Shown one piece after another: positions 1 to 47,652 of a DNA stretch of 47,652 nt. A model generated the notes under the pieces. The model had not been told where the DNA came from. It did no database searches and saw only the letters and a list, made by a program, of their open reading frames with translations. The stretch comes from Beijerinckiaceae bacterium. GTDB taxonomy: Bacteria > Pseudomonadota > Alphaproteobacteria > Rhizobiales > Beijerinckiaceae. The DNA is taken from assembly GCA_022702015.1 (NCBI GenBank), contig JAKONI010000204.1, positions 1-47,652 on the forward strand. The letters run 5' to 3'. The position numbers and the translations under genes were made by a program. Every line of letters starts with the position of its first letter. Within the stretch, counting starts at the first letter, position 1.

Positions 1-2
1 TC

Positions 3-188
3 GGCGGCGATACGTTCATCAACATCCTGGGTGTGAGTGACCCGATCGCGTTCGAGAACGAGGCGGAAGGGCGGGCCAGCCAACGCAAGCTCGCGGCGCT
101 CGACTTCCAGGCCGTCGCGTTCGGGCATGGCAAGGCCATCACGAAGGATGCCCCCGGCAAGCTTCGTCGCTTCGTCGCGCGACGCTGA
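3..188 (+). CDS. C-terminal end of an MBL-fold metallo-hydrolase (partial, runs off the window)
   Basis: An open frame enters from the left edge and stops with TGA at 186-188, giving 61 residues. It contains an FGHGKAI segment preceded by LAALDF, which resembles the last strand and helix of metallo-beta-lactamase-fold hydrolases, where a late Gly-His follows the metal site. The metal-binding HxHxDH part would lie upstream of the window, so substrate and role cannot be stated. The family call is from recognition of the tail only. Confidence 0.6.
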   Translation, partial: GGDTFINILGVSDPIAFENEAEGRASQRKLAALDFQAVAFGHGKAITKDAPGKLRRFVARR

Positions 189-525
189 CAGGCGTGCACA
201 GATCACCGCAGGCCATAGGGATGGGGAGCGGGCCTATGACCGCTTTCCGGCCGCTCCGATGATCAGCGGTACGACCTACTTGGGTCGGAAGCGGGAGGGC
301 CGTTCTGGGTGGTTTCTGCCGGTCCGCTTACGAGGATAAAATCGAGAACTGGACGTTCTCCCGAACCACAACGATCAACGGCTCTGCGTCAAACCCCGTC
401 GTTCAACCCGCCGGAGCATAATTTTCGAATAAGACATCCTTCAGCGTCGTTCGTTCCGGTCCAGAGCGCGCAGTGGCGGGAACCAGTCACTTTCAAAAGC
501 ATCCGGCGCGTGACACTCACATCCC
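189..525. other. Gene-free interval before the hybrid kinase
   Basis: About 340 bases without a convincing gene. Open frames here have no recognisable domain and overlap one another. The interval presumably carries the promoter of the kinase at 526, but I see no clear -35/-10 pair or strong ribosome-binding site. Confidence 0.5.
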
Positions 526-2487
526 ATGAGCAGCTTGCACAAACTGATCGGGACGGTCGCCCGCCGACGCTCGTCGCCGGTCACCAACTACGGCATCACG
601 CTGTTGTTCGTCGGCGCAATGACGTTCGTCCGGTTCCTGGCTCCGGCCTATGTCGCACCGTTTCTGCTGTACATCCCGGTCCTCCTAGTCGTGAGCTTGG
701 CTTTCGGCTGGCGTACGGGGGGGCTGGCACTGTCGTTGTCCACCCTGATCGCCGCATGGTTCTATACGCGGGATGGGATGCTCGACGGCGTCGACGTTGC
801 CCTGTTGTGTCAGTACGTTACGGTCGGCATGGTCATGGTGTGGATCTGCCACGCCCTGCGCCGGTCCGTCGTGCAGAACCAAGCCACGCTGGAGCGGCTC
901 AACGCTGCGAACCGCATCCTCGTCGACAGAGAGGGGGCGTTGACAAGCGCCAATTCCGCGGCGGAAGCCGCTAAGGAAGCGGCTGAGTTGGCCAACGCGG
1001 CTAAGAGCGATTTCCTGGCCAATATGAGCCATGAACTCCGCACCCCGCTTTCCGCCATCATCGGCTACAGCGAGATGATGGGAGAGGAGATCACGGACGG
1101 TTGCGAGGCGTCGGATCTCGTGGCCGATATCGGCAAGGTCGAGCGCAACGCCCGTCACCTGCTCGGGCTCATCAACGACGTACTAGACCTATCCAAGGTC
1201 GAGAGCGGCAAGATGGAGGTCTACGTTGAAGATTTCGCGGTGGAGGACATGCTGCGCGACGTGGCAGGTTCCGTCGCGACCCTGGTCGGCAAGAAGGGCA
1301 ACACCCTGGAGATGCGGCTCGCGCCCGGGTTGGACTGGATGCAGTCCGATCTGACTAAAACGCGGCAGGTGCTCTTCAATCTCCTGAGCAATGCGGCCAA
1401 GTTCACAGAAAGCGGGACAATTTCCCTTGCCGCTTCGCGCACGACCGACGCTTCGGTTATCGATCGGCTTTCGTTCTCCGTCACGGATACCGGGATCGGG
1501 ATGACGGCCGAGCAGGTATCACGCCTGTTCCGCCGTTTCGAGCAGGCCGATGCGTCCACGACGCGCAACTTCGGCGGGACCGGGCTCGGATTGTCGCTTA
1601 CACGTGCCTTCGCCGACCTGCTCGCGGGAACCATCACGGTGTCCAGCGTCCCCGGCCAGGGCAGTACCTTCACGTTCACCGTGCCAGCGACCTTCGTTCC
1701 ACCCATCGACGAGCAAGCCTCGCCCGATCCCGACATCATCGCCGACGACGAAGTCGGAGGCGATGTCATCCTAGTCATAGACGACGATACGGACCAACTC
1801 GCGCTCACGACGCGGTTCCTTCATCGCGAGGGTTTCCGGGTCCAGACTGCCACGAACGGCAGGAGCGGGCTCGACCTCGCCCGGAGGCTGCGGCCGCGGG
1901 CCATCCTACTGGACGTGATGATGCCGGGTGTAGACGGATGGTCGGTTCTCAGCCAAATCAAAGCAGATGAGATGCTAGCTCCCATCCCGGTCGTGATGGT
2001 GACGTCCGTAGACCAGCGCAATCTCGCAGCCTCGCTCGGCGCCGCGGACTACATGCTGAAGCCGGTCGACTGGTCTCGGTTCGGTAAGATCGTGAACCAG
2101 TTCAGACTGGCGGACAAGGACCGACGCGGCACCGTGCTCCTGGTCGAAGATGAGGCCGTGACCCGCATGGCGATGCGCTCCACCCTGGAGGAGGACGGCT
2201 GGTCAGTCGTGGAAGCCTCGAACGGCAAGGAAGGCCTGCAGCACGTTGTAGATGTAAGGCCGGACGTCGTGATCGTGGACCTGAACATGCCCATTATGGA
2301 CGGCTTCGGCTTCTTGGAGGGTATTCGAGCCATGCCCAGCTGCGCGGACATCCCGGTGATTGTCCTGACGGGCCGAGAATTCTCGGCGGACGACCGGAGC
2401 AAGCTTCGCGGCGCGAGTCAGATCCTCAATCGCGGTGACCTTGCGTTGGGGAGTCTGGCCGAAAGGCTGAGGGGCCTTACCGCCTAA
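526..2487 (+). CDS. Membrane hybrid histidine kinase with two C-terminal receiver domains
   Basis: A 653-residue sensor that autophosphorylates on His and passes phosphate to its own receivers. Residues about 20-110 form four hydrophobic segments with very short loops, a DUF4118/MASE-like sensor. A coiled stretch (125-160) leads to HisKA with SHELRTP (His169), then an HATPase domain with the N-box around NLLSNAAKF, DTGIGM and GGTGLGL. Receiver 1 starts near VILVIDDD, has Asp463 in LLDVMMPG and keeps the Lys in MLKPVD. Receiver 2 starts near VLLVEDE and has Asp585 in IVDLNMP, but the usual late Lys-Pro is replaced by an ILNRGD stretch, so its switch may be altered. There is no HPt or DNA-binding domain, so an external phosphorelay partner is likely. 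The signal sensed is unknown. Confidence 0.92.
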   Translation: MSSLHKLIGTVARRRSSPVTNYGITLLFVGAMTFVRFLAPAYVAPFLLYIPVLLVVSLAFGWRTGGLALSLSTLIAAWFYTRDGMLDGVDVALLCQYVTVGMVMVWICHALRRSVVQNQATLERLNAANRILVDREGALTSANSAAEAAKEAAELANAAKSDFLANMSHELRTPLSAIIGYSEMMGEEITDGCEASDLVADIGKVERNARHLLGLINDVLDLSKVESGKMEVYVEDFAVEDMLRDVAGSVATLVGKKGNTLEMRLAPGLDWMQSDLTKTRQVLFNLLSNAAKFTESGTISLAASRTTDASVIDRLSFSVTDTGIGMTAEQVSRLFRRFEQADASTTRNFGGTGLGLSLTRAFADLLAGTITVSSVPGQGSTFTFTVPATFVPPIDEQASPDPDIIADDEVGGDVILVIDDDTDQLALTTRFLHREGFRVQTATNGRSGLDLARRLRPRAILLDVMMPGVDGWSVLSQIKADEMLAPIPVVMVTSVDQRNLAASLGAADYMLKPVDWSRFGKIVNQFRLADKDRRGTVLLVEDEAVTRMAMRSTLEEDGWSVVEASNGKEGLQHVVDVRPDVVIVDLNMPIMDGFGFLEGIRAMPSCADIPVIVLTGREFSADDRSKLRGASQILNRGDLALGSLAERLRGLTA

Positions 2488-2796
2488 GATGGAGAGGACG
2501 GAACAGAAGCCCTGGTGTCGAACTTTTTTGATGTCTGCTTGGAGACACTGGGGCTGGGCACCCGAACGACCAAGTTGGGTCGGAAGCTGCCATGTTCCAG
2601 CACAACCGTTCCAATCAGGAGTCTCTATTGGAACGTTAGCATCACGACATTGACCGATTGATTTGAGTTTATCCGCCAATTCAGTGTCAAATATTAAAGA
2701 TTAGATGCGTAACGCGGTCAGGATCTTGAACAACATGAAGCCGTCGCTCATGCTGGTTCTTCCGTTCCGATGTGCGACGTAAGGGATCCAGGCGGG
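2488..2796. other. Intergenic interval with a GTTCCAGC/TTGGAACG palindromic element
   Basis: No gene is supported. The interval contains GTTCCAGCACAACCGTTCC (2594-2612), nearly repeated at 8345-8363. It overlaps a perfect 9-bp inverted repeat, CGTTCCAAT (2607-2615) and ATTGGAACG (2627-2635), separated by 11 nt. The rest is unremarkable. Confidence 0.6.
2594..2635. repeat. Intergenic inverted repeat with TTGGAACG core
   Basis: CGTTCCAAT and ATTGGAACG form a perfect 9-bp inverted repeat. The upstream GTTCCAGCACAACCGTTCC is matched at 17 of 19 positions at 8345. A related 11-bp palindrome with the same core lies at 16284-16319. It may be an operator or a dispersed intergenic repeat. The GGAAC string also resembles the -35 element of alphaproteobacterial EcfG promoters, but I cannot pair it with a convincing CGTT at the right distance. 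Confidence 0.55.
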
Positions 2797-3054
2797 TCAG
2801 GACCTAGAACCGGTTCCCTTCGAAGCCTTGTATTCGTCGATGGCGGTCCGGCAGCCGGGCGACAGCTTGCCCATGTTCCTACGAAAGCACGCCACCACCT
2901 CCGACCCCTTCGGGTCTATGCCGTTGCAGAGGCTGAGATAGTCCCCGGAGCAGAACGTCCGAAGATGTCCCGTGGCGGCATCGTCGCCCTGGGCGGCGGC
3001 GGAGCCGGCCGCCAAGACGATAGAGAGGCCGAGGGAGCAGGTGGTGCGGATCAT
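2797..3054 (-). CDS. Small secreted Cys-rich protein
   Basis: An 85-residue protein with a typical signal peptide (hydrophobic core about 7-18, Ala-rich cleavage region near residue 22). The mature part has four Cys in the pattern FCSGDY...LC...VVACF...GC, which fits small periplasmic Cys-rich-repeat proteins common in Rhizobiales and likely forms two disulfides. No enzymatic motif is visible and function is unknown. It lies downstream of the stress gene block, separated from it by a strong hairpin at 3102-3128, so it is probably transcribed separately. Confidence 0.7.
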   Translation of the reverse strand: MIRTTCSLGLSIVLAAGSAAAQGDDAATGHLRTFCSGDYLSLCNGIDPKGSEVVACFRRNMGKLSPGCRTAIDEYKASKGTGSRS

Positions 3055-3101
3055 GGGGCGACCGTCGTGCTTGATGCTTGCCTGAGTGTCCTTGCGTCGG
3101 A

Positions 3102-3128
3102 CGGGAGGGGGCCGCGGGCCCCCTCCCG
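3102..3128 (-). terminator. Strong GC hairpin ending the DUF2382 operon
   Basis: A perfect 12-bp stem (CGGGAGGGGGCC with GGCCCCCTCCCG) around a 3-nt loop sits between the stop of the DUF2382 gene at 3138 and the next leftward start at 3054. No T-tract follows on the minus strand, so it is a terminator-like or mRNA-end-protecting hairpin and not a classic Rho-independent terminator. Confidence 0.55.
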
Positions 3129-3137
3129 ATAAGGCGG

Positions 3138-4016
3138 TCAGACCAGCTTGCGGGGAACGCTCCCAGCGGTCGTGCCGGTACGCTCGACGTTGCCGCGCTC
3201 GTCAATGACCTCGACCTCGGTGTGACGCACCTTGTCGGTCACGGTCTCGACGCGCTCGGCTGCCTCCTTGCGGATGCCGACCTCGCCGACGACGCGGGCT
3301 TCCTTCGAGACCACCGCCTGCTCGCGCGTCTCGGTCGCCTCAATGATTTTGTCCTCGAACAGGGCCATGTCTCCCGGGGTGACCGCTCGGTCGACGACGC
3401 GCCGATCCACGTGAACGGTCTCGTCCCGCAGGGCGACGTTCTCGCTCACGGCTTTCTCGGCCGCGTAGGACCGCACACGGACGCGGCCACTGTCGACCAT
3501 GCGCTTGCCGACGTTGAGGCGCTCCTCGACGACCGGGATGTACTCGGTGCCTTGGGCCGTACCGTGCGCGGCGGCGGACTCGGCACCGCCCGCCGCGTGG
3601 AGGCCAGTGTTGCTCGTTCCGCCCTCCGAGGCGGTGACCATGGCCGGCGCGCCGGTCGCCTGACCGTTCCACCCCTCCTTGCGCCAGGAAGCCTCACGCT
3701 CGTCCATGTCGATCGAGCCGTGCTCCTCTAGGATGTCGTATGTTCGCTCGGCGTATCCGTCCTCGACGGTCGCCGTCAGCATCGTGCCGCCCCGGTGCAG
3801 GCCCTCGGCGTGGAGGTGGCGATCCTCTTCCGGCATGAAGAACTCCTTCAGCGAGCCCCACATGCCTTCTTCGTGGGTCGTGGCGGAGGCGGTGCCAGCC
3901 TCGCTGCCGGACAAGATCCGGACGCCAACCTCGGGGATGCCGAGGGCAATGAGCTTCGCCTTGGCGGTGGTCGCCTCAGCATAGGTGTCGTACATGGCGG
4001 TGATGGTCTGGGTCAT
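3138..4016 (-). CDS. YsnF/AvaK-type stress protein (DUF2382), long form
   Basis: A 292-residue soluble protein. The first 75 residues (TITAMYDTYAEATTAKAKL...) resemble the general-stress YflT/DUF1269-like N-terminal domain of YsnF proteins. After a low-complexity linker, residues about 150-275 are a DUF2382 domain built of repeated EERL-x-V-x-KR and ALRDETVHVDRR segments. Family members are PRC-barrel-associated or stress-induced proteins of unknown biochemistry. Its ATG overlaps the stop of the upstream DUF2382 gene by 4 nt, so the two are translationally coupled and probably derive from a duplication. Confidence 0.85.
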   Translation of the reverse strand: MTQTITAMYDTYAEATTAKAKLIALGIPEVGVRILSGSEAGTASATTHEEGMWGSLKEFFMPEEDRHLHAEGLHRGGTMLTATVEDGYAERTYDILEEHGSIDMDEREASWRKEGWNGQATGAPAMVTASEGGTSNTGLHAAGGAESAAAHGTAQGTEYIPVVEERLNVGKRMVDSGRVRVRSYAAEKAVSENVALRDETVHVDRRVVDRAVTPGDMALFEDKIIEATETREQAVVSKEARVVGEVGIRKEAAERVETVTDKVRHTEVEVIDERGNVERTGTTAGSVPRKLV

Positions 4017-4510
4017 GGCTCGTTCTCCGTCAGGGGCACGGGGGGCAGGGCCGTAACGTGCCCCTCGGGGGACACGCGTTCGATCACGGCGTGCTGCTTG
4101 CGCAGCGTCACCGGCATCTCGACGTCCTCGCCCGCTGTGGTCTGGCGGACATGCACCTCCTCCCGCAGGACGAGGCGCTTCTCGACGACGAGAATCTCTT
4201 CCAGGACCGGGATAATGGTCACCCCGTTCTCCTCGCGGACCACCGGGGGCGTCTCGCCCTCGGCCAGGGTCCGGTTGATTGGTACCCGGGTGACCCCGAC
4301 CCGGTCGCTGCGCAAGGTTTCACGCAGGACCTGGTCCGCCGTTTCGGTATGGGTCGAGACCCGCACCCGGCCGGTCTCGACCACCCGCTTGTCGATGCGG
4401 GCGGTCTCGGCGATCAGCGGAAGCGTCACGCTCTCGCCTAGGGCGACCTCTGCCGCCGGCTTGTCCTGCATCCCAAGCGGACGCGGCTTGGTGGCGGCAG
4501 GGTCGCTCAC
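4013..4510 (-). CDS. DUF2382 stress protein, short form
   Basis: A 165-residue protein made almost wholly of the DUF2382 repeat: SVTLPLIAETARIDKR...VVETGRVRV near the start and a second IIPVLEEILVVEKR...LREEVHVR unit. Two half-domains are therefore visible. It starts at a GTG 2 nt after the stop of the upstream membrane-protein gene and ends with a 4-nt overlap into the longer DUF2382 gene, so three genes form one leftward operon. Function is inferred as stress-related from the family only. Confidence 0.82.
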   Translation of the reverse strand: MSDPAATKPRPLGMQDKPAAEVALGESVTLPLIAETARIDKRVVETGRVRVSTHTETADQVLRETLRSDRVGVTRVPINRTLAEGETPPVVREENGVTIIPVLEEILVVEKRLVLREEVHVRQTTAGEDVEMPVTLRKQHAVIERVSPEGHVTALPPVPLTENEP

Positions 4511-4512
4511 CG

Positions 4513-5469
4513 TCAGACCCGACGCTGGGGCGTGACGGCGACGGCGGTGCGGGTGAGCACCGGGTCGACTGCGGCGCCACGCCCGGCGAAGAAGGCCGAC
4601 AGTGCACCGAGGATCAACGCCAGGGCGCCGTAGAGCGCCCCCTGGGAGCCAGCACGAGCGGCGGCATCGGCCGCCTGCTTGGCCTGCTCCTTGGTCTTGG
4701 CAACCGTGTCGTTGAACTGCTGCACGTACTGGGCGACCTGGGTCCGGGCCTGATCGACCGGAATTCCCTGCGCCTTGGCGAGGGCCTGGGCGGCCTTCTC
4801 CTGGGCATCCTTCTGCTGGGCGGCGTCACCCGTCACTGCCGCGCGCATTGCGCTGACGGCAGCGTTCTTCAAGGCTTCCGGGTCGCTGCCGGTGCCGCTG
4901 CGGACTTGGCTCTCGATGTTTGAGAATGGGTTGTCCATGCCCGGTAGCGACGGGGCCGCGGCCTGTGCGGCGGTCTTCACTGAGCCGCCGACGAGATTGC
5001 CGGCTCCGCCGAGCGTGCTCGACACCGCGCTCGTCGCGCCGCTGACCAGGCCGCCGACCGCCGAGGACAGCAAATATACGACGACCAGCGTCGAGACTGC
5101 CCATGCGATTAGACCATGGTAGGCCGTGGTGGTCCGAGCCGGCTTCCCCGAGAGGCGCCCGGCAAGCCAGCCGCCGGCGGTCGATGCGAGGATACCGGAG
5201 ATCACGAACCAGATGCCGGCACCGGACGAAAGCGACCCAGCAGTGGGCGTACCGTTGCCGGCCGGATCGATCGTCGAGAGGCCGATGCCGAGCCCGACCA
5301 TGTTGAGGATGACCTGGGCGACCAGCGCGATCACGGCGCCGGCGAACACGGCGCCCCACGAGACCGAGTGCAGCGCCATCGTGCGCATGTCCTCGGCCGG
5401 GGTGGCCATGCTGGTGGCCGGAAGGTCGCGGTCGTAGGCCGGACGGGTGGTATCTGGAGCTAACGCCAT
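4513..5469 (-). CDS. Membrane protein with long helical loop (PhnA-like conserved protein)
   Basis: A 318-residue inner-membrane protein. Residues about 33-60 (SWGAVFAGAVIALVAQVILN), 85-105, 117-140 and 283-300 are hydrophobic segments. Between the third and last lies a long Ala/Gln/Lys-rich helical region (about 190-280, repeated AQ-A-KA patterns) likely to be a periplasmic or cytosolic coiled coil. Similar proteins in Methylobacterium and Bradyrhizobium are annotated only as PhnA-like or hypothetical. It heads the operon with the two DUF2382 genes, suggesting a shared envelope-stress role (inference). Confidence 0.75.
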   Translation of the reverse strand: MALAPDTTRPAYDRDLPATSMATPAEDMRTMALHSVSWGAVFAGAVIALVAQVILNMVGLGIGLSTIDPAGNGTPTAGSLSSGAGIWFVISGILASTAGGWLAGRLSGKPARTTTAYHGLIAWAVSTLVVVYLLSSAVGGLVSGATSAVSSTLGGAGNLVGGSVKTAAQAAAPSLPGMDNPFSNIESQVRSGTGSDPEALKNAAVSAMRAAVTGDAAQQKDAQEKAAQALAKAQGIPVDQARTQVAQYVQQFNDTVAKTKEQAKQAADAAARAGSQGALYGALALILGALSAFFAGRGAAVDPVLTRTAVAVTPQRRV

Positions 5470-5541
5470 CGTGGAAACTTTCTCGTCTTCGGGGGTCGGT
5501 TCGGTCTTCGGCCAGTTTCGCCGAAAGCGGGTTCGCCGGGG

Positions 5542-5802
5542 TCAGAGCACTCGGCGGCGACCTGCCAGCGCGTGGTAGAGCCACAGCACCACCACGGCGC
5601 CGACTACGGCGACGAGCAGGCTGTAGAGGTTGAGACCTGAGACGCCGGGCTGGCCGAACTGGTTGAACAGGAAACCGCCGACGACGGCGCCGACGACGCC
5701 GAGCAGGATGTCGACGACGAGCCCCTGGCCGGTGTTGTTGACGACCTTGCTACCGATGAAGCCGGCGATCAGGCCGAGGACGACCCAGGCTAGGAGTGAC
5801 AT
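5542..5802 (-). CDS. GlsB/YeaQ/YmgE family stress membrane protein
   Basis: An 86-residue protein with three hydrophobic segments and the hallmark Gly-rich sequence LLAWVVLGLIAGFIGSKVV plus DILLGVVGAVVGGFLF, diagnostic of the transglycosylase-associated/GlsB family. These small inner-membrane proteins are induced by stress or stationary phase; the biochemical role is unknown. A GGAG ribosome-binding site lies 7 nt before the ATG at 5802. The gene is 72 nt upstream of the membrane-protein operon on the same strand and may be cotranscribed. Confidence 0.88.
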   Translation of the reverse strand: MSLLAWVVLGLIAGFIGSKVVNNTGQGLVVDILLGVVGAVVGGFLFNQFGQPGVSGLNLYSLLVAVVGAVVVLWLYHALAGRRRVL

Positions 5803-5911
5803 GATGCGGCTCCACTTCTTGTCGTGTGGTTTGGGGGCCGTCCATCTCCGGACGACCTAGAGGCATGCGGGAGCCTCGGTTGCGGCGCGCATGGTCGCTC
5901 GCTGCCCCGCA

Positions 5912-6094
5912 TCACCTGCGGGTCGAGCGCCTGGGTTTGGGTTCGGGGGTCGACGATGCGTATGCAGCTTCGATGGCGGCGATCTCGGCGGCGGCTTCCG
6001 CCCGGATCGCGTCGTCGCCCTCGATGATGCCGATGGATTCCTTGATCAGCGCCCGTACGTGATCGGGCGACAGCACCTTCCGACGCCCTGCCAC
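5912..6094 (-). CDS. Small conserved-looking hypothetical protein
   Basis: A 60-residue protein starting at GTG, with a GAGGAG ribosome-binding site 8 nt upstream. It is mainly helical and acidic in the middle (HVRALIKESIGIIEGDDAIR) and ends in a basic Pro/Arg-rich tail. No motif is recognised. The good initiation signal and biased composition support it as a real gene. Its position before glsB suggests it may belong to the same leftward group. Confidence 0.5.
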   Translation of the reverse strand: MAGRRKVLSPDHVRALIKESIGIIEGDDAIRAEAAAEIAAIEAAYASSTPEPKPRRSTRR

Positions 6095-6237
6095 GCGGAT
6101 CTCCTCGCATCAACCCAAGGGATGATCTTCCGAGATGCCCGCGAGAGCAGAGCTACCACCGTGTAATCAGATGATACAGTGGAAGTTCCGCCGATTTACA
6201 TAAAGTACACTTGTACCAATTTGACTTGGTAGTTCTG

Positions 6238-7740
6238 TCACGGTTTCGTCCGGTTTCGGCGTGGGGGCCGCGTGATCGCGCCGATTCCCCGCTCCTGGGC
6301 CCAGACCACTACGGCGCTCCGCCGGTTGACCCCAAGCTTGCGGTAGAGCCCGGAGACGTGGTTGCGCACCGTGTTCGGCGACAGTTTCAGCTCGGCCCCG
6401 ATCTCCTGGTCGGTGGCGCCCTGGCAGATCCGAGTGAGCATGTCCTGCTCGCGGATCGTCAGGTTCTCTATCGCTGCCGATGGCCGGCCGGGGCGTGCTG
6501 GGTTGCGAAGGGCCGCAAGCTTGTCGATCACCCCGTGGCTGAACCACGACGCATCCGCCATCACCGCCTCAATGGCTGAGATCAGTTCGCGTTCTGACCG
6601 CTTGCGACTGGTGATGTCCTGTAGGACGCAAAGCACACAGGCCTCACCGTTAATGCTCACCCGCTCAGCCGAGACGAGGCAGTCGATCTCGGTGCCGGCT
6701 GCATCCTGTAGCGCGGCCTCAAAGCCGCGAACGCTGCCGAGTCTCCTGAGGTCGCGAGAAAATTTACGCTGCTCGGCCCGGTCGATCCAGAGCGCCGGGT
6801 CGGCGAGCGACTGGCCACCTACGGTCTCGGGAATGTGCCCGAACGACGTCAAGAAGGCCTGGTTGACGCTGGTGATCTCCAACCCATCCGCGTCCATCAA
6901 CGCACTTGCCACCGGCGAGAGGTCGAACGCCTTGGCGAAGCGCTCCTCACTATGGCGCAGCGCCATCTCGGCCTTCCGACGATCCTCCAGGTCGGCGAAG
7001 GTGAACAGCATGCACGGTTCGATGCCGCCCGAGCCCGGCATCTCAATGGCGTGCCCGGCCACGATCACGTAGCGGCCCTTTCCACACGGCGTAGCGAGTT
7101 GAGCCTCCATCTGCGGGATGGTGCGGCCCTCGTGCAGTCGGTGGATCGCCATCTCGCGCCGCTCGGCCTCACGCAGCAGGTCGATCTCGCAGAACGATCG
7201 GCCGAGCACATCGTCGCGATGGTAACCGGTCAGGTCGAGAAAGCCGTGATTGACCCGCACGAAGCGCAGATCTGCAATCCGGCAGATGATTGCCGGCGCT
7301 GGGTTAGCGTTGAACATGCGCTCGAACCGGGCCTCGGCTTGATAGCGCTCGCTCACGTCCTGCATCACCAGGGCGAGGCCGTTCAGTATGCCATCCGCAT
7401 CAGTGGTCACTAAGCTCCGAATGCGATGCATCCACCTGTGTGATGGATCTCGTTTGGGAACCAACTCGACGACGATGTCGCGGAATACCTCGCCGGAGAG
7501 CACTCGGTCGAGGGGATGCTGTAGCGGGCCTATCTCGCGATGATTGCGGTAGTGTAGCGTGAAGTTCGCGCGGTACTCTGACACGGTGGCACCGAGATCG
7601 CCGGCATCCGCAATCCCATGCATGGCAATGGCAGCATCGTTCGCATAGGCGATGGTCTGATCCGGCTCGATGAGGATCACACCCTCAGACAGGCCAGCCA
7701 CGATCTGCCGCATCTGCATGTGACGTACCGCATCGGTCAT
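6238..7740 (-). CDS. PAS-domain LuxR-type transcriptional regulator
   Basis: About 500 residues. I choose the ATG at 7740 (MTDAVRHM) because an AAGGAGA lies 7 nt upstream; the frame could open 25 codons earlier. Three PAS units follow: one ending near LALVMQDVSERYQ, one with FVRVNHGFLDLTGYHRDD, and one with ITSVNQAFLTSFGH ending in VLQDITSRKRSE. The last 65 residues are a LuxR/GerE helix-turn-helix (LTIREQDMLTRI...DQEIGAELKLSPNTVRNHV). There is no kinase domain and no membrane segment, so it probably senses a small molecule or redox state in the cytosol and binds DNA directly. Target genes are unknown. Confidence 0.88.
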   Translation of the reverse strand: MTDAVRHMQMRQIVAGLSEGVILIEPDQTIAYANDAAIAMHGIADAGDLGATVSEYRANFTLHYRNHREIGPLQHPLDRVLSGEVFRDIVVELVPKRDPSHRWMHRIRSLVTTDADGILNGLALVMQDVSERYQAEARFERMFNANPAPAIICRIADLRFVRVNHGFLDLTGYHRDDVLGRSFCEIDLLREAERREMAIHRLHEGRTIPQMEAQLATPCGKGRYVIVAGHAIEMPGSGGIEPCMLFTFADLEDRRKAEMALRHSEERFAKAFDLSPVASALMDADGLEITSVNQAFLTSFGHIPETVGGQSLADPALWIDRAEQRKFSRDLRRLGSVRGFEAALQDAAGTEIDCLVSAERVSINGEACVLCVLQDITSRKRSERELISAIEAVMADASWFSHGVIDKLAALRNPARPGRPSAAIENLTIREQDMLTRICQGATDQEIGAELKLSPNTVRNHVSGLYRKLGVNRRSAVVVWAQERGIGAITRPPRRNRTKP

Positions 7741-8170
7741 CGGCATATCTCCTTGCGGAACGCCAACGTTCGAATGCGAGAAAAAGCTCAGACTGCCGCT
7801 GTTGGGCGTTCTCAATCGAGCTGATCGCCCCGGCTGAACGAGCAGAATAGATCTTAGTCAGAGGAAACAAAAATGATGATCGGGCGAGAAGTTTATTACA
7901 TACGAGTTCCAGTTTGGGTCGGCGGCTTCCAGTAATAAATATAATTTCGACCGCGCCTTCATTCATCGTCGTTACATGGAGGCGGTAACCCATATTCGTC
8001 GCCAGCACACGTGCATGGTCTGTCGTACTAGCGGCCAAGGTCATGGTAAACTCAGCTATACCTGATGCAAGTTGAGCTGCGAGAAGACCAATTTCCACCC
8101 CCTCATTGAAGGTTTCGTTACGGCCAGCGAACCGCAAGCGTAGACCGGGCATGACATGGATGTGGCGCAT
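7685..8170 (-). CDS. Small hypothetical protein, C-terminus doubtful
   Basis: The frame from ATG 8170 has a GGGGGA ribosome-binding site 6 nt upstream and begins MRHIHVMPGLRLRF, with roughly 95 residues of protein-like composition up to LELVCNKL. After that the sequence turns Arg/Ser-rich and runs 56 nt into the start of the PAS-LuxR gene, which suggests the natural stop was lost or a frameshift occurred near 7890. No known domain. I trust the N-terminal two thirds more than the tail. Confidence 0.45.
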   Translation of the reverse strand: MRHIHVMPGLRLRFAGRNETFNEGVEIGLLAAQLASGIAEFTMTLAASTTDHARVLATNMGYRLHVTTMNEGAVEIIFITGSRRPKLELVCNKLLARSSFLFPLTKIYSARSAGAISSIENAQQRQSELFLAFERWRSARRYADDRCGTSHADAADRGWPV

Positions 8171-8640
8171 AGCTAGTCCCCCCACACCTCCCAGTGCACG
8201 CCGATGCGGTTAACAGCGCGTTAGCGGCGGCATGCGCACAAGGGATCGAAAACTCGGCCCGACATATTCGAAGTCGGCTGCAGCCTCTTAGTCGCCTGCG
8301 ACGCGCTGGTTTAGAAAAACTGCGTTCGCGAGACATAAGCCTGAGTTCCAGCGCAGCCGTTCCACAGAGCTTGAGCAGCGGAACCGTCACGCTGGAACGT
8401 AACCGTTGCGATAGATCAAGCTCAACGGAACAGCACTGACGGAACAGAGCCAGCGCCCTCAGAAAGTTTGGGTCTGATCGCTGGCTCCACCGTGCATTAG
8501 CGACAGACCACTCGACGAGCTTCAAATGCTGTTATGCATGTAAGATTTTGACGACCATTACCATCACGCCAAGCGTTTCTTCCTCGGAGGGTGCTTATTG
8601 AATAACCTAAGAATTTGCTTGTTTGAATAGCAAAAATCGT
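8171..8640. other. Intergenic region rich in GGAAC/GTTCC motifs
   Basis: No convincing gene in about 470 bases. Between 8345 and 8445 the strings GTTCC and GGAAC occur repeatedly, including GTTCCAGCGCAGCCGTTCC (8345-8363), a near copy of 2594-2612, and CTGGAACGTAACCGTT further on. This looks like a regulatory or dispersed repeat segment. The stretch from 8530 is AT-rich. Confidence 0.5.
8345..8363. repeat. Second copy of the GTTCCAGCRCARCCGTTCC element
   Basis: A 19-nt match (17 identical, two purine changes) to 2594-2612, also in a non-coding interval. It is followed by further GGAAC boxes on the same strand. Shared spacing and purine-only differences suggest a conserved functional element or dispersed repeat rather than chance. 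Confidence 0.5.
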
Positions 8641-8871
8641 TTATGTATTTGTACTATTTAACGACCGCTCGAACTCCTGTCTAGCGACTATTAGGATACG
8701 CTGCCTCGCCTGCTTATCTTCAATAGAAGACCACAACCGCATCAGCGTCAGAAGTTCACCGGCCTCGCCGGGAGCGTCGCTGTATAACGCCTTGAGGGGT
8801 AGACCCAGGGCCTCTGAAACCCGAAACAGGAGGGTACGGGAGTGCGCATCAAGAATTTGGCTCTCAATCAT
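8641..8871 (-). CDS. Small helical protein resembling the C-terminal tail of XRE-type regulators
   Basis: I use ATG 8871 (MIESQILDAHS), giving 76 residues; the frame is open upstream to 8919. The core LLFRVSEALGLPLKALY followed by ELLTLMRLWSSIEDKQARQR and an Arg/Glu-rich helix matches the pattern seen after helix-turn-helix domains in small Rhizobiales regulators, but the helix-turn-helix itself is absent. The hypothetical at 39850-40200 shares the LL-x-V-x-ALG-x-P motif. No clear ribosome-binding site is visible. The surrounding DNA is AT-rich compared with neighbours. Confidence 0.5.
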   Translation of the reverse strand: MIESQILDAHSRTLLFRVSEALGLPLKALYSDAPGEAGELLTLMRLWSSIEDKQARQRILIVARQEFERSLNSTNT

Positions 8872-9060
8872 GGACTTGAACGACAACGTTACGCCGCCGC
8901 CCGCACTCACATGAATCAATTTATTACTTATACTAGAGATGACGGAAAAGTTATATGTGCTTAGATCTATGTTATTAAATTTGCGTACGCTTTAAAGTAG
9001 GAAGCAAGCTAGCGAGCTGTTAGAGGTAGACGCGTAGAGCCGATCCGCTCTCTCGGGCTC

Positions 9061-10134
9061 TCAGCGTGTTTCTGCGGTAAGAACCGAAATATTAGACAAC
9101 AGAAACGCGTCAGTCACGGGCTTGAACGCGCTCACGAGATGGGCGTCGAGGCGACCGGTCATACCCCGCAAAGTTTCATAGGCGTTCTCCGCTGGCACCG
9201 GCGCTCGGTAGGGCCGCCGTTCGATCAGAGCGCCATACACGTCGCAGACTGTCACCAGACGCACAAGGTCCGGGATTTTGTGACCGACCAATCCATCCGG
9301 GTAACCCGATCCATCAAGCATCTCGTGGTGCGAGCGAACTACCGCCAGGATCTCGTCGTCGAACCCATTCCCCCCCAGCATTGCGTACCCCAACGCGGCA
9401 TGCGTGCGCATGAGCGCTGTCTCCTCCGCGTCAAGTTTGCCGGGCTTATTCAGGATTGCGGGTGGGATCTTGATCTTACCGACGTCGTGCAGCAATGCCG
9501 CTCTGGTCAGGCGGTGGCGATCGGCGGGACCGAACCCGAGGCTACCACCGAAGGCAGCGGCGAGGCCGGCCACCAAGAGGCAGTGCTGGTGCGTGGCATC
9601 GTCGAAGCGACGCACGGCCTGGATCCAAGCGCGGACGCCCGCATCCCGAACGGCGCAACTGATCAGGCCTGTCCCCGTTTCGATCGCCGCCGGCGTAACC
9701 ACCGCTCCTGGTACGAATACGTCAGCGAGAAACCGCCGTGCCGCGCCAGCATGACGTTCGACCGCCGGGGAGGAAGGGTCCTCGTTTCGGAGTAGCCCTT
9801 CGAGGGATGCGAGGAGCGCCCGCGTGGCGAGAGCGGCACTGAGCGTGCCGGTTGCGCCGAGCGCCCGAGCTTGAGCGGCGGCACGAGCGCTGTTGCCATG
9901 GGTTAGAAATAGATAGGGCACCCCTGCACCACGAGCCCGCTCTAAGATCTGACGCAACCGCATGAGCGCGTCCGAGGTCAACGCGCTCACGTCGCTGATG
10001 ATCAGGGAGGGGGCATCGACTGCCGGCGTTCCCTCGTACAGGTCGTGCAGATGACAGGCACGAAAGGCGCTGAGCTGACGCGCCAACCGCTCGCCGCGGC
10101 GCGGATCATCGGTGATCAGCAGAAGCTCATTCAT
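9061..10134 (-). CDS. HD-GYP c-di-GMP phosphodiesterase with degenerate receiver domain
   Basis: A 357-residue cytosolic protein. Residues 1-115 fold like a response-regulator receiver ([14 protein letters not shown] start, ISD near residue 48) but lack the clean Asp-x-x-MP signature. Residues about 155-345 are an HD-GYP domain: His184, HD at 216-217 in [22 protein letters not shown] at 269-279, and [22 protein letters not shown] enzymes hydrolyse c-di-GMP to pGpG or GMP. The gene overlaps the upstream chemoreceptor gene by 4 nt, so they are coupled in one leftward operon. Catalytic residues look intact. Confidence 0.9.
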
Positions 10135-11615
10135 GCGACAGCGCGAGTCATCTCGCGCACTTGACGGGTAGTCGCATCGACCCGCTCGCCGGCTCGCGCG
10201 ATCGCCTCGACCTCCGCAGCGATCCCTATCGCCCCTTGGGCAGCCGTGTGCATGCTGCCCGACATCTCCCGCGTCACCGCCGACTGCTCCTCCACCGCCG
10301 CCGCAATCGCCGCCGAGATTTCGTCGAGCGCCCGGATCGTTCCTTGGATCGTGCCGATCGCGTCCACCGCCTCCCGCGTCGCCGCCTGGGTTGCGCCGAT
10401 CTGTCCGCGGATCTGGTCCGTCGCCTTGCCGGTCTGTTCGGCGAGTGCTTTCACCTCGGCTGCCACGACCGCGAAGCCCTTACCTGCCACTCCCGCACGC
10501 GCCGCCTCGATCGTCGCGTTCAGAGCGAGGAGGTTAGTCTGGCTTGCGATACCCTGGATCAACGCGACGACATCACCGATCTGCGCCGCCTGTCCGCTCA
10601 AACCGGCCACGATCCCGCCGGTGCGACTGGCTTGCTCGACCGCTTCGCCTGCCATCCTGGAGGCCCGGCTGACTTGCTGGCTGATCTCCGCCACGGAGGC
10701 CGAGAGTTCCTCAGCCCCAGCCGCAACCGCCTGGATATCGGAGGACACCTGCCCGACCGTACCCGTGGCCTCGGCCGTCCTCCGGGTCACGTCCTCGACC
10801 TCGGCACCGATCACATCGAGATTAGTGCCGATCGCCTGCTGCGCGTAAGCCCGTCGATGCCGCTCTTGGACCAGCGCCGTGATGTCCGTGGCGAACTTTA
10901 CCACTTTCACCACTCGCCCGTCTGCGGTCGTGATCGGGTTGTAGGTAGCTTGGATCCAGACCTCACGATCGCCCCGGGCGATGCGCCGGAACTCGCCTGC
11001 GGCGAACTCACCCCGTCCAAGCTTGTCCCAGAAAGCGCGGTAAGCCTCACTCGTGCGCTCAATAGCGTCCACAAACAGACTGTGGTGCTGCCCGCGGATC
11101 TCGTCGAGCTGGTAGCCCACTGTGTCGAGAAAATTGGCGTTGGCGTCGAGGATCGTGCCGTTCGGGGTGAATGCGATCACCGCCTGCGAGCGATGTAGGG
11201 CGGCGAATTGGCCATCGAGGTCCAGTGCACGAGCTTTCTGCACGGTGATGTCGGTGGCGAACTTGACAACTTTGGCCACCCGACCCTGGCCATCGAGCAC
11301 GGGATTGTAGCTGGCTTGGATCCAAACCTCCCGGCCGCCTTTGGCGAGCCGGCGGAACTCTGCGGATCGGTAAGTGCCGGTACGCAGATCGGTCCAGAAA
11401 GTCCGGTATTCGTGTCCATCGCGTTCGGTGGCGTCCACGAACATACCATGATGGCGTCCGCGGACTTCATCCAGGGTGTAGCCCATCGCAGCGAGAAAGT
11501 TGGCATTGGCAGCTAGGATCGTGCCGTCCGGGGTGAACTCGATCACCGCCTGCGAGCGGTCGAGGGCTGCCAGGGTATGGGTACTGCCCACACGCATCGT
11601 CGGCTTACCGAACAT
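10131..11615 (-). CDS. Soluble chemoreceptor with two PAS domains (BdlA-like layout)
   Basis: I choose ATG 11615, which has GGGAGG 4 nt upstream; a GTG at 11627 is also possible. About 494 residues with no membrane segment. PAS 1 (about 12-125) and PAS 2 (about 140-250) are close duplicates, sharing TPxGTILxANANFL and REVWIQAxYNP. The rest is a methyl-accepting signalling domain with the conserved hairpin tip around [15 protein letters not shown] and [14 protein letters not shown]. The Pro-rich CheR-docking pentapeptide is not obvious. PAS-PAS-MCP proteins such as BdlA link redox or small-molecule sensing to biofilm dispersal. Coupling with an HD-GYP gene by 4-nt overlap supports a c-di-GMP output. 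Confidence 0.88.
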
Positions 11616-12383
11616 GTTACCTCCCACAACCCATTGAGTACCTCGCAGACGGGTACGTCGGGGCTACGTCTCGGGAGATTGGCGCGCAAATCTTGCCGAA
11701 ATTTTACGATGAACTCTCCACCAAACGCTCCGCAATACTGATATACATCAAAATATAAGACATGATGGGGCTGCGACACATCATTCTATGCATCCCCATA
11801 TCGATATGAGTTATACTGTTGTGAATTTCAAGTTGTATATGATTGCTTTATTACAACCAAAAGTATGCAAGCCTGGCCGACTGGCGATGCAAGATCATCG
11901 CTCTCCGGCGTCACCTGCGACAAATTGAAACGACCTACGCGGTCGTGGGGACCGTTTGAAACGGCAAGAAAGGAACACGTCGTCATATCGACGGTTCAGC
12001 ATGCAAGCGGGCCTGACCTATCTCAGTGTCACTGAGGCTATCGCGTCCTTCCCATTAGCGCGGCTGAACGAGGCTGCCAATGGCAGATTAGATCCGAGTG
12101 TTTGGTGTCTGCGCCGACCGATCGGGGAGCATTCCATCGACGTGGGTAGTGTCGCCGCCGGATCATTCTAACTGTGACGTCTGATAGTCGCACGGGCAAT
12201 AGGCCGCTTCTCTAAACTATATCAATGGACGTGTCATGGCGAGCTTATTACATCAGGATCATTGGCGACATGTGAAGCTGCCGCATTGGCTCCGGAACCT
12301 CTACGCCGAAATCTAATATTTGTTAGGGCCGCTGCTTTGGCAATCGTTAGCCTAGAGGGACCCCTCACTGTGATGCACCCCGG
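11616..12383. other. Long interval without a supported gene
   Basis: About 770 bases between the chemoreceptor start and the Crp-type gene. Both promoters should lie here. The part from 11700 to 11880 is notably AT-rich. An open frame at 11956-12171 has no recognisable motif and I do not call it. A GGAAC at 11970 with GGTT 16 nt downstream vaguely resembles an EcfG-type promoter. Confidence 0.45.
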
Positions 12384-13115
12384 ATGTCCAGCGCCCTCCA
12401 CCGCAAGCTGCAGCTCTATGCCCCCCTCTCGGGCGCCGATCACGGTCAGCTTTCCAATGCCATGCGGCAGACCCGGCACGTGAATGCGCGCACCGATATC
12501 GCCGTCGAGGGGGACGACCCGCGAACTATGTACATCATCCTCCACGGTTGGGCCGGTCGCTGCCGCCACTTACGCGACGGACGCCGACAGATCACCTCGT
12601 TGCTCCTGCCCGGTGATTGCTGCGACCCGCACGTCTTCCTGTTCCATCGGCGAGACCACACTATCACCGCCCTGACACCGGTGGTCATCGCGAGCATCCC
12701 CGGGCCCGCCTTCAAGGATTTGGTGGCCCAAAGCCCGGTACTGGAGTCGGCTTTCTTCTACGAGACGATGATCGCCGGCTCGATCCAGCGCGAGGTCGCA
12801 GTCAGCCTCGGGCGGCGCTCGGGACTTGAGCGTCTGGCCCACCTCCTTTGTGAACTGCATACCCGCCAAACTGCAGTCGCCCTCGCGGAGGGTCAGAACT
12901 GCCTGATGCCGTTGAATCAAGGCGATCTGGCCGATGCACTCGGGCAGACGCCGGTGCACATCAACCGCATGCTGCAAGAGCTACGCCGTCTGGGATTGAT
13001 CAGCCTGCGCCAGCGCCACCTGACCATTCACGATGCGGACGGCTTGGCCGAACTCGCTCACTTCGATTCAACCTACCTGCATGCCTTGGACACCGCTCAG
13101 AAGGGTGAGAACTGA
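12384..13115 (+). CDS. Crp/Fnr family transcriptional regulator
   Basis: A 243-residue regulator. Residues about 15-130 form the cyclic-nucleotide-binding-type beta barrel (IAVEGDDPRTMYIILHGWAG, then ITSLLLPGDCCDP), followed by a dimerisation helix and a C-terminal winged helix (MPLNQGDLADALGQTPVHIN then RMLQELRRLGLI). The N-terminus lacks the Cys cluster of oxygen-sensing FNR and the exact cAMP-binding Arg-Ser pair, so the ligand is unknown. Its TGA overlaps the ATG of the next gene (TGATG), coupling it to a short histidine kinase. Confidence 0.9.
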   Translation: MSSALHRKLQLYAPLSGADHGQLSNAMRQTRHVNARTDIAVEGDDPRTMYIILHGWAGRCRHLRDGRRQITSLLLPGDCCDPHVFLFHRRDHTITALTPVVIASIPGPAFKDLVAQSPVLESAFFYETMIAGSIQREVAVSLGRRSGLERLAHLLCELHTRQTAVALAEGQNCLMPLNQGDLADALGQTPVHINRMLQELRRLGLISLRQRHLTIHDADGLAELAHFDSTYLHALDTAQKGEN

Positions 13116-13825
13116 TGGCGGACCCCGCTGAACGGATCGATCAGATCGCCACCCTAGGTGACGAGATCACGGCGCTCCGCGCCGACAACGCGCGCCTGCG
13201 CCGGCTACTCGACGAGGAGGGCATGCCGGACAGCCTGCGTCACGCCCTACGCGATACTGTGGCGATGCTGCACACTATCATGCGCCGCACGGCCGACAGC
13301 GCTACTGACGTCGAGGACTATCATGCCCATCTCGGGGGTCGCCTCGACGCCATCGTTCGCGCCCGCTTCCTCACCGATGCCTTCGGCGAGGCAGAGTTGC
13401 GCCGGCTTATCTCGGACACCTTGGGCGTGAACCTCGTGCTCGAGGGCGAGCGTGCAGCCCTCGACGGTCCCGACGTACGGTTGCGGCCGAAGGCGGCGGA
13501 AGTGGTTGCCCTGGCCGTGCACGAACTCGCGACCAACGCGGTCGAGCACGGCATCCTCGGCGAGGTTGCCGGGCGCATCAGCGTATCCTGGCAGATCGTG
13601 ACAGGCGAGGCCACGCCGACGCTCCGTCTTGTGTGGAGGGAGACCGGAGCGGTCGAGCCACCCATCGCAGGCCGCCAGGGCTTCGGGACTACGGTGCTGG
13701 AGGAAATGCTGCCCTACAACCTCGGGGCACAGGTCACCCTCGCCTACGAGCCGGATGGTCTATGCTGCCGGATTCATCTACCCCTGCCCCCACGAACCGG
13801 TCGCGTAGTCGAGGACGAGGCCTAA
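13115..13825 (+). CDS. Short HWE-family histidine kinase without sensor domain
   Basis: A 236-residue kinase. A leucine-rich coil (residues 8-33) precedes the H-box SLRHALRDTVAMLH (His43), which aligns with the LNHRVKN of HWE kinases. The ATPase part has HELATNAVEHG and the diagnostic W-x-E in LVWRETG, then QGFGTTVLEEML. It has no PAS, GAF or membrane part, so input must come through a partner. Coupling to the Crp-type regulator by the 1-nt TGATG overlap suggests a joint circuit. The nearby response regulator is convergent and could be its target, but it is more likely paired with the kinase at 14294. Confidence 0.85.
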   Translation: MADPAERIDQIATLGDEITALRADNARLRRLLDEEGMPDSLRHALRDTVAMLHTIMRRTADSATDVEDYHAHLGGRLDAIVRARFLTDAFGEAELRRLISDTLGVNLVLEGERAALDGPDVRLRPKAAEVVALAVHELATNAVEHGILGEVAGRISVSWQIVTGEATPTLRLVWRETGAVEPPIAGRQGFGTTVLEEMLPYNLGAQVTLAYEPDGLCCRIHLPLPPRTGRVVEDEA

Positions 13826-13849
13826 CTATGGAATTTGCCCGAGGCAGGT

Positions 13850-14245
13850 TCAGCTGAAAAGTTCGACCAGAGCGCGCACCAGCTCCGCCTCGACGAACGG
13901 TTTCTCCAGTCGCGGTCTGTGCCGGTACACTGAAGTCTCAGCCAGCTTCACGTCGCCGGTGGCGAATAGGTAGGGCACACCGACGGCGCCGAGTTTATCT
14001 GCGACCTCGTAGACGGTGTCGCCATCGCCAAGGTTGACGTCGAGGACCGCCCCGTCGGGCGTATCGTCCTCAATGAGATCGAGCGCCTGATCGACGCTCG
14101 GTACCGGTCCGATCACGGTGGCGCCGGCGGTCATCAGCCAGCGCTTGAGTTCGATCGCGATAAGGTACTCGTCCTCGACCACAAGGATACGGCGGCCATC
14201 GAGTGGCGCAATGGGAGGCGGCATCGGCTCATCGGGAAAAAACAA
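13850..14245 (-). CDS. Single-domain response regulator
   Basis: A 131-residue receiver with no output domain. ILVVEDEYLIAIEL carries the acidic pair, Asp69 in GAVLDVNLG is the phosphoacceptor, FATGD holds the conserved Thr, and Lys115 sits in LEKPF. Such stand-alone receivers work with HWE kinases in alphaproteobacterial stress or phosphorelay circuits. It lies 48 nt downstream of the PAS-HWE kinase on the same strand, so it is the probable cognate partner. Confidence 0.88.
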   Translation of the reverse strand: MFFPDEPMPPPIAPLDGRRILVVEDEYLIAIELKRWLMTAGATVIGPVPSVDQALDLIEDDTPDGAVLDVNLGDGDTVYEVADKLGAVGVPYLFATGDVKLAETSVYRHRPRLEKPFVEAELVRALVELFS

Positions 14246-14293
14246 GTTGGGCTATCACGATAGCCTAGCTGGTACTCACCACCTTCACTTAGA

Positions 14294-16096
14294 TCATGGG
14301 ACGGGCATCTCGATCCGGCAACGCACGCCATCCTCGTCCAGCACATAGTCGATTTTCGCCTGCAATGCGTAGGCGAGGGCTTCCTGGATCAGCTCGGTAC
14401 CGTAGCCGCGATGTGGGACCTCAGCCGGGCGCACGGCGACGCCGCTCTCGATCCAGGTTAAGGCCAACTGGCGACGCTGGCGCCGGTCGAAGGCGACCTC
14501 CCAGGTAACTGAGAGGCGACCGCCGTCACCTTTCAACGCTCCGTACTTCACGGCGTTCGTCGTCAATTCGTGCACCGCAAGCGCGAAGTTCTGCACCTGC
14601 CGGGCGGTGAGGTAGACCTCAGGTCCTGACAGCGTTGCACGACTTGATCCGCTCTCAGCGTGGGCAGCCAGCTCAGCGCGAACGAGCATCCCGATCTCGA
14701 CCTTATCGCTACCGCCTTGGCTGAGCAGGCCCTGGGCACGGCTGAGCGCCTGCAGCCGCTCTTCGAACGCTTCTACCGATCCGCCTTGCCTTACAGTTCG
14801 GTTGGCGATGGATGCCACGACGCCAAGAAGGTTGCGCGCCCGATGCTGCAACTCGTTGAATAGGATCTCCAAACGCACCTGTAGCGTGCGCCGGTCGGTG
14901 ACGTCGATGTTGACGCCCGCCCACTTGCGGACGGTCCCGTCGGGCCGCGTGATTGGCACCACACGAACGTTCGACCACCGCCACGCCTCGCTCGCTGCAT
15001 TCCAAAGACGGTACTCCGCGTCGATGGCGCAGCCTGCCGCGACTGCTGCGTGCCACCTCCCCTTGATGTCCTCGCGATCGTCGGGGTGGATCGCATCGGC
15101 CCAGCCGTCGCCCTGCCACTCGTCCAAGCGCTGGCCGGTGAAAGCTCGCCAACCCGGACTATCATTGACGATGGTCCCGTCCGCACCCGCTTCCCAGCTA
15201 AACTGGCCGAACCCCTCGACGAGCCCACGGAACCGCTCCTCGCTCTCGCGTAGAGCGATATCGCCCAGCTTGCGCTCCGTGATGTCTCGTATCGTGCCCT
15301 TCATACGGCGGGAGCGCCGTCCCGCATCAGCATCAATCCGTCCCTGGGCCCCGATCCAAGCGAGCTCGCCATCAGCTCGCCGGATCTGGCACTCAAAGCT
15401 CCAGACCCCATCCGCAGCAAGCGCATCCTGAAAGAGCGCGTCGACCCGGCTTCGATCTTCCTGCGCCACATGAGCGAGGAATAGGTCGTAAGTCCATTTG
15501 GACAGAGGCATTTCGTAGCCGAAGATGCGGTCGTGCTGCGATGAGCGCCACGCTTCCAGCGTGTCGAGATCGAGTTCCCACGCGCCGACGTTGCCCCCAT
15601 CCAGCGCACGAGCGAGCCGCTCCTCGCTTACATCCAACGCGGCCTGGGCACGCAACCGATCACTGATCTCGAAACCGACCATGTGGGCTGCGATCACCGC
15701 GCCGGCCTCATCGCGCACTGGCGTCAGGTAAGCGTCGAAAGCCTCACCGCCGCCAAGGTCGAGGAGTTGATCTGGCACATGAACAGTCTCACCGGAGAAC
15801 ACCCGCTCGTAGATTGAGGCGACGATCGGCCAAGTTTCCGGGAAAGTACTGGGCACGGAGCAACCGAGCGCTCCGGGATGTCTATCACGGTAGAGGCGCG
15901 CGGCAGTGTCGTTGTAGATAAGGACGCGCTGGGAACCGCACACGAGGCTCGATACGAGCGGACTGGCGAGGATCTGCTCGACCATGACCTTGAGACGCTC
16001 TGACCAAGCTTCCTGCGGTCCGAGCGGCGTGTCCACCCACGCATGATCGCGGATGCGCAAGGCCATCTCACCGCTTCCGTGGGGCCAAACTGGCAT
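14294..16096 (-). CDS. Multi-PAS HWE-family sensor histidine kinase
   Basis: About 600 residues from ATG 16096 (MPVWPHGSGEMALRIRDH), which matches the usual start of this family (PHGSGEMA...TPLGP); an ATG at 16171 is also in frame. A GAF/PAS-like N-terminal sensor with RVLIYNDTAARLYRDRHP is followed by two PAS_3-type domains ending in MKGTIRDITERK and WAGVNIDVTDRR. The H-box is NELQHRARNLLGVV, the N-box HELTTNAVKYG, and W-x-E occurs in LTWIESG. It is cytosolic, with a possible light or redox input (no flavin-binding NCRFL motif seen). The downstream single-domain receiver is the likely phosphoacceptor. Confidence 0.9.
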   Translation of the reverse strand: MPVWPHGSGEMALRIRDHAWVDTPLGPQEAWSERLKVMVEQILASPLVSSLVCGSQRVLIYNDTAARLYRDRHPGALGCSVPSTFPETWPIVASIYERVFSGETVHVPDQLLDLGGGEAFDAYLTPVRDEAGAVIAAHMVGFEISDRLRAQAALDVSEERLARALDGGNVGAWELDLDTLEAWRSSQHDRIFGYEMPLSKWTYDLFLAHVAQEDRSRVDALFQDALAADGVWSFECQIRRADGELAWIGAQGRIDADAGRRSRRMKGTIRDITERKLGDIALRESEERFRGLVEGFGQFSWEAGADGTIVNDSPGWRAFTGQRLDEWQGDGWADAIHPDDREDIKGRWHAAVAAGCAIDAEYRLWNAASEAWRWSNVRVVPITRPDGTVRKWAGVNIDVTDRRTLQVRLEILFNELQHRARNLLGVVASIANRTVRQGGSVEAFEERLQALSRAQGLLSQGGSDKVEIGMLVRAELAAHAESGSSRATLSGPEVYLTARQVQNFALAVHELTTNAVKYGALKGDGGRLSVTWEVAFDRRQRRQLALTWIESGVAVRPAEVPHRGYGTELIQEALAYALQAKIDYVLDEDGVRCRIEMPVP

Positions 16097-16171
16097 ACTG
16101 ACCTGAGTCTGAATGAGGCTTAATCGAGGATGTCCGGTCTGGAGCGGCATGGCAATGGCAGCTCCCCACAC

Positions 16172-16585
16172 ACGACTGTCGTGGCATACACCCTAGGATT
16201 GGTTGTGAGCCCTGTAGCGAGCGCAATGCCCTGATTGTTCCAATAGGGCGTGCTCCTGTGGGACGGTCTACAATCCCGCCAGGGTCGTTCCAAAAGATGT
16301 CTGGGGAGTTTGGAACGACAGAAAGACCGAAATTTAAGATCCGTGTGGAATGCTGCTGTGCATTGTCTCGGTCAGGATCGGTCGCAGCACGAGATTATGT
16401 TGCTATTAAGCGGACTATTCGCTCTTCAGAGATGGGTCGAAAGCGGGTATGGAGACTACGTCCGCTTCGATGCATTGCCGCTCCGAAAGCGGACGGGCGG
16501 AAAACCACCCTAAGCGGTCTTGCAATATTCAGCGAAGTCGGTTGCTTGGATTGATACCGCCCCTCCCTGCACCAGCCCTTATCCA
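16172..16585. other. Intergenic interval with an 11-bp palindrome
   Basis: No gene is supported. It holds the perfect inverted repeat GTCGTTCCAAA (16284-16294) and TTTGGAACGAC (16309-16319), plus a GTTCCAATAGG at about 16228. Overlapping open frames here share no known motif. Confidence 0.5.
16284..16319. repeat. Perfect 11-bp inverted repeat with TTGGAACG core
   Basis: GTCGTTCCAAA and TTTGGAACGAC are exact reverse complements separated by 14 nt. The core CGTTCCAA/TTGGAACG is the same as in the palindrome at 2607-2635. It may be a dimeric regulator's binding site. Confidence 0.6.
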
Positions 16586-17035
16586 TCACGCGCAGGGTCG
16601 CGTCCGGAGCGCGCTCCAAGCAGTGATGATGCCAGAAATAAGCGTTGCGATCAGAAGGACGCCGCTGGCCATCGCTATGGCAACGGTGTTGCGCTCACCT
16701 ACACCGACTGCTTCACTACAGGAGTCTGTGCGTGGAACGACCCGAACAACCGCACCGATGTGCGTTCTCCTACCTGATCTATCCAAACCGATCTGATCAT
16801 GACATGCGATAGGACGACCCTCCGCAATCCTCGTGAGAGAGATCTCCGCAGCGAAGCTATTCTTCGTCGGTCGCAGCGACAGCACTGTTGCATCCGTCGC
16901 TGGCAGGGTCCGCATCATCACCTCCTCACGGTGTAACCGGAGAGCAAAGCCCCCTACTAGCAGACCATAGAAACACAGCATGATCGCGCTGTAGGCGTGG
17001 AAAGAGCGATCCTCTTCCTTGCCTTGGGCGGCCAT
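16586..17035 (-). CDS. Two-helix membrane protein, DUF3592-like
   Basis: A 149-residue protein with a GGAGGAG ribosome-binding site directly before ATG 17035. Hydrophobic helices near residues 15-33 (AYSAIMLCFYGLLVGGFALR) and 117-140 (VAIAMASGVLLIATLISGII) flank an extracytoplasmic beta-rich domain with ATDATVLSLRPTK and IGAVVRVV, the layout of DUF3592 proteins. Function is unknown. The family call is by architecture only. Confidence 0.6.
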   Translation of the reverse strand: MAAQGKEEDRSFHAYSAIMLCFYGLLVGGFALRLHREEVMMRTLPATDATVLSLRPTKNSFAAEISLTRIAEGRPIACHDQIGLDRSGRRTHIGAVVRVVPRTDSCSEAVGVGERNTVAIAMASGVLLIATLISGIITAWSALRTRPCA

Positions 17036-17117
17036 TTGCTCCTCCGGACCGCGCGAAGAGCCTCGCCTGTGAGCCGGTTTGACGCTTCCGGAAATGTCCA
17101 GCCGGGACGGATACCCC

Positions 17118-17336
17118 TCAGGCTTTTACGGTAAGTGTAGCGGTCTCAGCGGATAGGGCGCGCAACGCCTTCTCAGCCTCAGCATGAACCACGTCCAGGC
17201 CGCATCCGAAGGGCACAGGCAATGCGACGCTCTCCTCTGGGTCTGCCGTCCATACAACGCTGACGATTGACCGCTTGCGGATCAGATCGTGGGTGAGAGC
17301 CACGACAGTCACGGTGGATGGCGAAGCGTCGGCCAT
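17118..17336 (-). CDS. Small hypothetical protein
   Basis: I choose ATG 17336 (MADASPSTVTVVAL), with AGGAGG just upstream, giving 72 residues; a longer frame to 17507 has Arg-rich shadow-like composition. The protein is alpha/beta with VTVVALTHDLIRKRSIVSVV and a C-terminal helix EAEKALRALSAE. No domain is recognised. The clear ribosome-binding site and natural composition support it. Confidence 0.55.
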   Translation of the reverse strand: MADASPSTVTVVALTHDLIRKRSIVSVVWTADPEESVALPVPFGCGLDVVHAEAEKALRALSAETATLTVKA

Positions 17337-17425
17337 AATCCCTCCTGGTCGGCGGAGAGCATAAGTTAGCATAGCAACCTGCGCGAGGGCTCGAGGCCGA
17401 CGCAACGCAAGCGGCCTATTCATAC

Positions 17426-17754
17426 ATGCTCGCCCGGGTCGTGTGCGCGAGGCGGCGGAGGGATCGGAGGTCGCGCGGCTGGGCGGCGACGAGTTCGCTG
17501 TAGTCATGCCCTCGGACTCAACGGCCCCAGAGGCGGAGGCGTTTGCCGACCGCCTTGTTCAAGCGCTCCGTCGGCCGTACCGAGCACAGGGCACCCGCCT
17601 CCCCGATGTCGGGGTGAGCGTCGGCTTGGTGTACGAGCGCGGCCTCGGAGCGGAGGATCTTGCACAGATCGTCGACGAAGCCCTGTACGCTGCAAAGCAG
17701 GCCGGCCGGCGCGCATGGCGCAGAGGCACAACGCTCATCGGACGGGCAGCGTAA
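17426..17754 (+). pseudogene. Truncated, frameshifted GGDEF (diguanylate cyclase) remnant
   Basis: The frame from 17443 encodes about 100 residues with VARLGGDEFAVVM and a typical GGDEF C-terminal half ending DEALYAAKQAGRRAW. Upstream, the expected LL-x-RV-x-x-RLR helix is only found in another frame (MLARVVCAR from ATG 17426), so a single-base lesion lies near 17450. The first half of the domain (substrate-binding Asn/Asp) is missing altogether. It therefore cannot make c-di-GMP and is a decaying fragment. Confidence 0.7.
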
Positions 17755-18283
17755 GTTCAACCCTTGACGGAGATTGAAGGCGCGCCAGCCGGTAGCCGGG
17801 GCCCGCCGGACCACCCTTAAGGACGCGACGAGCTATGTCCGCTCGATCTCCTTCTGCTTAAGAGCAGACCGGCCGAGAACCACCCCGGGCAGTCCTTCCA
17901 CCTTTGACCCGGAGCAGGCCCTCAAAGAGGCCACGTCATTTATACCCGGCTTGATGGCAAGCCCGCTACCTCCCCCGTTTCGTGTTCGAGCGGGGATCCG
18001 CCTACCGGATAAATCCAGGACGGATATGGCGCATCTCGATTTGAAAGTTCGTACGCGATGCGTCACGGAGGCGGCGAGCTGAAGCCGCACATCCTCAGGC
18101 GGCGAGATACTGAGGCTTTGGTCCCACAATGATCCAATATGCCCTGCTCGCCTGTGCCGGACTGTTCACCCTCGATATGTCCGGGGTCGCATTTCGCTGG
18201 GTGACGAACGTGGTCAGTCGATGAAGATTGTCTGTTAGGCTTTGCCGGGTGACCGGATCATCGCGGCCCGCCCGGCTTGCGCG
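17755..18283. other. Interval without a supported gene
   Basis: About 530 bases. A 31-codon frame at 18129-18224 starting MIQYALLACAGLF could encode a tiny membrane peptide, but no ribosome-binding site is evident, so I do not call it. Nothing else is recognised. Confidence 0.4.
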
Positions 18284-18553
18284 CTACCGATGGCAAAAAC
18301 CGCGCGGTCCGCGGATCAAACCGGGCGGACAGCCACGCGGCGCTCCAGAGATCGCCCGGCGGATAGCACCGCGTGGGCCATGGTTAAGCCGACAACCGCC
18401 AAACGGTCCGCGGTGCTCGCCGAAGCCGCACCCGCCCCGTACGAGCATGATTGAAGTGTCACTCGTCGAGAGGGGGGGAACAGGCAGCGCCTGGGCCGTC
18501 CCACTCGCAAGCGCCAGGGCAGACGCAGCTACGATCACCGTAGGAAGCTTCAT
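18284..18553 (-). CDS. Small secreted GCG_CRPN-type protein
   Basis: ATG 18553 has GAGGAAG 7 nt upstream and opens MKLPTVIVAASALALASG, a clear signal peptide cleaved near ALALA/QA-LP. The mature 65 residues have paired motifs GCGFGEHRGPFGGCR and GCPPGLIRGPRGFC, the Gly/Pro/Arg-Cys pattern of secreted GCG_CRPN-type proteins that are common in Methylobacterium. Four Cys probably form disulfides. The biological role is unknown. Confidence 0.75.
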   Translation of the reverse strand: MKLPTVIVAASALALASGTAQALPVPPLSTSDTSIMLVRGGCGFGEHRGPFGGCRLNHGPRGAIRRAISGAPRGCPPGLIRGPRGFCHR

Positions 18554-18866
18554 CAAAACGCTTCCTCTCCAAACACTTCGTCTGCCGATGGGACACACTG
18601 CGCCTACCCCGTGACGGCAAACGGCGTGGTCAGACGTCGATGAACCCGAGTGTTTGCCTGCGTATGTCAGAAGGTGTCCAGTTTGCTGCCTGGCAGGCGG
18701 ATCTATCAGTGGGGCTCGCTCTGCTCGTGCCCCCGACCGCCCCCCGATAGTAAGGATGGATGAGTGCTCAACTTGTGCTAGGCATCACCGTCGAAGTCAC
18801 GGACGTAGGTACGGACCGGCGTAGCTACGCCACTACGTCATTACGTAAGCACGCAATGAGGCACTG
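18554..18866. promoter_or_regulatory. Region upstream of parA with TACGT-type repeats
   Basis: The first 230 bases hold nothing recognisable. From 18803 to 18860 the sequence is dense in short TACG/CGTA units (GACGTAGGTACG, TAGCTACG, CTACGTCATTACGTAAGCACG) ending just before the parA ATG. TTACGTAAGCACG (18841-18853) recurs exactly at 19846-19858 after the operon. This fits a centromere and/or autoregulatory operator of a ParA/ribbon-helix-helix partition system. Confidence 0.6.
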
Positions 18867-19511
18867 ATGTACGTCGTAGTTGTCGCAAGCCAGAAGGGTG
18901 GAGCCGGCAAAACCTCGCTGATGCGCAGTCTCGCAGTCGCCACTCATCAAGCGGGACACGCCACTGCTCTTCTTGATACCGATCCACAGGGTTCGCTCAC
19001 CAGCTGGTGGAACCGTCGCGAAGACCAGGAACCGGCTCTCGTGCGGATCGAAGTCGCGGATTTCGCGGTCGGCGCCGAACGGCTGGCCGCCGCCGGGATC
19101 GAGTACCTGTTCGTCGACACGCCGCCGTCCGTCCGCCCCGAGTTGCGGACCCTGCTGGGCCATGCCAGCCTTGCCATCGTCCCGGTGCGCCCCTCCCCCG
19201 ATGACCTCGATGCGGTAGGCGATACCCTGTCGCTGATCGAGGATGCAGGCTGCCCGTTCGTTTTCGTACTGACCCAGGCGAAGCCCCGGACGCGACTGCA
19301 GATGCAGGCCGTAATGGCGCTGGCGAAGCACGGGAAGCTTGCCCCCACCGTCATTCACGACCGGACGGATTTCCCGACCGCCGCCATCGCCGGACGAGCC
19401 GTAACCGAGTTCGAGCCCGAGACGACCTCCGCCCGGGAAGTGAAGGAAGTGCTTGACTACGTACTGACGCAGCTGCGTAAAGATGCAAGCAAAGCGAAGG
19501 CGGGACGATGA
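18867..19511 (+). CDS. parA: ParA-family partition ATPase (short form)
   Basis: A 214-residue P-loop ATPase that drives segregation of a plasmid or island. The deviant Walker A QKGGAGKTS (Lys10, Lys15) lies at the N-terminus, the A-prime motif LLDTDPQGS near 37-45, and Walker B LFVDTPPS near residue 76. There is no N-terminal DNA-binding domain, so it is a type Ib-like ParA that relies on its partner for operator binding. It overlaps the downstream ribbon-helix-helix gene by 4 nt and is flanked by TACGT repeats. Confidence 0.9.
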   Translation: MYVVVVASQKGGAGKTSLMRSLAVATHQAGHATALLDTDPQGSLTSWWNRREDQEPALVRIEVADFAVGAERLAAAGIEYLFVDTPPSVRPELRTLLGHASLAIVPVRPSPDDLDAVGDTLSLIEDAGCPFVFVLTQAKPRTRLQMQAVMALAKHGKLAPTVIHDRTDFPTAAIAGRAVTEFEPETTSAREVKEVLDYVLTQLRKDASKAKAGR

Positions 19512-19807
19512 GCGCGTCGAACAAGCAACCAGTCTCCCTCGACGGATTGATCCAGGCAAAGGGTGCCCCTCGTCCGTCTGAGGTACCGCAACGTGGCGAA
19601 GCGCACGTGCCGGCTACACTAGCCCCTCCGGCGCCTGCTCCCGCTCGCCCAATCTCGGATGCGGAACCGCGAACCAAATCCCTCACACTCCGTCTCTCGG
19701 AGCTTCGCTACCAACGCCTCCGGCGGTTCGCTTTCGAGCGTGACGCCAGTCACCAGGAGGTGATCGAGGCCGCGTTGATGGCCTTCCTCGAGCGCGAGGA
19801 AAAGTGA
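19508..19807 (+). CDS. Ribbon-helix-helix partition partner (ParB/ParG-like)
   Basis: A 99-residue protein. The first 55 residues are flexible and Pro/Ala-rich. The C-terminal 42 are a ribbon-helix-helix DNA-binding fold (KSLTLRLSELRYQRLRRFAF then HQEVIEAALMAFL). Layout and 4-nt overlap with parA match ParG-like centromere-binding proteins, whose mobile tail stimulates the ATPase. Probable binding sites are the TACGT repeats on both sides of the operon (inference). Confidence 0.8.
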   Translation: MSASNKQPVSLDGLIQAKGAPRPSEVPQRGEAHVPATLAPPAPAPARPISDAEPRTKSLTLRLSELRYQRLRRFAFERDASHQEVIEAALMAFLEREEK

Positions 19808-19900
19808 CTGACCCGCTCACCCACGTGGGTGTGTGAGTCAGCAGTTACGTAAGCACGTACCTACGTACTAAGGTAACCACGCAGGTACGTGCTTACATCT
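19808..19900. repeat. Palindrome cluster after the par operon (candidate parS/operator)
   Basis: Immediately after the stop lies the palindrome CACCCACGTGGGTG with outer CTGAC/GTCAG arms. Next come TTACGTAAGCACG (19846-19858), identical to the copy before parA, and a perfect 14-bp inverted repeat, GTAAGCACGTACCT (19850-19863) and AGGTACGTGCTTAC (19884-19897), with a 20-nt spacer. This is not a terminator (no T-tract). Shared words on both sides of the operon suggest a centromere. Confidence 0.7.
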
Positions 19901-19938
19901 AAATCGATAGCTTGCGATAAGCGTCATCTCCATAAGCC

Positions 19939-20331
19939 TCAACGGATAAGCTGCACCACGACGCCAGCGCCGACAGCGATCTCCTGCCAGGCGGCGTCGG
20001 CGGTAAGGGCGACAGAGTCTGAACGGGCAGCCAGCGCAAGACAGAGCCGGTCTCCGATCCCGAGCCCTTTCGCGCGGGTCAATGGCTCCAGCAGGGCGGC
20101 ACGGATGCAGAGATCGTCGTCGACGGTAGTCAGCGGGAACACGAGACCGTTTCGAAGACCCCTCACGGCGGCTTCATCGGCGCCTTTGCGGACCATCCAT
20201 CCGGCGACCTCCCCGAAATTTACACTGGTCATCGTGGTGGTGCCGCTGAACGCCGCCAGAACCTGTTCCCAACCCGGTTCCCGACGCAGGTAGGCGAGGA
20301 GGGCCGAGGCATCGAGGACGCTACGCGCCAC
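19939..20331 (-). CDS. PIN-domain toxin (VapC-like)
   Basis: I choose the GTG at 20331 (read as MARSVLDASALL), with GGAGG 6 nt upstream inside the antitoxin gene; longer frames read Arg-rich shadow sequence. About 130 residues. Acidic residues of a PIN nuclease are visible in SVLDASALLAYL, FGEVAGWM, GIGDRLCLALA and LTADAAW. VapC toxins are Mg-dependent RNases that usually cut tRNA or rRNA. The start overlaps the AbrB-type antitoxin by 11 nt, so the two form one leftward operon. Confidence 0.85.
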   Translation of the reverse strand: MARSVLDASALLAYLRREPGWEQVLAAFSGTTTMTSVNFGEVAGWMVRKGADEAAVRGLRNGLVFPLTTVDDDLCIRAALLEPLTRAKGLGIGDRLCLALAARSDSVALTADAAWQEIAVGAGVVVQLIR

Positions 20332-20635
20332 GGTCAGCCTCCACCGTAGATGGGTCGATTGGCTCGTTCGCCTCCGCCGATGTGCCTGCTTCTCTAGCCG
20401 CTTCGGCGCGGCGCGCCTTGAGGAAGGCATTCACCGAGGCCCCGTCATCCGACAGGAAAGAGGCTGCCTGCAGCTGAAGCTCGGCCATGGCAACCGCGAC
20501 TGAGCGCACCCGAAGCTCGCCCTCTACCATGGTCAACACGACGGGCCCACCAGCCTCGAGGCTGAGGGCTTTGCGGGCCTGGGCTGGGATGATTAATCGC
20601 CCACCGGCGTCGATCTTAGACAGCGTTGCATTCAT
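20321..20635 (-). CDS. AbrB/MazE-type antitoxin
   Basis: A 104-residue protein. The first 48 residues are a swapped-hairpin AbrB DNA-binding domain (LSKIDAGGRLIIPAQARKAL...GGPVVLTMVEGELRVRS). The remainder is an Ala/Glu-rich helical tail that would wrap the toxin. It sits upstream of and overlaps the PIN toxin gene, the usual VapB position, and probably represses its own promoter in the AT-rich interval after 20636. Confidence 0.85.
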   Translation of the reverse strand: MNATLSKIDAGGRLIIPAQARKALSLEAGGPVVLTMVEGELRVRSVAVAMAELQLQAASFLSDDGASVNAFLKARRAEAAREAGTSAEANEPIDPSTVEADRGA

Positions 20636-20822
20636 ACCGATATAGCCCCTTCAATCCATCTTTATAAAATCACCCAGCAACCGATAATGCAATATAATAG
20701 ATTTGATAGCCATATGCTCGCTTAATTCCGTCTGTGAGTTTTATGCCAAGTTGCCTTGGTATGGCAACTGTGCCGTAGCTGGTTGATTTGCCGCTGTTGG
20801 GTGGTGGTCTGAGCGATGGGAG

Positions 20823-20924
20823 TGGCCGAAACCGAACGGTTTCGGCCATGGTACAATGATATGGTCGAAAATTAGCGTTGCACGGTTTTCGACCAGTCTT
20901 TAGTTTAGGCCATCCCTTTCGACC
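20823..20924. promoter_or_regulatory. Inverted repeats upstream of the serine recombinase (candidate res/operator)
   Basis: Two perfect inverted repeats precede the recombinase. TGGCCGAAACC (20823-20833) pairs with GGTTTCGGCCA (20838-20848) over a 4-nt loop. GGTCGAAAA (20863-20871) pairs with TTTTCGACC (20886-20894). A third half-site TTTCGACC lies at 20917-20924, next to the start codon. Spaced dyads of a common CGAAA/TTTCG word before a resolvase gene are typical of res sites that also serve as operator. Confidence 0.6.
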
Positions 20925-20929
20925 AAAAA

Positions 20930-21538
20930 ATGGCTATGGCCCGTACCTTCGCCTACCTCCGCGTGTCGACCCTCAGCCAGACCACCGACAATCAGCAGCA
21001 GGAGATCGCCGCCTCAGGGTTTCAGGTTGAGCCGCAGCGCGTCATCACAGAAACTATCTCGGGCAGCGTGGCGACCTCTCAGCGTCGTGGCTTCGTTCGA
21101 CTGCTGGATCGCCTCGAGGCCGGCGATGTCCTGGTGGTGACTAAGCTCGACCGCTTGGGCCGCAATGCGATGGACGTCGGCGGCACGGTCGCGCGCTTGG
21201 CTGCGCTCGGCGTACGCGTTCACTGCTTAGCGCTGGGCGGCGTCGACCTCACCAGTTCGACCGGCAAGCTGACGATGGGCGTGATCAACGCTGTGGCCGA
21301 GTTCGAGCGCGACCTACTGATCGAAAGGACTCAGGCAGGGCTGTCGCGCGCCCGCGCTGCGGGCAAAGCAATCGGCCGACCTGCGAGCCTCAGTCCGGAT
21401 CAACGTCGACGTGCCGAACAGCTTATCCAGGAGGGACATGGCGCGTCCGCCGTCGCACGGGAACTCAAGGTCAACCGTGCTACTATTCGGCGGGTACAGG
21501 CCGCGATGCGCATCCACGGCCAATCCGAGATCGTATGA
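20930..21538 (+). CDS. Serine recombinase (resolvase/invertase family)
   Basis: A 202-residue protein. The catalytic domain begins ARTFAYLRVST, with the nucleophile Ser in RVS (residue 13, or 11 if the second ATG is used). Conserved stretches GDVLVVTKLDRLGRN, GKLTMGVINAVAEFERDLLIERT and the helix E follow, then a short Hin-type helix-turn-helix (ASAVARELKVNRATIRRV). It probably resolves plasmid multimers or a transposition cointegrate using the repeats upstream. All catalytic residues I can check are present. Confidence 0.92.
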   Translation: MAMARTFAYLRVSTLSQTTDNQQQEIAASGFQVEPQRVITETISGSVATSQRRGFVRLLDRLEAGDVLVVTKLDRLGRNAMDVGGTVARLAALGVRVHCLALGGVDLTSSTGKLTMGVINAVAEFERDLLIERTQAGLSRARAAGKAIGRPASLSPDQRRRAEQLIQEGHGASAVARELKVNRATIRRVQAAMRIHGQSEIV

Positions 21539-21564
21539 AGTTGTGCTACGATATCGATCGTCAT

Positions 21565-22032
21565 TCAAAGCCCGACCATACCGAACAGGTCGAGTTGTCC
21601 ATTCAATCGAGGTATCCGCGACCGCCTACCGGACACGCTTCGCGCCGAGCCACACTTGAATGGCGACGGGAGGGCGACACCCGGTCTACCATACAGCACT
21701 GCACCGATGATGATGACCCCGTCACCATGATGAAAGACGTTTGCGGTGTGGGGACCAGCCCGTAGGATCTCCTGAGTCACCGGTTCGTCAGCATCCATCA
21801 CGGACAGCGCCATCAGGAGATCTTGCAGCCCTATCGCCATGACGCCGAGCGGTCGGAACTCGCTGCCCCGCTGCGTCCAGACGTATCGTACGACCCCAGC
21901 ACTCGTGTGGGGGAATGAGTTGGGGGCGAAATCGGTCGTGTCAGCAGCGACAAAATCCGCGATCACGGCTCGCTCGGCAAACCGGATGGTCGCCAAAAGT
22001 GAGGAAGCGAGCTGCCGCCGACTGATCCGCAT
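21565..22032 (-). CDS. Hypothetical protein
   Basis: A 155-residue frame with AGGAGG 9 nt before ATG 22032. The first 115 residues look natural (FAPNSFPHTSAGVVRYVW, GVMAIGLQDLLMALSVMDAD, GDGVIIIGAVLYGRPGVAL). The last 35 are Ser/Arg-rich and may be read-through after loss of the proper end. No family is recognised. Confidence 0.5.
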   Translation of the reverse strand: MRISRRQLASSLLATIRFAERAVIADFVAADTTDFAPNSFPHTSAGVVRYVWTQRGSEFRPLGVMAIGLQDLLMALSVMDADEPVTQEILRAGPHTANVFHHGDGVIIIGAVLYGRPGVALPSPFKCGSARSVSGRRSRIPRLNGQLDLFGMVGL

Positions 22033-22194
22033 ATCTCTTCGCCTCCTTGCTCGGAATACTCCAGCTCATCATTCTGTCAACAATGTGCAGGCAACTGTAT
22101 TAATTCACGAATCGAGGCGACTTTTATCAATAATCTGCAATGGACGCGCAAGATATCATTCATTTAGAAGTACGTACTGTCTTCGGCGGCAGGT

Positions 22195-22401
22195 TCAGCC
22201 GCGTTTGTCGGGGCCGTTCTTATTCCCAAACTTCGGACTGCGCGGCGTGTAGGGCGGTCGTCCCTCGGCGCGGTTAGCCGCGATGCGTTCGCGTAGCTGT
22301 ACAGCGCGACGGGCGATCGCTGCGGCATCACACGCGCGACACGGCCCACCGCGTCCGGCAGCTCGGCAATCGTGGGGGTTCTGACAGGACGGGCGGGGCA
22401 T
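22195..22401 (-). CDS. Small Cys-rich (zinc-ribbon-like) protein
   Basis: A 68-residue basic protein. Four Cys in the pattern CQNPHDC...GPCRAC at the N-terminus could bind one zinc. A helix AAIARRAVQLRERIAANR and a basic tail ending GNKNGPDKRG follow. It is too short for an enzyme and may bind nucleic acid. The spacing of the Cys pairs supports it as a real gene. Confidence 0.55.
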   Translation of the reverse strand: MPRPSCQNPHDCRAAGRGGPCRACDAAAIARRAVQLRERIAANRAEGRPPYTPRSPKFGNKNGPDKRG

Positions 22402-22757
22402 CCCTGCATCCTATCTCTAAGCTTGAGCAGTTGTACCCTTACGCCGCCGACCAGACCGTGGAGCTAAGGAACAGGATCAGGGCGGTATCACCTGCTTGTG
22501 CCCCCGCGATCAGGGCGGAAGCCATGGTGGGTTGTTCCAAGCCATCGCGACCGCCCATTCCCACCCGCGCAGGCAACAGAACAAGAGAAGCAGCCGCTCG
22601 CCACGCGCCGGCCGATGAAAGGGGATGAGACTAAGGGGTGTCGGGGCATCCGACGCAAATCCCGGGAAAGACGACGAAGAGGACGAACTCGGGCGCCGAC
22701 GCGCCGGGGTGACGACTCACGCTCGCTCCGCTCCCCTCATCTCGAGGAACCACCATC
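22402..22757. other. Leader region of the exonuclease VII-like cluster
   Basis: About 355 bases with only overlapping short frames of shadow composition. It should contain the promoter of the cluster beginning at 22758. A weak GAGGA lies about 9 nt before that start. Confidence 0.4.
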
Positions 22758-23651
22758 ATGACCATCACCGTGTCCGCCGACGGGCAGGATCCCGCACGCT
22801 TACCAGCTACTGGGGCGGGGCTGGAGGCGTCGCTGTGGATCCTGTCGGACCGGACGAAGCCAGGCCTGCGCGCCCTACTGGCGGGACCTGATCCTAGCCA
22901 GCCGAGCTGGGGCCACGTTTTCCTGCGCGAGGACTGGCTCGCCTCGTTTGCCAAGCTGTTCGATCTCCCGCCGGTCCAGGGCGGACCAGGAGAACAGATA
23001 CCGATCCGCCTCGAGGTCGAGGATGACGCCCGTCTGGGGCGGCGCCTCGTCGTCTCGATGAGCGACTGGCCGACCCCGACCCAGGCCGCCGCGGACACGC
23101 AACTGCGGCAGGAGCTGGAGCATCAGGGCCTATGGCGGCGCGGCGGCAGACCGGACCGGCTGCGCCAGCTTGTTGCCGTCATCCCCCGGGGTGGAGGTCC
23201 ACGCTGGGATGCGCTGGCGCCGGGGCTCCAGGCACGGCACGACGGCCGGATCACCCACCTCGCTGAGCGCGAAGTCAACCTCGACGACGCCGACGCCGTC
23301 ATCGCGGCCCTCGGCGACGCCAAGGACTTCGTCCACTGGGGCGGGGCTGACGCGGTGCTGGTCGTGACGGGGGACCGCCGGATCGGTTCGCGCACGTTCA
23401 GCGATCGGCGCGTGCTCGAGGCCGCCTGCACGATCGGCGCACCGTTGCTGACGCTGTCCGGTCCTGTCCCAACCCCGGTCGACCGGCTCGCATGGCACTC
23501 GTCGCCGATCCCCGGGGCCATCGAGGCTACGATCGTGGAAATCCTGCGCGGCGAGCTCAAACGGGCCGACCGCCCCCGGCTCGACCGCATCGCGGCGGCC
23601 CTAATGCGGGCCCGTCCAGAGGGCGACGCGACCGCCGATGCTCCGTTCTGA
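22758..23651 (+). CDS. Degenerate exonuclease VII large-subunit-like protein
   Basis: A 297-residue protein. I see an XseA-like order without the long coiled coil. Residues about 15-105 could be a diverged OB-fold. LRQELEHQGLWRRGG aligns with the KLAAEGLF segment of XseA. LVAVIPRGGGPRWDAL aligns with the VITSPTGAAIRDIL region and keeps the Asp. ADAVLVVTGDRR stands where XseA has the RGGGS motif, and LLTLSGPVPTPVD stands where it has GHETD. The catalytic Arg, His and second Asp are therefore missing, so it is probably a non-catalytic paralogue. It lies 101 nt before a full XseA on the same strand, suggesting a partner or regulatory subunit. Homology is inferred by eye. Confidence 0.55.
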   Translation: MTITVSADGQDPARLPATGAGLEASLWILSDRTKPGLRALLAGPDPSQPSWGHVFLREDWLASFAKLFDLPPVQGGPGEQIPIRLEVEDDARLGRRLVVSMSDWPTPTQAAADTQLRQELEHQGLWRRGGRPDRLRQLVAVIPRGGGPRWDALAPGLQARHDGRITHLAEREVNLDDADAVIAALGDAKDFVHWGGADAVLVVTGDRRIGSRTFSDRRVLEAACTIGAPLLTLSGPVPTPVDRLAWHSSPIPGAIEATIVEILRGELKRADRPRLDRIAAALMRARPEGDATADAPF

Positions 23652-23664
23652 TCCGACGCTGCCG

Positions 23665-23686
23665 GCCCGGACGCACGCGTCCGGGC
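23665..23686 (+). promoter_or_regulatory. Hairpin between the XseA-like gene and xseA
   Basis: GCCCGGACG and CGTCCGGGC form a perfect 9-bp stem around CACG, placed 14 nt after the XseA-like stop and 67 nt before the xseA start. No T-tract follows, so it could be an attenuator or RNA-stability hairpin that lowers expression of the catalytic subunit relative to its partner. Confidence 0.45.
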
Positions 23687-23752
23687 GAACCCCGGTGCGC
23701 TCACGCCCCGGGCCGATCACCCTCCCTCATCCGAGACAGATCACTCCCGCTC

Positions 23753-25108
23753 ATGCGTATCCACCTGTTCGACACCTCCCGGACGCCACCGACCGATCCT
23801 CTACCGGACCGGCCGATAGGCGGCTTCTCGCCACCACCGGACCCCTCCGGTCCGGTGCTCGACGTCCGCGAGGTGTGGGCGAGGGCCGGCAGCGCGGTGC
23901 GGACCAGCCTACCGCGGATCCTGCGGCTCACCGCGGGCGTCGCCCGGGTCGAACCCCGGGGACATGGCGGCTGCGACCTCGAGCTCGTGCCGAGCCACGG
24001 CGTGCCCGGGGGTACGTCACCGAGCCTACGCGCCCATATCAGCGTCGCGAACCGCGAGGCTATCGCCGTCGCTCTCGGACGCCCGTTCGACCCCATCGAG
24101 CTCACCCATCGCGATGTCACGCTGACCTGCGCCATCAACTGGCTGCACGACGGACGCTTGAGATTATCTGTGACCGCGATTGATCCTGGCTGGCGTGCCA
24201 GCGCGATCCAGCTCGAACGGGCCCGGGGATTGGAGGCGCTGACGCGCGCGGACCTGCTCGATGCCCAGCGCCGGCTACCTCAGCCCGCCTGTCTCGAACG
24301 CGTCAGCATCGTGTATCCCCCCGGGCAGGGTTACGAGGACGTCGCCGCGACCTTGGCCGCCCTCGAAGCCGCCGGCCTGATACAGGTCGACGATCTGCCT
24401 TGTCGGTTCGACGGGTCTGGGTCAGCCGCGGAGGTAGTCCAGCGCCTTGACGAGGCTGCTGCCCTGCATCGCGGGCGAGAACATCGTGGCCTTGTTTTGC
24501 TCGTGCGCGGTGGCGGAAGCCCGGCCCGCGCCCTCGATGCCCGCGAAGTCGCCGGGGCGATCGGCACCCTCTCCGTGCCGGTGGCGGTCGCGGTCGGCCA
24601 CCGCACCGACGCGCCGACGCTCGCCGATCTCACCGCCTGGAGAAGCCTGCCGACACCCTCCGAGGCCCGCCATCTCGTTCTCTCGCTCCTGGAGACCGCG
24701 GCGGAACATGCCGAGGGCGCTTGGGCGGATCTGCTCGCTGCCCTCAGGGACCTCGAGGCGAGCGTGTACCGGACGGGGATCGCCCGATGCGAGGCGGTCG
24801 CGGACGAGGCCGAGGCGTGTCTTTCCGCGGCCGAACGGCGGGCGGGAGCAGCTTCGATCGCCCTGGAGCGGGGGCTCGAACGGGTCCTCGCGTCGCTGGT
24901 CCCGACCCACGGTTCGGGCGTCGTATCCCCGGAGCCACCGCCGGTGCGACCGTCCCCGGCGGACGGGCTCGTCCGTCTCACCGGCCCGCTCGGCCAGCCG
25001 GTCCCCGACGCGGCATCGGCAGTCGGCCTCATGACCCTGACCTTCGCGGATGGGATGACGATCACCGTCGTCCGCGCCGAACTCCTCGATCCCGCCACCC
25101 TACATTGA
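23753..25108 (+). CDS. xseA: Exodeoxyribonuclease VII large subunit, divergent
   Basis: A 451-residue protein from ATG 23753. Residues about 35-140 form the N-terminal OB-fold that binds single-stranded DNA. The catalytic domain follows with VSIVYPPGQGYEDVAATLAA (Asp), VLLVRGGGSPARAL (Arg) and VAVAVGHRTDAPTLADL (His, Asp), all equivalents of the active-site residues known in E. coli XseA. A shortened Ala/Glu-rich helical region (about 320-390) replaces the long coiled coil, and the C-terminus LTFADGMTITVV is the usual beta tail. ExoVII degrades single-stranded DNA to oligonucleotides. The gene is followed 14 nt later by xseB. Divergence and mobile context suggest a plasmid-type version separate from the chromosomal enzyme. 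Confidence 0.85.
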   Translation: MRIHLFDTSRTPPTDPLPDRPIGGFSPPPDPSGPVLDVREVWARAGSAVRTSLPRILRLTAGVARVEPRGHGGCDLELVPSHGVPGGTSPSLRAHISVANREAIAVALGRPFDPIELTHRDVTLTCAINWLHDGRLRLSVTAIDPGWRASAIQLERARGLEALTRADLLDAQRRLPQPACLERVSIVYPPGQGYEDVAATLAALEAAGLIQVDDLPCRFDGSGSAAEVVQRLDEAAALHRGREHRGLVLLVRGGGSPARALDAREVAGAIGTLSVPVAVAVGHRTDAPTLADLTAWRSLPTPSEARHLVLSLLETAAEHAEGAWADLLAALRDLEASVYRTGIARCEAVADEAEACLSAAERRAGAASIALERGLERVLASLVPTHGSGVVSPEPPPVRPSPADGLVRLTGPLGQPVPDAASAVGLMTLTFADGMTITVVRAELLDPATLH

Positions 25109-25122
25109 GCTCCGATACCGCG

Positions 25123-25359
25123 ATGATGACCCCTGAGACTGACACACCCCTCACCCCCTCGTTCAACGAGGCGTTGGCACGCCTGGACGAACTCGCACGC
25201 GAGCTGCGGACCGGCGACCTTGACGAGCGCCTCGCGCGTCTGCCCCAGGATGTGGCCGAAGCCCACCGCCTCAAGCGTATCCTGCTCGACCGGTCGGTCG
25301 AGATTCGCGCGGCGATCGCCTGCCTGCGCGGCACGGCCAGACCGATCTTCCCAGCCTGA
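25123..25359 (+). CDS. xseB: Exodeoxyribonuclease VII small subunit
   Basis: A 78-residue, almost wholly helical protein. SFNEALARLDELARELRTGDL matches the XseB consensus of a first helix followed by the L-x-x-GDL turn, then a second helix DVAEAHRLKRILLDRSVEI. XseB binds the coiled coil of XseA in several copies per large subunit. I chose the first of two tandem ATGs, 14 nt after xseA. It completes a large plus small subunit pair next to the XseA-like gene. Confidence 0.8.
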   Translation: MMTPETDTPLTPSFNEALARLDELARELRTGDLDERLARLPQDVAEAHRLKRILLDRSVEIRAAIACLRGTARPIFPA

Positions 25360-26228
25360 ACGGTCTCACGGACCGATACTGCGGGCCTCTCCGATCACTC
25401 GGTCGAGTCTGTGCGGACGATCACCCCTATAGCGACGACCTCGGGACCGGGTGGGACGATCCGGTCCTCTCGCATGGGTGCCCGAGCAAACCCCTGGACC
25501 GAGCGGGTACGACACGGCGATCAATAGGATACGCCGTCACTTCGAAAACCAGTGGTCAGATCAATCGCTCGGCGCTGTGGATCGACGGTGGACGGTCTCC
25601 ACGCGGGGGACTGAACCGTGACGGGCAGGTCGACCGCCATCGTCTGCGTAGATGCTACTGAACCCGCAGCGTCATGTATCTCGCGTCTGTTGCTGAGTTG
25701 CCACATGACGGCGTTGGCGGTTCGCCTCGAACGTCCCCGTCACGAACGACCACATGAAGTATTTGCAACGATTCGCTGGGATTTTCTTCCGTTATCTCCA
25801 CAGTTTTGGCGTAGGCATGGAACGCCACCCAAAGTCAACACGGGGCACTCGAGCAGACACGGTTCTTCGTTCAGGTCGAAAAAAGCGCTTGATCGCACCG
25901 GATATCCCGCGCCTACAATAAGCATGCGGCGAAAACACCATGATTCGCCGGAACAAAACACTTAAAGGAACTACTGATGCGCTGGTTGCGACTGGGTTCT
26001 CCAAGCTCGTCTAGATCACGGCGAGCGTGTCTTCCGACGCTGTCGGGCCCAGGGCTCACCCATCTCAGACAATCGGATTCGTCGTCCGATCCGGTTCGTC
26101 GAACCCGGCTCTCATCGCTCGGCACCGATCCCCGGAAGGGTCCGATCGCAGCACATGACCGTGATGGAGGCCATGTGGAGAAGTCCGGTTCGAGCCACGC
26201 GATTGCCTCCCGATGAGCGCGGCAGACC
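25360..26228. other. Long gene-poor interval before the mobilisation genes
   Basis: About 870 bases. The centre (25640-25960) is AT-richer than its surroundings. A 24-codon frame at 25940-26014 (MIRRNKTLKG...) is preceded by TTGATC and TACAAT with a 19-nt spacer, a possible promoter, but I do not call it a gene. A small dyad GGTTCG-T-CGAACC lies near 26095. No replication initiator or iterons were found. Confidence 0.45.
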
Positions 26229-26907
26229 ATGGGCACGAAGAAGCCGATCTCGCGCCCCGAGCTGGACGCGCTGATCAGACGCGCACGGAAGCGCGATCGC
26301 CGGCGACTTCTCCGACCCGGGGCTCAGGCGCATGAGCCGCCCCGGCAAACTCAGCGTCGAACTCAAGCGAGTTCGAGCCAGCGATCGCAGGCTGGAACCT
26401 TGGATGATGGCCAATCACTCGGCGCTAGAGCGCGAGTATGGGGGCGGCCGTCTCAACCTCAAAGAGCTCCTCGAGATCGCCCGTGCGAATGGGCTGACCA
26501 ATGAGCACGGTGGGCCCGTCACGGAAGCGACGATTTCGAAGACTTGGGCGCGTGTTCGCGCACGAAAAGCCCGAGCGGCATTACGTTCTTCCCCGGAACC
26601 GCGGAAGTTCCCGCCCGGCGTCGTCGAACTTCCTACCCCGGGTCAGGTGGCCGCTCGCGAGGATGCTCGAGATCGAGCCGCAACCGAGGAACCCTCGCGC
26701 GCGCGCCGACGGGCGTCCCCACAAAACGTCCCTGCGCAGACCTCACTCGCCGGCGGTGTGGCCCCCCGGGCGCCGCCGCTAGCGCTGTCCGGGCACGATC
26801 CCGGTCCCGCCGGTGGCTTGAGTGTCGACGAGCAGATCGCGCGCTTTCGTAGCGACCAGCGGGGGGGATCGCGGGAGATGCCGAAGTCCCTCGATGACAG
26901 CAAGTGA
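26229..26907 (+). pseudogene. Relaxase-associated hypothetical protein, possibly frameshifted at its 5-prime end
   Basis: The main frame from ATG 26332 gives 191 residues: a basic helical N-terminal half (RPGKLSVELKRVRASDRR, NLKELLEIARANGL, ATISKTWARVRARKAR), which could be DNA-binding, then a Pro/Ala-rich linker and a short C-terminal helix. Upstream, a different frame from ATG 26229 reads MGTKKPISRPELDALIRRAR. The main frame is open back to 26275 with the natural-looking AIAGDFSDPGLRRMSRPG. The two would join into one protein if a base were lost or gained near 26285-26300. Either the gene is frameshifted or it starts at 26332. Role unknown; position suggests a mobilisation accessory. Confidence 0.5.
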
Positions 26908-26934
26908 GAAATTCCTGATCCTAAGGAGATTATT

Positions 26935-27876
26935 GTGTCGAGAAACAACGCCAGCACCAAGACGATCGATGCCCTTCCCACGTCCGATATCATTAGACCG
27001 CGCAACGATGGGGCGAGCGACATAGAGTTAGCCACAGAGATCGCGCGGACATCTGGTTTAGGCCGCGTTCAAACCATGGTCGTCCCGTACGCCCGCGGTA
27101 AGTCCGGCAAGTCGAAGATCAGCCGATTGCTCGTCGAGTGTGCGATGCTCGCGGGGATGCCGATGCGCTACAGCGATGCCGATCCCTCGAATGCCGGTCT
27201 GAAAGAGATATACCGCGACGCCATCAGCCCGGCCAGCGTCAATCCCCAGGACCTGATCGCCCATACCCGTACCGAGGTCGAAGAGTTCGTCGACGGCGGC
27301 GCGTCGTGTCTGATCGACTACGGCGCGGGTAATCCGACGTTCGAGGCGTGCCTACAGGAGATCGACCTGTCGCGCTTCATCAAGGAGCATGGCAAGCGAC
27401 TGCTCCTGTTCTGTCTGCTCGGCCCCACGCGAGGCGACCTCTCGTACATCGACGAATTCCTGCGTCATCCCTCTCTCACCGCAGCGGATGTCGTCCTGTG
27501 CTGCAACGAGGGCCTCACAGAACGGGGCCGCGAGATCCAGGCGTTCGAGCCTTGTCTCGAATCCCCCCAAGTCCGGGCTGCGATCGGGCGCGGTGCTCGC
27601 CTCATACGCCTACCGCGTCTGCATCCCGCCGAGCGGATCGAAGCCCTCGGGCTGACCTACCTCGACGCCGCACTGCGTCGACCCAACAGGGCGGGCCAGA
27701 GCCTCGGTGCGCTCGATGCGGGGATCACCGCGCAGTGGCTGAGGCAGTTGCCCCATGCCTTCGCGCCGATCCGGGACTGGATGACCTTCGCTCCAGTCGA
27801 GAGCCTCGTCGCAACGATGGAAGCGGAGCTGACCGCACGTGTCGCTGCGCGCGCCGATCGGGGAGCGGTGGTATGA
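26935..27876 (+). CDS. TraL/ParA-like P-loop NTPase of the mobilisation cluster
   Basis: A 313-residue protein starting at GTG 26935 with AGGAGA 5 nt upstream. A variant Walker A, ARGKSGKSKISRLL, sits near residue 54. MRYSDADPSNAGL supplies the switch-type Asp, and CLIDYGAGNP resembles Walker B. These fit the SIMIBI/MinD-ParA class that includes conjugation protein TraL. It is 27 nt after the preceding gene and overlaps the next by 4 nt. It probably helps DNA transfer or partitioning of the transferred strand; the exact role is unproven. Confidence 0.65.
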   Translation: MSRNNASTKTIDALPTSDIIRPRNDGASDIELATEIARTSGLGRVQTMVVPYARGKSGKSKISRLLVECAMLAGMPMRYSDADPSNAGLKEIYRDAISPASVNPQDLIAHTRTEVEEFVDGGASCLIDYGAGNPTFEACLQEIDLSRFIKEHGKRLLLFCLLGPTRGDLSYIDEFLRHPSLTAADVVLCCNEGLTERGREIQAFEPCLESPQVRAAIGRGARLIRLPRLHPAERIEALGLTYLDAALRRPNRAGQSLGALDAGITAQWLRQLPHAFAPIRDWMTFAPVESLVATMEAELTARVAARADRGAVV

Positions 27877-28535
27877 CCACTCACCCGCAACCCCTCACGC
27901 CCAAGCTTCCGCCGACGCCGGTCGAGGCTCAGCTTGCCCGCATTCACCGTCAGTTCGAGCGGGTCGGTGTCTCTACCGGGGAACCGCTCCACGACGCCCT
28001 GATCTCAACGACCGCCCTAGCGCGGATCGTCGATCACGAGCGGAGGGTTTTCAGTGGTGACGTTGGAGCACTCCGAGCGGACCTCGGACAGCATATCGTC
28101 GCGGTCGATGTCGCCCGCGAGAAGATCGAACAGGCCGCCAGTCGTTTCGGCAATGCCGCGGCGGAACTCGAGGCTCATAAGATCGCCATCGAGGCCATCA
28201 CGCTGGCCGATACCGCCTCGTACCTGGGGCGGGTCGGGCTTCTGATGGCTCGCACCGCCGCTCTCAGCGGCGGGATCGCCCTCGTCCTCGGGGGGGGCGG
28301 TGGTTACATGCTGGGAGATCGGCGAGCCTTTGGGTCCCAGCTCACCCTCGCCGAGCAGCTACGGCAAACGTACGGGATCGATACCCTCTCGGCGGCGACC
28401 TGGGATCCGCTCATCCAGCTCAACGATCCCCGTCCGTTCGTTCAGAAGTGCATCCGGAACGGCTACAAGCGGGTCGAGGACGGGCGTCGCGTCTGCGAGG
28501 TCACGCTCGTCTTCCCGCCGCCTCCGACCGAGTGA
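27873..28535 (+). CDS. Single-pass membrane protein of the mobilisation cluster
   Basis: A 220-residue protein from ATG 27873, overlapping the NTPase stop by 4 nt. The N-terminal 130 residues are helical and charged (coiled-coil-like IEQAASRFGNAAAELEAHK). A Gly-rich membrane helix, TAALSGGIALVLGGGGGYML, follows near residue 140. The last 75 residues would be outside the cytoplasm and include two Cys (QKCIRNG, RRVCEV). It may anchor the relaxosome or NTPase to the membrane. No named family is recognised. Confidence 0.65.
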   Translation: MTTHPQPLTPKLPPTPVEAQLARIHRQFERVGVSTGEPLHDALISTTALARIVDHERRVFSGDVGALRADLGQHIVAVDVAREKIEQAASRFGNAAAELEAHKIAIEAITLADTASYLGRVGLLMARTAALSGGIALVLGGGGGYMLGDRRAFGSQLTLAEQLRQTYGIDTLSAATWDPLIQLNDPRPFVQKCIRNGYKRVEDGRRVCEVTLVFPPPPTE

Positions 28536-28648
28536 GGGCAGGGACAGTCAGGCTCCCCACTGCCCCCGGCGTGGCCCGTACCGATGGCTGCGTCGGGGCT
28601 ATCGCATCGGGCTACCCAATCCCTTCGCCGCCACCCGTAGGTCCGGCC

Positions 28649-28692
28649 GGGATGTGTTCGGGACCAGCTTCGACCGGTCCCGAACACATCCC
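28649..28692. other. Perfect 17-bp inverted repeat, candidate oriT hairpin or terminator
   Basis: GGGATGTGTTCGGGACC (28649-28665) and GGTCCCGAACACATCCC (28676-28692) pair perfectly around a 10-nt loop. It lies in the 313-nt non-coding interval (28536-28848) upstream of the small gene and the relaxase. MobF plasmids carry their origin of transfer next to the relaxase operon, with inverted repeats beside the nick. Without a T-tract it does not look like a simple terminator. The rest of the interval is gene-free. Confidence 0.5.
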
Positions 28693-28848
28693 CTGAAACG
28701 ACGCCCACAAACCCCGGAACCAACCGCGAGGCGCTCCCGACCGGCGCCAGACCGGTGCGCGACCCGCCTCCGATCCGCCGAACCGGCATCTCGAATTCAT
28801 CCCACAGACCAAGGCACCCCTTGGTGCAGCGAAATGGAGACGATCACG

Positions 28849-29145
28849 ATGCCCGCCAAGCCGAAGCCCGCCGTCGCAGGTGACGACGTCCCCTGGACGC
28901 TCGAACGCCTCGGCGATCATATGCAAGCACTGTTGCAGGCAGTGGACTGCCTCGCCCAAACGGCCGACCAGCATACCAAGATGCTGCGGCAGGTGTTGGA
29001 GGCTGCGGCGGCTCCGGCGGAGAGCTCCGAGCACAGTCCGCTCAACCGCAACCTCAAACTCATCGCCCGTCTCCTCGACCAGAACGGTGATCTGCTCAGT
29101 GTGATCTGCCAGCAGGTCGGTGCGTCGCTCCCGACCAAGCCATAG
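28849..29145 (+). CDS. Small helical protein upstream of the relaxase
   Basis: A 98-residue protein from ATG 28849, with GGAGA 8 nt upstream. A long amphipathic helix (DHMQALLQAVDCLAQTADQH then MLRQVLEAAA) and a second helix (NLKLIARLLDQNGDLLSVIC) predict a helical bundle or oligomer. It lies 14 nt before the relaxase gene and could be a relaxosome accessory factor, but no DNA-binding motif is visible. Confidence 0.6.
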   Translation: MPAKPKPAVAGDDVPWTLERLGDHMQALLQAVDCLAQTADQHTKMLRQVLEAAAAPAESSEHSPLNRNLKLIARLLDQNGDLLSVICQQVGASLPTKP

Positions 29146-29159
29146 GGTCCACACCCTTG

Positions 29160-32100
29160 ATGACCTACCTCACGGGGCGAGTGAGTACCCCCGCCCTGGC
29201 GATGGCGCGTCACTACCTGCAGGTGACGCTCCCGACCGACCTCAAAGAGGTCGCTGCCTACTATGGCTGGTCACACGACCTCGGTGCCGGGCCGGACGAG
29301 GGACGGCCCTCGCCGCGGCTACGGGCGGACCTCGATCCGCCCCTCGCCCGCCTGCTCGGCTTGGACCCCGCAGCCCCGCTCGACCTCGCCACCGTGGCCC
29401 ACCTGCTGGCCGGCCATCGCGCCGACGGACAGCCGATCCTGGGCAAGCAGGTCCAGGCGGGCGAGCGGGTGACGTTCATCGACCTGTGCTTCTCCGCCGA
29501 CAAGTCGGTGTCGATCGCTTGGGCGCTAGCGCCGACCGAGGCCGAGAGAGCCATCATCGCCCTGGCCCATCGCGAGGCGGTCGAGGCGACGATGGCCGGC
29601 GCCGTCGCCCCGCTGATCGGACGAGCCCGCCGCGGCAAGGCCGGGCGGGGTGGGGCGGAACTCGGCGCGATCGCGTGGCTGGCGTTCGACCATTGGACTA
29701 GCCGGCCTACGACCTTGGGGACAGACGATGGCAGCGAAGCCCTCACACGCGGGGACCCCCAGATCCACACTCATTGCCCCGTCCTCCACGTCGTGCGGAC
29801 TCCCGATGGGCGTGTGGGATCGCTGGATCTCCAACGCCTGCGGGGCCGGGTGCATGAGCTCGGGGCGATCTACCAGGCGTACCTCGCGCGTAACCTGCGA
29901 CGGGCCGGGATCGCGATGGCCCTCGATCCCGCCCACGACTGCGCCCGGATCGCGGCGATCCCGGAGGCCATCCGTGGAGCTTTTGCAAAGCGAACCGTGA
30001 TCGGTACGGCGGCCGCCTATGAATGGGCCCGCGAGCGGGGGCTCGACTGGGACGATCTCGATGCCCCCACGAGGATCGGCCTACTTAAGCAGGGGGTGCA
30101 AGGTGACCCGCGTGCGGCCAAGCGGGACGACCTCGGCGACCGTGCCGCCTGGCAGGCCGAGGCTGCGGCCCTCGGCTATGCGCATCCGGGTGTACTCGGC
30201 ACCGAGCCGTCCCGGCCGCCGTCGACCCTGGCGCGACGCCTGGAGCGGGCCTACGCGGTCGCCCTCGATCTGCTCGAGCCGCAGCTCGCGAACGCGGCGG
30301 TACTGCCGGAGAGTAATGTACGGCTGGCCGCGGCCCGCGCGCTGATCGCCGCCGGGATCGAGGGGGCGGACGAGATCGAGGGGGTTCTCGAACTGATCCA
30401 TACCCGGGGCGTCCGACAGGAGGGGCAAAGCGTGACGCTCCTCCCCGAGACTCCCGATCCCGAGGCCGATGGGACGGGCTGGCAGCGCACGGTCCGACGC
30501 TACACCACCGGGCTGCATCTGGAGCGCGAAGCCGAGCTCGTCCGGTTGGTGCGCGCAGCGGCCATGGAGCGGCGGGGGGCACTACGGACCGAAGCGATCA
30601 CCGTGGCGGTCGTGCGCTCGGGCCGGGACTTCGCCTCGACGGAGCACGGGCGCACGCAGCGGGAGGCGATGGACAGGCTCGGGACCGGCGCGGCCTTCAC
30701 CGCGGTGATCGGGGTCGCGGGCAGCGGCAAGACCACGCTGCTGCAGCCCCTGGTCGACGCCTACGCTACCGCGGGCGCGCGAGTGTTCGGCACGGCGCTC
30801 GGGTGGAAGCAGACGCGCGCGCTGACGGAGACCGGTATCCCGGCCGAGCGCTGCCTCGCGCTGGCGAAGTTGCTCGCGGACGGCGAGGGCGGCAAGCTCG
30901 CCCTGGGGCCGGAGACGGTGGTCGTCGTCGATGAACTCGGGCAGGTCGGAACCCGCGACCTGCTGCGATTGATGCGGTTGCGGGCCACCAACGGGGGCTT
31001 CCGAATCCTGGCGGTGGGGGACCCGCGCCAGTGCGCGTCGGTGGCGGCCGGGCCGGTGATCGAGTTGCTGCGGCAGGCCCTGGGTGAGGGGGTGATCCCG
31101 GAGATCCTGACGAGCGTGCGTCAACGCGATCAGCAGGAGCGTGAGACGACCGGCCTCTTCCGGGAGCGGCGGGCGAGCGAGGCGATCACGCGCAAGCGGC
31201 GGGATGGGACCGCGCGGCTCGTGCCGGGCCCGCCCGCCGCCGTCGCGGAGGCGGTCGCCGACCTGTGGTCGGAGCGGCGCACGGCCAACGCCGACAATCC
31301 AGGCTACAGCCTGTCGGTGAGTGCGCCGACCAACGCCGACGTGCTGATGCTGGCGAGAGCGATCCGGGCGCGGAGGCGGGACGCGGGCGAACTCGTCGGG
31401 CCGGATCGCCTCATCCCGGCGACCGACAACGTCGGACGCCAGTTCGACGTCATCCTGGCTGTGGGCGACAGGGTCCGACTGTTCGCGCGCACGCCAGCCC
31501 GGAGTGCCAGCGGGCAGACCCTGGAGATCGGGGTCAACGGCAGTGTGGTGATGGTCGAGGCGATGGAGCCGGAGGGGATCCGCATGCGCGATGCCAGTGG
31601 CCGCTCGGGGTTGGTGGCGTGGGCGACGCTGCGCCATCCCGCCTGCGATCCCACCGCGCCGCGCTTTCGGTTGGGTTACGGCGATGTCCTGACGATCGAC
31701 AGCATCCAGGGCGTAACGAGCGAGGAGAGCCTTTTCGTCATGCCGAACGGGTCCGCCTCCGTCGACGCCTTCCGCGGCTACACCGCGGCGAGCCGGCACC
31801 GGGCACGGAGCTACCTGATCTGCGGCGAGGGGGCCGAGCGGGCGGCGATCGAGGGCCGCCGTCCGATCGGGGGCCGTCGCCCCATCACGGAAGACGAGAT
31901 CTGGGAGCGGGTGGCGGCCAACCTCTCGCGAGAGCCCGTGGCGGTGACGGCAACGGGTCTGGTCGCACGGACTCGACAGGCCGAGGCCAAGGCCCGACGG
32001 ACGTTGCCCCTGGCGATGGCTCCGATCGAAGCGATGGAACGGCGGGGCCTGACCCGAGCCAGCCTGAGGCGGGGGTTCGAGCGCGGCCGGGAGATAGAGG

Positions 32101-32654
32101 TCCTGACGGATTGGACGGAGGTGATCGTCGAGCCGATCGATCGGCAACTTACCGGCACGGCCGAGCTGGCCGATAGACTGTCCCGCCGGGTGGAGGGCGC
32201 GGTTCCCCGGGAGACGATCGAGCCGCCGAAACCGGGGGGCTTCGGCCGCGGCCGGATCCTGCGACGCGTCGAGGTGTGGGCGGAGGGGATCGGGGAACTG
32301 CTCGCGCAGCAGCTCTCCCAGATGAGTGTCCTGGCGGACAGCTTCTCCGACCCGGCACGCGATATCATGGTGAGGCCAGGCCGGCTCGCCCGGAAATTCG
32401 TGCGACGGCGGGATATGCAGAGACTCGACGATTGGGGGCATTCACTGGCCGAATGGCTGGGATGGCAGGTGGAAACCAGTCGCGCGATCCTCGTGGCGAT
32501 CTCGAAGAGATCCCCCGAGGGACCGGCCGGTCCGATCGTCGAGCCGGTGCCTAGCCCGATGGAGAGTGCGGCCGGGCCGGAGAAGACGGGGGTGCGACGC
32601 AGACCGGCGAAGCGGGCACGAGGTAAGGGAGAGGGTTCCGGATCGGAGAGATGA
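29160..32654 (+). CDS. MobF-family relaxase-helicase (TrwC/TraA type)
   Basis: A 1164-residue conjugative relaxase. The N-terminal trans-esterase has Tyr pairs (MARHYLQV, VAAYYGW), FSADKSVSIAWAL, and the metal-binding IHTHCPVLH near residues 202-208, where the usual HTHxxxxN ends in His. The C-terminal superfamily-1 helicase has Walker A GVAGSGKTTLL (about 517-527), Walker B VVVVDELGQVG, motif III AVGDPRQCASV, motif V TIDSIQGVTSEE and motif VI YTAASRHR, so it looks complete. It nicks oriT, stays bound to the 5-prime end and unwinds the strand. No coupling protein or type IV secretion genes are present here, so transfer machinery must be elsewhere or supplied by another plasmid. The C-terminal 250 residues are Arg-rich and lack known domains. 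Confidence 0.93.
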   Translation: MTYLTGRVSTPALAMARHYLQVTLPTDLKEVAAYYGWSHDLGAGPDEGRPSPRLRADLDPPLARLLGLDPAAPLDLATVAHLLAGHRADGQPILGKQVQAGERVTFIDLCFSADKSVSIAWALAPTEAERAIIALAHREAVEATMAGAVAPLIGRARRGKAGRGGAELGAIAWLAFDHWTSRPTTLGTDDGSEALTRGDPQIHTHCPVLHVVRTPDGRVGSLDLQRLRGRVHELGAIYQAYLARNLRRAGIAMALDPAHDCARIAAIPEAIRGAFAKRTVIGTAAAYEWARERGLDWDDLDAPTRIGLLKQGVQGDPRAAKRDDLGDRAAWQAEAAALGYAHPGVLGTEPSRPPSTLARRLERAYAVALDLLEPQLANAAVLPESNVRLAAARALIAAGIEGADEIEGVLELIHTRGVRQEGQSVTLLPETPDPEADGTGWQRTVRRYTTGLHLEREAELVRLVRAAAMERRGALRTEAITVAVVRSGRDFASTEHGRTQREAMDRLGTGAAFTAVIGVAGSGKTTLLQPLVDAYATAGARVFGTALGWKQTRALTETGIPAERCLALAKLLADGEGGKLALGPETVVVVDELGQVGTRDLLRLMRLRATNGGFRILAVGDPRQCASVAAGPVIELLRQALGEGVIPEILTSVRQRDQQERETTGLFRERRASEAITRKRRDGTARLVPGPPAAVAEAVADLWSERRTANADNPGYSLSVSAPTNADVLMLARAIRARRRDAGELVGPDRLIPATDNVGRQFDVILAVGDRVRLFARTPARSASGQTLEIGVNGSVVMVEAMEPEGIRMRDASGRSGLVAWATLRHPACDPTAPRFRLGYGDVLTIDSIQGVTSEESLFVMPNGSASVDAFRGYTAASRHRARSYLICGEGAERAAIEGRRPIGGRRPITEDEIWERVAANLSREPVAVTATGLVARTRQAEAKARRTLPLAMAPIEAMERRGLTRASLRRGFERGREIEVLTDWTEVIVEPIDRQLTGTAELADRLSRRVEGAVPRETIEPPKPGGFGRGRILRRVEVWAEGIGELLAQQLSQMSVLADSFSDPARDIMVRPGRLARKFVRRRDMQRLDDWGHSLAEWLGWQVETSRAILVAISKRSPEGPAGPIVEPVPSPMESAAGPEKTGVRRRPAKRARGKGEGSGSER

Positions 32655-32664
32655 CCGTCTTCCA

Positions 32665-32680
32665 TACGGATTGATCCGTA
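32665..32680. terminator. Short perfect dyad between convergent relaxase and toxin genes
   Basis: TACGGAT and ATCCGTA pair around a 2-nt loop, 10 nt after the relaxase stop and 22 nt before the end of the leftward toxin gene. The position suggests a weak bidirectional terminator. Confidence 0.35.
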
Positions 32681-32702
32681 GGGTTCGTGCAGGCCCGACG
32701 TG

Positions 32703-33131
32703 TCACCGCGCCGAAGCTTTCCAGGGATCCATGACGTCGAAGCCGCATCCGGTGAAATCTCGTACGTTGCGTGTCGCGAGCCGTGCGCCACGCGAGGCGA
32801 CGATCGCCGCGATCTGCCCGTCGATCTGCGAGATCGGCTGGCCGGCCTGGCGGCGGCGGGCGGCGACCGCCGGATAGGCCATCGCCGCGTCACCGTCGAA
32901 GCCCAGGACGCGACCGGCGAATTCGTGCTCGAAGATCGGTCGAGCGGCGGCGATCAGGTCGTCGCGGCGACGACCCTCCGGGAGGAGCTCGAGGCCGTAG
33001 AAGATCTCCGCCTGGGTCAGGGTGGTGGTGAACAGGCTGGCGACCGGTTGCGCTGCGAGCCATTCGAGGACACGAGCCTCGGGATGCGCGCGCATCAGCT
33101 CAGAGATGACGTTGGTATCGAGGACGATCAT
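32703..33131 (-). CDS. PIN-domain toxin (FitB/VapC family)
   Basis: A 142-residue protein with the PIN signature: MIVLDTNVISELMR (first Asp), TQAEIFYGLELL (Glu), ISQIDGQIAAIV (Asp) and RNVRDF (late Asp). PARVLEWLAAQP and FDGDAAMAYPAV match FitB-type family members. Probably an Mg-dependent RNase neutralised by its upstream partner, whose stop overlaps the toxin ATG by 4 nt. Confidence 0.92.
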   Translation of the reverse strand: MIVLDTNVISELMRAHPEARVLEWLAAQPVASLFTTTLTQAEIFYGLELLPEGRRRDDLIAAARPIFEHEFAGRVLGFDGDAAMAYPAVAARRRQAGQPISQIDGQIAAIVASRGARLATRNVRDFTGCGFDVMDPWKASAR

Positions 33132-33376
33132 TCCCCGAACGTGATCGGCGGGCGGGCTTGCTCCCGGGGGACGTCGGGCATGTCGACGCCCCCGAGGGCG
33201 GCAAACCGATTATGGATCGAGTGCCCCAGACTGCTGGTTTGGGGTAGTTCGGTGGAGAGGGCGGACCGAAGGATGTCGCGGGCCTCATCTTCCATGGAGC
33301 GCCCGCGTTTGGCAGCGCGCAGGCGCAGGCGTTCCTTGATCGCATCGTCGATATTGCGGATCGTTACCACAGCCAT
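33128..33376 (-). CDS. FitA-type ribbon-helix-helix antitoxin
   Basis: I choose ATG 33376 (MAVVTIRNIDDAIK), with GGAGA 5-6 nt upstream; two earlier ATGs are in frame. About 82 residues. A classical ribbon-helix-helix (VVTIRNIDDAIKERLRLRA then SMEDEARDILRSAL) binds DNA. The C-terminal half with Pro/Arg segments inserts into the PIN toxin active site. The 4-nt overlap with the toxin gives tight coupling. Confidence 0.88.
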   Translation of the reverse strand: MAVVTIRNIDDAIKERLRLRAAKRGRSMEDEARDILRSALSTELPQTSSLGHSIHNRFAALGGVDMPDVPREQARPPITFGE

Positions 33377-33568
33377 GGACATCTCCATAAGTCATTGACT
33401 GCAACCCGGCAATCGTGGCGCCCGGCCGGCAGAGCCATCGCGCCGCACCGGCCTGCAACATCGTTCGAAGCGAAGGAGGCAGTTTTCCGATCGGTAGGCG
33501 AACCCTTCTGTGATGTCGGGATCCGCCCTACACGCACAAGAAGACGTCGTAGCCGAGCGCTATGACAT

Positions 33569-33808
33569 TCAGGGATACGGTCCGCGGAATAGGTCGCCCA
33601 TCGCCTTACGCCGGAACAGGGTGAACCAGCGGCGGCGGCGATGCTCGGGCCGGTCGTGGATCATATGGCAGCGCTGGCAGAAGGCAGCGAGGTTGGCGTT
33701 CGCGTTGTTGCTGGTGTCATGATCGCGATGGGCGGCGGCCAGCACGACCCGGGTCGTACGGACGCGGGCGAGTACGTCGTCCGCTCCGGGGGACAATAGG
33801 CAACCTGG
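33569..33808 (-). pseudogene. HNH endonuclease-like gene, 5-prime truncated
   Basis: The C-terminal part of an HNH-fold protein is visible: VVLAAAHRDHDTSNN, NLAAFCQRCHMIHDRPEH and a conserved-looking tail FTLFRRKAMGDLF. The first Cys pair that completes the zinc site is lost. Upstream of about 33808 the frame runs into AT-rich DNA with different composition (NAILMCGPRISILFGLL), which I regard as unrelated. It is probably a remnant. Confidence 0.6.
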
Positions 33809-33890
33809 GGATGATGCCGCTCCATAAAAAATTTCGGTTTCAAGTAGACCAAACAATATAGATATACGTGGTCCGCACATTAATATGGCA

Positions 33891-34127
33891 TTATATATTA
33901 GATCGAGATAACCTATAATGGTCACCAATAATTATGTTTAATTTGGAGTTCTTGGCAATAATTGTTTCCTGCTCCGTCAAAAGCTCCCGTATAGCTAGCA
34001 GCCAGAAGTGAGCTTCAAAGCCTTCGGGTCGATGATGCCGCTCCCAAATCTCGTAGGCGCGCTCGCGGATACAATCGTTCTTGATATCCGTATTGCTATC
34101 TAGAAAATATGTCTCTTCTTTCCTCAT
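33891..34127 (-). CDS. DUF2934 domain protein
   Basis: A 78-residue protein with the DUF2934 core IRERAYEIWERHHRPEGF followed by FWLLAIRELLTE, a helical pair with invariant Ala-Tyr-x-x-Trp and Pro-x-Gly. Function is unknown, though the family occurs near stress and regulatory genes. Its start overlaps the end of the sigma-factor reading frame by 4 nt, so the two were made as one operon. The C-terminal 25 residues come from AT-rich DNA. Confidence 0.75.
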   Translation of the reverse strand: MRKEETYFLDSNTDIKNDCIRERAYEIWERHHRPEGFEAHFWLLAIRELLTEQETIIAKNSKLNIIIGDHYRLSRSNI

Positions 34128-34878
34128 GTGTTAGTCCTAGTCGACCCAGAGACAGTCGAGAGCATTACCGCGTCGTTGCCGACCTCGCTCCCGCCAAAAC
34201 CCAGCAATCGTGCAAGTCTGTCGCGGGCGCGCCAAACTCGGCTCTTCGCGGTCCCAATCTCGCAGTTCATGATTGCCGCGGCTTCTTCGTAACTGAGATC
34301 CTCGCCTGCCACGAGAACCAACGCCTCGCGCATTACTGACGGAAGCTGAGACAGGGCGACTTGGACATCCCGGAGGTCGAGATGACCCGCCTGATCAGGT
34401 AGAGAAATCAACTGGGCAGCGTGTACCCCCTCTTCGTCCTGCACCTCACGATGTTTTCGATGCTGACTATAGAATGGATTGCGCAGGATGGTGAAAGTCC
34501 ATGCCTCGAAGTTCGTCCCCAGGGTAAATGACGCCCTATTCTTCCATGCCCGTAGAAGGGTTTCCTGTACAAGATCATCCGCGGCAGTGGGTCATGTGCC
34601 AACGAGAGGGCGAAGCGGCGTAGAGCAGGTGTCGCTGCCAGCAGAAGCTGATGACATTCGAAATCGTTGCAGTCATGCGCCTGACCGAGGGCAAGTTCAA
34701 GCTTGGCCAAGAGATCAGCAAAAAGGTTTGTACTACCCGGCTCGATGATCTCTGGTGTGCAAACACCTGCGAGTAGAGCCCCTAGGTGTTTCTGAATACG
34801 CGGCGGGAGGCTAGGGCGAGATGGATCGAATATCTCCTCACTTGCGGCGGTGACCGAAGGCGCTTCCGTGCGGTTCAT
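34124..34878 (-). pseudogene. NepR-EcfG fusion sigma factor, broken by a frameshift
   Basis: The first frame (ATG 34878) encodes a NepR-like anti-sigma segment (IQKHLGALLAGV then FADLLAKLELALG) followed in frame by the start of sigma region 2 (LLLAATPALRRFALSLAHD). Near 34590 the coding moves to another frame that continues AADDLVQETLLRAWKNRASF, FEAWTFTILRN, then region 4 with QLPSVMREALVLVAG and LSYEEAAAIMNCEIGTAKSR. Restoring one base gives about 251 residues. EcfG controls the general stress response and NepR inhibits it; a single-chain fusion would be unusual. Either a sequencing error or a recent loss. Confidence 0.75.
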
Positions 34879-35061
34879 AGGGTCATGTCGAGAGTACGGC
34901 AGTGATCGGATCTGTCCTCGATATGGCAGATCATTCGTTCACGTGTCGTCTAGCTGCGGCTGCGGCATTGCGCCCAGCCAATAGGTTGGGATCTGACGTG
35001 GCCATGATGTCCGCTTCCCTGCGCGACTGCCCGGAAGCAGACCGTCAGAAATCCACCCTTC
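34879..35061. other. Interval between the sigma gene and the AraC gene
   Basis: About 180 bases between the start of the sigma frame and the end of the leftward AraC gene. It probably holds the sigma promoter. I see no perfect GGAAC...CGTT pair. Confidence 0.35.
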
Positions 35062-35991
35062 TCAGACTTGCATGGGCGTGAGGCTGCGGGACTGGGCCTG
35101 CTGCCCGCGGGCGTATTGGATCGGCGATCGACCAACCTGCCGAGCGAAGGCGGTGCTGAAGGTGCTGGCAGACCCGTAGCCCACGCGCTCAGCCACCTCC
35201 GCCACGCCGGCACCTTCGCGACCAAGCAGATCCTTCGCCAGCGCGATGCGCCACGCCAGAAGATACGCCATCGGCGCGACACCGACCTCGCGCCGGAACC
35301 GTTCGAAGAACGTCGAGCGCGATAGTCCCGCCTCTCGGGCCAAGGCCGCGACCGTCCAGGGAGCGGTCGGTTGCTGGTGCATCCGGCGCAACGCGGTGGC
35401 CACGCGCTCGTCGGCAAGCCCACGCAGGAGGCCCGAGGGCGCCGTCGGACCCGCAGTAGACCGAAGCGCCTCGATCAGGAGCACTTCCAGTAGCCGCGCA
35501 AGGACGACTTCGCGGCCGGGCCTGTCCGCCCGTGTCTCTTCGTTCACGAGACCGAGCAGCATCGCCAGTCGCCCGACGCCGCGCACATGGACGAACCGAG
35601 GCAGGAGCGACAGAAGCAGGTCCACGTCGTCGGAGGCGAAAGTGCAGTGCCCCACCAGCATGCGCAGGTCGAGCTGCACCTCGGGAGGGCCGAGCCGAAA
35701 CACGCCGGGGCCAACCTCGACGGGGGGCAGCGCCCGCCCCGCCGATGGCGCGACGAGGCTGGAGGCGGCGAAGGCGCTTGCGGCGGGGATCAGCACGAAG
35801 TCGCCGGCCGCGAGGATGATGTCCGCCTCACCGTCGATCGCAAGGCGGCACGCGCCCTCCAGCACCGCGGCATAGAACGGCTGGCCGTGGTCGTCGCGCC
35901 GCACGGTCCAGACGCCGCCGGCCAGGACCAACTTGGAGAATGAGGCGCTGGGCTGAAGCAGCCCAACCACCTGGGTCAGCGGATCGACCAT
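35062..35991 (-). CDS. AraC-family regulator with cupin sensor domain
   Basis: A 309-residue regulator. Residues about 10-190 are an AraC-binding/cupin_6-type sensor (LVLAGGVWTVRRDDHGQPFY, ILAAGDFVLIPA). Residues about 205-300 hold two helix-turn-helix units: WTVAALAREAGLSRSTFFER and VAEVAERVGYGSASTFSTAF, followed by RSPIQYAR. It is divergent from an SDR gene with a 94-nt shared promoter region, the common layout in which the regulator controls the dehydrogenase. The inducer is unknown. Confidence 0.9.
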   Translation of the reverse strand: MVDPLTQVVGLLQPSASFSKLVLAGGVWTVRRDDHGQPFYAAVLEGACRLAIDGEADIILAAGDFVLIPAASAFAASSLVAPSAGRALPPVEVGPGVFRLGPPEVQLDLRMLVGHCTFASDDVDLLLSLLPRFVHVRGVGRLAMLLGLVNEETRADRPGREVVLARLLEVLLIEALRSTAGPTAPSGLLRGLADERVATALRRMHQQPTAPWTVAALAREAGLSRSTFFERFRREVGVAPMAYLLAWRIALAKDLLGREGAGVAEVAERVGYGSASTFSTAFARQVGRSPIQYARGQQAQSRSLTPMQV

Positions 35992-36085
35992 TCCGGACGC
36001 TCGCCAATGAAAGACGGACGCGTGCCGGTATCACGTCCGGCGGAGCGCTCCTATCACACCGGAGTGCGTCACACGGGAGGTCCCC

Positions 36086-36829
36086 ATGAACACGATCCTC
36101 ATCACCGGCTGCTCATCTGGCTTTGGCCTGGAGACGGCGCGCCTGTTCCTCGACCGCGGTTGGCGGGTCGTCGCCACGATGCGCACGCCCCAGGCGGCCC
36201 TGCTCCGGGAGTCCGACCACCTCACCGTCCTGCCGCTCGACGTGACTGACGCCGGCAGCATCGCCAGGGCGGTCGCAGAGGCCGGGCCGCTCGATGCCCT
36301 GGTGAACAACGCGGGCGTCGGGCTGCTGAACGCTCTAGAAGGCCTGTCGATGGAGTCCGCCCGTGAGGTGTTCGAGACGAACACCCTTGGCACCATCGCC
36401 ATGACCCAGGCCGTGCTGCCGCAGTTCCGGAAACGGGGCGCTGGGGTGATCGTCAACGTCACGTCGAGCGTGACCCTGCGGCCGCTGCCGCTGCTGGCGG
36501 TCTACACCGCGAGCAAGGCGGCGGTGAACGCCTTCACCGAGTCCCTCGCCCACGAGCTCGTACCATTCGGCGTGCGCGCCCGGCTCGTTATCCCCGGCCG
36601 GTCGCCGGAGACCGCATTCGGCACCAACGCCCGCACCCGGATGGGGATGGATGTGCCCGAGGCCTACGGCGATCTGGCGGCTGAGGTGTTCGCGAACTTC
36701 CAGCAGGCGACAGAAGAGCTGACCCGGGCCTCGGACGTGGCCGAGGCCGTCTGGCGCGCGGCGACCGACCCGGCTTGCCCGATGCGCCTGCCGGCCGGCG
36801 CCGATGCAGTCGCCTGGGCGGCGGCCTGA
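36086..36829 (+). CDS. Short-chain dehydrogenase/reductase
   Basis: A 247-residue classical SDR oxidoreductase using NAD(P). TGCSSGFG (7-14) is the nucleotide-binding loop, NNAG (74-77) follows, and the catalytic set is Asn99, Ser127/128, Tyr140 and Lys144 (VYTASKAA). The basic residue after strand 2 (TMRTP) hints at NADP preference. GGGAGG lies 5 nt before the ATG. It is divergent from an AraC-type regulator, its probable controller. Substrate unknown. Confidence 0.92.
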   Translation: MNTILITGCSSGFGLETARLFLDRGWRVVATMRTPQAALLRESDHLTVLPLDVTDAGSIARAVAEAGPLDALVNNAGVGLLNALEGLSMESAREVFETNTLGTIAMTQAVLPQFRKRGAGVIVNVTSSVTLRPLPLLAVYTASKAAVNAFTESLAHELVPFGVRARLVIPGRSPETAFGTNARTRMGMDVPEAYGDLAAEVFANFQQATEELTRASDVAEAVWRAATDPACPMRLPAGADAVAWAAA

Positions 36830-36849
36830 CCCAAGCCCCCGCATGTCTG

Positions 36850-36874
36850 CTTCCGCTAGGTGTGTGAGCGGAAG
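36850..36874 (+). terminator. Hairpin after the SDR gene, abutting the insertion sequence
   Basis: CTTCCGCT (36850-36857) and AGCGGAAG (36867-36874) form an 8-bp stem with a 9-nt loop, 20 nt after the SDR stop. The hairpin's last base is directly next to the first base of the insertion sequence, so the element inserted at the foot of this stem and may have replaced a T-tract. Confidence 0.5.
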
Positions 36875-36908
36875 TGGCCTGCCCCCATTTGGTGGCCCAG
36901 GTTTGAAG

Positions 36909-37763
36909 TTAGTGCATCGTCGGTCGTGTGACGATGGTAGGGCAAGCCGACGGTACTGAGCCGCTTGGTTCCGTTGGCCAGATGACGACCTCTGGCGCAG
37001 GTGGGCAGTAGCCGAGTGACGAGTGCGGCCGGATGCTGTTGTAGTGCCTCCGCCATTGCTCGATCACGACGCCGGCTTCCTTGAGGGTGTAGAACACCTC
37101 GCCGTTGAGGTGTTCGTCGCGCAGCTTCGCGTTGAAGCTCTCGCAGTACCCGTTCTCCCACGGACTGCCCGGCTCGATGTAGGCGGTCTCTGAGCCGACC
37201 GTCGCAATCCAGTCTCGGACAGATCGAGCGATGAACTCAGGTCCATTGTCTGAGCGGATATGGCCGGGCACACCGCGCTGGCTGAATAGATCCGACAAGA
37301 CATCGATCACGTCGTGCGCCTTCAGCTTACGAGATACGCGGATGGCCAGGCACTCACGGGTGAACTCATCGAGGACATTCAGCATCCGGTACTTGCGACC
37401 GTTATGCGTCCGATGCTCGACGAAGTCGTAGGACCAGACATGGTCAGGCCGCTCTGGCCGCAGGCGCACGCACGAGCCGTCGTTGAGCCAGAGGCGGGCC
37501 CGCTTCGGCTGCCGGACTGGGACCTTGAGACCCTCCCGCCGCCAGATCCGTTCGACCCGCTTCACGTTGGTCGTCCAGCCATCGCGCCGGAGCAGCGCAG
37601 TGATCCGACGATACCCGTAGCGCCCATACTGGAGAGCCAGCGCGACGATGGCGGCGGTCAGTGCAGCTTCGTCCTCGACCACCACGGCGCACTTGCGTTG
37701 TGTCGAGCGGTGCTGCCCCAGAACGCGGCAAGCGAACCGTTCCGACACGCCATGCTCGGCCAC
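36909..37763 (-). CDS. IS3-family transposase OrfB (DDE domain)
   Basis: 284 residues from the annotated GTG; the frame is open further upstream into orfA (GKLLSPARRRACVDYVV), consistent with production by programmed frameshifting. The integrase core has Asp113 (SYDFVEHRT), Asp172 (SDNGPEF) and Glu208 (ENGYCESF), with 35 residues between the last two, the D-D-35-E signature. The HTH_21 region (YGYRRITALLRRDG) precedes it. Catalytic residues are intact. Confidence 0.92.
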   Translation of the reverse strand: MAEHGVSERFACRVLGQHRSTQRKCAVVVEDEAALTAAIVALALQYGRYGYRRITALLRRDGWTTNVKRVERIWRREGLKVPVRQPKRARLWLNDGSCVRLRPERPDHVWSYDFVEHRTHNGRKYRMLNVLDEFTRECLAIRVSRKLKAHDVIDVLSDLFSQRGVPGHIRSDNGPEFIARSVRDWIATVGSETAYIEPGSPWENGYCESFNAKLRDEHLNGEVFYTLKEAGVVIEQWRRHYNSIRPHSSLGYCPPAPEVVIWPTEPSGSVPSACPTIVTRPTMH

Positions 37764-37798
37764 GACGTAGTCGACGCAAGCCCGGCGGCGAGCCGGGC

Positions 37799-38077
37799 TC
37801 AGAAGTTTCCCGAAGCCGCCTCCTTCAGGATGAGCTTCTCCAGGGTCAGGTCCGCGATCGCCCGACGAAGACGTTAGTTCTCCGTCTCCAAAGATTTCAA
37901 TCCCTTGACTTGATCACCCTTGAGGCCACCGTACTCGGAGCGCCAGCGGTAATACGTGACCTCCGTCACCTCAATAGACCGGATTGCTTCGGCAACCTTG
38001 CGTCCCTGCGAGACCAGAACATCAACCTGCCGCAGCTTGGCGACGATCTCCTCAGCCGTATGCTTCTTCCATCCCAT
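37799..38077 (-). pseudogene. IS3-family OrfA with in-frame ochre stop
   Basis: From ATG 38077 (MGWKKHTAEEIVAKLRQ) the frame encodes a helix-turn-helix (VAEAIRSIEVTEVTYYRWR) and the leucine-zipper start, then meets TAA at 37874-37876 in LETEN-stop-RLRRAIADLTLEKLILK, continuing in frame to TGA at 37799. Homologues commonly have Gln or Ala at the stop position; CAA to TAA is one change. The frame up to the normal end overlaps orfB as expected. The element is therefore probably unable to make the fused transposase. Confidence 0.75.
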
Positions 38078-38142
38078 GAAAACATCCTCCACATGGCGCA
38101 AAGCCATACCTCAGGGAGGACCACTTTCCAGGGGGCAGGCCA

Positions 38143-38422
38143 TCACGTGCTGCCGATGGCGGAGCGCCGGTCTTAGGGGGAAGTGGGAGTAGAATAAGGG
38201 TGCGGGGGGTAGTAGCGGCCCCAGGCACGCTTTGCGAAACAGGGTAGCCGGAGATAGGTCGCTACCCCCCGGTTACCCTCTACCGACCCCCGTGATTACC
38301 CCCCTGCGACCCTCTAGCGACCCTTATGAGTTGGGGTCGAACGGCTCTCCCCTATCCTGGAGATAAACGGGGGCGGGATAGGTCATGTCGGGAGTGGTGA
38401 GGCCGACGATGAACCTACGGGC
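38143..38422. repeat. C/G-rich repeats beside the insertion sequence
   Basis: GGGGGGTAG (38204-38212) and CTACCCCCC (38262-38270) form a spaced inverted repeat. ACCCTCTACCGACCC (38275-38289) is repeated with one mismatch as ACCCTCTAGCGACCC (38309-38323). No gene. The function of this strand-biased C-rich block is unknown; it could be iteron-like protein-binding sites. Confidence 0.5.
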
Positions 38423-38560
38423 ATGGTCAACTACCCCAACCATGCTGCGAGGGCGGACGGCTACGGCAACCGTTGGGTGGTGACGATCACGAGCACGTCC
38501 GATCCTGAAGCCGTACTGCGTCGCCTCTACGCTCATGCCCTACCATTGATGACCATCTGA
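38423..38560 (+). CDS. Tiny protein, paralogue 1
   Basis: A 45-codon frame from ATG 38423 encoding MVNYPNHAARADG then RWVVTITSTSDPEAVLRRLY. It resembles the next small frame (38679-38837): both have (A/V)RAD, WV-x-x-IT-x-S and an E-x-V-x-R-x-L helix. Similarity of two adjacent frames argues they are, or were, genes. A beta strand plus helix is predicted. No ribosome-binding site is clear. Confidence 0.4.
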   Translation: MVNYPNHAARADGYGNRWVVTITSTSDPEAVLRRLYAHALPLMTI

Positions 38561-38678
38561 TCCAGGACGCGCCTGTCTGTCGTCTCCGGCGAGAGAACGT
38601 CAAACCTCCTCAATGGCTACCCTTCTTGGCATCCTGCCAATCGATGCTGATACCGCCTCAAACGACGCTTGATATCGT

Positions 38679-38837
38679 GTGCGGGCGGATGATCAGGAAC
38701 ACGGGTTTCTAAGCCATGAGGCCCAAGGGGTTTGGGTGATCGTCATAACGGCGAGCATTCCGACGGATCAGTTGGAAGCCGTCTATCGGTACCTCATGCC
38801 TACTTCGTGGGGGAAAAGCCCGCAGCTGGGATTGTAG
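38679..38837 (+). CDS. Tiny protein, paralogue 2
   Basis: A 52-codon frame from GTG 38679 reading VRADDQEHGFLSHEAQGVWV then IVITASIPTDQLEAVYRYLM. It is a diverged match to the frame at 38423. The start codon is chosen only because it lies where the similarity begins. Function unknown. Confidence 0.4.
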   Translation: MRADDQEHGFLSHEAQGVWVIVITASIPTDQLEAVYRYLMPTSWGKSPQLGL

Positions 38838-38858
38838 CCGGTGAAACGCGGCTTGGAC

Positions 38859-39098
38859 CTACTTCGGGCTACAGCCGATGCAGATGCCTTTGGCGATGCT
38901 GTCCTGCTGCTTCTCGTTCTTGGAACGCCGATTGATGTCGCTCCTGGAGGTAGGGCTGGCATCCCGGCTCGGGGGCTTGGTCTGGCCGACCCCGGTGATA
39001 TCGCGAACCGGGGTGATGACGGCCTTCGTCGTCGGAGTGGGAACAGACCCGCTCGTAGCAACCAGAAGCGTTAGCGCCGTCGCGTTCAAAAAGGCCAT
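38859..39098 (-). CDS. Small secreted hypothetical protein
   Basis: A 79-residue protein with GGAGA 5 nt before ATG 39098. MAFLNATALTLLVATSGSV is a signal peptide. The mature part is Thr/Pro/Ser-rich, then basic, ending GICIGCSPK with a Cys pair. No family is recognised. Confidence 0.5.
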   Translation of the reverse strand: MAFLNATALTLLVATSGSVPTPTTKAVITPVRDITGVGQTKPPSRDASPTSRSDINRRSKNEKQQDSIAKGICIGCSPK

Positions 39099-39654
39099 GG
39101 AGATCTCCGTTTACAGCGGAGGTAACGGCCACGGGGGCGCTAGGATGCGCCCGCAATCAATTGCGCGAGACCCGCATGTGCTCGACCAGATCGAGGGGAT
39201 TCGGCTCGACGCCTCGATGGCGAGGCGGATTTCATCCGTGAACATGATCCTCGGCCCCTTCCATGAGGCCGCAACAGATCGTTCCGGGTCGCCGCGAGGG
39301 CGTCCGGGCCACAAGGCAAAGCCTCATCGTTGCGGGAATTGGCGTTCCCGCTTGATGCCCGGATGCGCTTCATGGTTTGTGAGGAGTGTTCAAGGGCCTC
39401 TAAGGCCACTCTCGATTTCGACGGGCTCCTCGTTTGGCGACGGGGGGCCCGTTGGCTTTTCAGGGGTCGACTTGCGGCGGCGTGGTCTCCTGGTGGTCCC
39501 GGCGACTCGCAACGGACGCGCTCCGGCCGGACATGGCATGTCGGCCGGGCGGCACGGCTAAGTCAACGTGGGGTGAACGGCACGACGATGCGGACCGGCC
39601 TCTCGACCCTCGCCGATCTGCGCCGAGCCGGCACCATTTGGCAGTCTGGAAGTC
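39099..39654. other. Interval without a supported gene
   Basis: About 555 bases with several overlapping frames of shadow composition. On the minus strand MFTDEIRLAIEASSR followed in another frame by NPLDLVEHMRVSRN might be a small decayed gene around 39160-39270, but support is weak. Confidence 0.35.
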
Positions 39655-39840
39655 GTGGCGGCGATCGACGCCTACATGCGAGATCCCGAGGCCGGGCCCT
39701 ACCGCTTCTCCAGGGGCCACAGCCTGGACATCCCGGCCCTTGATCGCGAGGAGTTCTTCCGGCAGTTCAGGCCGCAGGAGAAGGCCCTCCGGACGAGGGT
39801 CACCGCGATCGTCATGGCGGCTTATCCATTGGAGCCGTGA
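39655..39840 (+). CDS. Short hypothetical protein
   Basis: A 61-residue frame from GTG with natural composition (AAIDAYMRDPEAGPYRFSRG, REEFFRQFRPQEKALRTRV). It is open upstream without a better start, and an adjacent frame begins MRTGLSTLADLRRAGTIW, so the gene may be frameshifted at its 5-prime end. No known domain. Confidence 0.35.
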   Translation: MAAIDAYMRDPEAGPYRFSRGHSLDIPALDREEFFRQFRPQEKALRTRVTAIVMAAYPLEP

Positions 39841-39849
39841 CGATACCGG

Positions 39850-40200
39850 TCAGCGTTTGCCGAAATGGAGGTGCGTCGTCAGCAACTGATCAATGAGGGC
39901 GGCGAGGGCCTTCCCCTGCGGATTGTACAAATTCCTCGATAGGAAGGTAACCGCAGTCTCGTTTGGGAATTCCTGATCGGAAGTTTCTAAGGTCACACAG
40001 CGCACCATCGGCGAACCGAGTTTGTCGCTCGTGAGGATCCACTGTGTTCCATCAGCCCCGATGTGAAAAACGTGTTGCTCGGGCATGACGTAGAAAGCGT
40101 CTACTGGAACACCGAGAGCCGCGGCGACTTGCCACAAGAGTTCATCCCTGGATGCCGTATCGGGCAAATCCGTATGAGACACGACCTGTCTCCCGCTCAT
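39850..40200 (-). CDS. Hypothetical protein with ALG-x-P motif
   Basis: A 116-residue protein from ATG 40200 (MSGRQVVSHTDLPD), with AAGGGG upstream. RDELLWQVAAALGVPVDAFY resembles the motif in the small protein at 8641. A beta-rich middle (HVFHIGADGTQWILTSDKL) and a helical end (GKALAALIDQLL) follow. It may be a small regulatory protein. It is divergent from the PAS protein gene at 40337. Confidence 0.55.
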   Translation of the reverse strand: MSGRQVVSHTDLPDTASRDELLWQVAAALGVPVDAFYVMPEQHVFHIGADGTQWILTSDKLGSPMVRCVTLETSDQEFPNETAVTFLSRNLYNPQGKALAALIDQLLTTHLHFGKR

Positions 40201-40336
40201 CTGCCACCCCTTGCGGTGCGTTCGTAATCTGGTGCGGTGCAACTATATCAGTTGGCGACAACATATGTTGTGGCCCATTGCCAATTGCTCACACCTGTAT
40301 AACTTATATCAGCTTTATCTCCCTTGGAATCGTGGG

Positions 40337-40954
40337 ATGTCGCGCGAAACCCGTCCGGTCCTCGCCTTCGTGCCGACTGCTCTACACGCTTCTCAGGTGG
40401 GAGCATGGCAATCCGACCTCACGACAGATCGAACGGTGGGTGATGCCACAACGGCATTCCTGTTCGGTGTCGATCCGGACGAGGCAGCGCACGGTCTGCC
40501 CCTGACTTCCTACACCCAAAACATCCATCCTGACGATCAGTCTGAGTTCAGACGGAAGCTTGCTTCGGTCCGCGATCGTGGAGGCCTGTTCGTCATCGAA
40601 TATCGCACCTGCCCATCACCGACGGATGTGCGATGGGTTCTCGCCCGCGGTCGCTATGAACGAGAACCGCCGACCAATCAGATGGTTGGACGGGGTATCG
40701 TCATCGACATCACCGAGAGCAAATTGGATGGACGGGTCGAGGATCGAGCTTTCTTTGTGCGGCCGGAAGGTGCTGTACCGACCCTCGAGCATGTCGCTAG
40801 CCTCGTTCTCGAAGCGAGGGGTGAAATCGATGAGTTGGGCGAGCATGAAAGTTCGCCGTTACGCAGGGCGGTCGACGCGCTGCTGTGGATCATCGGTCGT
40901 ACTCTCGCTCTGCGGCAAACCGAACCGGTGGAGCGGAAGCGCCAGATGAACTGA
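40337..40954 (+). CDS. PAS-domain protein without output domain
   Basis: A 205-residue protein from ATG 40337. A PAS_3-type domain spans about 18-130 (GAWQSDLTTDRTVGDATTAF, YTQNIHPDDQSEFRRKL, RWVLARGRYERE, GIVIDITESK). The remainder is a helical tail (LEHVASLVLEARGEIDEL, RRAVDALLWIIGRTLAL). There is no kinase, GGDEF or DNA-binding part. It may act by protein contact. An earlier in-frame start at 40211 is less likely. Confidence 0.75.
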   Translation: MSRETRPVLAFVPTALHASQVGAWQSDLTTDRTVGDATTAFLFGVDPDEAAHGLPLTSYTQNIHPDDQSEFRRKLASVRDRGGLFVIEYRTCPSPTDVRWVLARGRYEREPPTNQMVGRGIVIDITESKLDGRVEDRAFFVRPEGAVPTLEHVASLVLEARGEIDELGEHESSPLRRAVDALLWIIGRTLALRQTEPVERKRQMN

Positions 40955-41089
40955 GCTACCCCAGACCGTGAGAGCCGTTCGGTCAGTGAAGCAGCCGGCA
41001 CAACTCGTTCGAGCCGGTACGCAACATGGCCCCCAGCCGAGTAGGCGGGGCACGGTTGCGATCCGGTGAACGGGAAACATCGGTCGGCG

Positions 41090-41416
41090 ATGATCCGGTC
41101 CGAACTCGTCCTCCGCATCGCGGAGATGAACCCCCATCTCTACGCCAAGGACGTCGAGGCGACGGTCGACGCCATCCTCGACCGCATCGAGGCTGCGCTG
41201 ATCCAGGGGGATCGCGTCGAGCTGCGCAGCTTCGGGGTGTTCTCCGTCCGCCACCGCGAGGCCAGGACGAAGCGCAATCCCCGGTCGGGGGCCGCGGTCC
41301 AGGTCGGGCAGCGGGTCGCCATCCACTTCAAGCCCGCCAAAGTCGTAAGGGAGCGGCTCAACCTCGGAGAGACGGATCCGGAGGGCGAGGCCGAGCGCTT
41401 CCGTCGGGCGTCTTGA
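41090..41416 (+). CDS. Integration host factor beta / HU-family DNA-bending protein
   Basis: A 108-residue protein starting [20 protein letters not shown], the usual IHF-beta opening; an ATG eight codons earlier exists. [25 protein letters not shown] is the hallmark beta-arm with the intercalating Pro. It bends DNA at specific or non-specific sites and could assist mobile-element recombination or relaxosome assembly. The C-terminal 20 residues are acidic and variable. Confidence 0.92.
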
Positions 41417-41730
41417 ACTCGGCGTTCCGTACCCGGGTGCCGTAGCCGTCGCTCATTGGCCACCGTCCTCAACAGCATCAATCAGCTCGTCTGCTTCAAT
41501 GCGCGTCGAGACGGGAGCGCGAACGAGAGGGGCGAGCCGATGAGTAGTACGACCACCGCGACGAAGCTGAAGTCTGCGGCCATTGAGGCGGTCACGGCCG
41601 CGTCCCAGGCGCCGCGATAGTCGGACACCGCGGCGAAGGCGGGGTCGGGAGCGGTGTTCGAGACCGGCAAATTTGCCGGACTGGGATCGGCGCGCCCGCC
41701 CGCCTCCGCCGCCTCGACGACCGCCGCGAG

Positions 41731-42072
41731 CTAGCGCAGGAGGTCCTGCGGATCCTCGACGATCTCGGATGCCGGCGAGGCGGACACGTAGCGCAGCAGC
41801 CACACGGCCCCGGGCAGATTACCGGGGCGGATCGCCAGCAGATCGGCCCAAGCCGCGCCATCGGCCTCGCTGGCGGCAGAGAGAGCGGCGTTCGCCTCGG
41901 CCTCGACTTGGCGCGAGGCGCGGTCGGCGGCATCCATCGCGGCTGCCGCATGCTGGAGGTCCTGGCGCGTGCCCTGGTGGCGCGCGATGGCGGCTTCGAC
42001 CGGATCGAGGGCTCGATCGAAGCCGGCTTTTGAGGAGATGGGAGCACAGGGTTCGGGCGTATCTGTCGTCAT
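41731..42072 (-). CDS. Hypothetical helical protein
   Basis: A 113-residue protein. A helical region rich in Ala/Glu (AAIARHQGTRQDLQHAAAAM, EAEANAALSAASEADGAAWA) is followed by PGNLPGAVWLLRYVSA. It looks like small Methylobacterium hypotheticals. A GAGGG lies upstream of the ATG. No function can be given. Confidence 0.5.
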   Translation of the reverse strand: MTTDTPEPCAPISSKAGFDRALDPVEAAIARHQGTRQDLQHAAAAMDAADRASRQVEAEANAALSAASEADGAAWADLLAIRPGNLPGAVWLLRYVSASPASEIVEDPQDLLR

Positions 42073-42095
42073 CGGTGGACCCTCGATTTCGTAGC

Positions 42096-42218
42096 ATGAT
42101 GGCGCTCGCCGACATGCTCGCCCGGGTCCGCGCAGCCGACCCGGGTCGGGCCGAGGCGCGCGAGGCCGTCATCACCACCGCATGGGCGGGCCTGGCGCAT
42201 GGACAGAGCGGCGCGTAA
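42096..42218 (+). CDS. Tiny helical protein
   Basis: A 40-residue frame, MMALADMLARVRAADPGR then AEAREAVITTAWAGL, with balanced composition and two possible starts. No ribosome-binding site is evident. It is divergent from the helical protein at 42072. Confidence 0.35.
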   Translation: MMALADMLARVRAADPGRAEAREAVITTAWAGLAHGQSGA

Positions 42219-42232
42219 TGGGTGCCAGCGTC

Positions 42233-42565
42233 TCAACCGTCTCGCAGGGCCACCATCTCGGCGAGCGCACCCAGCATGATATCCAGTTTCCCCAGAGCAG
42301 TATGCAGCCCCTCAACGGTGGGATGCCACGTGGCCATGGGGTCATCCGGGATCGTCGTCAGAAGGGCCCTGACGCGACGCACCTCGTCGTACCCGGCTGC
42401 AATGGCCGTTCTGATGAGAGTCGTATCCGCGTGGACGAGTGTCCCATCCCCGTCTCGACGACTGAGCAGACGCTGCATGGAGGCCAAGTTCACGGCGAGG
42501 TTGTGCAGCGTGGCCACGCTGGGGCTAGGCCGTCCGTCCCTACTAGGATCCGAACCACCCACCAT
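42233..42565 (-). CDS. Hypothetical protein, second gene of a two-gene operon
   Basis: A 110-residue protein from ATG 42565, whose A overlaps the stop of the upstream gene (TGATG). Mostly helical (ATLHNLAVNLASMQRLLSRR, YDEVRRVRALLTTIPDD, LHTALGKLDIMLGALAEMV), with two four-helix-type segments. It looks like a structural or regulatory protein; no family is recognised. Confidence 0.55.
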   Translation of the reverse strand: MVGGSDPSRDGRPSPSVATLHNLAVNLASMQRLLSRRDGDGTLVHADTTLIRTAIAAGYDEVRRVRALLTTIPDDPMATWHPTVEGLHTALGKLDIMLGALAEMVALRDG

Positions 42566-42825
42566 CACCGCGCAGCGTGGGACGGCAACCCATCCCGAGG
42601 CAGAGGCGGTAGCTCGGCCAGTTCCATCAGCACACGGGCGCCCTGGATCGCGGCCAGTGTTTCGGCCGGTGCGGAATATGCCCGTGCCCTGGCTTCTAGG
42701 CTCGCGAGGCGCTCCATCAGGGATTCCGAACGCCCTTCGTTGCGATCGGCAGGGAATTCGCCGAGCAGTTCGATCAGCTCGCCCATGAGCGGACTGGGGT
42801 TGGTCGTGGCAGAGGGGACGTACAT
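42565..42825 (-). CDS. Hypothetical protein, first gene of a two-gene operon
   Basis: An 86-residue protein from ATG 42825 (MYVPSATTNPSPLM). Helical (GELIELLGEFPADR, SLMERLASLEARARAYSAPA, LAAIQGARVLMELAEL). It overlaps the next gene by 1 nt (TGATG), which supports both starts. Confidence 0.55.
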   Translation of the reverse strand: MYVPSATTNPSPLMGELIELLGEFPADRNEGRSESLMERLASLEARARAYSAPAETLAAIQGARVLMELAELPPLPRDGLPSHAAR

Positions 42826-42984
42826 GTTGCCGGCCCTCGTAGAGCGAAGCTGGCATACTGCCCCGCGTGAAAGGGGCCCGCGACAACACAAGTCAGAACC
42901 GCTGTCTGACGAGTTCGTGAAGGTCGGGCCAGTGTACGTCGGCGTCTCCCCCGCCACCGTCGGCGCCGCAGAGGACCGCACCCC

Positions 42985-43572
42985 ATGAGCGAGGCCACCA
43001 TCCACCCGACGTGGGGGTATCGTCCCGACGGCTCGGCGCGGATCTTCGACCTCGGCCCGGATGAGACCCTGCCGGATGGCTGGCACCCCTCGCCCACCGT
43101 CATCACCGATCCGGCGCGCGCCACGGCGGAGGCCCTGTCGGCTACGGTCGCCCGGGCGGCGGAAGCACCCCGGCGGCCGGCGGTACCGCTCGCTCCCCTC
43201 AGCGCCGACGCGATCGCTGCGCTCTAGGCCGAGAACGCACGCCTCGCCGCCGAGGTCACCGAACTGCGTAGGGCCTTGGACACCAGCCGGGCCGCGCATG
43301 TCGAGGCCCTCGCGCACATCGAGACCCTCGCTACCCAGCGCGCGGAGGCGCTGGCCTCGGCCGCCCCGGCGGATCGTACGCAGGCCGATGGCGAGACCCC
43401 GGATGCCGAACCGCCCGCTGCCAGCGCGCCGCCCCCGGCCCGCACTAGGGACGAGGCCCGCGAGGAGGTGCGCGCCCTCCTCGGGGAGGACCTGACCGAC
43501 CGGGAGATTGCCCGGCGGGTCGGCGTCTCACCCTCGACCGTCGCCGCCGTCCGGAAGACCGCGGGAGCCTGA
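42985..43572 (+). pseudogene. Helix-turn-helix protein split by an in-frame amber codon
   Basis: From ATG 42985 the frame encodes 80 residues (SEATIHPTWGYRPDGSARIF, DETLPDGWHPSPTVITDP) and stops at TAG 43225-43227 in ADAIAAL-stop-AENARLAAEVTELRRAL. The same frame continues to TGA at 43570-43572. The downstream half has a coiled coil (AENARLAAEVTELRRALDTS) and a C-terminal helix-turn-helix (EDLTDREIARRVGVSPSTVA). CAG to TAG is one change. Intact length would be 195 residues. A DNA-binding protein inactivated by nonsense mutation, or possibly read through. Confidence 0.7.
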
Positions 43573-43636
43573 CCATGCTGACCGAATGCGGTCAAGGATC
43601 TCAGCCGAATGCGTCGGCTGGCGGGATGTTACGTGG

Positions 43637-43886
43637 TCATCTCCACCTCGCACCGTAGTTCCGGTACGCGCGCCCAAGGTTCGGTAGTTTGAGCCATCGC
43701 GGCAAAGTGCGAGCCAGCTGCCGTTTCACGGACAGCTAGTATCGCGCTCCAGGTTGCTGTGAAGGCCGCGACACAAGAGGGATCGAAGTGACTGCCGCTG
43801 TCAGCCTGGATGCAGCGTAGCGCCTCGTCGAACGGCATGGATGCCTTGTAGGGACGCGCTGTGGTCAGCGCGTCGAATACGTCCGC
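43637..43886 (-). pseudogene. C-terminal remnant of an HD-GYP phosphodiesterase
   Basis: On the minus strand, VADVFDALTTARPYKASMPF and EALRCIQADSGSHFDPSCVAAF match the end of HD-GYP domains (D-x-YDALTSxRPYK and GxHFDP). The HD and GYP motifs upstream are missing; the sequence breaks at about 43886. The fragment ends near 43637. It cannot be catalytic. Confidence 0.7.
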
Positions 43887-43939
43887 AACCGGATCGGGGC
43901 GCGGTGAGGATCGCCACCGCCGGTCGCCGGCCGGCCTGA

Positions 43940-44137
43940 CGTGGACCGCGCTCGCCCTCCGCCGATCGGGCCGGCATCGGCCGCGAGACGCCCCTGTCGC
44001 CGGAACTCGAGGCCCTCGCGGATCGGGTCCGGCGGCTCCTCCCCTCGTATCGCGACCCGGAGGCCTTCCACGTCGAGCGCGACGCGATCGAGCGTGCGCT
44101 ACGGCGGTTGGCACGAAGCGGATTATGGCGGGAATGA
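43940..44137 (+). pseudogene. Fragment of a small helical protein
   Basis: An open frame without a start codon encodes GRETPLSPELEALADRVRRL then LPSYRDPEAFHVERDAIERA and a short Arg-rich end. The composition and Pro/Arg-rich helical pattern are like small Methylobacterium proteins. The N-terminal part is missing; the frame is preceded by a stop at 43937-43939. It abuts the HD-GYP remnant, so this region is a patchwork of broken pieces. Confidence 0.45.
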
Positions 44138-44263
44138 TCCTGGATCGACGTAGCAATATCAGCGAGCAAATGCAGGTACTCAAGTGGGCTGAGATCTGCC
44201 AGGAGCGAATTATTAACAACCTCAGGTAGAATACCGCGCACGATCGAACGTCGACGACCCGCG

Positions 44264-46450
44264 ATGCCTCCTGCTGTCCGCATCCCTGCCCGAATAGATC
44301 CGGTATCCGCCTTTCCGGATGGGCGGTATGATCCCCAACTCGACGCTATCTGTCGAACCGCTGCGGCGCTATTCGGCGTTCGTTATGCGTTCGTGTCCCA
44401 CCTCAATGCCGACTGCCAGCTATTCCTCGGCCGCGAGGGATTGAGCATCGCCAGTTCGCCGCGCTCTGCGGCGTTCTGCGCGCTCACCATGCTCGGGGCG
44501 CCACTCGAACCGCTGATTGTCCTGGATACGTGGCTCGACGCGCGCTTCTCGGCAAATCCGTTCGTCACGGGAGAGCCACATCTCCGTTTCTATGCTGGGG
44601 TACCGATCTCGTTGGACGATGCCGGTGACGGAGCGACCGTTTGTATCGCCGACTCATCCCCCAGAACGACGTTCGATGCAGCGGATCGGCAACGGCTGTG
44701 CGACCTCGCTTCGTTTGTAGAAGCTGCGCTCCAGGGACGCGAGGCTGTGAGAGTTACTCGGCGTGCGCAGGAGCTTGCCGCGGAGAGCGAGCAACGTTTC
44801 CGCCTCCTTGCTGAAAGCGCACATGATGTTTTCGAGCTAGGCAATCTAGATCTCCATCGTACCTATGTGTCACCGGCGTCTTATGAGATATTTGGGTACA
44901 CCCCGGTGGAACTCGTCGGATCAACAGCGACGGATATGCTTCACCCCGACGATGTTCGTGTTTTCGCCGAACACTGGTCACGGGTTCGGAGCGCTGACGG
45001 TGAGCGTGCGGCCTGTTGTATCCGCCATCGACACAAAGACGGGGGTTACGTCTGGGTTGAGACGTCCGTGGCCCTGCTCAATGATGCAGAGGCGGGACAC
45101 GTATCCGGCTACGTCGCAGTTCTTCGTGACGTCACTGCGCGAAAGGAGGCCGAGGAGCAGATGCGTCACATGGCGTTGCACGACGCCCTCACCGGCCTTC
45201 CCAACCGGGCGCTGTTCCGGGATCGCCTTGGTCAAGCTATCGCCCAGACGGCACGTACCCACACTCCGTTCGCCGTGCTCATGTGTGATCTCGATCGGTT
45301 CAAGGCGATCAACGACAGCCTGGGCCATCCTGCCGGCGACATTCTGCTCAGGGTGGTCGCCGATCGGATGCGAGCAGCGCTTCGTCCCTACGACACGGTG
45401 GCGAGGCTTGGGGGCGACGAGTTCGCCATCGTCCTGAGCCATCTCGACGAACCGTGTTTCGCCGCCAGCGTCGCGGACAAGCTGATCACCGCAATCAGTA
45501 AGCCGATCGATCTCGACGGCCAGACAGTCGAAGTCGGCATCAGCGTGGGGTTCGCAGTGGCGACCGAGCGGGACGTCGACCCGGATGAGCTGTTTAAGCG
45601 TGCCGACATCGCGCTGTACGAGGCCAAGGCCGCCGGGCGAGCCACCTTTCGAATGTTCTGTCCCAACGCTGGTGTACGGGTAGCGACGCGGAGCCAGCTC
45701 GGCCTCGATATGAAGGATGCCCTCCGACGTGGCGAGTTCCACCTGGCCTACCAACCGGTAATTGATGCTGAGACAGGGGCGGTCGTGAGCTTCGAGGCGT
45801 TGATGCGTTGGCGCCACCCGATACGTGGTGAAATCCCTCCTGGCGAATTCATCCCCTTGGCGGAGGAAACCGGGCTGATCGTATCGCTCGGTACTTGGGC
45901 CCTTCGCGAAGCGTGTCGTGAAGCGATGGGGTGGCCAGACGCGGTGCGTGTCGGTGTGAACGTTTCGGCCGTGCAGTTCCGCGGCGGCCTGGAGGAGGCA
46001 GTGCTCTCCGCGTTGGCAGAGACTAGGCTACCCGCCAATCGGCTGAAGCTGGAGGTCACCGAGAGCGTCCTGATGCGGGATGCGGATGGTGTGCTAGCCT
46101 GCCTTCACCGCCTGAGGGCGCTCGGCGTTTTGGTGGCGCTCGACGACTTCGGCACCGGCTACTCGTCACTCTCCTACCTACGCCGCTTCCCCTTCGACAA
46201 GATCAAGATCGACCGAGCCTTCATTCGCGATATTGCTGATCCAGAGGCTGCTGCGATTGTTCGAGCGGTGGTCAGCATCGGCGAGCGGCTGGGAATGGGC
46301 ATCGTGGCGGAAGGCGTCGAGACAGTCGAACAGCTTGAGCTTGTCCGCAGGGAGGGCTGTGCGCAGGTGCAGGGCTTCCTCTTCAGCAAACCGCTTCCCC
46401 CGGAGGAAGCGCGAGCCTACGCTCTGTCCGCTGGAGCGCGAGTAGCGTAG
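44264..46450 (+). CDS. GAF-PAS-GGDEF-EAL c-di-GMP signalling protein
   Basis: A 728-residue cytosolic protein. GAF domain about 10-165, PAS about 185-305 (VSPASYEIFGYTPVELVGS, VAVLRDVTARKEAEEQ), GGDEF about 310-465 with RLGGDEF (Gly383 to Phe387) and an RPYD inhibitory-site motif five residues before it, then EAL about 475-720 with E511-A-L (SFEALMRWRHP), DDFGTGYSSLSYL and QGFLFSKPLP. Both halves look catalytic: synthesis of c-di-GMP with product inhibition and hydrolysis to pGpG. The GAF and PAS parts presumably select the activity. It overlaps the convergent DUF6362 gene end by 68 nt. Confidence 0.93.
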   Translation: MPPAVRIPARIDPVSAFPDGRYDPQLDAICRTAAALFGVRYAFVSHLNADCQLFLGREGLSIASSPRSAAFCALTMLGAPLEPLIVLDTWLDARFSANPFVTGEPHLRFYAGVPISLDDAGDGATVCIADSSPRTTFDAADRQRLCDLASFVEAALQGREAVRVTRRAQELAAESEQRFRLLAESAHDVFELGNLDLHRTYVSPASYEIFGYTPVELVGSTATDMLHPDDVRVFAEHWSRVRSADGERAACCIRHRHKDGGYVWVETSVALLNDAEAGHVSGYVAVLRDVTARKEAEEQMRHMALHDALTGLPNRALFRDRLGQAIAQTARTHTPFAVLMCDLDRFKAINDSLGHPAGDILLRVVADRMRAALRPYDTVARLGGDEFAIVLSHLDEPCFAASVADKLITAISKPIDLDGQTVEVGISVGFAVATERDVDPDELFKRADIALYEAKAAGRATFRMFCPNAGVRVATRSQLGLDMKDALRRGEFHLAYQPVIDAETGAVVSFEALMRWRHPIRGEIPPGEFIPLAEETGLIVSLGTWALREACREAMGWPDAVRVGVNVSAVQFRGGLEEAVLSALAETRLPANRLKLEVTESVLMRDADGVLACLHRLRALGVLVALDDFGTGYSSLSYLRRFPFDKIKIDRAFIRDIADPEAAAIVRAVVSIGERLGMGIVAEGVETVEQLELVRREGCAQVQGFLFSKPLPPEEARAYALSAGARVA

Positions 46451-47048
46451 CCAGAGCCTCGTCGCCGATCCGGTTCAGTTCCGCCGCGATCCGCTCGCAG
46501 GCCCGGATCCGCCGCCGGTCGAAGGTCCGCCGACAGACCCCTGTCTCGCGGCAGTGATCCGAAACCGACCCGCCCGGTACCGAGCGCACGAGACGGAGGT
46601 GGCGGTCCTGCCGGATCCGGCGCTGCGCCATCGCCCGGGCCCAGACCAGCAGTGCCCGCCGCTCGTCCGAGGCCCGGCCGAAGATCCGCTCCGACCACGC
46701 GATGACGTCGATGCCGGCCCCGTCGTGGCGCGGGTTCACCGGGACCAGCTCGGCGCGGCGGGGCGAGTAGACCGGGATGTCGGGCAGGGTGCGGAACGCC
46801 TCGACTACCGCCTCCGCGAACGCGGCTGCCGTCCAATCCCCGCCCGCCTTGCTCTCCGGTGCATCGTGCTCGTGTCGTCCTGGAGTCGCGCCGACTGGCG
46901 GGCCGATCCGCCCCTCCCGTTCCCTGGAAAGGGCCGGAGGTTCAGTAGCATACCCGGCATCTCCGGCGGGCAGCTTCACCGCCGCAGCCGCTCGGCCGGT
47001 GCTTCGGAACGGCGGTTGACGGTGTCCAAATTCGGCGGGGAGGGTCAC
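46383..47048 (-). CDS. DUF6362 family protein
   Basis: A 221-residue protein from GTG 47048, which overlaps the upstream cupin-domain stop by 4 nt (GTGA). The conserved part is WTAAAFAEAVVEAFRTLPDI, RIFGRASDERRALLVWARAM and a C-terminal helix-turn-helix-like HCRETGVCRRTFDRRRIRA, which is the DUF6362 layout found in phage and mobile DNA of alphaproteobacteria. Residues 1-60 are Pro/Arg-rich and may be non-native. Tail-to-tail overlap with the GGDEF-EAL gene is 68 nt. Confidence 0.65.
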   Translation of the reverse strand: MTLPAEFGHRQPPFRSTGRAAAAVKLPAGDAGYATEPPALSREREGRIGPPVGATPGRHEHDAPESKAGGDWTAAAFAEAVVEAFRTLPDIPVYSPRRAELVPVNPRHDGAGIDVIAWSERIFGRASDERRALLVWARAMAQRRIRQDRHLRLVRSVPGGSVSDHCRETGVCRRTFDRRRIRACERIAAELNRIGDEALATLLALQRTERRLALPPGEAVC

Positions 47049-47446
47049 CCATCGCCTCCGGCAGAGCCCCGATCATGGACCCCCGCGAGATCTCCGTCCG
47101 CCTCCACGACATCCTCCGCGACGCCTCTCGGATCGACATAGAACATCCGCTGCACCCAGCCGGCCTCGATGGCCGCGTTGCCATGATGGACGTCGCCGGG
47201 CCGCATCGACATGACCGTTCCTGGCAAGACCGTATGGCGCTCGCCGCGGCACCAGACCGAGTGCACTCCGCCAGTAATGACGCCGATAAGGTATTGGGGA
47301 TGGGAATGCGGCTTGAACGTCTGCCGTACGTAGTGGGCGGCCAACGTCTCCAGGCCTCGATGACCCAGCGGGCGCTTGATCGAAACCCGGTCCCCTCTGG
47401 GTGCTGGACCCGGCATATCATCCATCACTTTTGCCCAAGCGTTCAC
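47045..47446 (-). CDS. Truncated AraC-type ligand-binding (cupin) domain
   Basis: A 133-residue protein from GTG 47446. QTFKPHSHPQYLIGVI and VLPGTVMSMRPGDVHHGNAA are the metal/ligand-binding cupin core of AraC-family regulators (AraC_binding). The sequence continues to RMFYVDPRGVAEDVVEADGD and then ends, without the usual C-terminal helix-turn-helix pair. It is probably a regulator cut in half by recombination with the DUF6362 gene, with which it overlaps by 4 nt. It could act as a dimer-forming competitor but is more likely a remnant. Confidence 0.6.
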   Translation of the reverse strand: MNAWAKVMDDMPGPAPRGDRVSIKRPLGHRGLETLAAHYVRQTFKPHSHPQYLIGVITGGVHSVWCRGERHTVLPGTVMSMRPGDVHHGNAAIEAGWVQRMFYVDPRGVAEDVVEADGDLAGVHDRGSAGGDG

Positions 47447-47652
47447 GCGGCGTTTGCTCTATTTCTCACTTATCGCGAACGGCAGATTTTTTGCATCAGC
47501 CCTCCCATAAGCGGACCATCGGCTTTCCACCCCAAGCGGTCATCCCGCTTCCGACCCAACCTCGCCGATTGGACAGCTATCAGCTTACCTTCAAAGCAGC
47601 CGTCAATGGCCACCAGCCCTACCATTGATGGCTGGAATGGCTCATCGCTTGA

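Follow-up and report, generated by a model that had tools for sequence, protein, structure and literature searches.

An exonuclease VII-like gene trio with a nuclease-dead XseA paralogue, often found behind relaxase genes in Methylobacterium

The window analysed here, a stretch of 47,652 nucleotides from a Beijerinckiaceae bacterium (contig JAKONI010000204.1), carries three adjacent genes of exonuclease VII (ExoVII) character, the first of which encodes an XseA paralogue that has lost most of its active site, and the question is what function such a dead subunit may serve beside a catalytic one. A preliminary description held that the three genes are co-oriented and lie beside mobilisation genes, and both points are correct: ORF1, ORF2 and ORF3 are all on the + strand, and the relaxase further downstream scores 149 bits against the MobF model NF041492 (cut-off 100). 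The features are as follows.

22758..23651, + strand: ORF1, pseudo-XseA; 297 aa, OB fold and nuclease-fold domain
23753..25108, + strand: ORF2, XseA-like large subunit; 451 aa, from ATG 23753
25123..25359, + strand: ORF3, small subunit, XseB-like; 77-78 aa, depending on the start (ATG 25123 or 25126)
26332..26907, + strand: mobilisation-module gene 1; 191 aa, without family match, conserved with L011, L030, L032, L081, L084 and L092
26935..27876, + strand: mobilisation-module gene 2; 313 aa, no Pfam match, three MobF-adjacent relatives at 50-52% identity
27873..28535, + strand: mobilisation-module gene 3; 220 aa
28849..29145, + strand: mobilisation-module gene 4; related to a 104-aa L011 protein, from which relative its start is inferred by eye
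29157..32654, + strand: MobF/TrwC-type relaxase-helicase; 1165 aa

The gaps are 101 nt between ORF1 and ORF2 and 17 nt between ORF2 and ORF3, the latter counted from the later ORF3 start; ATG 23753 is the preferred start of ORF2, the longest mechanical ORF, from 23492, being one that would overlap ORF1. A chromosomal-type xseA (contig C40, 289.8 bits) and an xseB (C241, 76.7 bits) are found elsewhere in the same genome, and the window trio is therefore an additional ExoVII set. Judging by plasmid matches, the window belongs to Methylobacterium/Methylorubrum.

ORF1 gives no Pfam match at E up to 1, and its profile finds nothing meaningful among PDB sequences (best 3ou8, E 0.75). Profile comparison and fold search nevertheless identify the OB and nuclease folds of XseA, a likeness so clear that an unrelated protein is ruled out and that the preliminary description, which had let its reading depend on it, stands in this respect. 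The last elements of the ORF1 model are two helices (252-269 and 272-284), which no strands follow, and neither the long XseB-binding helix nor the C-terminal barrel is found. The catalytic motifs RGGG, GH and TD are absent, and of the four catalytic residues the window protein keeps the first Asp alone, which confirms the claimed loss of the Arg, the His and the second Asp. Across 65 proteins aligned together, including 23 ORF1 rows, 20 ORF2 rows, 17 XseA frames from the chromosome search and 5 plasmid XseA, equivalents of the Asp, Arg, His and Asp occur in 3, 4, 1 and 0 of the 23 ORF1 rows, respectively; the full set is kept in none, and the maximum is two residues, the second ORF1 copy in L094 having both Asp and Arg. 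All four residues are present in the reference sets, that is in 17/17 of the chromosome-search frames and 5/5 of the plasmid proteins.

ORF2 exceeds the gathering score of PF02601 (79.6 bits, 35.9 required) and falls below the cut-off of the xseA equivalog TIGR00237 (81.3 bits, 180 required), and it is therefore filed as a divergent XseA-type paralogue and not as xseA. Its model has the fold of the E. coli ExoVII structure 8txr, as judged by a Foldseek E of 4.1e-19 at low TM-scores of 0.30-0.45, and contains a single 81-residue helix (302-382) followed by C-terminal strands. The window protein has all four catalytic residues, D196, R252, H283 and D286, so that the active-site Asp, Arg and His/Asp are indeed retained as had been stated. 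In the joint alignment the Asp, Arg and His are each present in 20/20 ORF2 rows and the fourth residue, an Asp, in 7/20, being substituted in the remaining 13; the clade of the window keeps all four. Judging by these residues, the nuclease activity of ORF2 proteins with a substituted fourth Asp would seem uncertain. D155 is a catalytic residue of E. coli XseA according to PMC11077951, and H238 is named in the title of structure 8txr. As a separate observation, ORF2 matches phrog_9454 at E 3.3e-5, and phage exonucleases of such kind thus exist.

ORF3 scores below the curated cut-offs of both PF02609 (15.3 bits, 24 required) and TIGR01280 (18.3 bits, 35 required), and because of this we name it XseB-like and not XseB. 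A profile built on the small proteins of the trios recovers, among 13 proteins, 4/4 of the annotated plasmid XseB in the test, with E values from 2e-8 to 9e-4, and ORF3, which is present in 33 of the 35 trio loci described below, is a small gene that adjoins the large-subunit gene and is related to annotated XseB. The earlier claim that the third gene matches the small subunit thus agrees with position and family conservation, which form the basis of the name XseB-like, but not with the curated models.

Within 111 genomes of the genus Methylobacterium/Methylorubrum we count 37 strong ORF2 places (at least 340 bits), and ORF1 lies upstream of ORF2 in 34 of these, being damaged in two (truncated in L029, with an in-frame stop in L082); together with a Methylobacterium bullatum plasmid (L011) they constitute the 35 trio loci. 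ORF2 is broken in L087, and L089 runs off the contig end. Outside the count of 35 are an ORF1 at a contig end of G035 (L075), a partial one on G643:C653, the second ORF1 of L029 and broken ORF1 pieces near 1523-1524 kb of G653:C1. The 37 leave out partial ORF2 pieces of less than 340 bits (G667:C83, G643:C489 and G051:C343). The ORF1 profile matches in 26 of the 111 genomes, merely weakly and in long XseA frames in G018 and G648. ORF2 and ORF3 occur without ORF1 in G013, in G053 and in G667, the last with just ~0.7 kb of contig upstream; a Microvirga plasmid likewise lacks ORF1, which is therefore not always needed. Among the plasmid records the M. bullatum plasmid is the sole carrier of an ORF1 relative. 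No ORF1 was seen outside the genus in an order sample of 397 genomes and a class sample of 385 genomes, the weak profile matches there (two and twelve, respectively) all residing in XseA-matching frames of at least 400 aa, and a scan of assembled contigs queried with one ORF1 clade gave 17 loci, all from Methylobacterium or Methylorubrum. When the family was searched with just the ORF1 of the window, under a stricter limit (1e-6) and with few candidates scored, its own genome alone was matched, though the genus holds further ORF1s. The apparent absence outside the genus thus applies to the genomes sampled and is no proof of true absence. Gene order is kept across the 35 loci, in agreement with the conserved neighbourhood on which the preliminary description had also staked its reading, and the notion of an ExoVII-like set dedicated to mobile elements, in which a non-catalytic partner of XseA fold is included, is supported.

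A relaxase gene is found within 10.7 kb of the trio at 23 of the 35 loci, and all 23 are on the trio strand. They belong to the MobF (9), MobP (7; PF03432/NF041893) and MobQ (7; PF03389) families, as assigned by scans on representatives and whole genomes and, for the remaining loci, by similarity; the anticipated co-occurrence with MobF relaxases is therefore correct as regards linkage to relaxases but not as regards MobF alone. At ten loci of MobF or MobP type, 280-523 nt separate the end of the relaxase match from ORF1. These include L039, where the MobP gene is probably broken, since of the relaxase domain its 821-codon frame holds just the last part, and no match to PF03432 was found in that genome; in L080 the MobQ gene ends ~510 nt upstream of ORF1. 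When ORF2 is clustered at 95%, 17 of the 22 clusters have a linked member. At 12 loci no relaxase is present in the available flank (L027, L028, L029, L034, L036, L038, L077, L082, L087, L088, L089 and L090). L029 and L090 have a MobF gene farther away on the same contig; the scores of L034, L036 and L077 resemble those of L035 and L078, and the score of L038 that of L085, but their contigs stop short of where the MobQ gene would be; in L082 and L087 no relaxase was found in ~9-11 kb of flank on each side. In L093 a MobP piece of 45 residues, on the opposite strand at the contig end, fell below a filter of 150 residues and is not counted. Given 63 relaxase places in the 24 trio genomes, ~1% of positions would by chance lie within 11 kb of one, a null that is generous to linkage, since both genes belong to mobile DNA and the loci share ancestry, but even at ten times that relaxase density the linkage in 22/34 would still be unexpected. 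By genome, MobF is present in 12/24 trio genomes versus 19/87 others (p 0.01), and because of these 19 it is clear that relaxases do not need the trio.

Pairs of loci with different relaxase types share 96-97% identity in ORF2 where compared, the loci being L030 (MobF), L031 and L079 (MobP) and L080 (MobQ), of which L030 and L031 are ~60 kb apart in the same genome. Where the relaxases differ, the loci have 90-94% DNA identity over a stretch that starts at -456 or -230 and runs to about +2755 to +2944, and beyond these limits blastn (E 1e-10, pieces >150 bp, same strand) gives no matches. From this we conclude that, with respect to the relaxase genes, the trio is moved as one block. The cassette edges have no 12-mers in common.

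How, then, might such a cassette function? We propose, with about equal readiness to be proven right or wrong, that the trio is a mobile-element variant of ExoVII in which the nuclease-dead ORF1 acts as a cap and which works on relaxase-generated single strands. We infer complex formation, activity, substrate and biological role along the following lines. ORF2 would be the ssDNA nuclease subunit and ORF3 the small subunit binding the ORF2 helix. According to a 2024 structure paper, XseA dimers of E. coli ExoVII are reportedly joined by a long helix and a barrel, coated by XseB, and meet through their OB and nuclease domains. ORF1 keeps just the OB and nuclease-fold domains, the contact regions of these dimers, and would most likely substitute for one half of the assembly as a cap limiting or directing ssDNA access to the ORF2 active sites. 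The trio would travel as a cassette behind the relaxase genes of mobilisable elements and would most likely trim or clear relaxase-generated single strands, a substrate proposed because the cassette sits behind different relaxases; the suggestion that the trio acts on transfer DNA is made plausible by the relaxase linkage (23/35 loci), the single observation in its favour. Relaxases attach through a tyrosine to the 5' end of the strand that they nick, and possible substrates may include 5' ends still joined to this tyrosine. ExoVII can remove 5' tyrosyl adducts, as stated in PMC11077951. A more far-reaching version, put forward tentatively and more apt to fail than to hold, is that of a three-subunit ExoVII, one half being the dedicated dead subunit, encoded by a swappable cassette behind relaxase genes that resolves relaxase-DNA adducts or clears leftover transfer strands, which would amount to an element-encoded conjugation clean-up independent of relaxase family.

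Spartan cleaves DNA-protein crosslinks, and a SprT-like gene is found downstream of the trio at 9/35 loci (6/22 clusters). Both of the two such genes scanned exceed the PF10263 cut-off, and the 111 genomes hold 14 SprT-like places, 13 above cut-off and 8 within 10 kb of a trio; the window is without a credible SprT-like gene. The neighbour fits adduct processing and is no proof of it. ArdC of R388 is structurally related to Spartan and is, according to PMC7213743, an antirestriction protein whose protease activity is dispensable, and by analogy the SprT-like proteins of plasmids may serve in antirestriction. The likeness of the trio to the ArdC/SprT/Spartan proteases thus lies in the gene that follows it at those nine loci, and it differs from them in being itself no protease.

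An alternative that is possible, albeit rather unlikely, is that the trio is an ExoVII for plasmid maintenance or repair with no special tie to relaxases, that ORF1 is a regulator restraining XseA and that the linkage reflects small elements, on which any gene lies close to the relaxase. This would agree with XseA-type matches in 143 plasmid-collection records from many genera, some of them chromosome-sized, and with five ~11-kb plasmid stretches that carry an xseA/xseB pair and no annotated relaxase (pCAR1 has mobI), observations from which it also follows that mobile DNA was already known to carry additional ExoVII; ParA-like genes are furthermore found near 9/35 trios. It is however in poor agreement with near-identical trios being co-directional behind three relaxase families, and with the trio strand being shared by 23/23 linked relaxases; relaxase density in the trio genomes predicts proximity for ~1%, even if that null ignores shared mobile DNA and locus kinship. 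A role in defence or exclusion, in which the trio degrades incoming ssDNA of competing elements and ORF1 senses or gates, is distinctly improbable: ExoVII acts on ssDNA, conjugation delivers ssDNA and a dead paralogue could conceivably sense, but none of the three window proteins matches a PADLOC-DB family at E up to 0.01, ORF2 has no match in phage records and no ORF1 relative was confirmed in viral contigs, and the anti-phage function once suggested is hence not supported. It seems more improbable still that the complex mainly binds ssDNA or protects ends and is no nuclease; the fourth Asp is substituted in 13/20 ORF2 rows, one clade having lost this catalytic residue, and 0/23 ORF1 rows retain the catalytic set, but the window clade has all four residues, and Asp, Arg and His are invariant in the ORF2 rows.

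ORF1 is under purifying selection, since dN/dS is 0.12-0.48 in 18 chosen locus pairs, at most 0.30 in 17 of these and lower than that of ORF2 in 14, and a pseudogene is thereby ruled out. In a quick tree, the long branches of which make deep placements unsure, ORF1 forms one clade (SH-aLRT 98) separate from the main ORF2 clade (SH-aLRT 96), outside of which are 2/20 ORF2 rows (L094 and Microvirga L010). Distances of ORF1 correlate with those of ORF2 (r 0.973 for 22 of the 35 loci, 0.924 inside one clade) and of ORF3 (r 0.921 and 0.749, respectively); such correlation is also expected for any linked genes. That ORF1 is a decaying, functionless duplicate is accordingly scarcely conceivable, since despite the lost motifs and two lost C-terminal regions, the in-frame stop in L082 and the truncated copy in L029, dN/dS stays below 0.5 in 18/18 pairs, the ORF1 and ORF2 distances run in parallel and ORF1 is a single clade.

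The fate of the covalent relaxase-DNA end and of stray transfer strands is, to our knowledge, poorly defined. If true, the capped-ExoVII reading would add a heteromeric form with a pseudo-subunit to a textbook nuclease and would indicate a nuclease step in DNA mobilisation; the occurrence of the cassette behind three relaxase families makes its role testable by deletion, and the trio may be regarded as an experiment of nature in which the control of active-site access by ExoVII assembly can be studied. Neither a dead ExoVII subunit nor ExoVII working with relaxases is reported in the literature among the matches listed, in a search with subscription journals mostly outside its scope, and no passage on ExoVII was found in PMC11541004, on leading-region anti-defence genes, or in PMC10815813.

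In comparison with known systems, the trio shares with E. coli ExoVII (8txr) the OB and nuclease folds, the Asp/Arg/His/Asp set in the window ORF2, a helical segment with C-terminal strands, and a small-subunit gene that adjoins the large-subunit gene. It differs by an additional gene, the product of which is a shortened and nuclease-dead paralogue of XseA, by an 81-residue helix in the ORF2 model that is apparently shorter than that of E. coli XseA, where the alignment has an insert, by its mobile-element location and by scores that stay below the cut-offs of the equivalog models for xseA and xseB. The plasmid XseA/XseB of Pseudomonas (pCAR1, P. luteola), Variovorax, Acinetobacter and Microvirga are alike in having an extra xseA with an adjoining xseB or XseB-like gene, but these stretches (n=6, including Microvirga) have no ORF1 relative in any frame, just their XseA frames matching the ORF1 profile. 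Pseudoenzyme partners of active enzymes are a general concept, and the trio resembles them in that a dead paralogue is found beside an active one and is maintained under purifying selection.

The fourth residue of the catalytic set Asp, Arg, His and Asp of the XseA-like large subunit ORF2, which is D286 in the window, is replaced by Thr or Ser in 13 of the 20 aligned ORF2 rows (for example those of loci L030, L033 and L037), while the Asp, Arg and His are retained in these same rows. Judged from the sequences, this replacement puts the activity of ORF2 in the Thr/Ser clade in question. Furthermore, ORF2 and the XseB-like ORF3 occur as pairs from which ORF1, the pseudo-XseA, is absent in three genus genomes (L114, L115 and L116), and these pairs belong to the same broad clade as their trio counterparts.

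Additional or partial copies of ORF1 are seen at several loci. At L094 (G658:C36, 3575-7529) the set takes a four-gene form, in which two tandem ORF1-like genes are followed first by an XseA-like gene of greater divergence and then by a small gene of the XseB-like kind; a SprT-like and a MobP gene lie downstream of the set. At L029 (G011:C69, 9236-14753) the ORF1 of the trio itself lacks its N-terminus and a second ORF1, which is complete, is found about 4 kb from this trio, with a resolvase-like gene lying between the two. In addition, L034, L035, L036, L077 and L078 carry a 208-codon frame upstream of ORF1 that weakly matches ORF1 positions 1-56 and is probably the leftover of a duplicated ORF1.

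A leader of about 230 bp ahead of ORF1 is strongly conserved in L030 and its relatives and moves together with the cassette; the search of the window sequence returned no Rfam match. Upstream of the trio the window holds the following genes:

18867-19511, ParA-type partition gene
19939-20635, minus strand, small genes of a putative toxin-antitoxin pair, by eye a PIN-type toxin and an AbrB-like antitoxin
20930-21538, serine resolvase gene

In the genomes that carry trios, the MobQ relaxase genes located near a trio form a low-scoring group of 51-56 bits, separate from the MobQ genes scoring 185-240 bits, none of which is found near a trio.

XseA-type matches are present in 143 records of the plasmid collection, many of them provided by Acinetobacter and Pseudomonas, and in the five plasmid records inspected xseB precedes xseA in two and follows it in three.
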